64,000 bases of DNA from Liolophura sinensis (lineage: Eukaryota; Mollusca; Polyplacophora; Chitonida; Chitonidae). The notes below the pieces were generated by a model. It was given only the letters and a program-made list of their open reading frames with translations. It had not been told where the DNA came from and made no database searches. The stretch spans positions 42,196,984-42,260,983 of the forward strand of contig NC_088300.1 in the NCBI RefSeq assembly GCF_032854445.1, in the 5' to 3' direction. Positions 1-64,000 of this stretch are shown in pieces. How positions within the stretch are numbered: the stretch's first letter is position 1; each line of letters begins with the position of its first letter. The translations under genes were made by a program, and so were the position numbers.

Positions 1-450
1 AAGTAGGGAGTTCAAAGATCTCTACACATGACCCTTAACATGGAACGAGTTTAATCAGGCATGCAACAGCTTTAAGATTGTTTTGAATTTCTTTTTCATT
101 TACTTCCGCATCTGGATTTTTTGCTGACAAAAATTCCCTTTGTTGTAACGAAAAAATATGTTTTTAATAGTTTGGATAAATGCAAAATTGCAGTCCATTA
201 AAATGAGTAGAAAATTATTCTTGCTCTTTACAAATGGCTTAGGGCAAATACGTTTCATAGAACTGATTAAACGCTGAAATATTAAATTCGTTTGCGACTT
301 ATATAACCGATCTGTGAAACCACCTCGAGTCATACCGTTAACAACAGATGGGTACACCCATACATCGATCTATCTAGTATACACATGTGCGATTAAGGGA
401 CACGAAATACATTCCGTGTGTAGAACACAGCTGCTTTAGCTGCTCTTTTG
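1..450. other. Non-coding, no feature seen
   Basis: AT-rich sequence. The only open frame, about 85 codons on the minus strand, has no recognisable domain or splice context. Nothing else is visible up to the left arm of the inverted repeat. Confidence 0.5.
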
Positions 451-1000
451 CTTGAGCTAATCAGGATGCCATCAATTTCACATCTGATCTTAACTTTTCA
501 GAATATTACACCACTTATGGCAGCAAAGGGCAAATTTTGCCTCCTTGGTCCAAGAGAACATGAACCAAGCAAGAGGCATCATCAAAGTTTCATTAGACAG
601 CTAGAATCTTGGTCAAACGAGTCAACCCCAGTGATTAGGTGTTACCTGGCTCAGCGCTTGGGTGGACTCAAAAAATTTCAGGACAATAATCCGCGGAGAT
701 AATCAGACTGAGATTCCATGATCCTGGAATATGAGCTATAGCAGGTTATAATCATGTGATCTGGTCTTCCTTAAAGAGAGGCTGTCTCAGATCGTTAAAA
801 TGAACATAGAAATTGAGAGCCGTCTTTTCGGATACTGTCCCATGTCTCTGAAGATATCATAATAATTTAGAGCCCTCTTTTCGGATACTGTTTGAAGTCA
901 CTCATACCATGTAATAGCCGTAATCAAAGCTTCACATTGACCATGAACTGACAAAATGGGCTTAGCTGGAGCAAATCAGTACAAAACTACGTAAAACATC
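451..1000 (+). repeat. Left arm of a ~0.5 kb diverged inverted repeat
   Basis: This arm matches the reverse complement of 2050-2548 along its length. Shared blocks include cttgagctaatca at the outer end, cagaatattacacca, aaagtttcattagacag, catgtgatctggt, cataataattta, ggatactgtt, tcataccatgtaatagc and cgtaaaac at the inner end. Identity is roughly 70 percent by eye, with small indels. The arm contains an 84-codon frame (448-702), but the partner arm does not keep it open, so coding is unlikely. A long-TIR foldback transposon or an old inverted duplication both fit. Confidence 0.75.
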
Positions 1001-1380
1001 ACACTGTGTATTGCTAAAGTAAGTCTGACAGCCCTTATAAAACAGATTCTTAAAACTTTTAAACTTTTTTTTCAGAAAGCCCAAACCTTAAAACCGTAAG
1101 AAGTACTAAAACAGTTACTGGCCTTGCTGGCCTCAAAACAAAAAGGAAGTTTCTCTAATGCTGTCATCAAGGTTCGGCACATCGGTTATCTTCGTTAATT
1201 TGGGCATAATGTCATTTCCTCCGTTGACAGGTAAACATCATTTTTTAGTATTATGGCTTAAAACAATATTGTCTAAGAGTGGATTAATGAATTTGAGATC
1301 TGCACAGGAAAACCATGGCAGCACGCTTTACGTTGTTTTTTACCTCTTTCTTCAGTGTATATGTATGTATGTGTACCAGG

Positions 1381-1656
1381 AGTTTTACGTCGTATTTTTT
1401 GGTTTTTATTCATATTACGATGAAGAGTCAACATGTGTGTACACACATACCGTGTTTTCTTGTGGCAGGACGAGCCTATTCCAGCAAAGTGCTCTCGCCA
1501 CCAGTCCTGTTTCCTTGCTCTAACCTCTCAGTGCTGAGCGCCAATTAGCGAGGCAACAACAAGTACCATGTTCCAAGCCTTTGGTATGACCCGACTTGCA
1601 ATTGACCCCAGGTCTCCCGGCTTCGAGGTGGGCGCTTTAATCATTAGACCACAACA
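1381..1656 (-). repeat. tRNA-derived SINE-like element, family A, minus orientation
   Basis: Read on the minus strand, this has a tRNA-like head (cgcccacctcgaagccggga, then gtcgggtcataccaaaggct), a shared middle block (ttggcgctcagcactgagag) and a tail containing tacgacgtaaaa. The middle block recurs at 16241-16540 (+) and 24152-24450 (-), which defines a family. It sits between the arms of the inverted repeat. The frames of 121 and 77 codons on the opposite strand here are frames through the repeat. Confidence 0.65.
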
Positions 1657-2049
1657 CATAACCAATGAAATTTGGCTTCTTGTCGGTTCACCTCCGTTGG
1701 AGTTTTATTCTAATTCTACAGAAAGGTCTAAACAATATGACCTCTGGCCAGCAGCTGCGATTTCTGCTGATGATTCCGTATCGATACCAGTCAGTAGCTC
1801 CGTAACATTGTGGAGTTATGGTCTTTGCGGTGAAGTTATGAGCCACGCCGTATTGTACAGCAACTTTACCGGGAAGTACCCTTTGGCTGCGTGATACATA
1901 GATTATCTCCCCACACCGTAATGTAATAATTGTACAGTGCTTTATTATCAATACATCTATGTTTTTTAACCACTGCCCGCCCGATAAGAAAAGAGCATAA
2001 ACACTTGTTCACCTGTAAAGCATTACAGGTCGTCTTTTGTTTTTGTTCG

Positions 2050-2548
2050 AATCATTCGTTTTACGAAGTGGTGTACATTTTAACTGCAGCTAGGCCCACG
2101 TTGTCGTTTTATGGTCAACATGAAGTTTTGACTACCGCTATTACATGGTATGACTGACTTCCAACAGTATCCAAGAATAGGGTCTAAATTATTATGTTGC
2201 CTTAAGATATCTTAGAAGCCTCTCTTTAACTAATACCAGATCACATGCCTATAATCAGCTATGGCTCACATTAAAGGATCATGGAAGATCGATCTTATCA
2301 TCTCCGTGAATTATTGTAGCGAATCATGTCGACTCGACCAATGTGCTGAGCCATGTGGCACATGAGACTGACTCTTTTGACCAAGATTGTAACTGTCTAA
2401 TGAAACTTTGACGATGCTTCTTGGTTGGTTTATCTTTTCGTCGACCAAAGAGACAAAATATGCCCATGGCTGCCATAAAAATGGTGTAATATTCTGAAAA
2501 GCTGTTAAAATCAGATGTGGAATTGATCGGGTCTTGATTAGCTCAAGG
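2050..2548 (-). repeat. Right arm of a ~0.5 kb diverged inverted repeat
   Basis: This is the inverted partner of 451-1000; the shared blocks are listed there. The arms enclose about 1.05 kb that includes a family A SINE. No transposase frame is visible between or next to the arms, so any mobile element would be non-autonomous. Confidence 0.75.
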
Positions 2549-3530
2549 ACAAATTCAAACCCGTATTTATTTCGGCCTCTCCCGAACCGAAGCTCTGAGA
2601 AGTAATTAATTGGATCGAAAATGGTTGAAACTGTGCAGACGTATCTTCACCCGTAAGCGCCATATTGTGAAAAGTATCGAAAACAAAGCGATCATCTTGC
2701 CCTATAGACACCATCTTCCAACGTTTTCCCAGATCCTCAAGGCTAATATCAGTAGTAGATAATTCCCCAATTGATTAGTCCCAACATCAAGCAGTTGATG
2801 AAGCCTAAGGCAGCTGGGGTCTCCACACGGTATGTATGCCGTGCGCCTTAATCACACGTGTGTATGTTAGATAGATCGATCTATGGGCATAAAACTCATC
2901 TTTTGTTAACGGTAAAACGTGTGATCTGACAGCTAGGTAATATGTCGGGAGCGAGTTTAATACTTTAATATTTGCATCAATATTTATTTTCATGGCATAA
3001 TCTTAATCCTTATGTAAACTGACCCGTTCATGTGTGCATCTTCGTCGGATACTCAGTTGTAATAAACCAATAATGGCCGGTCATCAGAAATCCTACATGG
3101 CATCGTAGTCTAGAATATTTGTTTACATACAACACTGGCTATTGATCTGCAAGTTAACATGAAACCCATTTGCCCAACAGCAAGTAATCTTTGACTGATT
3201 TCATTTCACTAGTTTTCCAAATTCCAAAAGATATATTTATTCCTTTACAGAAAAAAACCCTGTTTGCTTGCATAGGACTTGTATCCATACAACCAAATCC
3301 AGGTAAATATCTAAGATACGGTAGTAAATGAAAACGAAACTCGAAACAATCTTAAAGTGGTTCTACGCCAACATGATTGAACTCGTTCTTTGTAGAGTCA
3401 TGTCTAGAGATCTTTGACCTGGCTACCCTTGAATGCTTTCACGTTAGTCTTTTGGTTGTTTTCTCCTTTTACTGGTTAACGTATACACAGCGAATCTTGG
3501 GTGACACCTGAAAACTAGTCGACTAAAATA
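2549..3530. other. Intergenic, nothing recognised
   Basis: No supported gene. The frame on the minus strand at 2805-2993 has no domain and no splice support. Confidence 0.5.
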
Positions 3531-3533
3531 TCT

Positions 3534-3565
3534 CCCCCCCCCCCCGCACACCCACCCACCCAAGG
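3534..3565. repeat. C-rich simple repeat
   Basis: A run of about eleven C is followed by short ccca units. It is low-complexity DNA and a likely place for length errors in the assembly. Confidence 0.8.
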
Positions 3566-3575
3566 GACAAAAAAC

Positions 3576-5515
3576 CCCACAATAGAATCAATAATGATAT
3601 CTCTTTTGAAGGACCCTCCCTTTGATCTTTGTGAAAGCCGACATTTGAATCACAAACAGGTAATTAATATCTGTTTTACAAAGATTATTTTATTTCTAAG
3701 AGCAAACCATGTATTGAAATCGGGTATTCACCATTGGCGATTGACACTGATAAATTGCAATCCTTGGGTCTGTGAACAGTGGGTGAGAGAGTTAACTTTG
3801 ACAGTCTTAAATGGAATGTTTAATTGCTACGGGCAACAAGAAATAATATCACTGTGGCATTAGTTATGTCAACCCCTTATTCATTTCCTGGGGGATGTTT
3901 AGCTACCAGTATGTAAGAGCCTAGCTTATGAAATACTGTTGATTGTTCCCAAATAAAGATTCATAATGCTGAACACATGAGTAAACTTCGCTTGACTAGA
4001 CCCGTGAACTGTACCACGTTTTGACAGGATAAAGGTTTTAATGCTATCATTGATCATTTGGTAATACAGCTCTTTCTTTCTTAGAGTCGACTTAAATATT
4101 TATCAACAGCAAAGCTTGTTGGCGTGCACAAATCATTGTACTGTAACGCATTCGTGTTGTTCGACTCTTGTAAATCTTCACTTATTCCAGGCGAGCTAGA
4201 CTCAGGGCCACTGAATTATAGCGTAAAGACATTTCCCCTTGATATAATAGGCGTTTGTGTGAGTTTATTTATCTTGAGATGTTAACTGAAAAGTGCAGCT
4301 AAAGAAACGATTGATCAATACGTGTTTAACTGGCTTAGTGCGTATAAGCGGAGTGCATTTAGAAAGGAATTAAGGGTCAGTAATGCGGGATGTCAACACT
4401 TGGGGTGTTACCCAGCGTTAAAGTTGATGTCCTTCATTAAAGAATTTTCAAAATAAGAGCATTTAGAAATCGGGCAAAAGGCCTATTCCACAACGATCCT
4501 TCATTGTTGTGAGAACGCCCCTGGTGTTTAGAATTGAAGCACGCGCTGGTGTTCTAAGAAGCTTTGTTACCCACTCAGTCTGGCGAAGTCAATCATGTCA
4601 GAAAATATGATAGCGTCCGATACCTGTTATAAATAAAGCATGTGCGTAGAGATGTAATGATTTGTAGAACGCCACGCGAGCTTTACAAGTAACTATCAGT
4701 AACTATTGTTAATGAACTGTAAGCATTCTGCCAATAGTTGCTCTTGCCTCACAAAGATTTAATATTTAACGATTACCAATAAGTCCAAGATAACCGTGAA
4801 CTCAAAGGCTTTTACCAGAAAGATAATGATTAGCATAACCACCGAGCTTCGTGATACACACCTGGTGTTCAGATTCCTAGATTGCCTGGTATTTTCAGGT
4901 GTAATTCTTGGAACATTTGCATTAACCTTTTTACGTTGACCTGTGCTAAAGGCAATCACCCTTTGATGAGTTTTTCGGCGGCAGGTAATTCAAAGTGGCC
5001 TTTCATCAAGGGGTCATCCTTCCATACTTCATTGGAGATTTTAATCATTAAATTTAATTAAATATTTTAAACTATTATATTAACTAATATTACAATAATA
5101 AAACGCGTGAGACTTTATCCAGCTGTGTGAGGAGCCAAGGGATATACATGCCACGGTTTGTCGTGACGGGATATTCTTGTACTCCGCTTCACATTTCAAT
5201 TTTCGAGAGTCTTGGGTATTTATCTGACCAGGTATTTGGGCAATGCCATTTGGAATGTGAAGTGAAGTTCGCCTTACCTTTTTATTGATCATACGTGAAC
5301 AAATAACCCTACTCTAGCTGTTTCAACAGAGGTCCTATACGTATTGTTAACTATATAGTAATTGAGTATAGTAATTGTTACGACCCAAATTGTCTGTATT
5401 ATAAAGAGATGGCTTGTTCGAAATACACGACAGTTTAGCTGCACAAAAAGTAACCAAAACCAGCAGATTTTATTTTTCAACAATTTATTAGGTTTAACAA
5501 GAACAGATAACAAGA
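3576..5515. other. Intergenic, nothing recognised
   Basis: AT-rich DNA with only short frames of fewer than 90 codons. None has a protein-like composition or paired splice sites. Confidence 0.5.
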
Positions 5516-5517
5516 CT

Positions 5518-5591
5518 TATACAAATACTAAAGTACTTAAGTTTAACAAGAAAGGATATCAGTATCTATACAAATACTAAAGTACTTACAT
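5518..5591. repeat. Short direct duplication
   Basis: The string tacaaatactaaagtactta occurs near 5520 and again near 5571, about 52 bases apart. It looks like a small local tandem duplication with no coding role. Confidence 0.6.
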
Positions 5592-5999
5592 GTACAACGG
5601 TGTCAAGTCCAAATGGACGCATATACTCCACAATGCTTAAAAAAGCACAGAGGCAATATTCACAAGGGGGAAAATCCACAGTATAACTGAGTGTATGACG
5701 AAATATACACAAAATTCCTGTATAATAACTGTCTATGTCCAAGTGTACAGAGCAATTGTGCTTGAAGACTCCTTGCCGTGGAAGGTCAGTTCCCTTGTTG
5801 GGTGTGCGCAGACTTTGTAAACTGATAGACATCTATGTTTATTCAGGACGCTCCCTGTGTATTTGCCATCAATCACACTGTGTTCACGGTTAACAGTAAA
5901 ACACCGACTCAAAGCCTTTCAAGTAAAAGAAAGCCAAAATATGAAGTAAGAAGTATCACGTACACAACTGAAAACTATGCGTAAAAATACTTTCATTGC

Positions 6000-7080
6000 G
6001 ATTAATTTTTTGATTGAAGGCTTTTCTCTGTGATTAAAATTTCTACTACAACGTTTCTTAGTCCCTGGGGCTGTTGTCGAATCTGTTTCCTGTTCATTAA
6101 GATCTCTGTCGAAGGCGTTTCTTTGTGATGAAGAGTTTTGTCAAATGGCGTTTTTTGGTGATTGGATTTCTGTGGAAAAAGATTCTTATTGTTAAGGATT
6201 ACTGTCGACGGTGTTTCTTGGTGATTACGATTTCTGTCGACTGCGTTTCTTGGTGATTACGATTTCTATCGACGGCGTTTCTTAGTGATTACGATTTCTG
6301 TCGACGGCGTTTCTTGGTGATTACGATTTCTGTCGACTGCGTTTCTTGGTTATTTCTATCGACGGGTCTTTTTGCTGATTAGCATTTCTGTCGACGGTGT
6401 TTCTTGGTGATTAGGATTTCTGTCGAAGGCGTTTCTTGGTGATTAGGAATTCTGTCGAAGGCGTTTCTTGGCGATTATGATTTCTGTCGAAGGCGTTTCT
6501 TGGTGATGAGGAATTCTGTTCGAAGACGTTTCTTTGTGATTAGTAGTTCTGAAAGAGAGGGAGTCCACAAATCGAGTCCCTTTCCTATCATGATTTTTCT
6601 CTGTGATGATTTTCTGGTTTTTGTTGACGGCTTTTGGGTTTATCGATAGTTTCTATCGATTCTTGGTGATGAGGAATTCCACATAAGACCTTTCTCTATA
6701 ATTAAGATTTCTATCGACAGCGTTTCTTATTCACAGCGACGGTTATCGAAGGTGTTTCCTGCTGATTAGGATTTTTGTGGAAGGCTTTCTTGGTGATTAA
6801 GACTTGTATCGAGGGTGTTTCTTGATAATTAAGATCTCTATGGACGACATCTCTGGTTGATTAGGATTTCTGTCAACGGCGTTTCTTGGTGATAAGTATT
6901 TCTGTCACAGGCGTTTACCTCTAGATATTATCGCTTCTATAAATGTTTTTCGGAGTAATGATTATTCTGTTGACGGCCTTCTGCAATCGTGACGGTTTTC
7001 TCTAGTCGTGACGGTTTTTTCACCAGTCGTGATGGTTTCTATTTATGGTATTTCCCGGTGATCACAAGGATTCTGTTTTC
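6000..7080. repeat. Diverged minisatellite, ~32-bp unit
   Basis: The unit reads roughly tctgtcgacggcgtttcttg followed by gtgattacgatt. Central copies (about 6190-6560) are regular at 32 bp; the flanks decay to recognisable fragments such as ttcttggtgatta and gtcgtgacggtttt. The whole stretch is non-coding. Decay towards both ends is usual for an array that grows by unequal exchange in the middle. Confidence 0.8.
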
Positions 7081-10000
7081 TTTTCCGGTAATTATTGATT
7101 TATATACTAATTTTGTTGCGGACTTTTTAAAATTGCGAGCCAAACAATCGACTTGGTAAATGAGTATATATAGCAGTAGGGGCTAGCCACCATGTCATTA
7201 ATGAGTTAAATTGTTTTAATGTCGGAAAATTGATAATGATAGCAATTGTCCTTTATATTTATGGTATGTTCCGTTGATAAGTAGCCGTATTCTATCACGG
7301 CTAATTGCAGTAAAGTGGTTGTCAGTAAAATGATGCTTCGCTTATTGAGCTACAATGTCTCAGATTGACAGGCCTCTGGTTACAGATAAGCTTTTCCATC
7401 CCAACTCTGCCATCTCAGGTGCATCTTTCCGGCGTTCTGTAACAGTCACGGGGAGACGATGTTTGGTAAGTTCATTACCTCTCGCAAACAGAGTAACATC
7501 AGGGAAAATAATGGCAACGGGGCGTTCGGCCATGATCATTCCCGTCATGGTTAGTTCATAACAGCCTGAAAAAAGTCTCTAATGTTTGCTCGGTTATACT
7601 CATTATGTGTTTGCAAACAGAGGACTGTGTGGTCTGTCAATTTTGCTGATGTGATTTATCCATGGCTTTATTCTCTGTCCCTCCAATAATATCCGGCTCA
7701 GTCTTATTTCCTACACAAGTGGGCGATCAAAAATAAATGTGTAAATGTTTGTATGCTTTTAAGTGCGAAGCAAGTAAATTACCTTGACTGTACTTACGGC
7801 CCGACTTTATAATTGTTATTGATTTGTCCAGAATATGATCAGTATGGAAGGAATTAGATTTGTTCATAATCATGATAAAAAATTATCTCATCGGGATAAA
7901 CAAATGGAACTGTCTGACCATGGAAGTTCATAGGCTTCCAAGAGGTAGCGTGTTTTGTCTGGATATCATCTCATTTTTCTAACTGTGGTGGTTGTTATGT
8001 GACTCCATCTCTTCTAGTCCCGACACAATCAGTGCTAACCCGCACGTCAAGTCGAAGAAGACTTACATGGTACAAAAACTCTCCGATAAAAGGCTCGGCT
8101 GGCTCTATAGGAAGCCTTATACACAATTCCACTGGATTCACTTTTGACCAAAGATTTCGGCTGTAAATAGAATATTATTTTCTAACTAACATCTTGACTT
8201 TCCTATGTGTGTAGGACCAAGAGGTCCAATGTGGGCGTCAGTGGGGAGACACAACGTAGTTGATTCAGTGTGAGACAGTGCACATATGAGAGAATTCTTT
8301 AATCTATAGTTTCGGCTCAACGTCGTCTCAGTGTCTCTACCTATCTTTCCGCTGACTGCAGGGACACATGTGATACTTGGCAAATGGTCACACAATGTAA
8401 AATGCCAAGAGCTGACATTAACTGCATTTCCATGTCCACCTGCCACAGCATTGCACATTTAGAGACATTAAAAGCACTGCTGTAGCAGTTTGTTCAGTGA
8501 TTGTGACAGAAAACATTGCTGTAGGAGTTTGCTCAGTGAAGATGACATTCGATCTTGGCGTGAAATCAGACATCAGTATACCAGCTGTCAGCCATAATGG
8601 TTCTCCAGGTCAACATTCACAAGATCAGTTTACAAACCAACGTTCAACACAAGCCACCAAATGACTAAGAAGGTATAGAAAGTATGCTTTTTTATTGTTA
8701 TACAGCTTATATAGTAGAACTGTGCTGCTAAAGCACAGCAGATGTTTTAAATTAAACACGACAGTTGACACCAATTTCTGATGGCAGTAGGCCTATAGCA
8801 AGCAGTTTTTTGAGCTGCTTTTAGAAAGCAAGTTTTTTCACATTTAAAACCGTTAGCGACACTATTAGACGATTACTCGCCTTCTCGAAGATTTTTTGAC
8901 GCCTCCAAGTCCAATTTTCGATTATCAGTTATTTCGGTTACCTCTAGTGTAATGCTTGCATGTAAAGAACAGCATAGTTCTGTACATCAGGTGCTCAGTG
9001 GTGTATGGCGATTTCATGCTGATACCACAGTCTGTTTCCGGGTAATACTGTGGCGGTTTGAACTTTTGTAGTGAGATTACAAGCCACTAGGAACCTGTAG
9101 CAACCTTATTACCACACAAGTACTGGGCAGTATCCCGCTGTTCTTTTTATGTCACACAAGGTACGTCTGTTTCTTAAAATCCACAGTGGATAAGGAAACT
9201 CTTGTTTGCAAATATGAGACAGAACTTTCATGATCTCTGGCAAACTGTGTCATACAAGTGTAGTTAATTCCATTTAACTTAGCGATAGGGGGTGTGTAAA
9301 CATCTACCTATTTTACCTCAACATGCTGTTTTTAGGAACGAGTAATCTTGCAAATTATCCACACAGTACTGGTTTAAAATTTGGATTGGACATCATGCCT
9401 AGAAATCCACTTCTTCACTCAAACTGATGTTCGCCTTTATCTTAAATGTCATCAGCTTTTTTGATATTTATACATTATTTCTTACATGTTACTTTAAGAA
9501 CGGTCGCTTTAGCTTTGAAAATGGGGCTTCCATTCGAAGTTAACATGTTCTATACGAACAACGGACTTGACACTTGCCGCTTTTGAGCCCTAATCACAAA
9601 TGTGATCACGCCGACATCTAACACGTTTAGCTATTGTTTTCGCGAGGGGCGCATGCGCTCCTGTTGTTGACGTTTCGGTGGTGAAAAAAAAAATAACTCG
9701 AAGTCAAAGCGTCAATATTTTTTGTCATGTTAAAAGCATCTGGCACGTCATACTTCTATGTCACTCTAGAATTAGCTTTCAAAACAACACTGCTGTCCAC
9801 CTTTGTGTGTTGAGCTGGTACATAGATTGAAATACTTAAGTAACTTTGTCACATACTTTTAAATAATGTCAGATTCTCAACAGACGTCAACATGACTGAC
9901 GTACCAATCATCACGCTATGAGTACAGGTCACTGAAAACAGACCTTATTTCCATTTGGACAGAGATTTTCCCAGGAAATATCCAATAAAGGTCAGTGTCA

Positions 10001-10174
10001 ATGGGTGCATAAATGCCTTAGCTTGCTGACAATGTATTAAGTGGATTTGGAAATTAAACAGAGGTTTTATATCACAGTTTGATAATCGAGTGATTGTTGC
10101 CTATCAGTAAATATAAGCGATCCTGAGACCCGATTTTCAGGCTACGTTTTCTTTAATCACTGGCCACCCCTCAT
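7081..10174. other. Intergenic, no supported gene
   Basis: One segment (7355-7561) is open on both strands and slightly richer in CpG. It has an acceptor-like site (ccatctcag, ending about 7419) and a donor-like site (ttggtaagttc, about 7465), but the enclosed peptide is not recognisable. The 90-codon minus frame at 8186-8458 has no domain. Nothing else is seen. Confidence 0.45.
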
Positions 10175-10177
10175 CTG

Positions 10178-10292
10178 TTTATATATTTTATTGATGTTTT
10201 ACACCGTACTCAAGAATATTTCATTTATGCGACGGCGGATAACATTATGGTGTGAGGAAACCGGACAGAACCCGAGGGAATCCCTCATCTGT
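10178..10292 (-). repeat. SINE-like family B, 3' fragment, minus orientation
   Basis: It carries the family B tail in reverse (gttttacaccgtactcaaga, then atttcatttatgcgacggcgg) followed by ggaaaccggacagaacccga. It is truncated before the tRNA-like head. A fuller copy lies at 38343-38616. Confidence 0.75.
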
Positions 10293-11743
10293 AAAAGATT
10301 GCCATTCTTCCACAACAACCATTAAAAAATCCGATAGGATGTGTTAATAAAGATGTGAAATTTGAGCTGATTCTAATGTTTGATGAAATTGAAAGTGTAT
10401 ACAAGAGTAAGAAAATGTGAACTTGTGGAACAATTAGGCCTACAAATGGGGATAAGATTAGAAACCCTTCCATAATTTCACTCCGGGTGATGAGAGCTGG
10501 TACAATTTTAGTTTCTAATAACAAAAATTGCATTCTTGCATTTTAAGGATAAGCAGGATATATTTTAAATTGTGCAGCATTCATTTTTACAGAAAAAAAT
10601 TACAATCGCTTATCCACAAAACACCTTTTCCTACATACCTAAAGTATCAACCCGGAGGGGCTCCTGAATGCAGCCGTGTGATTTTTACATTTGCCTCGAG
10701 TCATAGTCTATAATATGTTGGTATTAATGCCTGCATTATATGAAGATATTACTGGCAAAATGTTATAAAAGTTGTCTCCGAAAAAGGATTCCGAATTGAA
10801 GAGTGACCGGGCACTGATTGGATAATATCGCCACACAGACAATATACTTTGTTGAACATAATTTTTCTTCTGTTATTTTTATCTCGTTAAAATATTATCC
10901 GAATTTTGTCTGTTTTTGGTAGAACTGAACGTTTTTTGATCTAAGATTATTATATCCGCCCCTGAAGGTTACCAAGGTGACAAAGGGCTAGAACTTGACT
11001 TCATGCAGTAACATGTCTAAAAAATGGGGGTCATACTAGAATTTTTGACAAGTTCGAGATTCAAGTGGTGTCACCGTGCGAATGTTTCGGGATATATATT
11101 TTGGGGGAATTTGACAACTTTGCAGCAGGTAAGGTAAAGCAATGCGCTCATGTAACCTATATTGGCCATGTGCACAACATCTGAGAGAACAACATGGAAA
11201 GCTTTGCTTACAAAACCGAATTCAATTATCATGTGTTTCCCGTGTTTACTTTACTGCATTTTAACACGCTGATAGCAGGTTTTGCCGTAGGACATATTTA
11301 AGTACCTGTCACTGTTTTCTTCTGTCACACACGCCCAATGCTTTCCACCAGGTCTTCTGCAACAGAAAGCTGAGGTTTCCCGAGACTCTCTCAAAAGCAA
11401 TCGCATAACCACTCTACCTACTCTAGATTAGAGTCGTGGCATTTTGCGAGGCAATTAAGAATTCTCAGAGAGCCTTTAGGTCAGTAGAGGATGAAATGTT
11501 AAAAAATGACTACAAAGGTAATTAACCTTTATTCGTTGGCACGCCTTAATGTGTAATAGAGTTGGTTATGCAATATATATTCTTCCACCACCCCTTTTCT
11601 TGTGGCGCTCAATATAAGCATAAAACCATACACAATACAGATCGACCAGACGAAGTAGTGCACAGGAGGGTTATAAAAAGTTTTACAGCCCTGTAACGAC
11701 TGTAGTGTAGAGGGCGTCACAAAAGAGGCGTTTCACAGTCATA
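10293..11743. other. Intergenic, nothing recognised
   Basis: AT-rich sequence with no frame that looks coding and no clear repeat. Confidence 0.5.
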
Positions 11744-13473
11744 CAGCATCCGTTACATCAGTCCGTATATGTACGTTATTAGGGTAGCCTATACTCACAG
11801 ATTATAACAGAGTATGAGTGGTTTACTGAGTCATAACGTGGATACGGCATCATTAAGGCTATGTATACGGTATTAGGGTAGCTTATACTCACAGACTATA
11901 ACAGCGTATGAACAATTCACTAAGTCATAACGTGGATACGGCATCATTAAGGCCATGCATACGGTATTAGGGTAGCTTATACTCACAGATCATAACAGCG
12001 TATGAGCAATTGACTAAGTCATAACGTGGATACCGCATCATTAACGCCATGTATACGGTATTAGGGTAGCTTATACTCACAGATTATAACAGCGTATGAG
12101 CAATTCACTAAGTCATAACGTGGATACGGCATCATTAAGGCCATGCATATGGTATTAGGGTAGACTATACTCACAGATCGTAACAGCGCATGACTAATTC
12201 ATTGAGTCGTAACGTGGATACGGCATCAGTAAGGCCATGTATAGGGTATTAGGGTAGACTATACTCACAGATCGTAACAGCGCATGAGTAATTCATTGAG
12301 TCATAACGTGGATACGGCATCAGTAAGGCCATGTATACGGTATTAGGGTAGACTATACTCACAGATCGTAACAGCGTATGAGTAATTCATTGAGTCATAA
12401 CGTGGATACGGCATCAGTAAGGCCATGTATAGGGTATTAGGGTAGCTTATACTCACAGATTATAACAGCGTATGAGTAATTCACTGAGTCATAGCGTTTA
12501 TACGGCATCAGTAAGGCCATGTATACGGTATTAGGGTAGCTTATACTCACAGATTATAACAGCGTATGAATAATTCACTGAGTCATAACGTGGATACGGC
12601 ATCAGTAAGGCCATGTATACGGTATTAGGGTAGCTTATACTCACAGATCATAACAGCGTATGAGCAATTCACTAAGTCATAACGTGGATACCGCATCAGT
12701 AAGGCCATGTATACGGTATTAGGGTAGACTATACTCACAGATCGTAACAGCGTATGAGTAATTCATTGAGTCATAACGTGGATACGGCATCATTAAGGCC
12801 ATGTATAGGGTATTAGGGTAGCTTATACTCACAGATCATAACAGCGTATGAGTAATTCATTGAGTCATAACGTGGATACGGCATTATTAAGGCTATGTAT
12901 ACGGTATTAGGGTAGACTATACTCACAGATCGTAACAGCGTATGAATAATTCACTGAGTCATAACGTGGATACGGCATCATTAAGGCTATGTATACGGTA
13001 TTAGAGTAGACTATACTCACAGATCGTAACAGCGTATGAGTAATTCACTGAGTCATAACGTGGATACAGCATCAGTAAGGCCATGTATACGGTATTAGGG
13101 TAGACTATACTCACAGATCGTAACAGCGTATGAGTAATTCATTGAGTCATAACGTGGATACGGCATCAGTAAGGCTATGTATATGTTTTTAGGGTAACTT
13201 ATACTCACAGATCGTAACAGCGTATGAGTAATTCATTGAGTCATAACGTGGATACGGCATCATTAAGCCATGTATAGGGTATTAGGGTAGCTTATACTCA
13301 CAGATCGTAACAGCGTATGAGTAATTCATTGAGTCATAACCTGGATACGGCATCAGTAAGGCCATGTATACGGTATTAGGGTAGCTTAGACTCACAGATC
13401 ATAACAGCGTATGAGTGGTTCACTAAGTCATAACGTAGATACGGCATCCGTTACATCAGCCCTGCTACATACA
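11744..13473. repeat. 94-bp satellite array, about 18 units
   Basis: Each unit contains tattagggtag, atactcacagat, taacagcgtatgag, gagtcataacgtggatacgg and catcagtaaggccatgtata. Landmarks recur every 94 bases from 11777 to 13374, with one 93-bp unit. Variation is mostly at a few fixed sites (gcttat or gactat, attcact or attcatt, cagta or catta), so units fall into subtypes. Both ends carry the same variant gcatccgttacatcag (about 11747 and 13445), which defines the array borders. The array has no sustained open frame. Confidence 0.92.
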
Positions 13474-15525
13474 CGTGGTTTATAACCATACACGTGGATA
13501 TGTATGCAGCTGCTTCAGTCGATGAGCCCACAAAGTTGAGGCAGTATGGATGGGATATATTGTGCATGCCGAAGTGGAACATACTTCTGCCGGTTAGTCA
13601 TTGTGGGCTAAGTTGTGCCTGCCAAAGCGTGGCATGTTGTGTGATTCTGAGTAGATAATGTTGTGGCAGTCAACATGGGCTACCTCGGTAAGTCAGAAGT
13701 GGGGCTAGTCGTGTGATTGTGGGATATTTTGTATCATTCGGTGCTGGGTAAGTTGTCCCTGTCAAAGCAGCCAATGTGGGATACGTTGGACCATGAATTA
13801 ACTTACCCCATCTCGAATTGCATGCCAGGATATTTTTAAATCAATGGAGAACTGTTTCCCACCTAAAGTAGTTTTGGTCAAAACGGTGTTGTATATTATT
13901 TATTCATGCTTTCCCATGACGTTGTACTCAGATATCACCAAATAACAATCCGGGTCAATTCGTCTTGGACTGACCTCAACATAGCACCGGACAGATACCA
14001 CATTACCTATAAAAGAGTAGTTACATTGCTATAAAGGTTAATGGACTAATGGATTAAGTTTTTGAACACACTATCTTTGTTATATTGTGAAATAGTTACC
14101 CTTTCCGAGTTTCAGAGACTGGACCGTGGGCCAGTGGTTAGAGGCACTTGTCTCTCAATCGCTAGGACTTTTTCAGAGGTGTGATAGCACTGGTGAAGTT
14201 TCGCATGATAAATCTGTTGTAGTTCAAAGTAGGGTAATTTATTTAATACGCTGGCATTGTTAACCAAGTTACACAGTGAGAAAGTCAGAATGTCAGCAGT
14301 CATAAAATAAGCAAGAAAAGCTCCTTCAGCTCGAGATCACAGGCGGCCATTTTCTATCCAGCATCAGACACTCACTCGATTCCTCTATATATTTACATAT
14401 ATTTGTATACATCTGGTTTTCTATACCTTTTGTTCACTCCATTTCAGCCCTTCTGCTTCCAGAAGCTCTTCCGAGTTTTCTAAAACCAAGTTGATATTTC
14501 ATATGATATTCTTCTAATTCTGGAAGATGCAAATCGAGCCGGCCTCTGGCATCACCGGCAAGGACGACCTGTGCACTTCCCTTATCGGGAGAGCATGTAT
14601 GGCTTTCTGATGTTGTTTACATTATAATCCAAGACAAGGAGCTAATATTTTTACTGTTGTTTACTTGTCCCTCTTTCTATCAGCAACTTTATGGAGAAAG
14701 TTGTGAACGGATTTGGAAAACCAACAATCGATCCATCAAATTTTGATGTCGATCTGGATTCGGATCCGGATTCAGGATTTTATAAAACTGTCCTTCACAA
14801 TTGCGAGATACGACAAAAACTGAGTTAACAAGATCTTCATGTAAGCAGTCAGAGGTATTAGACGATTACGGTGACTTAATGCACTGGATGTCTGGTTACG
14901 TATGCAAGGATGCACTTCAGCGCTAAAAATCGCCATCTCTTAACAGAAAACTTTCTTTTTTGCATATTTAGCGGATATATGTATGGATGGGGGAAGCGGG
15001 AGTGTTTGTATAGTTTGTATAGTCCATCGACGTTAGACACTTGCCAGCCTCCTGTTCTTAAAGAAGGGGACCACCTTTAAACAGGTTATCTGAAAGGCCA
15101 TGCGGGTTTCAAATATGGTTTTCATGTGTTTTTTGTTTAAATTTAAATTTTTGTTTTACAGCAAATAAAATGTATAAACTGTTGAGGTTTCAAGGGGGTC
15201 TCTTTTGGTCTTTCTTTCTTTTTAGTCTTTTACATGCTCTAACGGACATATTTTCACATTAAATATAGATATAGATTTACAGCACGCATATTTATGCTGA
15301 ATCTGGAAATAAAGCAATCAAAGCATGTTCAGTAGATAAAACATTAATGACGTCATTGTGCTTCATCGTGTTATATGGTCCAAAAAGCCAACTGTATTTG
15401 CATTTATTCACAATCAAAAAATGTTTTTAAAAAACCATGCAAAACATATTTGGACTCAATATGTCATTACCTTTTAGATTATGAGTACGGTACTTCATTA
15501 AAGGTGGTTTTGCGCCGGTTGATCA
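13474..15525. other. Intergenic, with one weak tRNA-like segment
   Basis: Nothing coding is visible. At 14122-14200 the string gggccagtggttagaggcac followed by ttgtctctcaatcg resembles the 5' half of a tRNA-derived SINE head. A similar ctctcaatcg block lies at about 19811. Confidence 0.4.
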
Positions 15526-15644
15526 AAAGTGTATGAAAAGTTAAGCCAGGCTTAAGCCTTAACACCAGTCTTTGCCTAAGACAAAACTAATGACACTTTA
15601 CTCCTGACTACAGTTAATACTGGTCTTAACTTGTCATACACTTT
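15526..15644. repeat. Hairpin-like short inverted repeat, possible MITE
   Basis: The left end aaagtgtatgaaaagttaag pairs with the right end cttaacttgtcatacacttt, with one mismatch in 20. The 119-bp span has no coding frame. Target-site duplications are not clear, so this could be a decayed MITE or a chance stem-loop. Confidence 0.55.
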
Positions 15645-15781
15645 AAACAATTGAGCACTGTTCTTTTGAAAGCTTAGTCGAACATACAAGAACTAGATAA
15701 CGAACTGTGACTTCATTGTCCAGTGGTCTAGGGGGAAACAACGCGTTAAAAGAATAAGGCACTTAAGCAGTTGATATATTT

Positions 15782-16049
15782 GCCACCGTGGCCCGTTTAG
15801 CGAGCTAGTGCTGCACAATTTCTCAGGAGCCTCTCACCAGTAGAGTCGTTGTGTGTTCATGTCCATATCACGCTGACTTACTTGCCGGTCGTATCTGGGA
15901 ATGTCTGCTAGCTACCTACGGATAGATCGTGGATTCCTCCCGGCCTATGCCCGGTTTCCTCCCACCATAATGCTTGACACCCTCGTATACATGAAATATT
16001 CTTTTGCACGGCATAAAACATCAAAGCGGAATAAATAAATAAATAAATT
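15782..16049 (+). repeat. SINE-like family B, near full length, plus orientation
   Basis: It has a degraded tRNA-like head (gccaccgtggcccgtttagc), the block cccggtttcctcccaccata, a tail with gaaatattcttttgcacggc and a terminal run of aaat. Head, body and A-rich tail are in the order expected of a tRNA-derived SINE read on the plus strand. Confidence 0.75.
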
Positions 16050-16240
16050 GACAGATACAGATGCTATAGCGTTTGTATTCATCACAGCCTTTCTACATTT
16101 AAGTAAACAGAAGTGTTCTTTTATACTCTTTGCATTGTTTGTGACCGTTGCTTTTAGAAGAGAAAAGAATTAACTGCGCTATGCTGTTTAAACTGATACA
16201 AATATGGCAATCCTGTGGCTTTATAAAGGAGCGACATCGC

Positions 16241-16540
16241 TTCGGTGGCCCAGTGGTTGGAGCGTCCGCCTCAAAGTCGGCAGACCCGGGATCTAACCCA
16301 AAGACATACCAAAGACTTTAAAAATGTTACTTCTTACTGTCTTCCTTGGCGCTCAGCACTAAGAGGCTGGAGCAAGAAAACGGGACTGGTTGGCCCGCTA
16401 TACATATAGTGTGACCGGTTAGGGTTTCATGTCTGGTATCTTCGGCGTGATCCTTCAGTGGCGGCTGCAACAAATAGACAGAGTGTATGTACACACACCT
16501 GATGAATCCTCGTCATAAAATGACTGAAAAATTGTTACAA
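16241..16540 (+). repeat. SINE-like family A, plus orientation, with tRNA-like head
   Basis: The head ttcggtggcccagtggttgg followed by agcgtccgcctcaaagtcgg resembles a tRNA 5' half with an A box, and gggatctaaccc resembles a B box. Next come cttggcgctcagcactaaga and a tail with cctcgtcataaaatgac. It shares its middle block with the copies at 1381-1656 and 24152-24450. Confidence 0.7.
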
Positions 16541-16873
16541 ATCACACACAGAGGAGTATTATTGTTATTTTCGTTTATAATTATATCTTACCATGATTTG
16601 ATTATGTAACCTACATGTGCGTTTTAAGTCATACGCAGGGGATGGTATACAAGAAGGACCGCCAAATAAATTAGTTAATGCGGGAGTCTATACCTTATCA
16701 CAGACTAGTCACGTGATATCATTACGTTGTTGCCGGGTAGCTAAATACCAGATGACTTCCAAGCGCCGCCAACGTAACACAGGAAGGGCTTGAAAAATAG
16801 GCTGCTATAAAAACGCTCCTAAACAAGAAAATGTACATTTATGTTAGGATGTGGTGATAAAGGCTGATAAGTC

Positions 16874-16939
16874 GGGTTGGCTATCGGCAGGATCGACGGT
16901 TTATGTCGGGGTTTGCTATCGGCAGGATCGACGGTTTAT
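16874..16939. repeat. Short tandem duplication
   Basis: Two adjacent copies of a unit containing ctatcggcaggatcgacggt, followed by ttat. No function is evident. Confidence 0.7.
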
Positions 16940-16940
16940 C

Positions 16941-18317
16941 TCCTGCTTACAGGCATGATCTAGTCATTAGACAGTCGGTAAAACCTGGAGGCGACAGTCT
17001 TTTCCATTTCAGCACACCCTAGATTCCTCAAAATTTGGTTAGCAAATACAACCTATCAGATATCTTTCAGATATTTAATACTGGATGACCTTATCGGTTT
17101 TGATAAGTGATGGGCATTACCTGCTGGGTATCAAGACTGGAATCATTCATTTGTAGGGGAATTAGGCTAAATGTTTCTGCACCAATAACGAATGGGTGTT
17201 CGGAAATAATTATAGATTATTAGGACGAGATAAATCCATTAGCTTTGAACAATAAGCTCAAAGTTCCTCAGGCAAGATTGGAAGAAAATATCCGGACTGT
17301 ATTCTGTGAGTCATGGATGCTGTTTCCAGGCTGTTCCTTGCCCTAAGCCAACGTCACCGCCAAGACCAGAATGTCATCTTTGTCATATACTTTCGCCAAC
17401 GCTCTATATATGACAGAACAATAGCTCGCCGTGATACACTGGAACGTTTGGGACAGAGGCACAGTTTAATCACGGTGCTACAAACCCTTCTCAACAGCAT
17501 GGTTTAGTTTTATATCTCGCCTGCAATATTACCGACAATCAACGTGAAGTGTCCTTAATTCGCCCATGAGTATGGCGTAAAACACCAACCAAATAAAATA
17601 AATGAATTCGCCCAGCAATCTGATAAAGGACCGGTGGTGGACACTGGCGCAAAACCTTTGCAAATATTGAAGTTCCTTACAACGACTTGTTAATATTATA
17701 ATCTTTCTCAAATAAACACAATAATTGGATTTTCGGAAGAATGGGTTTTATATTTCAGACGTGTTTTGAAAATGAAGACATTGACAGATTTGTTAACCAT
17801 GGTAATAACAAGATCCATGCATCCAGGGAAACTCAAGTTGAGCGACGTAAGCCTGATCAATACTTAATTTTCCTGAGCAGTCAACGACTATTTATGTTCT
17901 GCTTATACATATTATTGAACTTACATTCATACTTTAGATGTTCATACTTTAGAAGTAGGCCCCACGGCGTGTCTAGTTTGTAAACAAGTTTGTGCTGTAG
18001 GCGAAACTCTTCGAAATATTATAACTGATGTTTGACATATATTAACCTTTCTTCAGGCAGCTTTTGCGCTGTTGACGCTGACAGTTATAAATGTAATTCG
18101 TGTAATTCGTATAAATGTAATATAGTTATAAATGTAACCAGACTGGAACTGGTTGGACAATGCAGTTATGTCATGTCTGGATGTTAGACAGCAATAATTA
18201 CATAATCATTTTACGCAGCTTTGCCACACTTTACAATCACAATTTAGTTCATTCCACATGACAACAAATGCTTCGGAAAATCCTGAAATTGGACTGCAAT
18301 AAAAATGTTTACATTTG
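16941..18317. other. Intergenic, with a small SINE tail
   Basis: A family B tail fragment (tatggcgtaaaacaccaacc followed by aaataaa) lies at 17569-17606 on the plus strand. The frames at 17313-17507 and 17741-17983 are not protein-like. Confidence 0.45.
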
Positions 18318-18380
18318 TCTGGTGGTTGAAGTTCGTTCCAAAGATCAAAGGTTCAAACCCTAAAAGTGTCGCCCCGTCAC
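18318..18380 (+). repeat. tRNA-like segment, probable SINE head
   Basis: It contains ggttcaaaccc, which fits the Pol III B-box consensus, downstream of ctggtggttgaag, a weak A box. No complete cloverleaf can be drawn, so this is more likely a SINE head than a tRNA gene. Confidence 0.35.
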
Positions 18381-18663
18381 ATTTGTCAGATTTCAAGTTC
18401 AACCTATGCAAGTTCACGAAATGGTTTTAAGCAAAGTTTTTGGTGTTTGGTGGGGGATATTAAACATTCGATCTCGTTCCCCGAGGACTTTTCCTCTCGC
18501 TATGACCGAGATGAAACGTGCTCCTATAACAGGATCAAAGGTAAGGGCAGCTGACCTTTTAATCGCCAGATTAGAGTGCCTAGCTATTTATGCTATGAAA
18601 CATTTACCTATGAACTACATATTCCGTGTATCATCAATAATACGACTCCTAATTTCAAGAGGC

Positions 18664-19180
18664 GATCGCATACCGTTAAGATGCCATGCACCGCCGTCTA
18701 GCCTTCCTCCACTCATTTGTTTCCATAGTAGTGTCAGTTCGTACTCTGTTAGGATGGCATGCACCACCGTCTAGCCTTCCTCCACTCATTTGTTTCCACA
18801 GGAGTGTCAGTTCGTACTCTGTTAGGATGCCATGCACCGCCGTCTAATCTTCCTCCACCCATTTGTTTCCATAGGAGTATCAGTTTGTACTCTGTTAGGA
18901 TGCCATGCACCGCCGTATTATCTTCCTCCACTCATCTCTTTCCATAGGAGTATCAGTTCGTACTCTGTTAGGATGCCATGCACCGCCGTCTAATCTTCCT
19001 CCACTCATCTCTTTCCATAGGAGTATCAGTTCGTACTCTGTTAGGATGCCGTGCAACGCCGTCTAATCTTCCTCCACTCATTTGTTTCCATAGGGGTGTC
19101 AGTTCGTACTCTGTTAGTATACCGTGCACAGCCGTCTAACGTTCCTCCACTCATTAATTTCCATATGAGTGTCAGTTTAT
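18664..19180. repeat. 73-bp minisatellite, about 6-7 units
   Basis: Units contain atgccatgcaccgccgtcta, cttcctccactcattt, gtttccataggagtgtcagt and tcgtactctgttagg. Landmarks fall at 18681, 18754, 18827 and onward at 73 bp. Short frames on both strands here run through the repeat only. Confidence 0.9.
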
Positions 19181-21365
19181 CCTAACGCTTACAGTATACA
19201 GCGACGACGCATTTTAGAAGAGTTGGGTGCACGTCATGTCCGAGCGATCCTAAGATGTTTACCCAATGCTCATAGTTACAGGGAATTATTCTATTCTCCT
19301 GCCTGCGCAGCATTTTTATGACTTATAAAAAATCTTTGTTTCTCTCAAATTATGAATAACGGCTAATTATATAAACGTATACTTGCTCTCCATAAAATTA
19401 ATGATATAGACAGGCCTATTCACATCGGAGACAAAGGAAAGAGAAACCGTGCTATGACTTTTACGCAGGAATTTTATGTGGGTGCTGTTAGCGAAATGTT
19501 ACATGCATTATATTTCTAGAGTATTAAATTTCACAGCTGTAAAATCTAGCTTGGTATAAACCTCATGTCTGATTTATTTGTGTTAATTCCTCGGATTAAA
19601 TGCCACCCGGAGACAGCTGGGAAGCTCTTTCAGCGGGCGGCAAGTGCCAAAAAAGGTCTGGTCAGTGCCAGCTGACGCGATCATATTGTAATCCTTCAGT
19701 GTGCACCAACCCAAGCATTGGTCAGTGAAACAAGCAGCCCTTCCACAACACCTGGGATTCTGAGCCACGAAAAGGGGTGTGTTGTTGCCGTGTGGTTACA
19801 ATGCTCGTCTCTCAATCGTTTGGATACACGAGGTGCTTTATTAAATCTCAGCCTCGGGTAGGAAATTCTCCAGTTCCCTCGGGCTCCAAGGTTCCCGTGG
19901 TGTTGGAGGAGATAAGCCGTTGACAAATCTCAAAGGAAGGTTCAGGTAGCCTTACATGGGGTTGTTCAGAGATAAATTGCCTATTGTGCATATGGCTAAT
20001 ACACTGAGCTCGCTCTTTGCGTGAAACACAGTGCGTTACATGCAGAAGAAGTTCGTCGGTGACTTGCCAAATGTAGTGTGCAGCGTAACCGGTGAAATCC
20101 GGTGAAATCTGGTAAAACCCAGCCTCCTGTCAACTTACCGTCCCTCGCACTGTAAGCTGCATGGAAATATGATTCCATGGGCGCTGTGTGGACATGAATC
20201 CTCAGTATGTCTGAAACAAAGAAATAAATCAACCAATAGGAGTGAAGTATCCGTGTTACCTATCAGTCTGACGAAGTATGTTAGCAACGACAAGTCTACC
20301 CATCATATACATATAGGTTTTGCATAAACCCTGCAAAATGCATACGTGTATGTGTAATGTTAATCAAACCATTTAAACACAGTACAGCTAAGACCTCAAG
20401 GAAACAGTTCAATGGCAACTAAGATATACACCATTTCTGCACGTCCTTGATTGTCTGATTTGGGGAACTGGTTATTTCATTTTCTGTGTTCGTAATGCGT
20501 CTTAGGAAAGTTGGATACGGTCTATTGTCTGGTGGTATTTTCAAGCAATGGTAGGATTTTGCAATGTGATTATGCCATGCTACAACAAATCATTGCTTGG
20601 CAGCATTGCTGGTCGTATTTGTGATTTTACGATGACCGTACCAGACCTTCATAGATTTATAAATTCCTTGCCTAGGCAACAGCATCAACAATATCTTTCC
20701 ATTGATGTTGAAAACAGGCGACTCCTTTCCTTTCTTGCAATAGCCGGGCTCATTATTACGCGATTGTTGACGCCTACACGAAATCGGCTCTCACAATATC
20801 GTTATGAATACGTTTCCTTGTGGAATAATATAAAATTCCATTAAAAATGGTAGCAATCTTGATTGTGTCCCGACATGCTTTTCCCAGCTTTGTAGCAGTA
20901 TTGACAAAAGAAGATATATATTGCACCCAGACTCCGAGTCCCTGAATTCGTTGTAATCATGGATTTAACGGGTATAGATTTCCTTGTGCGTCACCGCCAG
21001 TTTTCTCCACTGAGAGATTCTACGAATTAAAGGTCCCTAGAAAAACCAGAGAGAAGATATTAATGCAGTTCAACGTTTCAACGTTCTTTAAGTCTTAAAC
21101 TGAACAAAGGAAGCTAAATTGCGTAGCCTTACACTGGTAATGCTTTAGCTCTCAGCTGACTGTTGAACTGGGATCTTGTATTTGAGATGGCACAATATCA
21201 CGACCTGTAACAATCATTATGTTTGACGATTTCCCGTTTGCTTAAATTTCATATAAGGAATACCTGACCCTTTATCAAAATGTTTTCACAGTGTTTCTCA
21301 CCAATGCAATCACCAATGCGATTCTTACCAATGCTATGGCCTTGAATTCAAGTCCAACTTGTGTT
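19181..21365. other. Intergenic, weak SINE-like traces
   Basis: At 19785-19850 ctcgtctctcaatcgtttgg resembles the segment at 14122. At 20150-20240 a block ends in aagaaataaatcaacc, which may be a SINE tail. The 98-codon frame at 20548-20844 (+) is not recognisable and has no splice partner. Confidence 0.4.
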
Positions 21366-21520
21366 TTTTCCTCGGTGGTCGCACCTGGAAAGATCTGTCA
21401 GCAGACTACGGATGCCCGTGGATTTCCCTCGAGCCCGGCTCGGTTACCTCCCACCATAATGCTGGGCGCCCTCGTATAATAAAATATTCTCAGGTACGGT
21501 TGTGAAACACCATTGTAAAC
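21366..21520 (+). repeat. SINE-like family B, 3' part, plus orientation
   Basis: It has cggttacctcccaccataat followed by gctgggcgccctcgtataat and a degraded tail (aaatattctcaggtacggtt). The tRNA-like head is missing or too diverged to see. Confidence 0.65.
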
Positions 21521-22554
21521 AAATATATTACAGGTAATGAATATTAAAATGGTTTTATACATGAGAAGGCTTACCAAATCCTTACAAAGGTATCCTTTTT
21601 CAATTTTTTCTCATTTAGATCATTGCTAGTCATACATATATTATGGGAAAATTGATCTGCACAAACCTGTTTGATGGCGGGATAAAAATAATATCTGTCT
21701 CACCGCTAAACAATTCATCAAGCCCTGCAATGCCTGCATCTAGGACAATGGACGAGATAATTCGTTATAACGACCTTGAATTTGTCGATAATGAGCTAGC
21801 AATGGGTAAGACAGATTTGGTAATGGGTTATAAGGAATTTGTAATGTATCATAATGATTTTGGTAATAGGTTATAACGATCTGATAGCAGGTTGCTCGGA
21901 TCCATCCGTTGTAATTAAAAATAGATATTGAGTGTTGATTTCGCTAAATAGCGTCTACATCAACTTGCCGACCTAGGCCAAATCTGAAATAAACAGTGGC
22001 AGCTTTGAGAATTATAGCCCTCCATGACGACTACTTTCCTGAAACCGTAGCCTCGTTCAGACCTGGCTGCTTTGTACAAGGCAGATTCTTTTGTACATGT
22101 AGATGCCAAGTTTTTCCCCCTCATTGCTTTCTAGAGCTTAATTATTGACACTATAAGCTTTACCCGGCCCTCCTAGGGTCGCTTATGCAGTCTTAAACCG
22201 TAGACGACAATTCATCTTCCACCAGTACGTCACACGTCAGTAACTTGCCAAAGGTTTCCAACACCAGTTAAACTAACAGCCATCGTATGAAGGAAAAGAC
22301 ATTAATCCATAGTTGAGTAAAAAATACACATAGGAAATGACCCCACCAAGAGTTTGATATTACATACCGCTGCCCTGCTGAATAAAACCGCCATTTTAGT
22401 ATAAAAAACGATAAGTCTTTCCAAACAGGTTAAGGAATTAAACAAATAACACTGGTCGTCAACACGTTTAAATTAGGTCTCTGTTCTAATCATTTGCCAA
22501 GCTGTTTCAGTTGTTCTATGTTAATCGTAGCCAGAGTGGAGGATGTCGACCAAG
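21521..22554. other. Intergenic, nothing recognised
   Basis: Low-complexity AT-rich DNA without supported coding or repeat structure. At 21790-21875 there is a loose repetition of aatgggta and gataatga words. Confidence 0.45.
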
Positions 22555-23335
22555 TATACAGCTCTACATGGAATAAAACACGATTGTCCCCCGTGAAAAA
22601 AGCTTGTAGTACATGGTCATGTATGGAATAAAACACCACTGTCCCCCGTGAAAAAAGCTTGTAGTACATGGCCCTGTATGGAATAAAACACGATTGTCCC
22701 CCGTGAAAAAAGCTTGTAGTACATGGCCCTGTATGGAATAAAACACCACTGTCCTCCGTGAAAAAAGCTTGTAGTACATGGTCCTGTATGGAATAAAACA
22801 CGATTGTCCCCCGTGAAAAAAGCTTGTAGTACATGGTCCTGTATGGAATAAAACACCACTGTCCTCCGTGAAAAAAGCTTGTAGTACATGGTCCTGTATG
22901 GAATAAAATACGATTGTCCCCCGTGAAAAAAGCTTGTAGTACATGGTCCTGTATGGAATAAAACACGATTGTTCCCCGTGAAAAAAGCTTGTAGTACATG
23001 GTCCTGTATGGAATAAAACACGATTGTCCCCCGTGAAAAAAGCTTGTTGTACATGGTCCTGTATGGAATAAAACACAACTGTCCCCCGTGAAAAAATCTT
23101 GTAGTACATGGTCCTGTGTGGAACAAAACACGATTGTCCCCCGTGAAAAAAAGCTTGTAGTACATGGTCCTGTATGGAATAAAAAACGACTGTCCCCCGT
23201 AAAAAACGCTTGTAGTATATGGTCCTGTATGGAATAAAACACGATTGTTCCCCGTGAAAAAACGCTTGTAGTACGTGGTCCTGTAAGGAATAAAAAACGA
23301 CTGTTCCCCGTGAAAAACGCTTGTAGTTTGATTAA
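22555..23335. repeat. 55-bp minisatellite, about 14 units, open in three minus-strand frames
   Basis: The unit contains gtatggaataaaacacgatt, gtcccccgtgaaaaaagctt and gtagtacatggtcct. The period is 55, which is 1 modulo 3, so each strand frame cycles through all three readings every 165 bases. All three minus-strand frames stay open (22490-23356, 22564-23109, 22617-23165), giving a 55-residue protein repeat with SRGT, VFYSIQDHVLQAFFTGD and CTTSFFHGGQ segments. There is no promoter, splice or domain support, so this is scored as a repeat and not a gene. Confidence 0.92.
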
Positions 23336-24151
23336 CGAAAAGTACAAGTCAGCCAAATATGCACATGTAGGTATTCACGGAAAGGTAAGTTCATCGATCA
23401 GTCTCCAACAATGTTAAAGTCTTTTGAACCAATCATCTCTATTGGAGTTTCCTTATGGCATGGTGTTAGTGAAAGTTGGTACTATATATGTAAATGTATA
23501 TTTAAGCACATGTCTACACTGGAAGTTGGAATAAAATCCCAGCTGAGGTAAATTCAAGCGAAACCGGACCGTGTGACCATTTGCCAGTTATCACACTATC
23601 GTCCGCGTCCTGGTTTTGCCTTCTATGTTTTTTTGTATATATATTTTATCTCAATTTGAATTTATACATATACCTATGTAGAATGTAGCTATAAATATAT
23701 GCTTGCGCAAATCACAGGGTTTTCATAATTGTCACTTTGTACAAGGAAGTTCCCCAAAGCGGTTGTCTGCTAGGCAAAGGCGCAAAAGTCGAATCTAAAC
23801 ATGGTACTTTCATTAAATTGAGCCTCACTCACGTTGAAGTTAGACACGTATCTTTGGTAACAAGATATAACTGGGTACTATAACGGTAGTTAAAGAACAA
23901 CCGTACACTGGTATGATCTTGAGGTATAGGGTGCTAAAATCCTACGTCAAAGCCATCATCCCACTTTCCCTTTTACATCATTCCCCTTGCCGATATGTTA
24001 GAGGACAGAATTAACACATATAGAGGATGGGACGTTAACGGAGGAGTCAACTGTAGTTGAAGATGACACAAACTAGATGGCATTAACAAGTTTCTGAACG
24101 CTTGTAGCATAGCATAATTTGTATGTATGCTTGTATGCTTGTATGCTTGTA
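23336..24151. other. Intergenic, nothing recognised
   Basis: AT-rich sequence. A short run of gtatgctt units lies at about 24120-24150, next to the following SINE. Confidence 0.5.
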
Positions 24152-24450
24152 TTTTACGTCGTATTTAACATATGACGACGAGGACTAATCAGTTGCGTGT
24201 CGACATATACTATGCCTGGTGGCAGGGCTAGTCCATGCCACCAAAGTGATGCTGCTACTGAAGTAGTAGTATATGTATATATACAACTGAAGTGTCATGC
24301 CGAAGACACCATACATGACATGCATCCCACCCAGTCACATTATACTGACACCGGGCCAACCAGTCGTGTTACCTGCTCTAACCTCTCAGTGCTGAGCGCC
24401 AAACCAGACAGCAGCAAGCACTATTTAGTATGACGCGACCCGGCATAACG
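24152..24450 (-). repeat. SINE-like family A, minus orientation
   Basis: Read in reverse it shares ttggcgctcagcactgagag and the tail with tacgacgtaaaa. The tRNA-like head is mostly lost; only gcgtcatacta remains of it. The 78-codon plus-strand frame here is a frame through the repeat. Confidence 0.65.
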
Positions 24451-24654
24451 CATAACTTAACTTCACAAGCAACAAAAAAAACCCCTAAAAACAAATTGGA
24501 CATCTGCCAGAGAAGCGATTTTCCCCCAAGCTATCCAAAACGCGAAGAACATATTGTCAACACTTTCATGTACAGCGATTATGTAGAGGTTTGCTTGGTA
24601 CCTATGCTGAGTGGTTTTACTGATGGCCATAGGTGCTACTGATAATGTCAATAC

Positions 24655-25265
24655 ATAACGGTATATAACGGCAGACAACGACTGGACAAGAATAGTGACT
24701 GGGTAAGAATAATGACAGGATAGGAAAAATGACTGGATAAGAATAACGACTGGAAAAGAATAATGACAGGATAACAATAATTACAGGATAAGAGCAACGA
24801 CTGGATAAGAATAATGAAAGGATAAGAATAAAATGACAGGATAAAAATAATGACAGGATAACAATAATGACAGGATAAGAGCAACGGCTGGATAAGAATA
24901 ATGAAAGGATAAGAATAAAACGACAGGATAAGAATAATGACTGAATAAGAATAATGACTAGATAAAAATAACGACTCAATAATAATAATGGCAGGATAAG
25001 AATAACAACTGGATAAGAATAATGACAGGATAAGAATGACGACTGAATAAGAACAACGACTGGATAACAATAATGACCGGATAAGAATAATGAAAGAATA
25101 AAAATAATGACTGGATAAGAATAATGACTGGATAAGAAAAACGACTGGATAACAATAATGACAGGATAACAATAACGACTGGATAAGAATACCAACTGGA
25201 TAAGAATAATGAATAGATAAGAATACTGTCAGGATAAGAACAACGACTGGATAAGAATAATGAGG
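24655..25265. repeat. 17-bp minisatellite, about 35 units, stop-poor on the minus strand
   Basis: The unit is about gactggataagaataat, with 17-18 bp spacing. A 17-bp period means each minus frame repeats every 51 bases, giving 17-residue repeats of the type SHYSYPVVILIQSLFLS. All three minus frames are open over long stretches (24617-25195, 24648-25529, 24976-25344). The translation is hydrophobic but is a product of the repeat; no start, signal or splice context supports a gene. Confidence 0.9.
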
Positions 25266-26627
25266 TGAGTGCATGCGGTATTCCAGATAATGGTTTCCTA
25301 TATGCGTATGCTCCATGCAAATACAAAATATACACAACGGCCATTCACCAAAGAGAGTGCGTCTCGAATTCAGCTTCCGCTGGTTCATTTGCAGATTTAA
25401 GTCAGCAGGTTTTAGGCATACACTGCGAATGACGAGGTTCCGACAAGGCTTAAAAAAATAATTCACAAAAAGAGTAATTTTGTTGTTGAACTGGTTTGTT
25501 ATTTGGGGCTTTGATTTGGAATTGTTCACGCATTGTTGATTAGATACATGTATGTATTCTTAATACAGCCGAAAACTGTTAACTGTTCGTGTCATGTTGG
25601 GCAACATGTAATCTGATTACATAAATTTCTTTGTATGTAATGTACACATATTTTGATCTGAGTGTGATATCAGACTTATATCAGGTACAATTTAGTGTAA
25701 AATTCAAGTTACAACCACGACCATGTGAATAAACCACCACGGCAGTGTGAATGATTAGACGCGTATTGCGTCCATTGTGACCAGTAAGCACCCCGAATAC
25801 TAGGTAATTCCCTATAATGTGGAACAAAATGACAATCACAGAGATAATCTGAGCTACTGGATACCACGTTGTCCGCGCCAAGGACTGAAAGTATGGATGA
25901 TCACATCTAGGACAGCTTCATGTGTGAATTTCCATCAACAAGAAACAAATTCAATACACTATTGCTACACTAAGTTCTACCCTATACAAAGGTGTCTTGT
26001 CACCTCAGGATAATTGGATGTATTGTTTATACAGACTAATAGGCTGTCTCTTGCTTCTGGTCCCGACCCGAGGCTGTGAAGTGGGCCGCTTCTCTGTCTA
26101 CGGGTGTTTTGTGATCGCAGACTTACAAATAACCTCCTCTCTGTTTTCTCATTGGCTAATGTTGTCTATAGACTCATTGTCGTTGCGCCAGGTCATCCAG
26201 CCCAATACCCTACCCTCATCACGTGCTATATCAACACTGATTGGGCCAACACATTTTATCGTCTTTTCTTTGGCTGGAATGAGAGTTCGATTTTCTCATG
26301 CGTTAGCCTATGTCATACCACTATCGACGGATCTAGGAGCGGTATTGCACATCCCCTGCTGCCGCTGCCGGAGTCGCTGGTCGCCTGGAGCCGCATAGTT
26401 GTCGGGGCTTTAAAGGGACGATTGCTCGTTCAGATCACCGAGCATCGGGCTCTGAATACAGTCGTGTCCCGACGAGAATGTCACTGCCTCACATGCTCAG
26501 CTGCTGATCGAATTAACAGCATCTTCATCTGAAGGTGGGATTAAGATTCGCTAATTTGAGAAACAGCCACTGTTATTCTGTTGACAACCATTATTTGTAA
26601 CTGAAATGCGTCAACTGTTGGTGAGTG
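25266..26627. other. Upstream region of the GPCR gene, no exon identified
   Basis: Two overlapping plus-strand frames (25997-26398 and 26104-26532) are open, but they disagree in frame and show no domain. From about 26300 the base composition becomes richer in CpG, which suits a promoter-proximal region. Confidence 0.4.
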
Positions 26628-26637
26628 TATATAAAAA
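26628..26637 (+). promoter_or_regulatory. TATA box, candidate core promoter of the GPCR gene
   Basis: The sequence tatataaaaa sits 225 bases upstream of the chosen ATG and is followed by GC-rich sequence. Transcription would start around 26658-26665. Seen directly: the motif and its position. Inferred: that it is used. An acceptor-like tract (ttttgttcccctcag, ending 26838) raises the alternative of a 5' UTR intron and a more distant promoter. Confidence 0.45.
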
Positions 26638-26861
26638 TTAGCGGCGACGCAGCAGTGTTGATGGCTTTATTGGAGAGCGGAGCAGCCCTCTGTACCAGAC
26701 GACACAGTGACCGTGCTGCAGAGCGCTGTCCTGACCGCTGTTAACCGCCTGGCGTCGGGAATCTCTCCTCAGACCTGACAGTAGTGAACATGTCAGGTGG
26801 AGAAACACTGACATAGGATTTCCTTTTGTTCCCCTCAGAAGTAATCTTCGCCAGTACAAAG

Positions 26862-28101
26862 ATGACTCTCGCAGAGTCCAAATCCAACTACGTGGACTTG
26901 ATACACGAGTTTATGTCTCACAATCACGGTAACTATACCATGGATTATATTCAGCCTTATGTCCGGCCCTCCCTCAAGTATGTCTATCCTCTCTTCATGT
27001 TTCTTCACGCCCTAGTCGGAATGGTCGGCATCATCGGCAACATCGCAATGGTCACGGTCATGGGAAGAAGAAGGCTCTACCACGACCAGACATTCTTTTT
27101 CCTGGGCAATCTGGCGTTTTCTGACCTGATCAAGTGTGTGTTCGTAATGCCCATGACTCTGGCTAACCTGCTTATTCAGAACTGGATATTCGGCAGCTTC
27201 ATGTGTTTCTTCTTGCCGATGATGCAGTTTTTTCCCAATTCACGCCTCCATGCTGACTTTTGTCTTCATTGCCATTGACCGTTACCGCCTCATCGTCAAC
27301 CCGTTCAAATCCCGAGTCCCTGCCGGTCTCTGCACTATAGCCGTCTGGGTTGTGGCCGTTTGTGTCGTCTTACCATACGCAGTTTATATTAAATATATTG
27401 ATTTAGAATTCTTCCTCGGTGCTCAATTTAACGGTGTAGGGATTTGTTATGTCCATTTAGAGAAACACATAGAGGAGTATATTCGAGCCATGTTCATTAC
27501 TTTATACGCCATGCCCCTGGCCATCATTAGCTTTTTGTACGTCAAAGTCTCGGCCGAGCTGAAATGCCGCGAATCCGCCTCGGTGTCTGTTCACTTCACT
27601 TCTAGCACAACGGAGGATGCTCTAAGGGCTTTTAGTCTGACTGATTCCCGGTACAAGTTCTCAAGATCTACCTGGTCTGCGACAGAAGGCGAGCAGAGAA
27701 TTGACCCCGAGGGTGCTAGCGGCGAGTCTGCCCTGGCGAGCGGGGAGTCAGCCCTGGCCAAGTCCTGTACAGAAAGATTCACTCAAGACAGCGACGACGA
27801 TCTGGACATTGCCAAGGAAAAGATCACCCAGTCGTATATGATCGCCATGGTCACCCTGTTCGCCATGTGCTGGTGTCCGCTCAACCTTCTCATTCTTGTC
27901 ACTTACTTCGTCCACGAAAATGACGACAACCGAGACCACTATGACATCACCTACCTCACCTTCACGTGGTTTGGCTTCCTCTCAACATGCATCAACCCCG
28001 TACTGTTCGCCTCCTGGAAGATGTCAGATACCACCAAGGACCGCCTGAAGGGCTACTTCCGGTTCAGTAACCGCCGGCGTGCTGCAACTCAAGCTCAAGA
28101 G
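26862..28101 (+). CDS. GPCR exon 1 (N-terminus to TM7 and proximal tail)
   Basis: This exon encodes all seven helices. The reading frame changes once: the upstream frame is open to 27278, the downstream frame from 27250. Receptor homology moves from one to the other around the T6-C3 run at 27228-27236 (end of TM3, FLPMMQ before FPIHASM). Skipping one base gives a continuous receptor with normal spacing between Cys115 and DRY. The exon ends at GAG followed by the strong donor gtgagt (28102). If the intron were retained, translation would continue for 12 codons and stop at 28138-28140. Confidence 0.88.
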
Positions 28102-31100
28102 GTGAGTAAAAACGGATTTGTAATTACAGGTGAGATGTAGGTCATTAAGTAACATTCCCCATGTGATCGTCTAAGACATATTTTTATTTCATTTACTTAT
28201 TTGATTGGTTTTTCACGCTGTATATGTTTCACTTATATGGCGGCGGTCAGCATACCGAGAACAGCCAAGGGGAAACCCACGACTATACGCAGTTTACAGA
28301 AAGACCTTCTCACGTACGGCTGGAGAGGATACCTGAGATATATTATGAGCTTAAGCGAAGAGAAGGAGCATATAACGCTTCCAAAGCAACTGGGATTCTA
28401 TGCGTATCTACACACAATAGACAGACAACTTTTCTGACCGGATGTTTTTTGTTTTTTTTGTTGTTGTTGTTGTTGTTATTCTCGCTGTTGTTTTGTTGTG
28501 GGGGGTGGGGGCATTGTTTGATCAAAGGTCTTGGCGTATTCAACATGTTGGTACTATTTATACTGATTATATTTTGTATTAGTTAAAGTTCTACTTCTAT
28601 TCCGGTCAATTTATTAAAGGTAGCATCGAAAAAAAGCATGAAATAACTCTCTTTAACAAAGACCATACACAAAGTAAACAGCCATTTTCACTGTACAGAT
28701 AAGTCTCCAGTGTAAGAAGGATTCATGCAGCTTTGAGTTACGTTCGTATTTGTTATCACCTCAACAGCAATAAGTCTACCTTTCTAAACTTACAGACGTG
28801 CTATTACTACAACAAAATAATCTCTTCGCTAAATAATCGAACCAATAGTGAGTTGTTAGCACGCAAACTCAGAAATTTGTTGATCGTACGGAAGACATAA
28901 AATACAGAGACGTAATCACACTCTGTGATACCATACAGACAGAGCGTGTTCCGTCCTTGGCTCAACTGGTATGTTGATAGTTCCTGCTGCGCTCATGTCC
29001 AGCTGCTGGACTCAGTTATTTATGTCATTTCCCAAGAGTTGTTGATGCGAACACAGGCCCACGTTACGCTATTCATCTCTGCACTGGAGGGGGGGGGGGG
29101 AGGTGTTAAAGACATATAACAAGCTGTCGTGCCTCCGCAGTATGAAATATTAAGATATGCATATGGAGGGCATTATATGATTGCATGCATGGCATGCATA
29201 AAGAAATGATAGGAATTAAACGCGTAGACTCGAGAGTATTGAAACCGTCTGTTAGAACAGTACCAGTGCACGTTTCATTGAGGTCCTATCCTTTCTGAGG
29301 CTATCCGCTTTTTCTGTCCGCTTACTTTGGGATAGCTTAATGGCTTCTGGTTCCAAGCGTCACGATGCAAATATTTCCCTTAGGGCCCTTTGTCCGTACA
29401 CCCTACATTGTTCATGTAACACCCCTTCTCTCCTGAGCAGTGTGTCTCTGTAGGTGACATGTTTTCGTTTCACACGCCAACCTAACCTGCTGCCTCTGCT
29501 CTCCAGTTTACACCCGTCATCTTGTGTAGGTTGCTAATTAGTCTGCCTGTACAAGCTTTGCTTCCCTCATCACCCGATACCCCGTGATAACAAAGGTTTT
29601 CGACGACAATGACAATAATCTTGGTATAAGCTCTAGCAGGATTAGCACAAGCAAAGGCATTATCTATATCTAAAACAGTCGAGGAATTATAACATAAAAA
29701 TCTTTTCTTTTTTGCATGCAAATGAAAAGCCGCTTTCAGTTGTGTTAAGAAGTCCGCGTGTATATTTCCATGCACACAATCCAAAAGAAATGTCAAAAGT
29801 GGAACATATAACTTGGATCCGGCGAGGACAAACAGGAACTGCGGGAATTTCAGTCTCGCCTTGACTGTAACGTTTCATACAAGCACAGGTGGGTGTGAAG
29901 TGACGTTGAGAAAAGGATAGCTGCAACACTCCACCTGAAATGTTTGTGTCTTTGGTCACCCGTGAAATTCTTTTTAAATTCAGATTTTGTGACATAATTC
30001 AGGTAACTGCAAGACCCTTTTTAGGGCTGAAATGTATATTTACTGTGTCCTTTTTATAAAGGCTGTGTCAGAAAAATATATTTTCTTAACATTTCATAAT
30101 TTTCCAGTCTGTCAGCAGTTTCATTTTAATTCCAACAGTTGATGACATATTTTTCACATCCAAATCTGTCCATGAGATCAAGTTCATGAGATCTGTTCAA
30201 GTCGCCTCATGAGATGTAGTAACGGTCACATTGGCCTTGCGATTATTGACACGGATCCTATCTATTGGTTGACGGCTGGTGTACTAGTGTCTGTTCGACG
30301 CATAGACCCAAACAGTCTTCAGATAAAATGACATGCATTGTGTTTATTGAAACAATGGAGAATATTTTATCTAGTTAAATGGCAGCACAAAGATTGACTT
30401 AGTGCTTGTTTTTTTTTTAAAGAAACTTTCCAATCCCCAAGAACAAGATTATCTCTGGTTTTGAGAAAAAATGGTTCTTATTGTCATATTTCACCGGCTT
30501 AGCTCATTCTATAGCAAGCATGTATTTATCGAGTCGATGAGGGTTCTCAGAACTGCGACGTAACATAAGCCATCCCTTACATTACATTATGGCATTCCGT
30601 CCTTCACAACACACATGCAATGAACGCAGACAAGCCATAAAACAGGGAGTGAACTGAAACTTGTGTATCTTAGATGAAAATTCCAAACACATTTCGCTAA
30701 TGATAATTAATATCATAATATCCTGAACAAAATAATTGAGTTTACATTAAAATAGAAGTAATTAAAGGTATATATAATAATATATAGGTATATATAATTA
30801 AAGGTATATATACGGTCGTCGTCACATATATTCTTGAATACAGCGTAAAACACCAATGAAAAAAAGAAATGAATCACCAAATGCTGTCCTGTAACATCGC
30901 AAATACTTGTATCTTTTCTATAATCTGTACCTTTATCATTTTCCATAAGCATTTCCAGTGCTCTGTTATTCATTTTTACTGCAGTTCTGTTATATAAATT
31001 CATTTCACTTTTTTACTTAATAATATTTCAACACGCGATCTTACCAGTTAACAGCTAATGCTGTTTAAATGTCACCCATCAGATTGCCAGGAGCTAGGTC

Positions 31101-34100
31101 CTGTTCAAGCTATAGATACAAGAAACGCACAGAGCAGCATGCTGCGTTGTTCTCGAAGTCAGATTTTGTTTTCTGCCACACAGAATGCCGCCCACGTGAG
31201 CTATTCTTTTTTTATTTCGTTAGAGCCTTGGCATGAAAATGAAATTAATGCCCATTTTATTTCTAACTTGTTTACCATCAATCGGATTGATGATTCGTGA
31301 CTGTAATATAAAGATCCAGAGTTTGTTTTTTCATCTATTCAAGCCGAACAAATGGGACGTTTTAGAAAGACATTACGGGTTTGATTTGACATCCACGCAG
31401 TCAGCAAGGTTGGGTGTACATAAGTGAGAGGGGCGCATATCTGGTCGACTGGTGATTATTCCGCGAGCTAATGTCCACCATTTCAAGACAAGTGCCTTAT
31501 CATGAACTGTCAGTTTGACAATGAACTGTTTGGCTGCACCCAACTAGATCGATAAACCACAGGCAATCAAACTGTCTGACAGTTTCCCTTAAACGGTTGA
31601 TTCCTTTGTTTTTGCCTCTGAGGAGCAAGGCCGTTCTATCTCATCACTGCTTGCTGCTGACACAAAAAAGGATGGAAAGAGACTAAGATTTTTTGTCCTG
31701 ATTAGTCTTCAAATGGCCATCCTTGATAATAATTGAATACATCAGATTTCATCTGGACCCTTGCGTGTGTGACATGAAATGTGATGTTCCCCTTCTTTAA
31801 AAAGCTAAGCATTCTGGGAAAAAATCGAATTAATGCTGACTTTTGCTAATGATTAAAGCATTCGTTCAGTTTTTCTGAAAAAAAAAATGATGCAAACTGG
31901 AAATGCAACATACATTCGCTTCAAGCTGTTTTTTTTTTAAATGTACTATTCAACTTCATGTAAACCAGAAGTCGATACTTCTAGTTATCTTTGTTGAAAA
32001 TCATACGTTTTCATTGTCCAAACCTCCTGATTTAGCTTGGTGTAGATTATTGATTCTCCAGTTAGTAACTAAAGGTGACAACAAAGACACTCTGATTCCA
32101 CAGGTAACGGACAGGAAAAGCCAGCATCACAAGTAATTTTATCAGATATAATCGATCTGTTCATATTGATTTTTCCGTTTATATCTCATTGTGTTGTGTG
32201 GATTAGGTTTCTGTTCGGAAGATGTCGATAACATTGACAGGGCGTCACATGTAGGTCTAATTAAAGGCAGATCAACTATAGATGATATCAATGTTTTAGA
32301 AGCCAATTCAAGCGCGTGTACAAGTGGATAGTGAGTTCCCGAACAATCTCGTCACACAATTGTCCCACCTGCGCTCTGATGTCCGTAATTGTGAGCTTTT
32401 TCCCTGCTGACATATAGCTGCATACAGCAACAATACAACCCAAGAAAGCTCTGCTAGAATGGTTAGGTCCATGGCTGGTACTTTCATCTTCGCAATGTGC
32501 CATGTTATGTTAGACTGAATGCTCCATGACACCAATATGCATTTATTGTTGGTTACTGAGGTGCCGTGCGATAAGGATGACTAACTGATTTGTAGAGAAA
32601 GCTCCAATAATAAGAAGTAATTTGTGAATGTATTCAAATAGAATAAAGACAATACTGAGTATGAAAAGTATGAATGATGGCATTAACATGTAGTTACTCT
32701 TGGGTATTAAGACGCAATGCAATAACGTTGGTTAGAAGGGGATCTGTATATAGAATGATGCAATAACAATAATAAGTAATGTGTGAACATATCAAGTATA
32801 ACAGAGACGACTGTGTATGTGATTGATACAGGGTTGGGCTTATGGGCTGTTGCCATTGTACTCGAGGAAACCCTTCATTTGTAATACACCGCAGGCTGCC
32901 TTCAGATTACACGGACGTCGAACAATCTCCACCAGCCATGAGTAACCTGCCCTTTATTTCCAAATGAGTGGAGCGCCTTGTCAGCGCCGGCGTTCTCCAA
33001 TCAACTAGCCGACAGCTGTCTCTCACACCCCAGCGGCTTTTCCTTTTCCAAAAAACCTTGGTTCGGTAGATATTTCCAGTTCACTGATACTCATCCGTTA
33101 CTCCGCGTCCAGGTTCAATCACCTCTCCTACCTGATACCTTCAGTTTTCCCAGTCGCACCACATTGCCACACCTTCACAGCTATACCCATGGGTCTCGGG
33201 TAACCTGTGGTGGTTTATCGCCCTTTGTGACTTTAGTCTCAAATTTTGTAAGGGCAACTTGTTTGATTGGTTTGATATTAGTTTGTTCTGGCACATAAAA
33301 TTGTTCTATACTGTTGTTACGTGTACAAATGCTTGTTGGAGTTCAGATGTATTGCCAGAGTAGTCCTTCAGAAAGTAACAAGTTAAGTCATGCAATATTA
33401 CTGAATTGAGGCTATATATAACCATTTCAACCTACTATAAATGAAGTAAATAGCTTTGTCATAGCCTTATCACATCCATGGCTTTTCCTTCAGGGAAGAA
33501 AGACCCCATTTCCTGGGTAATCATTTTTCAAATCTATCATCTTCAGCACCCTTTTCCCAGTGACCGTAAGGCCATTTCAGACCCCTGGTGGCAGGGGACC
33601 GAATCAAACAAAAGTCAAGTAACCTCTCCAGGTGAGGGTACTGAGAACAGAAAAGGGCACAACCTTAACCTAAATCATACAGACCAGACCAAATTGATTA
33701 CCCTCTGAGTTTATGATTGATATACCCTTGGCATAACTTCCTCACTGATAGCACCGGTTATGGTTTCCTCGGAGCTGAAATGTTATGAGAAGTGCCTCGG
33801 GTAACTGTATCCGCAAAATGAGCAGTGCTATTGATTGCCTCAAATTGCTAACGTCGCGTGAAATGGTGGCCATTACGCGTACAAAGAGCTGCAGCTACAC
33901 CTAATGACCTATGTAATGAAACTCAATCTTCATCTCACATTCGACTTCAGTTGCGAAAGAGTTCAAAGAAAAGGCAAATGAAACTAGTGGATATGTCTTA
34001 TGGTGAAAGCCTTGAATAAAACACATGTTATTAATGAGACAAATCTAATGACTATCAAGTTAATAAAAACTTAACAATTAAAATTGGTGACAGTATTAAG

Positions 34101-35927
34101 TTTCTAAATATAAGCGTCATGTCCGACATTTGTACACCATTCGTTGTCCGTAAAGGGCGTTCCAAATCGATATTTGCAAGATCCATTTCCAAAACAACGT
34201 TTAACACTAGCTCCCAAAGGCAAAGTAATGTAAGAAATTATACAAATAGGAAATAAAGCCGGTAATGCCCAAGATAGAAGCGGTCATCAGTTTTCAGTGA
34301 TGCCGGGCAGACAGCGGATATTCCAGGCATGAATTCCGTATGTTCAATGTTCAAATTCGTAGTCCATGAATGAGCTCCAGGTCAAATAACAATTAAACAA
34401 GGTATCTTTATCGTGCTTTGATTGAACTATTCATAAAGGCATCATGCAGATGTAATGAGCATGGCTGCCTTAACGGCCCCTAGCCCCAGGTTAAGCGATA
34501 TTAGATACAGTTCGAAAACGATGAGCGTTAAAGACCTTAACCGAACAGATTGTGCATGTCACAATTGTTTGTCCGAATTTTTTATTTTTATTTTTTTGGC
34601 GGTTTTCATTACTGTTTGATATTCAATGAAAATGCCCAAAAGAACAAACGATTCAGTAAGGCCTAACGCTCAACCATGACGTGGGCAAATATATTTACAA
34701 TTTATTGGAGTGAGAACCAGAAACATCATACCGAAAACTGAAATATGTTCATGTTTCTCAATGAATCTGACCTGACCCCTTGAAGACAGAGATGATATAT
34801 TTTATGTACATATATGAAAACAAATGTTTGTCCTTTGACCCCTCGCATTTTTATAAAATATTTCAAATTTTAATCCCCATTTAGGAGAAGAGAATTGCAC
34901 AGCCCTTTAGTTTTAGACATCGTATTTGCTCTTGCTTGACCACCAAAGTTTTATTTTACTTGAGTGAATTTTACGTCTATTGTTAACGTGGTATAAACAA
35001 GATCTGACGCTCTGCTACGGCAGTTGAAACCTTTTCAGAAATCCATTCCGCATCAAACCCATTAACCTTTTGTTGTGGTTACCGACCGTCGTCCTAATCT
35101 CTTCAAACTCGTTTCATTTGATCGGAACGTTTTTTGATAAATATATGGCTATCCACACCCACCTCCTTAGAGAATTATCCGTTTCCTCCACTTTACGCTG
35201 GCTTCACGTGCAGATCTTCCCTCCCCTTCTCCCTCCCCCGGGTGTGAGATAGGAATGTCGTTCTACACAAGAGAAAGTATTTTCACCTTAATATGACTAT
35301 ATTTACTCTCCTTGGAATAAATCGTTCCACACGCAGCATGTCTGCCCTAAGGTAATGCTATGTTTACGTGTTTGTTTTCCATTTTGCTACTTGCACAGTC
35401 TCATATTTTGTGAATGTCCTTCTTGAAGTGGACTTCAGGGACCATATACTATCACAAATATGGCGCGTTTGATGCGGTGGTCAACGTGTCTACCATCTAA
35501 ATCATATATTACTACCAGATGGAGAATCTTATTTTGCGCTTTTTTGTAATGCATTTGTTCGTCGTGGTTTATAAGCATTGTAATTACACTGGGCAGTGGA
35601 AGTAATTAGGCTGCAAAATCTCATCTCTCCAAAAATACACATTACCATTACATGCATACACACATTAGCTTGAAACAATGTCTGCTAAGTGAGCGGATTC
35701 CGGATATTGCAGGAGGGAAGAGGACTTTGTGTAAAAATCTTTCTGTTTAATTTTCTTTGGAGCGGCATTTGAAACCTCATTTCCACTCACTATCTCTGCA
35801 TATTTGATGTAAGATGTGGTTTACCCCCAAATTAAACAGAGCTGTTTGTTTCTCATTGCAGGCTCCACCTCCTGAGCAGTACACTCAGGTAGAAGAGGAC
35901 GACACGAACGCGGAGAACCGGAAGTGA
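26862..35927 (+). CDS. Class A (rhodopsin-like) neuropeptide-type GPCR, two coding exons, one frameshift
   Basis: A seven-helix G-protein-coupled receptor of the plasma membrane, probably for a peptide ligand. Coding parts are 26862-28101 and 35862-35927, joined in phase 0, about 434 residues if one base of the T6 run at 27228-27233 is skipped. Visible family marks: N-glycosylation site N24-Y-T; TM1 with GN (59-60); LAFSD in TM2 (D88); disulfide Cys115 and Cys195; DRY at 139-141; MPLAI in TM5; FAMCWCP in TM6 (333-339); NPVLF in TM7 (378-382); basic helix 8; acidic tail. The third loop is long (about 230-325) and contains two ASGESAL units. General resemblance is to the GPR83/neuropeptide Y-receptor-like group; the exact ligand cannot be told. 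The ATG at 26862 is the first in frame and gives a short N-terminus typical of the family. Confidence 0.88.
28187..28335 (-). repeat. SINE-like family B, 3' part, minus orientation
   Basis: Reverse family B blocks are present: ttatttgattggtttttcac, tttcacttatatggcggcgg and ctcacgtacggctggagagg. It lies within the GPCR intron, 86 bases after the donor. Confidence 0.75.
28453..28510. repeat. GTT/TTG microsatellite
   Basis: Runs of ttg/gtt repeats followed by a G-rich patch. Low-complexity intronic DNA. Confidence 0.85.
30806..30876 (+). repeat. SINE-like family B tail, plus orientation
   Basis: A degraded tail with attcttgaatacagcgtaaa followed by acaccaatgaaaaaaagaaa. Only the last part of the element remains. 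Confidence 0.55.
35862..35927 (+). CDS. GPCR exon 2 (C-terminal tail)
   Basis: This exon adds 21 residues (APPPEQYTQVEEDD and an NAENRK end) and a TGA stop. It follows a good acceptor with a pyrimidine-rich tract and keeps phase 0 with the donor at 28102. The acidic, proline-rich tail suits a receptor C-terminus. No other exon competes nearby, but the link to exon 1 over 7.8 kb is inferred from phase and content, not from a transcript. Confidence 0.7.
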   Translation, partial: APPPEQYTQVEEDDTNAENRK

Positions 35928-38342
35928 TCATATCACAACGGCCACTGACGTCATCTACGGGATGTGCTTCATCCAAGGATGGGGGCTTTATTACGCGGAT
36001 ATATAAAGCTAGTTGATTTTATTACGTGGCTGTCAGCCCTGAGGGTGATGATGGCTAAGGGGATTACTCCGCCCAAGACTGGCTGTCATACCCATGCATT
36101 TATCCCACGATGCGGGGAGCAATTTGTATGTCATAAAGATAACAGTTTCAGGTAACAAAAGAAGGACAGTTTGTTCTGCAATGTCGATAAAAGCACTGAA
36201 AGCCGCACGGAGACGAGCGGAAACGAGATATTAGAATCGTCTTTGTTCTGTAGCCGATTGATCGTGTCGGATTGAATGTCTGTCGAGGACGTGATGTTAT
36301 CATGGCTCCGGGCTTGCCCGGGGATAACATTGCTCTAAAGCTTCCACGACCTTGACCCGCACAACAGTGCGCTGACTGCTGACTTATCCCTAAACACCCT
36401 CACAGATTCCTCAATAACGGGAAAACTGAGACATGAATGGCACTTCGGTCAATCGAATGTTCCTTCCATTCCTTTCAAGCAGATTCTGCAAGATTCTAAA
36501 GCCAGTCTGTAGGTCTTGTGGCAGAGAAACCCATTCAATGTTTATATCCTTAACAGTTATGGGTGGGGCTTCATTGTTTACTGGCTTACAAGCAGAAATC
36601 AGGGTCATTCTCAGACAAATAAAACGTATGTGTAACACATTCAGGCCGCTGGGCAAAGACTTAAACATAAATATAGCTACTTCATGTAAGGTATACCGGG
36701 TACATCTACATGCACAAATACTGTACTAAAATATTTTGGTGCATGTAGTTTTCCGCATGGCCAGGTGTTCAGCGAAAAGGAACAGGCCAAGTATTGGTCG
36801 GCCTCGAACTATTTTATACTGTGTGTGACAGTTATGATGTAGTTGTTCAGTGAGACAATGTTTAAAAAATTAAGAAGGTATTGGGATCAGTCTACTTCAA
36901 GGTGACTGTTATTTTGTTATATATCTTAAATAATATCAAGATCGGTCTTTAAAATTAAGGACATACACAAACAAATATTCCAATACTTTTGGATTTTCGT
37001 AATGAGGAAAAGCATGTTGTTTAAAGCCAGTCTGACGGGTCTTAATGGGGAAAATGAGCCGGACCTACGGCTGATGTGGTGAGAATTCCGGGGTGTGGTG
37101 CCGGATCTCGGGTTCCACAGTAAGTCACGTCTCTGTCAGAAGATTTCCTGTTGCCGACCGGGAGCCCACGGAGAACCAGCCGTCCAGACCTGTAAGTAGA
37201 TTACTCTCAGAATTGGCCAATGAATACGGTAACACTCACAAGAAAACAGGATTTCCTGGTTCGCTGGTTGCCGGCAAATTCCTCAGTTGACAGGCTCTAT
37301 TATGGAGGTTTTGAGGCCAGTTCAGTTTCCAGAAGCAATGTTAGTCTGAAGGCGGAATTCATCTGCCTTAATTACCAACCTCTCGAAAGGACAGGCATGA
37401 TTTTTATCGATTCTATTGATCATGAGGAAAGAAATTTGACTTTCGGCAGGTTTTTATTCCTGACAATCGCCTTAGATTAAGAGGTCATATGTTGTCCTCA
37501 ACTCAACCATTTGCCCTGAAGTGCGAGTGCTTGACTCAGTCTAGCCCTCAGAGTTTCTGACAACCTTTTCAGTCTGTCAAATGTCCTAGCGTAAATATAT
37601 CCAGCGACGTCTCGAGTCATTGTACTCGAAACACTTCATTAAATGGACACTACCACGGACGTTAAGTTCTTCCCTGCCTTTAATTCAAGATCATTTAATC
37701 TAATGTAAATCTTTGGGCTCATCCCGAACGTTTGATTTCAAGCCTCCATTTTCATAGGTCGGAGTCGTTTAGCCAAGTCTGTTTTCGTGACATTTAAGCC
37801 ATTCTTTTGTCCAAGGCTGCTGTGTGCGTCGAACTCGGGAAAGACTGGGAGTGAGTTAAAACATGAACTGCTTCTAGCCATGTTCATTCACCACGGCTGG
37901 CGAATGTAGGTACTCGGCTTGGGCTACCATAACTGCGTATACCCACCGAGATGTAAGCTCTCTGCTCTAATCAAAGATGCATTAATAACTTCATAGTGTT
38001 TACTCTATATTGTGGAATTAAGGGATGTCAGGTTTTCGGATCGTGTAAAAATTGTTATCGGCTCAAATAATAGTATTGTACACTTCATAAATTCCATTCG
38101 ATTTGGATATTATAATGACTGATACAAATGTATATACATGGTTAGCTATTTCTACTGAAATTGCCTTATAGTAGATTAGTTTTTGTTACGACTGGCTATT
38201 ATAAAAGACACGTTAGTATTTTACTATACTGTTACATATCTGCAGTTGTCAGTGTGCATATCATTGCATAACAATGATTTAATTGGATTCATTCTCACCA
38301 GAAATATGTTTACATCCATTTTAGATTTAAATTAATTCATTT
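35928..38342. other. GPCR 3' UTR candidate and intergenic DNA
   Basis: The first few hundred bases are probably the GPCR 3' UTR, including a palindromic TGACGTCA at 35946-35953. Overlapping frames on both strands at 36411-36729 have no recognisable domain. Nothing else is supported. Confidence 0.45.
36618..36623 (+). terminator. AATAAA, candidate poly(A) signal of the GPCR gene
   Basis: This is an AATAAA on the plus strand noted about 690 bases after the stop codon. The 3' end is not otherwise defined, so this assignment is tentative. Confidence 0.3.
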
Positions 38343-38616
38343 TTTTATTTATTTAGTTATTTGATTGGTGTTTTACGCCGAACTCAAGAATATTTCACTT
38401 ATACGACGGTGGTCAGCATTATGGTGAGAGGAAACCGGGCACAGCCCAAGGGAAACCAACGACCATCCGCAGATTGCTGGAATACCTTCCCACGTACGGC
38501 CGGAGAGGAAGCCAGCCTGAGCTGGACTTGAACTTACAGCGACCGCATTGGTGAGAGGCTCCCGGGTCATTACGCTGCGCTATAGCGCGAACCAACTGAG
38601 CCACGGATCCCCCCCT
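38343..38616 (-). repeat. SINE-like family B, full length, minus orientation
   Basis: One of the two most complete copies. In reverse it runs from a tRNA-like head (tccgtggctcagttggttcg), through tcacagcgaccgcattgg-type sequence and gtacggccggagaggaagcc, to the tail ttttacgccgaactcaagaa and an A/T-rich end (ttatttatttag). Length is about 270 bp. The two short minus-strand frames inside are frames through the repeat. Confidence 0.85.
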
Positions 38617-41600
38617 TTAGATTTAAAAAGTCAAATAAAGGGAAAAAATGTGTTCAGTATGTATTACACAAAGTATTCTTGTTAAACAGGCACGTGAGCC
38701 AGACTTCGCGAGCTGTATCATTTGCTTCATTCGTATCGTCTGAAATGGAGGCAGAAAAATCAGTTTTGCTAACTACTTGTATTACATCTATATTACATAA
38801 TCCTTAAGTAATATTACATAATTTTAAATGTTCTAAAAGATGAAAGGGTGTATTTTTCTATAATTGTTGAAGTTAGATTACATATCTCAAATCATTTTTT
38901 GTGTCGCATTTCACGAAACAAATATATGCCGTGTTCTCTTTTTAGATTATTTCCCTGAAACTTGGTTATTTATTCATCAATGACAACACAGTGAGTGATG
39001 ACAAAAGCGAGCAACAAATAAGTTTTTTTCTGCGTTATAGGAGATATGTCGTTGTAAGCCCTATCGATATTATTGTCAACAATCACGCACTTGACTCCAG
39101 ATATAAACAGTTCTGTTCTGTGTGTCTGCTCGTGAAGTACATTGACTTAATTTTCTCCATTTGTAAATCCGTCATATCCGATATACACACGTTGCTGCCA
39201 GTTTTGTCATGAATACGTTATGTTTGTAATGATATGTACCTATAATCTCTGCACAAAGGAATGTTGATGTTTTTACGCTTCTAATACACTATACATAATT
39301 AAGTCGTTAAATAAACAAAAGTTGAATATAAATGATGTGGTATTTTTCCACACATCGAAATTCTTGTTGTGTATTTCATTCAAAAAGAGATCAAACAATA
39401 GAGACGGGAAGGACTCAGTTGTTTCAGTTTGCTTCTCAAAGTCTCTTAATATGAAAAGCAAGACATCGGATGTATATGATGGTATTTGAGTGACAATAAT
39501 TGGGCAAATGTCTACCCATTTATTTGATTGAGGTTTAGTCCAGCACCGAAGCTTAACTTTAAGCTTATTTCACTGACAAGATGCACGGTGATCACATTTA
39601 TATTTCTCATGTTAATTTACTCGACTAAGGGTTTACGCTGTATTTACATTTTTACGACGGCCAGTGGAAACCCTTAGAAAACTCACCCAGAGCGGACTCC
39701 TCAAACCCAGGTTGACCCCTACCCTAAGGCCCTCAGTGGCAAACTTAGAAATAAAGACCTGAGATTCATCCACATCCTGACCGGCATTGAGTAAATTGTC
39801 TTTCGCACTGCGTAAAAAACCAAGCAAATGAGTACGGTATATCAAAGAGATAAGCACAGTTTTGTAGTTACACTCAAGTATGTGTCGGTATGCTCCTTTT
39901 CTCCATCTCGGGTACGAGGGATAAACAGTTAATCCCTGTAAGTTCAAGTCCAGCTCCTGCTGGCTTCCTCTTTGGCCGTACGTGTGAAGGTTTTCCAGCA
40001 ACCTGCGAATGGTCATGGGTTTCCCATAATGTTGACCGCCGTCATATAAGTGAAATATTCTCGAGTACAGCGTGAAACAACAATGAAATAATTAAATAGA
40101 CACTTAAGATCGATAGCAACCCGAACTGATTCAGATTAAGTCTTCTGGCTGTTGAAGATAGCTAAAACGTTCGCAAACCTTTAAAGCTGACCATGTGAAT
40201 GTGACGGATGTTGAACGGGTGTCCGTTATCTTTAATTGTCCCGTGCGCTCTGTAAAGCCTGGCTAGCTCGGAAATTAGAGATCCGTTTGCTATACATTAG
40301 ATCCTGCGTTGATAACAACTGACAATGGCTTAATAGATCTTTTTGTGCACTAACATCTATTTGGGTGCTCACAGCTTCGGTACAAGGTTAACAGCACGTG
40401 TAGGAAAGCATGTGCGCTTTCAACGCTGTTACTGGAAGACAATCCAACTGCTTTCTTACTCAACTGAAATCTGAGTCACTGTATTGACTACTCACTCGAC
40501 ACTGGGAATGACTCTTTCCTGAAAACTCTTGCAGACAACAATCAATAGAACTTCGAGTTAGTGTAGGCTCGGTCTGCGAACAAAGTTTTTATACACATTA
40601 GATTGCTTTTACGAACATCCAGTAGAGTGCGCATCAATAGACCGTGACTCCCGCGAGTCATTTACCTGTCAAAGATGGCGTCTTTACAGATGGAAGTGGT
40701 AGTGTGACTGCGTACACAAGTACGATCGATACTGGCTTTGTCCATCTCGATTTTTAGGCAGATCTATAATGACTTAATTAAAGCGTAATTATGCCATAGG
40801 TTCACACCCAAATGTAATAGTGCTGAGTTGCAGGCAGTTAGCATGTGATAACCGCTATTTGCCCGCCCAGTCCCCGTGTCCATACTTATAAATACATCCC
40901 CAAGTCATAAGGGTGTGTTCAGAAGTAGCCTGTTCTTGGAGAGCTGCAGAGGCCAACGCGGAAATGCCATCGATTGAAGTTGTAAACACCACATCAACAG
41001 CCAAAGTGACTTCGCCTCAACTCAAAGCGACAAAAAAGACTTTGTCGGGGGAAAAAAATCAATATATGAGAGAGGTTATTTATTGCAGGCGCTCCCTTTA
41101 CTGGCCACAGCGAGCGTACATCTGTTGTCAGTTTCCAACCTTCCCTTGCTCGGCAATAAGCTAGACTCACGGCACAGGGGAATTTCGGTAGTATCAAGGC
41201 CATCATAACAGGTTGTTTGACCCATGATGTACTTTGAATTTCTTCTTTCTCCGTCCCGACAAAGATTTAGATGGTGATCTCAACTGCGTGATTTTCCTCT
41301 GTGAACACAGCAATGCACACATAATTCAATAAAGCGTAACATAATCTGATAACGTTTTAATCAGTGTAAAACACTGCACAATTCCCAATAATCAAATGGC
41401 ACTAGGGTATAATTAATGTCAGAGTCGTTGTTTGCTTTATGTAGTCCAAAATGCCGAGCATGAGCACCAGTACATGCAGACGTTTAGAGCCTAGTTTTAT
41501 TGATCTGAGCGGATTACTGCTACAATTTGCTAGTTGACTGATTGGCCGATTATCTGACTGATGGATTGGCTGTTTACTTGGTCGGGAGGCTGATCGATAA

Positions 41601-42399
41601 CTAAGCAAGTAACTATGGCCGGCTGGGTCATTGACAACTAGCATCTTTCATTTGAACTTTTCAGTACACAGCACTTTCGGGATGGAGCCAGACAGCCGCG
41701 GCCTGATAGACCTTGGGTTACCCGCCATTTCTGAAGTAGATAAAAATGGTCATCGACAAGAAGCTATCCGGTGGCGGATATAAACAATAAGTTTCCATTT
41801 TCAGAGACCATAGGTTGGCAAGACTGATTACATGGGTTCGTTTGGTCTGACCAAGTCCTTGAAGATTTCTGCTTCAGTACGTTATTAGCAGGAGACAAAT
41901 TGGCAGAGCAATGGATTGTTCTTTGAGGGCAAATTAGCCTTGCCAAAGCTCTGCAAGATAGATATCACCACGTAACCACCATCGATTTTCAGCCTTGTTT
42001 TCGAAACAACCAAAACATTATTGTATGCATCTAAGGTGATGACTTGCAAAGCCTCGCGTAGCGTGATCTGTACAGATCAGTCTCTATGGACCAAAGGAGA
42101 CCTCAAACGTGAAATCAAAAACTTTTGGCTTTATCAATAAGCTAATTACTGTCACATTTTTAATGGGGCGATAATAAAGCATTAAGGCTACATCTTCTCC
42201 AAATGAACAGTATGGTTTTGTACCCTACATATAGCGAAATTAAGACGAATTGTTATAAATATATATATATTAACAAAATAAATGCAAAAATGTAATTGTA
42301 AGACATATTTACATTATTGGTAAAGAAGTGTTGTGTATATAACTCATTTTGAAAAGATGGGGTGCACAGCATTTTGCGGACAGAAGATGTACATTGTAT
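38617..42399. other. Intergenic, with SINE fragments, no gene seen
   Basis: A family B tail trace lies at about 39625-39673 (minus) and a larger family B piece at 39938-40098 (plus). Frames at 39633-40016, 40913-41164 and 41402-41644 show no domain or splice support. Confidence 0.45.
39938..40098 (+). repeat. SINE-like family B, 3' part, plus orientation
   Basis: It contains agttcaagtccagctcctgc, tggcttcctctttggccgta, cataagtgaaat-type tail sequence and cgagtacagcgtgaaacaac. The head is absent. A reverse-oriented tail trace lies about 265 bases upstream. Confidence 0.75.
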
Positions 42400-43100
42400 G
42401 TACGGTTTATGCACCTTTGCTTTTTGAGTGTACGACATGATTGCTTATGGGCCATTACGTGTTGAGTGTACGACATGATTGGTTTATGAACCTTTACTTT
42501 TTGAGTGTAGGACATGATTGGTTTATGGACCTTTAAGTTTTGAGTGTACGACATGATTGGTTTATGAACCTTTACGTATTGAGTATACGACATGATTGGT
42601 TTATGAACTTTTACTTTTTTAGCATTCGACATGATTAGTTTATGGCCATTCCCCTTTTGAGTGTACGACATGATTGGTTTATGGGCCTTTACGTATTGAG
42701 TATACGACATGATTGGCTTATGAACCTTTACTTTTTGAGTATTGGACAAGATTGGTTTATGGCCATTTTCCTGTTGAGTGTACGACATGATTGGTTTATG
42801 AACTTTTACGTTTTGAGTACACGACATGATTGGTTTATGGCCATTTTCATTTTGAGTATACGACATGATTGGTTTATGAACATTTACTTTCGAGTATACG
42901 ACACGATTGGTTTATGAACTTTTACGTTTTGAGTACACGACATGATTGGTTTATGGCCATTTTCATTTTGAGTATACGACATGATTGGTTTATGGACCTT
43001 TACTTTTTGAGTATACGATATGACTGGTTGATGGATCTGTATTTTTTGGGTATACCGCATGATTGGTTTATGGATTTTTACTTTGTGAGTATACAGAACA
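42400..43100. repeat. 38-bp minisatellite, about 17 units, open on both strands
   Basis: The unit contains gagtgtacgacatgattggt, ttatggacctttac and a T-run. The period is 38-39 bp. The minus strand reads as repeats of MSYTQKVKVHKPI (42309-42866) and the plus strand as HDWFMNLYVLSIR (42642-43117). The translations arise from a stop-poor unit; no gene signals accompany them. Confidence 0.9.
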
Positions 43101-45160
43101 CAGTTTTCTTAATATGATAGAAAAGCTAACTGGAAAAGTGTGTTGACATTTGCCGTTAACAGTCTTCTTGCATATGACCGCTTTTGTTGTATTTTGAAAA
43201 AAGATTTTCCAGGGCTACGACTGGATATGACCCAATCCCCTTTCGTCTCATACCCACATGGACGATTAACCATTCAATGTGGATCTTCTACTCGGGACAC
43301 ATTGTGTTGACTTTTTAAATCCAAAACCTTGAAAATATTTAAATACTGTTTAGTAATCAGTGTTTAAGTAGTCTCTATGCGGAGATCAGCCGTCAACGAA
43401 TTAGGACGTCTCAGACCAATAATCGCGTGGCCAATTCCCACAATGACGTTAACACAAACCACCAAAGAACTAGAAAATATATAGTGTACGAAATTAGGAC
43501 GGAATCATGCAAAGAGAATCAGTCAACGGTTTTCAATGATGTTAGAAAGACGGAAATGAAGAAAATCAGTATTCAAATCGTGTACCGTGCTGGTATATAA
43601 GTTGTCGATAAAAAACATGTATCTCAGTTGCGCTTTGACTGCAGTTTTCATATATCTACGTTGCGATCTAATTCAAGCTGTTTTCTGTCAGGATAAGGTG
43701 TTCGTGCGTTCAAGCAGTCCGTTAAACACAGAAATACAGGATCATCAAACATATCATGTTTATTTATTTATCTGATTGGTGTTTTACGCCGTACTCAAAA
43801 ATATTTCACTTATACGACTACATATTATGCTACAGTATATGCGAAGATAGTGTCATCGTATTGTGCTCTATACAACGATAGTTTTAATCTGACCATAAGG
43901 TGAGGGAGTCTAGGTACAGTACAGCCCTGTGCATTGAACTCTGAAAGCTACTCCTCAAAGAGAATATAGGCACATTTAGACTACTTCAATATATGAAGTA
44001 CTGTGTTAAGACAAGGAAAATCTGTTCTTAAATAACTGTCACCAGTTTAGTTATTCAATGCTACTTTAATTCTCAACAAGAGTCTCCTTCTCCTTCCATC
44101 GCCTTCCATAAACTGGCGCGAATTTGCATGCTTCCTGGGATACCAGTCCCATTTATTACCGGTGTTAATCAACAATGTCCACAGTTGGAAAGAAGCAAGG
44201 TCACAACCACAGACAATTAAGCATTTGTACACTAAGAGATCTACTCACCAGAGATTCAATAATAAATTGTATACGAACTGGGTGTTCTACTTGGGTGGTT
44301 CAACAAGACCCTATATGGAAAGCTAAACTGGCCTCAGAGAAATCAAAGACCCTATAGCGACATTTGGCAATGGCAATTGCCTTTGGAATAGAGGACGGTT
44401 TAGATGAATTTTCCGCGATAAAGTAGCTATTTGTCAAACGACTGTCGGTCTCTTTGTGGGGAATCTGTCCATGCGAATTCTGACTCGATAAGCCGTCCAG
44501 TATGAGACTCACGACCCAGTCAGTTTGGATGAGCCTGGTCACAGTAACCGACTTCTTTCCCCCCACACAAATTGTCTATTCCAGGCCAAAATCCGGCTCA
44601 ATGAAGATATGAATCAATCGAAATGTGTAGGCATACAAAGGAAAGAAGGTCAGAGGGGGAATCAGGAAACTGACCTCCTATAGGACCGAGGTTATCTGCC
44701 CATGGCTGTTTCATACATACTTCCTGGCGAGCAGCTGAGTCGGTTGTAATCGGATTTGTCAGAATGATCATTTGGACTTGATTGCGGTACACAAACCCGT
44801 GTTGGAGGTCGATGGCCCTCACCAGCTATTGGTGGACATAGGGATAGAGTAAACGCCTTCGAGTATCAGGGGAGTCCACACCACGCCATGTTAATCATAC
44901 TAAATTTTATTTAAATTGTGTACTCAGATGCTGTTCCAAGCCGTGATACAGTATCAGCCAGGTTATACTAGGTAGCCAGTTTGATTCGTACCTTCATCTG
45001 CTCTCCTGTATGGGTCATTATGAGATGTTATTTCTTTTAGTTACTGTTAATTAAGTGATATTCGTGGATTTCATTAGGAGAATAATAAATACAGTACCGA
45101 TATGATGTAGATACCCCGCAAAGCAGAACACCAATTATAGTTTGAAACGTGCGACAAATA
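43101..45160. other. Intergenic, one SINE tail, no gene seen
   Basis: A family B tail lies at 43758-43822 (minus). The frame at 44300-44566 (minus) is open for 88 codons but not recognisable. Confidence 0.45.
43758..43822 (-). repeat. SINE-like family B tail, minus orientation
   Basis: It reads tttatttatttatctgattg, gtgttttacgccgtactcaa and aaatatttcacttatacgac, then stops abruptly. It is a 5'-truncated copy. Confidence 0.75.
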
Positions 45161-45161
45161 C

Positions 45162-45446
45162 ACTGTCAAAATTTTAGCACAGTTGGTAAAGCGTCCGGTT
45201 TGGAAGCCGTACATCAAGGGTCAATTCTTGGTCGAGTCACACCTAAAAGAGGTGTCTAAGGAGGATTATGTCACCTTTATTAATGGGGTAGGTCAACCCT
45301 AATTTTTAGGGTCGCGTGACCCTAAATTATAGGGTTTGATAAGTGACCCTAATATTTGTAGTTGGTCATGTGTATACCCTCAATATCAGGGTCATATCTG
45401 TTCCTAGTTTTTCTGGTAGGTTTGACCCTTTTCTCTTAACAGTGTA
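45162..45446. repeat. Possible non-autonomous element with tRNA-like head and ACCCTAA palindromes
   Basis: The left end reads cactgtcaaaa and the right end ttttctcttaacagtg, so short cactgt/acagtg termini face each other. At 45178-45245 there is a tRNA-like stretch (cacagttggtaaagcgtccg) related to family A. At 45290-45400 several imperfect palindromes occur: accctaatttttagggt, gaccctaaattatagggttt and accctcaatatcagggt. The pieces may belong to different insertions. Confidence 0.45.
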
Positions 45447-46937
45447 GTAGTATTGGTGGTGTTATTGACAAATAAAAAATATATATTTTTAATATTTTAG
45501 TACTGAAAACCAATTTTAGACCTCTTAAGAGTCCTAAATTAAAAGGACACTAATTTACCCCTTCGCCTTCCGTCTGGCTTCCGCTGACATTTTCTGTATT
45601 ATTACCGTCGTGACAGAGACAGATATGTCAACATTTACATCACTGCCGGGTCTAAGAGTTAATCACAGAATCTGGATATAGGGAGCGATGTGCTCCGGGC
45701 TACGTCATTGTTCAATACGCACAGATCATATATCAGTCATCAGTCATTACCAGTGGGGCTATTCTTATACCAACACTGCCTTGCGATCCTACTTTTCCAT
45801 GACTTTGCTATATTAGTTTTGTATCGTAAGAGCTATGCGTGTTTCCGTGCAGGATTTCCTAGCACGGTAATCTTCGTCAATAGTCAAGAGTTCAAAAGTA
45901 AATGTGACATGCGATGTTTTGTGGTAACGAAATGATTCAAGGAGAATCTGGGGACAAATTGTATATTCATTAAGACAATTCTGGTGAGTCTAAAAAGACG
46001 CAATGTGCTATGGACGCCAGACCGCTACATCACAGATACGAAGCAATTATCACAAATACTTCCCAGTGTTTCCAGGTGTCAAATGATTAGTTTTCTTCAT
46101 TAATAAACCATGGACAGTATAAGCGAAGAATTCTTTATTTAAATATCAAATAAATAAACAAATCCTTTTAGATCCTTTAGGTAAATATCAAATGAATAAA
46201 CAAATCCAAGACTTGATGAGAATATGGATGTAAAGAAAAAATATATGATCGAAAATATATACAACAGACGCCTTTTCGACCTCGATTTCGTAAGAAATCT
46301 CTTTCTCCATAGTGCTCTGTAGTGTATAATGAGAACTTTACAGTCTTTCTCTCAATTAGTACAATGCAAACCTACTGTGTGTCACGGCGAGAACACATTA
46401 AGACACACTTAAGAAAGCCTGCTGCGAAAGCAGGTAATGAAATATTATCTATAAGTCTGTCATATTCACGTCACCAGGCACGATCGATAATTGCTGAGAG
46501 CGGACGGACGTTTTTGAACGGTGTAGCTGCTAAGAGCTTCGAACTGTCGCTTGTCAAAAAAATACAAATGCACACACTTCCAGGACTTTCTTACATTATG
46601 CTTGTGTGATTGACAAGTGGCAGTTTCTTGTCATCGTATGGAATACAGTCATCACATGTTTACATTTATAACATGGAATTTATAAACAACGTTTGAAGAG
46701 ACTCTATTTCCATACCCAGGCCTACATATCATAGAAAACTCCACTGAAAGCGATCAGTTGACCTAATGCACTAACCTTTTCTTACCGTTTATTTTGGATT
46801 CCATATGAACTGCGTATATAACAACCGTACATAACTACAAAGTCGACAAAGCGAAGAAATAAGGGAGAATGAAAGAGTTTTTAAGTACATTTTGTAATTA
46901 CCGGTTGCTACGGTAATCACAGTTTGGACGAAAATTT
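45447..46937. other. Intergenic, nothing recognised
   Basis: AT-rich DNA. The frames at 45690-45935 and 46322-46609 have no domain or splice support. Confidence 0.45.
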
Positions 46938-47177
46938 TTATTGTTGTACATTAGATGCTTTACTGATTTGTCTTTTCTGGTAGAGATGACTGCTATACTT
47001 CTTCATGATTTCATCAGTATAGAAAAGGCCCCGTGTAACACGGCCCCTTAAAGCAGCAAGTACTAGTGGAACAATCCCAGCTATTAATACCATCTCTCTA
47101 ACTGGTATACGTCTTGCTATCGCATCGTTCCCAAAGGAAGGTAAAAACCATTGGATTAATGATGGGGTTTGTAACAT
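46938..47177 (-). CDS. Unconfirmed small membrane-protein frame, weakly like a lipid phosphatase N-terminus
   Basis: An ATG-started 79-codon frame follows an acceptor-like site (gattaccctag) two bases upstream of the ATG. It has one hydrophobic segment (MVLIAGIVPLVLAAL, about 29-43), then RGRVTRGLFYTDEIMKKY. In phospholipid phosphatases (PAP2/PLPP) a first helix is followed by a loop of the type RG-F-F-C-x-DE-S-I-K-Y, which this resembles. The catalytic PAP2 motifs are not in this segment and I did not find them nearby. It lies just downstream of the minus-strand RLC gene. It may be a lone exon, a pseudogene fragment or chance. Confidence 0.3.
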   Translation of the reverse strand: MLQTPSLIQWFLPSFGNDAIARRIPVREMVLIAGIVPLVLAALRGRVTRGLFYTDEIMKKYSSHLYQKRQISKASNVQQ

Positions 47178-47387
47178 CCCTAGGGTAATCAGGATACAGT
47201 GAGGAATTCCTTAAAAAAAACTCTCTGAAAGACAATTAAGCACTTTTAATTATTAAACAGATGAGATGGGTGTTGATTTTCAAAGTTTAGACGTTATTAA
47301 CCGTTTAGCTTTGCCTCTTGTAGGTTCAGTGTGTCTGGCATATGAAGACATGGCGTCTGGCCAGTGATAATGACAAGTAAAGCCAGC

Positions 47388-47393
47388 TTTATT
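47388..47393 (-). terminator. AATAAA poly(A) signal of the minus-strand RLC gene
   Basis: On the minus strand aacaataaagctgg occurs 110 bases after the stop codon, at the position expected for a compact 3' UTR. It is the first AATAAA after the stop. Confidence 0.75.
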
Positions 47394-47502
47394 GTTTTTT
47401 AGGCTTAACCAGTCTTGCTCTCCTGTCCTGGAATCAAAACAGCCGGTACATTATCCTCCCGCGGGGCAAGCCGCTGCTGGCAGAGTGAGGGCCGCTGCCT
47501 GT

Positions 47503-47598
47503 TTACATCGCCCCATCACCCCCGGTCAGAACAGACACAAAGCTTTTATAATCGACTTTACCATTTTTTACTGGAATCTGTTCCCAAGTCTCCTGAAT
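47503..47598 (-). CDS. RLC (minus) exon 7: C-terminus and stop
   Basis: A 96-bp exon encoding IQETWEQIPVKNGKVDYK and SFVSVLTGGDGAM, then TAA. The acceptor is gatgtttcag. It corresponds to the RLC C-terminal lobe, where most members have EAP-x-x-x-x-G-x-F-x-Y-x-x-F. The conserved Ala of EAP is Ile here. Confidence 0.9.
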   Translation of the reverse strand: MQETWEQIPVKNGKVDYKSFVSVLTGGDGAM

Positions 47599-50500
47599 CT
47601 GAAACATCGATAGAGATTTCCAATGTAGCTGTTATTTGTCTCTGGTGTTAACACATAGCGCATTCAGATATAAACCTTACTGCTGCTAAAATATCATAAC
47701 AGTATCTGTATTTATTATGGGCAGGTGAATTATCAGGCTTTATGCTTTTATTATTTCAAAGTGGACTCAATGTACACTCGAACAATATATTCCTATATGT
47801 ATAGTAGCTACAGGGAAACAATGAAACAGGGTTACAATGACAACCTCAGACAGTATCCACCGAAAACTTAAAAATGCACAGACAAAACAGATGGTGCTTT
47901 GACAGAGGAAGTCATAGCTATTTATTTAACAGATATTTGGGGAGGGGGGGGGGGCTGTAAATCTGGTTACCATGGCACCCGAGGAAATGGACCAATGTGA
48001 GGCGCGAGACATCGACATCCCTGTTAAAGAGGTAGAGTGTATGGATACAGCCACCAAAAATTAAAACTTTACATGCAATACAACTGCACTGGAAGCAGAA
48101 GTACAAACATGTGAACAGACAGACATACAAAATCGTAATACAATATAAAATAACCTAAATTCGGCCTATAAATAATACATTACAGGATGTAATACCACAA
48201 CTGTCATTACACAACCGAGTACAGGGACCTTTGACCCAAATCTAATAATATCCCAACAAAATCACCCGATGAGATAATAAATCGATGACTGCACGTTGCC
48301 ATTTAAACTCGCTTTCCTCCATCCTGAAAAGTGAAACCCACTCTACACATATGTTTCTGGAAAATGTTCCTCTCTCACTAAAATTATACTATGCTGTGTT
48401 TAAACTCGCTTTCCTCCATCCTGAAAAGTGAAAGTGTTGGCTATGGCGAATGAATATCCCCGCGACTCCTTTCCTCTTGAATAAACTCATAACTCCTTAC
48501 CACATGGCTATATCCATGACTCCTCCTTTCGACTCCTGGCTCCTTACCCGCAACTCCTTACCGAATCAATATACACATGACTCATTATCGCATGAACCCA
48601 ACCACGGCTCCTTACCGCATGTATATGCCCACGACTTTTTAACGCATAAATATAGTCACGATTCCTTTCCACATGGCTATATCCACAACTCATGACCGCA
48701 TGAATACACCCACGACTCCTTAGTCCATGAATATACCCATGCACAACTCCTCACAGCACGAATACACTAACGACACCTCACCGCATGGATATACTCACGC
48801 TCCTTAGTCCATGAATATACCCATGCACGACTCCTCATCGCATGAATATAATCACAACTCCTCATAGCACGAATACACTAACGACTCCTCACCGCATGGA
48901 TATAACCACGACTCATCACCACATGAAAATACTCACGACTCCTTTCCACTTGAAAATAACCCCTAAAGAATGAATATACTCACGACTCCTTACCGCATGA
49001 ATATACTCACGACTTCTTACCACACAAATATAACCACGACCCCTTACCACATGAATATACCCACCACTCCTTACCGCCTGAATATACTCAGGTGGCACAG
49101 TAGCCTCACAGTAGCCTCTCACCAATGCGGTCGCTGTGAGTTCAAGTCCAGCTCATGCTGGCTTCCTCTCCGGCCGTACGTGGGAAGGTCTGCCAGCAAC
49201 CTGCGGATGGTCATTGGTTTCCCTTGGGCTCTGCCCGGTTTCCAGTCACCGTACTGTTGGCCGCCGTCGAATCAGTGAAATATTCTTGAGTTCGGCGTAA
49301 AACACCAATCAAATAAATAAATAAATAAATCGAAGCCTGGTGTGGTCTTGGTTATTTTTCAGCACTACAATCTGTGCTATATCCAGAAAATGTAATGCAT
49401 GATAACGATAATATCATACATGGCAACTTTCCACTGTAAATGATATTACAACGCCGATATTTCATGCGGCGTTTCTAAATAAAATCTGCAACCCTACCTC
49501 GTCTGTAGACAGGTTGTCACCCATCGTTTGTAACAGCTCCAACAAGCTGAAAGAAACAGTGGTGTCCAGTTTAGCAAATAATCATGTATGTCTGCTACAA
49601 CAGAGGGCACATATTTTTTCATTCTTGAACATCACAATGTCAGCAAATTGAAACATTGTAGACCACTTCTACAAATAATCAACTGACTCGCTCTCAAATT
49701 CTGTTGTAAAAAGAAAGTTAATTCCACCATGCACATTTCTTCCAAGGCAATCCCCGGACGGATATTTTTTCCGTGCAGTATTCGTGAATTCTTAACTTAT
49801 TCTTACTTAAGACGGTCAGAATTCGGGATTCCCCACATCTCGTCAGTTACCCGACAAACCATTTCATTCAATGTCACAATCACACAGTCAAGATGGCTGT
49901 CTGCTAGAGCATCTTGATTTCAACACAGTTATGTCTATGATTCCTTATGAACACAAGACGGCACCGTTGACCATTATATAATTGGAGGCAATTAATAGTA
50001 GAGAGTGCGCCACTGTTTGGTTGGCCGTACATGAAGATCGCTTGTCTCCCACCAAAATGACATGCGCACGTTTGCCAATAACTCGTCAATCTACGTCAGA
50101 CAAAATTGATGCCCGTTGTACAGGTGAAACTTGTTTGAGCACAATGAAATAAATGAATATTTCTTGATGAACAGAAGCCATCTTCATCCCACACCCACCC
50201 ACCCGCCCCACCGGACACATTCACTCCCGAATAACTTGATGTTGCTCACTATTTTTCAGGAATGTAACCTCTATTCTCCGGGTCAAACATCTGGAATGCC
50301 TCCTGTATTCTGTCACTGGGATCGTAACCTGTCCAACGTGGAAGAATTAGGTTAGCCACATAAGTTCACAGCTTAGATCCGCCTATTAACGCCATACTTA
50401 ACATAAAGAATTATTTTATTTTACAGATCCCGGAGGAAACCCACGACAATCACTTTCATTACGTGACCAGTTGCGATCACTTTGATTATGTGATCAGTTG

Positions 50501-53500
50501 CAATCACTTTGATTATGTGACCAATTGCAATCACTTTGATTATGTGACCAGTTGCAATCACTTTGATTATGTGACCAGCTGCAATCGCATTGTAAATAAC
50601 ACAAACTTGTACAGTTTTATTCACTTATAGACAACGATGTCCAGGCAAAAATAACAATCTGAGTACGAAATAACTCTAGGTCGTCCCAGCCTTAAGCAAA
50701 TGTTATTTATTGTATTTGATTGGAATTTGACGACGTACTCGAGGGTATTTCACTTATACGACGGCGGCCAATATTATGGTGGGAGGACACCGGACAGAGC
50801 CCGGGAGAAACCTATGGCCATCAAAACGCAGATTGCGTTAGCTAATGAATTTATTAATCGAAAATATGTCATGAAATTAAGCTCACTGCTTTATGGGTTT
50901 TTTTATTATCGAGGCCCATATTTAAACATCGCAGAGGATAATAAACACAGAGCCAGGAGCATAAAAATGCCAGGTTCTGTAGCGTATGACCGCGGTGTAT
51001 AAGATTTGCCACAGACTGACCGGATACGTTCTGCCCCATCATGCGGAGGAAGGCAGTGAAGTTAAGGTCACCACGTGCTTCGGTTAACATCCTGGTTATC
51101 TCCCGTTCTGTGGGCATCTCACCTACACAGGAAGAAAACAACAGCATGCTGAGAACTCTGCTGGAGCAGCATTTATCATTCATTACAGAACCATCACTGT
51201 AACCCTTGTTTGCTTTCCAGACAAGGCCGTTACTATAACTGTACATGGCACAATCCCGCGACAGTTACCCTTGCCGTTCATAATAATGTAACCTATTGCA
51301 TAGCGACATAACAGATAACACCATACCCAGGAAGGCGACCGTGTGTGTGTGTGGGGGGGGGGGGGACATAGTTGCCATTAGATTCCGCCTAATTCACGAC
51401 TAATATGGAACAATCTTGTTATCCGTACGAATATCCCTGGGCACATTGATTCCGCTTATCTACTTCAAGCCAAAGCTAAGTTAACTACACACGGCCTATG
51501 ATTTACGTTATTCCCATACATTTAGGTTTCCTTTCTGTTTGCTGATTTTCAATGTGTAAGGAAGTGAAGTAGCGAGACAGGTTTGCCTTGCTATCACGGT
51601 GCGTTGCCAACGTTACCTGGTTACAGGACTTCACAATGGATCGCTATTATATTGAATGTGCCAAACGGTCCATATCACCTTGCATGGTTTATACCCGAAC
51701 GAAAATGTATTTATTTACTCAAAACGGAAATCTGTCGTATCGCCTAAAGAAGCCGTGGATGTGTATATGTAGTGCGAGAAGGTCGAGCAGATCGCCATCA
51801 GCATCGTCTACTCACCGAGACACGAGTATATGTCCTCTAAATCTTCCATGTCAATAAATCCATCTCGGTTCTGATCCATTAGGTTAAAAGCCTTTCAAAG
51901 GAAAAGGGAAAAAATACTGCTCAGAAATGCAAAATATACATTTAGAAATTTCCCATGGAATCCGCGTTTTAATACCATCTCACCTCAGGCGTTAAATTAT
52001 GAATTGCTTAAATTCTTCGTAAGATGTTGTGCGCATTTATTAAAGCTGGGCTGTAAATGCAACTCCGAGGTCATTCCGAGAGTGCAACCTCCACTCCAGC
52101 AAAATGTACAAATGTTCACTACAGAGCAAGGGACACTACTCTGCTTTCCTGTCATATTATCACCGAGCTGCTATCCATAAATCGCTGTGTGGGGAGCTAG
52201 CAGGGATGTGGCTTGATGATCACAAAAATAAATCCAGACGACAGTGTTGTGACCTAATAATAACTATGTGCAATTTACTAATGGTCGAAACATCCAATAT
52301 AAGCGATTAAATTACATGAGATAGTCCACTTAATTCCAACCAGAACACACTCTGGATTGGCAGTGTAGGAGTACACAAACCTACTAATGTGGTAGTAAGT
52401 TCCTATCTGCCTTACCAAGTTAAGGTAAGGCCTATTATATTAAATCAAACATCCAATTAGAACCTGTTCTCTCACCCACTTGACAACTACCTGATACGCT
52501 CTGACTTGCTACACAGGTAGGTGAAAGGAAGTTACAGGATTAGTTATCAAAACGTGTGCCGGCGCAAACTGTGGGATTATTGAACAATAAGTCTACTAGT
52601 CAAAGCCAAACCAGGTGCATGGCCTGGCTCATCGGCAGACCTATCAGTGGGCTGACACACAATTACCAGATTATTGCAAGGGATATAGTAAATACATTGT
52701 CGCCATTAATTCCACCCAGGTGACAATATCTCTTAACAGTGTGTTCAGTTTTCTGGGTCCTGATACAAATTCACACTCTACCAAAGTATAATGGATTGGC
52801 CTTTCAACCAAGGCCAACCTATGGAAAATAAAACACTTTGTCCAAATCCCTGCGTAACTATTTCTGCTAAGTTGCTTGTAAATCTTACCTCTCGAAATTC
52901 GTAAATCTGTCTCGTGGTGAATTTTGCGATCAGGCTGGTCAGTGGCGGTGCCGACTTGGAGGTTTCCGATTCGCTAAGGTTTTGCTAAAGTGGAACACAC
53001 GGGATTGTTAATCTTAGTGAGAATCCAGATTATCACGAGGTATCTGCTTCTGTCTTCACATGCATTTCCTCAAGACATTACATTGTAAGTTCGCAAGTGG
53101 GAAAATGACACAACATTTAACACGAAGGCGTATCCCTGAATACTTTTGTTGGTAAACCATTCCTTATGTGCAAATTATCAAAGTCTTATATGAACGTGCT
53201 ATACGACGGCGTTGTAAGATTTTATGTAAGCAAAAAACAAGGGATCTGCTACAGGGTTGGCTGGAGCACTTCATGGGCTGTGTTTAGTTTTGCCAACAAC
53301 CACACCATTTTCGTATCCATGCGCAGAAAACCTTGACTGACATTTTTACCGTAAATTCAATGAATTAAGTTATTGATTTTCTGGCCATAGCAGCCATTAC
53401 TAGTGTGTTTTGTAAAGCTGTCTAGCGCATTTACTATATAACCAACTGACTCAAGTCTTCATTAACTCGAACTTGACGCTTAGATTCACTAAATATGTTG

Positions 53501-53615
53501 TCAAGAACGTTATCAAAGGCTAATAAAGCGACTATATATAAATAATATGGCGTTTCATGACACGGGCTCTTGTTCAAACAAAACTCAGTGCATGTACCTA
53601 TCGTTTACTTACCAT
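47503..53615 (-). CDS. Myosin regulatory light chain-like protein, complete seven-exon gene
   Basis: This encodes a 166-residue EF-hand protein of the myosin RLC family, which binds the neck of a myosin II heavy chain. Coding exons on the minus strand: 53615-53613, 52984-52889, 51891-51816, 51122-51021, 50328-50250, 49546-49498, 47598-47503; intron phases 0,0,1,1,2,0. EF-hand 1 is canonical (residues 39-50, DQNRDGFIDMED), as needed for the divalent-cation site of RLCs. Later family marks are LNFTAFLRMMG, EAFQMFDPE, LLELLQTMGDNLSTDE and NGKVDYKSFVSVLTGG. EF-hand 3 is degenerate, as usual in RLCs. The N-terminus lacks the basic residues and RATSNVF site for MLCK, having APPLTSLIAKF instead. It is therefore a divergent paralog, divergently oriented from the RLC gene at 61.2 kb. 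No exon is missing between TATA box and AATAAA. Confidence 0.9.
48440..49085. repeat. 27-bp minisatellite in the last RLC intron
   Basis: The unit is about catgaatatactcacgactc followed by cttaccg. The period is 27 bp, so both strands keep frame and short frames appear on each. It sits in the 1.9 kb intron between exons 6 and 7 of the minus-strand RLC gene and is followed by a SINE. Confidence 0.88.
49088..49330 (+). repeat. SINE-like family B, plus orientation
   Basis: Blocks in order: cctctcaccaatgcggtcgc, tgtgagttcaagtccagctc, tccggccgtacgtgggaagg, attcttgagttcggcgtaaa and a terminal aaat run. The first part of the tRNA-like head is degraded. It lies in the last RLC intron, antisense to the gene. 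Confidence 0.85.
49498..49546 (-). CDS. RLC (minus) exon 6: LLELLQTMGDNLSTDE
   Basis: A 49-bp exon, phase 2 to 0. The acceptor is tgtttctttcag and the donor gtaggg. The peptide matches the RLC family motif between EF-hands 3 and 4 (L-x-E-L-L-x-x-MGD). Confidence 0.9.
50250..50328 (-). CDS. RLC (minus) exon 5: EF-hand 3
   Basis: A 79-bp exon, phase 1 to 2, encoding YDPSDRIQEAFQMFDPE and NRGYIPEK. The last two bases (TA) join C of the next exon to make Tyr119. If unspliced, the same position reads TAG, so splicing removes a stop. The donor is gtgagc. Confidence 0.9.
50455..50590. repeat. 27-bp repeat, about 5 units
   Basis: The unit is about tgcaatcactttgattatgt plus gaccagt, at a 27-bp period (for example 50481 to 50508). 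It lies in the RLC intron between exons 4 and 5. The minus strand reads GHIIKVIAT repeats, with no sign of being coding. Confidence 0.88.
50703..50825 (-). repeat. SINE-like family B, 3' part, minus orientation
   Basis: It has tatttgattggaatttgacg, gtatttcacttatacgacgg, cggccaatattatggtggga and gacagagcccgggagaaacc. Truncated, within the RLC intron before exon 4. Confidence 0.8.
51021..51122 (-). CDS. RLC (minus) exon 4: linker and EF-hand 2
   Basis: A 102-bp exon, phase 1 to 1, encoding EMPTEREITRMLTEA, RGDLNFTAFLRMMGQN and VS. It matches the RLC segment usually containing EAPGPLNFTMFL. The donor gtcagt is less usual but in the right place; a longer open frame continues past it. Confidence 0.88.
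51816..51891 (-). CDS. RLC (minus) exon 3: EF-hand 1
   Basis: A 76-bp exon encoding AFNLMDQNRDGFIDMED and LEDIYSCL plus the first base of a Gly codon. The donor is gtgagt. It has exactly the same length and phases as the EF-hand exon at 63533-63608. All Ca/Mg ligands of the loop are present. Confidence 0.92.
52889..52984 (-). CDS. RLC (minus) exon 2: N-terminal extension
   Basis: It encodes 32 residues, from QNLSESETSKSAPP to TRQIYEFRE. The acceptor is ccactttag and the donor gtaaga. It corresponds in position and phase to the alternative N-terminal exons of the 61 kb gene (AKF-x-x-x-QI-x-EF-x-E). The phosphorylatable RATSNVF motif is not conserved. Confidence 0.88.
53613..53615 (-). CDS. 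RLC (minus) exon 1: start codon only
   Basis: The coding part of the first exon is just ATG, directly followed by the consensus donor gtaagt. It gives phase 0, as needed by exon 2. It lies about 65 bases below a TATATAA box. An upstream ATG at about 53628 is out of frame, has a poor context, and would end at a TGA in exon 2 after 18 codons. The start is inferred from phase and promoter position; a different first exon is possible. Confidence 0.6.
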
Positions 53616-53677
53616 ACTGTCTGATACATAAACCTTCAGGTAAAATGAAAGACGGCCCCCCATAACACCAGTTGAGG

Positions 53678-53684
53678 TTATATA
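53678..53684 (-). promoter_or_regulatory. TATA box of the minus-strand RLC gene
   Basis: On the minus strand the sequence is ctgtatataacctc. A pyrimidine-A-pyrimidine initiator-like site (tttcatttt) lies about 30-36 bases downstream, and the ATG-donor follows about 33 bases after that. This gives a compact 5' UTR of about 30-35 nt. Confidence 0.6.
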
Positions 53685-53689
53685 CAGCC

Positions 53690-56600
53690 CATGACGGTCG
53701 AGTCCTGGCTTGCTCTATGTTTTAATCTAGCGCACGAATGGCTAAATGACTGCATTTATGATCGACAAAATCGGGTACTTGGCTAACACGGTTAAATTAA
53801 TTATGTTTTCAATGCTTCGTTATTCCATATTAACAGGAAAGGGGGATTATGTCTTATTAACGTTTGTATATAAGGGTTTCAGGCCTTTCACTGCGTGTTC
53901 CTTCCCCACTCCTACACCCCACTATACCCATTTCAGCTGAAATCCTTACGAGTCAACGTAAAAAGGGATTTAAAGACTGTTTCCTGAAAAAGGTCGAGCA
54001 CAAAGCATTATTAGTTTTATACGTGGAAATTTGGCTCACAAGTTGATTAAAATCAATGTATACATTTTTTTATTTGTTTTTGTCATGACGAGTGGGTTTA
54101 TAAGTGCACATAATGCAAATCAGTCATCTTGTTCGTGCACTCGTTTCTAAGCCAAAAATTCAATAGTTTTCCGACCAAGTGGCAAACAAGGGATCACAAT
54201 TAAACCAGTGCCATCGTATATGGAATTTACCAGATACGAACACTGAACAATAGCAAATTTTGTACAGATATCTTGAACAACGCCGAGCTCACAGTGGTCA
54301 AGGTGATGAGGCAGAAAGTGATATCAGAAAACACAAACAATCCGTCTCAACCTTTGTCTTTAATAATACTTTATACACATGCGTTCTCGTTATCTAAAGT
54401 ATGTACAACATGATTCTAACCAAAACGTGAGACTGTTTTATTGATGAATGCTGATTAAACAGTTCCGCGGGAGGAGACAAGTGATGAGGCTAAGCATAAA
54501 CAAGCTTAAACAAGCGCCTCACAGACCCCAAATGTCAAGCTTGTCTACTGGTAGCAGTGATGTAAAGCGAAGGGGAGAGAGAGACGCATGCTCTGTAAGG
54601 GGTATGAGCCGTCAGGCATATCTTCGATTTTATCTTTTGCATATACACATTTGTAAACTGCTGTTGCTCTATTATTGTTAAAACTGAATCATTTTGTGTT
54701 GCTCGCTTTATTTAATTTCAACAATGTGTTAATATACCTGGTTTTGAGAACGAGTTTACATTACTTTGTTACTCATAACAATGATAGTCACGTAGTTTTT
54801 ACGTGGTATAAATCCAGGCCACTCGTATAATTTCGATTACCACAATCATAAGTTACAGACCGGATGTGATGGGTCTATAGCATTCAAACTGGTTTAAGCT
54901 GTGTTAATTATGTGGCCAGTATTGATGTTCGGTTTAGTGTCATCGGCATTGTGCTTCATTGATGCAACATCATAAATATAACGAAAATGAGACCGCCAGG
55001 TTTGGTGGTATGACCTAAATGTTAAATTTGCATTAACTTTGTAGAAACAAATCGAACAAGACAGGCTATATTTATACCTTAAAAACAATGGAATACAGTC
55101 GGAGAAAAATGAACGAGTTCATGTTTACTGCTTCACCTGCAGTGCAACCTTGAGCTCGGAACGGAAGGGAATAGTTTTTGTAGTACCGTAAGCTGATGTG
55201 GCAGGTGCAAACGCCACAGATCTTGCAGGAATGACCAGGAGTGTTGCTCCACGATTACACTGACAAAGCTTTTCCTGTCGCGTTGTAACCTAACAAATAA
55301 CCTCCGTGTAAGTTGAATGTCGTCGGTTTGATCCCTATCCACAAGTGTTTGTAGTTGGAAAAAGAGACCACAGTCATTGAGACCATACATAATTTTTGGT
55401 GCACAGACAAGCTGTAAGTGATAAAGCCAGTAGAGGAGAAAAAGAGCATGTAGGCAGCAAGCGCAATGTATATGATATTTGAGTGGATTTTAGAACCCCA
55501 TAATCTTAAAAAATTAATCTTAAAAAAAAACCAGAAAGTCTGTTGTCCGGGTGATGCTTATTCTATTATATTCAATATATTCTATTGGTGCAGCAGATTA
55601 TTCTGTTAAATGTAACACAGATATTCTGCTAAATATAGCACAAATGTATGGGTCTACCAGAGATCGGGCTTTGATTCAAATAATAGTTATCTTATCTTAT
55701 TTCACCTCTTTAAAGCTCTGTTGTTGTCAACATTACGCCGATCATATAGTGACGATGTCATGCAGAATGGTTTCAATCCCTCATGCATTCTGTTATTTGT
55801 GCTGTCATGCATTTTAGATGGAGCACAACCGACACAAGACACTACACTCTGACTACAGCCACCTTGTATTAGATGACACCAGATCAACCAGCACTTGACC
55901 TTTGCTGAGGTCTCAGTGAAGGATTATCCAAGTTGCCATGGCTCAGTGCGAACTTGAAGTTTTCACAACTATTGGTCACAGTAAAGAACACTTTTGTTTT
56001 GAAACTGACTGAAAATGCGTGTGTTGTATACATATAATACATCGATAGAGATCGTTTAATATGCTCAGATCAGTCAAAATACTCAAACTGATATATGAAT
56101 GTCTCTTGGAAACTCTTTTAATCAAACCAAAATACCATGCTTACATGAAATAAAACAACTATAACAGGTAGAATGGTAGAAATAGCTCGTGTGCTTGCAT
56201 GAATAAAAGTAGTTAGCCGGCATATATGTATGTACAGCAGATCTCCCGTGCATTCGGAGATAACGGTGCATCAGACCGAAGTAAAGGTGGAATCGACGGT
56301 CAGTACGCGGGGGCTGGCTGACTTGTTAAGATCTAATGAAATTAACCGCTAATGCCCAAAAACACACGCGGCCGCTTAGCGCTAAACAATTTCACCAGCA
56401 ACAAATTTGTACTTGTGCACATGACAGCTGGCGTTTGTAAGAAGAGCTCAGAGAGAAGTGTTTGTAAACTGAGAGCGGTATCCTTTAACTCTAGCCAGAG
56501 GTTTGCATGTGCACCGTTTTGCACTAACGGTAGATTTATGGTAGTTCTTGTTCACTCCACACCCAGGCTGCCAGTCAGAACCGCCAACTGTATACACATC

Positions 56601-56756
56601 TGTCTACATGTATAACTATTCGTGACTGTTACACACTTGTAATAGATGGCAGTGGTTCTGCTACAGAATTATCGAACCTAGTATATGTAGTACATACTGC
56701 ATCAAATCTTAAACTTCTAACGAGCCATACAGCTTAAACATTTTAACCTGTAAACG
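53690..56756. other. Region upstream of the minus-strand RLC gene, no gene seen
   Basis: Frames up to 88 codons (such as 55551-55817) have no domain. At 55255-55330 the plus-strand string gtcggtttgatccc resembles a Pol III B box and could be a SINE remnant. Confidence 0.45.
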
Positions 56757-57035
56757 TATTTATTTATTATTTTTTTATTTGATCGGTGTTTAACGCCGAA
56801 CTCAAGAATACTTCACTTGTATGACAGCGACCAGCATAATGGTGGGAGGAAACCGGGCACAGCCCGTGGGAAACACACGACCATCCGCAGGTTGCTGCAG
56901 ACCTTCATACATACCGCTGGAGAGGAAGCCCAGCACTGAGCTGGACTTGAATACCGGACCGCATTGATGAGAAACTCCCTAGGTCATTACGCGGCGCAAG
57001 CGCGCTAACCAACTGAGCCCCGGAGGCCCCCACCT
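56757..57035 (-). repeat. SINE-like family B, full length, minus orientation
   Basis: The reverse order is complete: tail (tatttgatcggtgtttaacg), body (gtgggaggaaaccgggcaca, ccatccgcaggttgctgcag), and tRNA-like head (gcctccggggctcagttggt on the minus strand). Length about 275 bp. With 38343-38616 it is the best copy for building a consensus. Confidence 0.85.
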
Positions 57036-58150
57036 GTAAACATACATTTATTTAATATGTATTATGGTAAGCTGTTATTTGCATAGGAAATGTTGTCAAT
57101 AAAATCTTGTACACCACTGACAAAGCTAGTGCCCTTCCTTGCAAACAAAATCTGTACATACCATAAGCTGCATTAACAGCAAACATTTGAAAGTCAAACA
57201 GAGTTTTTACACATTTACATTGGTCAGTCAGCATTAACCAATTAAAAAAGAGACACTGAATAAATTCAAGACTTTCAAATGATTCAATCATGCAAACTTT
57301 GAACTGAGCTGAAACATAAGAGTTGTGTTCAATACATTAACAGGTCATTTAAACCGATTTACCTCTTAACCTCAAAACCACACAACCCTACCATGCATCG
57401 GCCATCAAATCCATTAGGAATAAATAATGTACATGGTTATTGAATTTGTGCATTTTAGTTATGGGAAACTATCACAACCAAATGATACGAGGAGCTACAA
57501 AACGAAAACACATAAGCTTTTCTACAAATCAGACAATATTTGAAGCAGTTAGAGAAAGAAAACGATGCCTCGAGAATACAGAATTTATTTTTAAAATAGA
57601 AAAGTTATGCTGGGATTGGCCTTGTTTTCAATCTTGGGCATACAACTGTATCAAAATCTCAAAGTATTTGGTATAACATTGCAGGGGGGGGGGGAAGCGA
57701 GACAGACAGACAGACAGACAGATCGACGAACAGACGGACCAAGTTAACATTTTCAATTTTACCCAAAGCGTGGGATAAGCAATGTCATGGCATGGGGTTT
57801 GACTGTCGTTTCAATCTAAAAATTCCCCTCAACATTCATGGCTTTGTTCCTATCATGAGAACTGAAGGGTATTAGCAGGGTGGTTATGGACGACACGTGT
57901 TGATGGTGTATATCCAATAAGCACTTCCGTCCGCAGTGATGCCCGCGAGAATTCGGAGGTGTAGAGTGACTACAGCGTAGAGTAGCGAGAGGAAACTGCT
58001 GTAGGAGTGACAACGCTAGTATTATCATCTGTAATAGGTCTTCGCATCAGCTTCCCAGAAATCTAATTTTAGGTGCTGGGCCTTGCGCCCGCAGCTGAAC
58101 TCCTGTTGACTGTATTTGGCCATGCAGCGCCTGTGAGCTGCTGCTACTGC
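57036..58150. other. Intergenic, CAGA microsatellite, no gene seen
   Basis: A G-run and (cagacaga) repeats lie at 57684-57725. The frames at 57052-57291 and 57440-57676 are unrecognised. Confidence 0.45.
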
Positions 58151-58151
58151 C

Positions 58152-58161
58152 GTCACGTGAC
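58152..58161. promoter_or_regulatory. Palindromic E-box GTCACGTGAC
   Basis: A perfect 10-bp palindrome of the USF/TFE E-box type in a CpG-richer stretch (58090-58220). It is a possible element of a promoter between the two RLC genes. Its use is an inference. Confidence 0.35.
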
Positions 58162-58339
58162 CCAGGGGCCAAGAGCGAAGACGTTGTTCGCTGTCTGTAT
58201 AGTCGACTGAAGAGAGACTAAGATACCAAATGACTTTCCAAGAGAATAAATAAACCATTTAATCTTCTATTATGTGGTGCCATTTTCGGTTAACCGAACT
58301 CAATTTGAAGACGAAAAACTGCGATAAAACCTCGAAACC

Positions 58340-58657
58340 ATGCCTGCGATGAGAAAACAGCGAAAAAAAAAACTCTTTTCTTGGAATTCTTTGACATACT
58401 TAGTTTATTGTATTCTTTTCACAACCATTTTTTTCTTATTTTTTTACATTACGGCGTATAGAATGATACAAGTGCTTTACAATAAATGGGCACTGTGGCA
58501 GGGTTATGCTGGCTTTGGGTCAGTGACTGAAACTGGTCGGACTGGGTCCGGCAATTCTGACGGGAGAGACCACTGCAATGAGAAGATGAGAGGCATGCCC
58601 TTGGATAGCTCCAGATATGGGGGTAGAGTCGTGACGTCACAGCCGGTGATAAACTGA
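58340..58657 (+). CDS. Unrecognised 105-codon frame with one transmembrane segment (doubtful)
   Basis: The frame starts with ATG (MPAMRKQRKKK), followed by a strong hydrophobic segment of about 25 residues (around 20-44, LVYCILFTTIFFLFFY) and a polar tail. The basic-then-hydrophobic order would give a single-pass membrane protein. It lies between two palindromic motifs and ahead of a good donor (acaggtgagt, about 58771), so it could also be part of a 5' UTR exon of the RLC gene at 61.2 kb. No homolog is recognised. Confidence 0.25.
   Translation: MPAMRKQRKKKLFSWNSLTYLVYCILFTTIFFLFFYITAYRMIQVLYNKWALWQGYAGFGSVTETGRTGSGNSDGRDHCNEKMRGMPLDSSRYGGRVVTSQPVIN
58632..58639. promoter_or_regulatory. Palindromic CRE-like TGACGTCA
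   Basis: A full CREB/ATF palindrome 470 bases from the E-box above. It is noted only as part of the promoter-like patch; a chance occurrence cannot be excluded. Confidence 0.3.
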
Positions 58658-61173
58658 ACGTCTTAGCTTTCGAGGGCCCTAGTGCTCTCCGAGTAGCCGA
58701 TTTGTGAAGCTGTGCCGCTAGCAGGGCTGGGTGAAGGTTTAGTGTAGGATTTTTCTTAAACTAGAAAAACAGGTGAGTGTTCTTAATTTCATGTCAGACC
58801 AATAACTCTGATTGCTGAACTCATGCAAGCTTTGTGCAACTCTTTGTGTAATATTAGACTGCTCATCAATACATTATATCGAAGAGAGTGCTTATTGGGT
58901 TGTAGTGTTACTTTTCTGTATGGTGATTGCTTTGTCGCTTCAGAATATTTCATGACGAAAGTGTTGATTAATACTGTTTTGGAGATATGGTGAAATTTGA
59001 TTTTCTTTTTACCTATTTTTGAAAATGTAAAGGGATCCACGGTATAAGCTTGACATCTCTAAAGGTTTTTGAAGATGACATGTGTGGACTTATTATAGCT
59101 CGTGATTAAAATAGCCACACTGTGAATCTTGTAAGACGCACCGAAGATGCTGTATCAGCAACACAGTCAGGGTTACGTTACCATAGGAACACCACTATCA
59201 CGAGACGGCAAAATACATTTTGGGTTTTGAGCCAACATTTTTTACTCGTTATTTTTAAGTGTAACAGATAGCAGTAACCTTGTACTCCAGACTGAGGGCG
59301 TACATGTAGCTTCTATTCCAGCCTTCACTTGACGAGGAGAGGCTTATATATGCGTTGGGCTCACTTTCGAAAAATGATTATTGAACTTTGTCAAGAATAA
59401 AATTTCTAAAGTCATTTAACGGAACTTGGTGGCCATTAAATATCCCCCACAAATAGCTTGGCTAGAGAAGGGTTTCCTGCATGTTGGAGCAGTCTGGGTA
59501 GGTCGTGACCTCTGACATTCACACATGCTTCGCTCATCAGCAGGGTGCGCATCAAGCTACATGTATATCTTATCTTCCGCTCTTCTTTTTTCCGCCAAAT
59601 TTCATTATTCTCCATGATTTTTGTAAAAGATTTTGGACATGTTCCAGATTTGTTTAATCCTTATTGATAATGTTTTATCTGAATGACCTAAATAAACCTA
59701 AATATCTGAATGGCATAAATAAGTAATGTTAACAAATATCATGAAACCTTTACAGCAATCTGAATCGCACAAAAATGTAAACAGGTGATAGATGGGCGCA
59801 CTTCACTTACACTCTATGTGATCTCTTCTATACAATGTTTAATCCGTTTTCACACAGCGCCCATTTGTATTGTCGATTCGTCAGATAGTGCCATTATTAC
59901 TTCATACTATTTGCAGTTTTCAACCAAAATCGAATGATAATCCAAGCGCGTGACGATTTTGGCGCACTTGCCAACAGTCATACCATGAAAAATCATACCA
60001 TGAAAAATCATACCATGAAAAATCATACCATGAGAATGAGGCTCATTCACGGATAAAAACGGCATTTATCATTTATCATTTTCATTTCTTATAGCTACCA
60101 CTGGAACAATTTGGTAATCTTGTTCGAGTAGGTTGGTAGTGGCTTTTTCTGTTAGGAAATTGAGTATAAATGATTTTCCGAGTATAAATGATTTTCCGAG
60201 TATAAATGATTTTCCGCGGGAAATAGGCTATTACATTTCATAAATCCACGAAATAAAAATCTTGTGTACTCGTGGTATGCTCGTGCAAGCCATAGAAATG
60301 GAAATGGCAGAGAGATGATGAGGGGGTGGGCAGGCTCGCAGCCAAATTGCCATTACTTATGGAATATCGCGTGTTCTTTATGTAAACTCAATGAGTATAC
60401 GTAATCAGAGACCGGGCCACAGACACTGATCTGGATTGAAGTGCGCCTCCACCGTAAACATGAGAAGGGGGGTGGCGTGGCGTCACTGGGTGGGAGGGGG
60501 TTAGGGGGTAACCGGCTGGTGGCAGTCGTACGGGGGCGCTGGGGATGTTAGAGTGAAGGTATGTTAGCGGAATTCGGTGGCACGGGCTGATGAGGTAGAT
60601 AGAAGCTGTGCTGAGGAGGGAGGCAGATAATTACCGTAGCTTAGTATCAGGTATCCGGGTCTCTATTTATAGGCACACTAATACACATGGTGCACATGTC
60701 TCCAAGCTTCTCTTACCATTGCCATACATCTGCTGCTCCACTTTGTATACTAGCTTTACATCGCGGGGTAGAACTTCACACAACCCAACCTCTCTCTGTA
60801 GGCAGCAGTTGCTAACTCAGCACATATCCAAGGTGGGTCGGATCGTTACCCTGATAGGATACAGTTTACCGGGGGTACCTTCTCTGCAGCTTCTCCCTTA
60901 CGATACTTGGATACTATTGTTGCATGTTTTACTGGCGATCTTGTGCTTACATTTAGGTACTGGTACAAGTCTGGATTTTATCAGAAAGTTGGACAAAGCA
61001 TCCACAGCACTTATTCATGTCTGAGGTCATCGCAATGCCACTTATTATGTAGCATTTGAAATTGTTTGAAATCCGTCTGAGTGAAAACATAACTTCTCTG
61101 AAATGTCAGTGAACACAAAAGGTAAACATGGACTTTAAGCATTCCTTTCTTTCTACTTTCATGTTATCTACAG
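58658..61173. other. Upstream region of the plus-strand RLC gene
   Basis: It includes small tandem repeats at about 59985-60030 (aatcataccatgaaa, 3-4 units) and 60158-60215 (gagtataaatgattttcc, 3 units), and a G-rich patch at 60465-60560. The 138-codon frame at 60608-61024 lacks an ATG start and any domain. A 5' UTR exon of the RLC gene is expected here; candidate donors are acaggtgagt (58771) and gaaggtatgt (about 60560). Confidence 0.4.
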
Positions 61174-61192
61174 AAACAAGATGGCGGAAGAG
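61174..61192 (+). CDS. RLC (plus) exon 1: ATG and three codons
   Basis: ATGGCGGAAGAG (61181-61192) is followed by the donor gtaagt. The ATG context is strong (A at -3, G at +4). An acceptor-like tract (catgttatctacag) ends at 61173, so this is probably a small internal exon with a non-coding exon upstream. The coding part is 12 bases. Confidence 0.75.
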
Positions 61193-63608
61193 GTAAGTAG
61201 ACATTTTGTAATATTAGGTCAGCGCATGGCAGCTGTTATATTTCTGATCAAGGTTTTGTGACAAACTTTTATATTTTAATCGGTTTAGTGTTCTTGGATT
61301 TTATATGTTCCTTGTATTTTTAGATTCTCAGATAATACAGTTAGTATGTGCCTGTACGTATAGGCCATGGTATGCAGGCCTTTCACGACCTTGGCTTTGA
61401 CCCCTCCTCTCCTATACAGACCTACACACCGGCATCAAGCGGTCCCTCAGTCTAAAAAAATTGATCGAATATCCATGACTTTAATATCGATCAAGTGTCT
61501 TAACATCTTCCAGTCATATTGATATGTATTATTGCTTTACCTTGTAGTTTATGTGTTTTACGATATATAGAGGTAACATTTAACCTTTACCCCGGATGTA
61601 ATTTTCCAGATGGCGAGTAACGCATCATTTTCAGGAATTTGATGTGCAGTGTGTTTACCATTCAAATAACTTGTATTCTCATTATTCTTAAAATTGTGAC
61701 TTAAGTTCTGGTCTACATGTTTATATAGTACAGACAACCTAATCGCGACCCTATCCACCCACCCAATCCCCTTAATTTCCCCTTCATCCTGTTTGTAGTC
61801 AGTGCTTTGGGATTCTTGTAGTCAAAGTCTAAGTCATGTGTTACATTGCAGTCAGGCGAAAAGGAAACGGCCAAGCGCCCCGGATCCAATCTCTTCGCCA
61901 AATTTAATAAACAGCAGATGCAAGAAATGAAAGAGGTATGGTTTTCAGCTAAGTGGAAAACACTAGCACATCATGATATGTAACTTGACTTCATTCTTCC
62001 CTTCCAGGCTAGCAAAAAGGCAGGCAAGGAAGATCAGCGCGCACAGCGTGCCACCTCCAACGTTTTCGCCAAGTTCAAAAAAGACCAGATTCAGGAATTC
62101 AAAGAGGTTTGCAAATGGCCACTAACATCACGTGGCAGGTCACATGACCTCTAACCCTGGCCACAGCGCATGCTCTTCGTGAGCGATTGCCTAGCTCGGT
62201 GAAGAACTAATCCTGGCTAACACATGTACATTCCTGACAGCATGATTACATCGTACACGTGCTAACGTTACTCTTCTAACACACTATACGTCCGCTCGAC
62301 AGTAACACGTATCTTTATTTCTCTTACGCTGTCCCCACTGTCTGTATTCAGTTCTCTTTAGTTCTTACACTATCAGTTGAAACACGTGTCTTCGCATAGA
62401 ATTATTGTCTACTGGCACAATTATGGCTGCGATCATCATATTCACATTAACACAGGTCTACAATAGGCCCATGTCCAACAACATGTTTTAGATCGACATC
62501 GAAACTATTTGGCGTACATATGCAGCGCGATTTTGTTTTTCTTATGTTTTCTTCCACACATTAATGAGAGAATAATGCTATAGACATATCTTTTTTGTTT
62601 TCATTTAAATTTTCCGAAAATTATAAATAATGTATTGAGAAAAATCGTGGGTAAGTGTTTCCCCGAAACAGCTAGCTAGGATGAGCTTAGATGTTCATCG
62701 TCAGTGCTGTTTACAATATCATCGGCTCGCAAATTGATGCCTACATTAAAAGCTGATGCACATGTTTGAACATGCCACATATGATCGACGGGGAATTATG
62801 CTGATGTTCCGTTAATATTGTCATCATTACTTCCTATTGTGTCATTTTGTTTCTTTTCTATATCTGATGTCTAATTTATCTTTGCTATTTTTGTTAATTT
62901 ATGTGCTGTTTCGCAGGCTGTCTTTAATCTTTATGTTAAGTCTTTGTCTTTTATGTATATTACTAACGTATGTCTCTGTCTGACTAAAGATGAAAACTGC
63001 TGTCATATAAGCGTATATACTGTATTCTTATAACATCTGCACCGATTATTGTTGTGGTTTATATATCTATAAATGGCATAAAATCTATACAATGGTTAGC
63101 ATTTCACGTGTGTGCTGTCATGAACTGTACTTTATGGATAAATGTTTTCCAGATTTTTCAAAAATATTCCCTTTAATGTTATGCTAAATGTTAAGTTTAG
63201 AGCCAGTTGTAACTGGAAACACAACAGGCATCTTACGAACCGATGAAGAAAATGAGGAAAAGTAAGGCTTTCTGGTTTTGTTTTGTTTGTTTTGTTTTGT
63301 TGTTTTTTTGTTTGTTTGTTTTTTCGTTTTCTTTTACTTTTTTTTTTTGGCTAAAATTGCTTAGTGATGGCAGTTAAGTAACGAGTCCCTTAAGTAAGAG
63401 CACCATAAACTCCACATGAGCTGTTATAGGGCAACATAAGGGCAGTTAGTTTCCTAGATCTACGGCTAGCATGTTTTTTCGTTGACCACGAATTATGGAG
63501 ACAAATCTAGGTTGAAATGGTTCTGTTTTCAGGCATTCACCATGATCGACCAGGATCGCGACGGTGTCATATCCGTGGACGATCTTAGAGAAATCTATAA
63601 CTCACTAG
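61181..63608 (+). CDS. Myosin regulatory light chain, 5' part, with two alternative N-terminal exons
   Basis: This gene encodes an RLC that binds the myosin II neck and controls contraction through cation binding and, in one isoform, phosphorylation. Coding exons seen: 61181-61192 (MAEE), 61852-61935 (exon 2a), 62008-62106 (exon 2b), 63533-63608 (EF-hand 1). All junctions to exon 3 are phase 0; exon 3 ends in phase 1. Exons 2a and 2b are alternative versions of the same segment (both contain AKF-x-K-x-Q, then QE-x-KE). The 2b isoform has RATSNVFAKF, the MLCK target of smooth and non-muscle RLCs; 2a has RPGSNLFAKF. The EF loop DQDRDGVISVDD is complete and close to molluscan muscle RLCs. EF-hands 2-4 and the 3' end lie beyond the right edge. 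Confidence 0.92.
61852..61935 (+). CDS. RLC (plus) alternative exon 2a, muscle-like N-terminus
   Basis: An 84-bp exon, phase 0-0, encoding SGEKETAKRPGSNLFAKF, NKQQMQEMKE. The acceptor is ttacattgcag and the donor gtatgg. The end QMQEMKE joined to AFTMIDQDRDG resembles molluscan striated-muscle RLC. The Ser of the MLCK site is kept, but the preceding Thr is Gly and the Ala is Pro. Confidence 0.88.
62008..62106 (+). CDS. RLC (plus) alternative exon 2b, phosphorylatable N-terminus
   Basis: A 99-bp exon, phase 0-0, encoding ASKKAGKEDQRAQ, RATSNVFAKF and KKDQIQEFKE. Basic residues followed by RATSNVF form the conserved MLCK/ROCK substrate site (Thr18/Ser19 of vertebrate RLC). The acceptor has a good pyrimidine tract (cattcttcccttccag); the donor gtttgc is weak, which suits regulated use. 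Only 72 bases separate it from exon 2a. Confidence 0.9.
63533..63608 (+). CDS. RLC (plus) exon 3: EF-hand 1
   Basis: A 76-bp exon encoding AFTMIDQDRDGVISVDD, LREIYNSL and the first base of Gly. The acceptor is ttctgttttcag and the donor gtaagt. All six loop ligands of EF-hand 1 are present. Its length and phases are identical to exon 3 of the minus-strand paralog. Confidence 0.92.
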
Positions 63609-64000
63609 GTAAGTTCAGAGAAGCTATTAACAGTTCCCGCACGGTATAATCTTATGGTTGTATAAGACAATACTTAACTTTGAACACAAAGGCAGAAAGC
63701 TGTCATGACCTGAGTAAAAAGCTCTCTCTCAGGTCAATATTTCGTGCAAAACTGTAATGGCATAACATTAATATCAGAATAACCACGCACATTTCCTCCA
63801 CAAAAACTAATTTCGGGTTGTGGCTAAACGGGAGAGTGATTTTTTTTTTGGAGGCAGTCTGAGGCCTGTTTTTGTGTTCGTGCATGTGTTGGTTCAATGC
63901 AGCTGGAGGTGTGTTTTCCAAGTTTCTTAGATTTTTTAATCCGGAAATATGCATTATCATTGATTTTTGGCTTTAAAGTGTATTACGTCCAGTATAGATA
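63609..64000 (+). other. RLC intron running off the window
   Basis: This is the start of the intron after EF-hand 1. No further exon is visible before the right edge; the 85-codon minus frame here is a chance frame. Confidence 0.7.

Follow-up and report, generated by a model that had tools for sequence, protein, structure and literature searches.

Tandem homologous N-terminal exons in a muscle-type myosin regulatory light chain gene of a chiton

Light chain pairs and exclusive exons in described systems

Two isoforms of the myosin regulatory light chain (RLC) of catch muscle were reportedly described by Morita and Kondo in 1982. According to the part available of a 2025 review, one of the two is also present in striated muscle and the other is catch specific and has a phosphorylation site; the same text calls the role of the catch-specific RLC unknown (PMC12040844), and for that reason a second lineage in which to test it is useful. 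Two scallop chains of the PDB, 3pn7_B and 2os8_B, have bodies that are identical over 129 compared residues (from AFTMIDQ to IKGS, with the last few residues outside the comparison), and their differences are confined to the segment between the common start and AFTMIDQ, which is the segment encoded by exon 2 in the chiton. The former starts ADK-ERAQRATSNVFARLPQKLMQEMKE, and in the latter ADK-AASGVLTKLPQKQIQEMKE begins at residue 2. We take both to be RLC chains of Placopecten, known under the names RLC-a/RLC-b and SmoA, and the other PDB chains used here presumably come from Argopecten and squid; the PDB entries themselves name only "scallop" and "mantle muscle" in some rows. Because the two bodies are identical, we infer that this pair, seen in the scallop as proteins only, arises by splicing, and we take the chains to represent the two catch-muscle isoforms.

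Tandem homologous exons are likewise found in the genes of muscle myosin heavy chains. The catch and striated heavy chain isoforms of the scallop are described, in the part of the source available, as different combinations of mutually exclusive exons (PMC3912159); there the exons belong to the heavy chain, whereas here they encode the N-terminus of a light chain. If the two chiton exons serve different muscles, Ca2+-linked versus kinase-linked control of one myosin would be chosen by light-chain splicing, and such a choice would parallel those heavy chain exon combinations. Exons 4a and 4b of OGDH are also exclusive, and the available part of the report on them gives as the exclusion device a size-restricted intron with branch points near the 5' splice site, mapped experimentally at 25 to 41 nt in human and 46 nt in sunfish, and discusses a steric threshold of ~50 nt for mutually exclusive exons (PMC7969005).

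The chiton gene described here resembles the scallop pair in having a short common start, a common body, and a variable N-terminal segment at the same place. The scallop chain 3pn7_B has the RATSNVF kinase site in the segment comparable to exon 2b (ERAQRATSNVFARL), as does exon 2b itself. In 2os8_B, the site is wholly absent (AASGVLTKL), whereas exon 2a of the chiton keeps RPGSNLF, so that the scallop contrast is only half matched. A pair of RLC forms is not new in kind, given these scallop chains and the documented catch isoforms. New here is a chiton gene in which the two versions lie as tandem exons, an arrangement that points to splicing as the origin of RLC pairs of this kind; tandem alternative exons would offer a gene-level explanation for the pair long known from scallop catch muscle, and they add a chiton to the animals with such a pair. 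No statement that a molluscan RLC pair arises from one gene by splicing was found in the literature searched, in which subscription papers were thinly covered, and this is not evidence that such an origin is unpublished.

We consider it probable that, in a muscle RLC gene of the chiton, the N-terminal exon was duplicated in tandem and that one or the other copy, 2a or 2b, is joined between the common exon 1 and the EF-hand body, with the 2b form responsive to kinase and the 2a form less so. Together the two forms would be the counterpart of the phosphorylatable catch RLC (3pn7_B type) and the shared RLC (2os8_B type).

The exon pair and its origin

The window, which is the whole stretch of 64,000 nt of Liolophura sinensis DNA that was analyzed, is part of contig C6 and holds on its plus strand a muscle-type myosin RLC gene. 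The coding part of exon 1 (61181 to 61192, plus strand) encodes MAEE, is common to both forms, and ends at a strong donor (GAG/gtaagt); the same start is found in the mantle-muscle RLC 3i5f_B (AEE; compare ADK in the scallop chains). Exon 2a (61852 to 61935, plus strand; 84 nt, 28 codons; SGEKETAKRPGSNLFAKFNKQQMQEMKE) has a weak acceptor and a moderate donor. It is followed by an intron of 72 nt (61936 to 62007, plus strand), GT-AG by direct reading of the sequence, and then by exon 2b (62008 to 62106, plus strand; 99 nt, 33 codons; ASKKAGKEDQRAQRATSNVFAKFKKDQIQEFKE), which has a full smooth/non-muscle-type kinase site, the strongest acceptor of the region, and a weak donor (GAG/gtttgc). Exon 3 (63533 to 63608, plus strand), common again, encodes the first part of the body with EF-hand 1 (AFTMIDQDRDGVISVDDLREIYNSL-G) and is followed by a gtaagt donor at 63609; its boundaries were read by eye, as were those of exons 4 to 7, which lie just past the window at L002 614-715, 1676-1754, 1880-1928, and 2262-2369. 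With these the coding exons are complete, the protein ends in LGEEELAA and a stop, and the joined proteins have 169 residues with 2a and 174 with 2b. The introns among exons 1, 2a, 2b, and 3 are all GT-AG. An earlier sequence-only reading of this DNA had given exon and junction coordinates that proved correct to the base, and its claims that one gene has two alternative N-terminal exons and that both are in phase 0-0 and fit between MAEE and EF-hand 1 are borne out by the sequence and its frames.

The region from 61193 to 63532 was scanned without gaps using four RLC N-termini of other animals, with 200 dinucleotide shuffles as the control. The two best peaks of all four N-termini were 2b and 2a. 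Scores at the two exons were 74 and 62 with the N-terminus of scallop 3pn7_B (best of the 200 shuffles, 27), 86 and 60 with that of MYL9 (best shuffle, 30), and 45 and 40 with that of scallop 2os8_B (best shuffle, 22); with the squid N-terminus, a short segment, they were 34 and 23 (best shuffle, 32), the lower value being reached by 5 of 200 shuffles. For three of the four N-termini, none of the 200 shuffles reached the score of the weaker exon. Both exons resemble RLC N-termini well above chance. No third N-terminal exon was found between 61193 and 63532, where the third-best peaks (11 to 18) stood at shuffle level, and no second exon 3 was found by tblastn on L002 above 22 bits, which matched the exons already known and, weakly, a minus-strand stretch (22.3 bits). 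Pfam gave no match on the two short exons.

A direct repeat of 67 nt (repeat family D1) runs through both donors. Its first copy (61874 to 61940, plus strand) takes in the end of 2a and its donor, and its second (62045 to 62111, plus strand; 73% identical to the first) takes in the end of 2b and its donor. Compared over 26 codons, 2a and 2b agree at 15 residues, 6 of these 15 with different codons, and differ at 26 of 78 bases; the NG86 method gave a dN of 0.31 and a dS of 2.2 on these codons, which are too few for a firm date, and these values come from one method without a significance test, YN00 having yielded no value. The comparison over the 26 codons suggests a duplication of some age in which both copies were kept by selection. 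The pair consists of adjacent homologous exons of equal phase which code for the same protein segment.

Identities summed over 19 columns came to 24 when sequences were paired within species (2a with 2b and scallop with scallop) and to 20 and 19 in the cross pairings; the informative columns for the three pairings number 2, 1, and 0, which is too few to decide. The sums lean slightly toward separate duplications, or homogenization within each lineage, over one ancestral pair, and they do not pair 2a with the non-phosphorylatable N-terminus of the scallop, a point that counts against the reading we favor. A broader proposal, which we hold tentatively and with some doubt, is that a splice switch located at one and the same point of the muscle RLC in both chitons and scallops raises or lowers kinase control of a Ca2+-regulated muscle myosin, and that it is either ancestral or arose twice by separate exon duplications. 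If it is ancestral to molluscs, dual regulation would be older than bivalve catch muscle.

Splicing of the two exons

The predicted splice switch within one gene is well founded, and mutually exclusive use of 2a and 2b is likely because the 72-nt intron is shorter than every one of 60 other introns estimated from adjacent exon matches in a survey that was small and biased against short introns. The minimum was 198 nt among the 20 myosin estimates and 165 nt among the 40 kinesin estimates. The sample consisted of 36 of 83 myosin matches and 76 of 132 kinesin matches, hand-picked as possible neighbors before counting, and excess lengths inside single kinesin matches amounted to 48 nt (free of stops and likely a protein insertion) and 147 nt. 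The remaining introns of the RLC gene itself range by eye from ~125 to 1,426 nt, so that the next-shortest is ~125 nt. An intron of 72 nt would probably help exclusion by leaving too little room for the U1 and U2 complexes. Its candidate branch adenines, read by eye, lie at distances of 48 and 53 nt from its 5' splice site, and they sit at the steric threshold of ~50 nt, not clearly below it.

Splice sites were scored with generic base frequencies that are not chiton specific. On this scale, the acceptor of 2b is the best (outscored by 0 of 113 other AGs) and that of 2a is weak, with 30 of the 113 scoring higher. Among 156 other GTs, which include the exon 1 donor, 3 score above the donor of 2a (the exon 1 donor is one of the 3) and 15 above the donor of 2b, which is weak. 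The strengths are complementary, with a weak acceptor and a better donor on 2a and a strong acceptor and a weak donor on 2b, and this arrangement also would probably help the exclusion.

If 2a and 2b were ordinary cassette exons, they could be skipped or included jointly, and the resulting RLCs would have anywhere from zero to two N-terminal segments. This would be compatible with the lengths of the exons, both multiples of three in phase 0-0 and in frame in all combinations, and with their splice sites, all of which are GT or AG. The body stays in frame whether both exons are included or both are skipped, and this lack of protection by the frame is counted against exclusive use. However, all 60 of the other estimated introns are much longer than 72 nt; both exons encode one and the same protein segment, and a protein with two copies of it would have a longer N-terminal part; and 3i5f_B and the two scallop chains, whose N-termini are seen, have one segment only. 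We therefore regard use as cassette exons as unlikely. A relic, in which either exon has fallen out of use and the gene yields a single RLC, seems to us quite improbable. The weak acceptor of 2a and the weak donor of 2b would fit such a history, but both frames are open, the sites are GT-AG, the segments are recognizable as those of RLCs, and an old dead exon should have decayed, whereas dN is well below dS over the 26 codons compared.

Exclusive use of the two exons, which remains the reading we favor, is not accompanied by any special RNA fold, and this too is counted against it: the fold of 61840 to 62130 was no better than shuffles (z = −0.20). Nine inverted pairs of 11 to 16 nt lie between 61193 and 63532, counted without a shuffle control. 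The motif GCATG, chosen after the fact, is present at 61224, 62168, 62240, and 63469; the copies at 62168 and 62240 lie within 140 nt downstream of the weak 2b donor and are, we assume, possible RBFOX sites.

Kinase site, calcium control, and the RLC gene family

Exon 2b carries the full RATSNVF site that the sequence-only reading had ascribed to it, in the form RxxRATSNVF, which is the smooth/non-muscle kinase site. MYL9, MYL12, and Drosophila sqh have this site in common with 2b but differ from the chiton gene, whose body groups with molluscan muscle RLC. Exon 2a carries KRPGSNLF, in which the Ser, the Arg at −3, and SN-[VL]-F are kept and the neighboring Thr and the second Arg are missing (there is no RxxR); in this it is unlike 2os8_B and 3i5f_B, from which the site is absent altogether. 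Since R-x-x-S-N-[VL]-F is retained in 2a, a loss of phosphorylation is not evident, and the exon may have a reduced site rather than no site, although this is uncertain, and its possible phosphorylation serine is a further point against the favored reading. The switch first proposed, between a phosphorylatable and a muscle-type N-terminus, stands as far as 2b is concerned and falters at the serine of 2a, so that the contrast appears weaker in the chiton than had been supposed; the molluscan-muscle-like end of 2a, QMQEMKE, was confirmed. With one exon or the other in place, the 2b isoform would be a substrate of a myosin light chain kinase, and with the 2a isoform Ca2+ bound to the essential light chain would be the main means of tuning the muscle myosin, kinase control being weaker or different.

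The Ca2+ that activates molluscan muscle is bound by the essential light chain, according to the available parts of two sources (PMC5958069; PMC2674065), and therefore the trigger does not lie in the RLC body; this speaks against the idea that splicing on a shared Ca-binding body couples Ca2+ and kinase regulation. The RLC contributes the glycine of the MGD motif, which the available part of one of these sources describes as important for scallop-type regulation (PMC2674065), and the motif is kept in the chiton gene (LLENMGDNF, aligned with squid and scallop). The splice choice would change kinase control of an RLC whose body is built to act together with the essential light chain. The EF-hand 1 loop of the chiton RLC (DQDRDGVISVDD) has Ser at the −X position, which in tarantula was read as a sign of no cation binding, in the portion of the source available (PMC2674065). 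The same −X Ser is found in scallop 1b7t_Y. We take that chain to hold a divalent ion. The tarantula reading and 1b7t_Y point opposite ways on whether the chiton RLC binds a cation.

A whole-genome search with isoform b, in which 80 matches were listed exon by exon, and its follow-up found at least six RLC genes in the chiton. Besides the gene studied there are a divergent paralog on the window's minus strand, three consecutive genes on C3, and a single gene on C7. In the stretches examined, a clear second N-terminal exon is seen only in the gene studied. A tree built from 13 bodies places this gene with the minus-strand paralog and the muscle RLCs of squid and scallop (support 84/88, with an open fork); outside the muscle group are the C7 gene, the C3 group, sqh, human MYL12B, and vertebrate skeletal MYL11, in an unresolved fork, and fly Mlc2, on a long branch. 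A body of the molluscan muscle type, not the sqh/MYL9 type, is weakly supported by this tree. The best PDB match was the mantle-muscle RLC 3i5f_B for isoform a and 3pn7_B for isoform b.

The N-terminus and EF-hand 1 of the C7 gene (L016) are 88.7% identical to MYL9 over 62 residues, a likeness that marks it as a separate MYL9/sqh-type, non-muscle/smooth RLC gene of the chiton. The available part of one study places the split between muscle and smooth/non-muscle RLC genes in the bilaterian stem (PMC5167519), and the chiton has this split as well. The suggestion that a single chiton gene takes the place of the two-gene split of vertebrates and insects is contradicted by the C7 gene and its three C3 relatives. 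That the exon pair supplies a smooth/non-muscle RLC function from a muscle gene, in place of a separate non-muscle gene, is hardly credible: 2b is 66.7% identical to MYL9 over 30 residues at the kinase site, but the C7 gene and the three related C3 genes exist separately, and the body groups with molluscan muscle RLC.

The three C3 genes, at 18.85 to 18.90 Mb (L013, L014, and L015), are MYL9-like, and one N-terminal exon with a TSN-[VI]-F site was seen in each; those of L014 and L015 are near copies. The intron after the N-terminal segment falls at FKE/AF in the gene studied (62106/63533) and at QEFK/EAF in the C3 genes L013 and L014, and the C7 gene has no intron at the place of this junction. 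The minus-strand paralog (window positions 52984 to 47503) is a divergent muscle-type RLC gene which lies upstream of the gene studied and points away from it. Its N-terminal exon (52984 to 52889, QNLSESETSKSAPPLTSLIAKFTTRQIYEFRE) is without an SNVF-type serine site, and its later exons are at 51891-51816, 51122-51021, 50328-50250, and 47598-47503, all on the minus strand. Its start-codon exon was not found, nor was a second N-terminal exon found beside it by motif; in an ungapped scan, a stretch at 57324 scored 28 versus 39 for the real exon. Viral contigs gave four pattern matches, none of them a relative.

Two further observations concern alternative exons elsewhere in these systems. Scallop chains 1b7t_Y and 2os8_B differ far more in the exon 3 segment (AFSMIDVDRDGFVSKEDIKAISEQLG versus AFTMIDQNRDGFIDINDLKEMFSSLG) than elsewhere in the part shown, a hint that scallops may have an alternative exon 3. 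In the chiton, C1:26642195-26642299 and C1:26643291-26643386, ~1 kb apart on one strand, match the same positions of the myosin-head profile (118 to 152 and 121 to 152) and may be a pair of tandem alternative exons of a myosin heavy chain gene.
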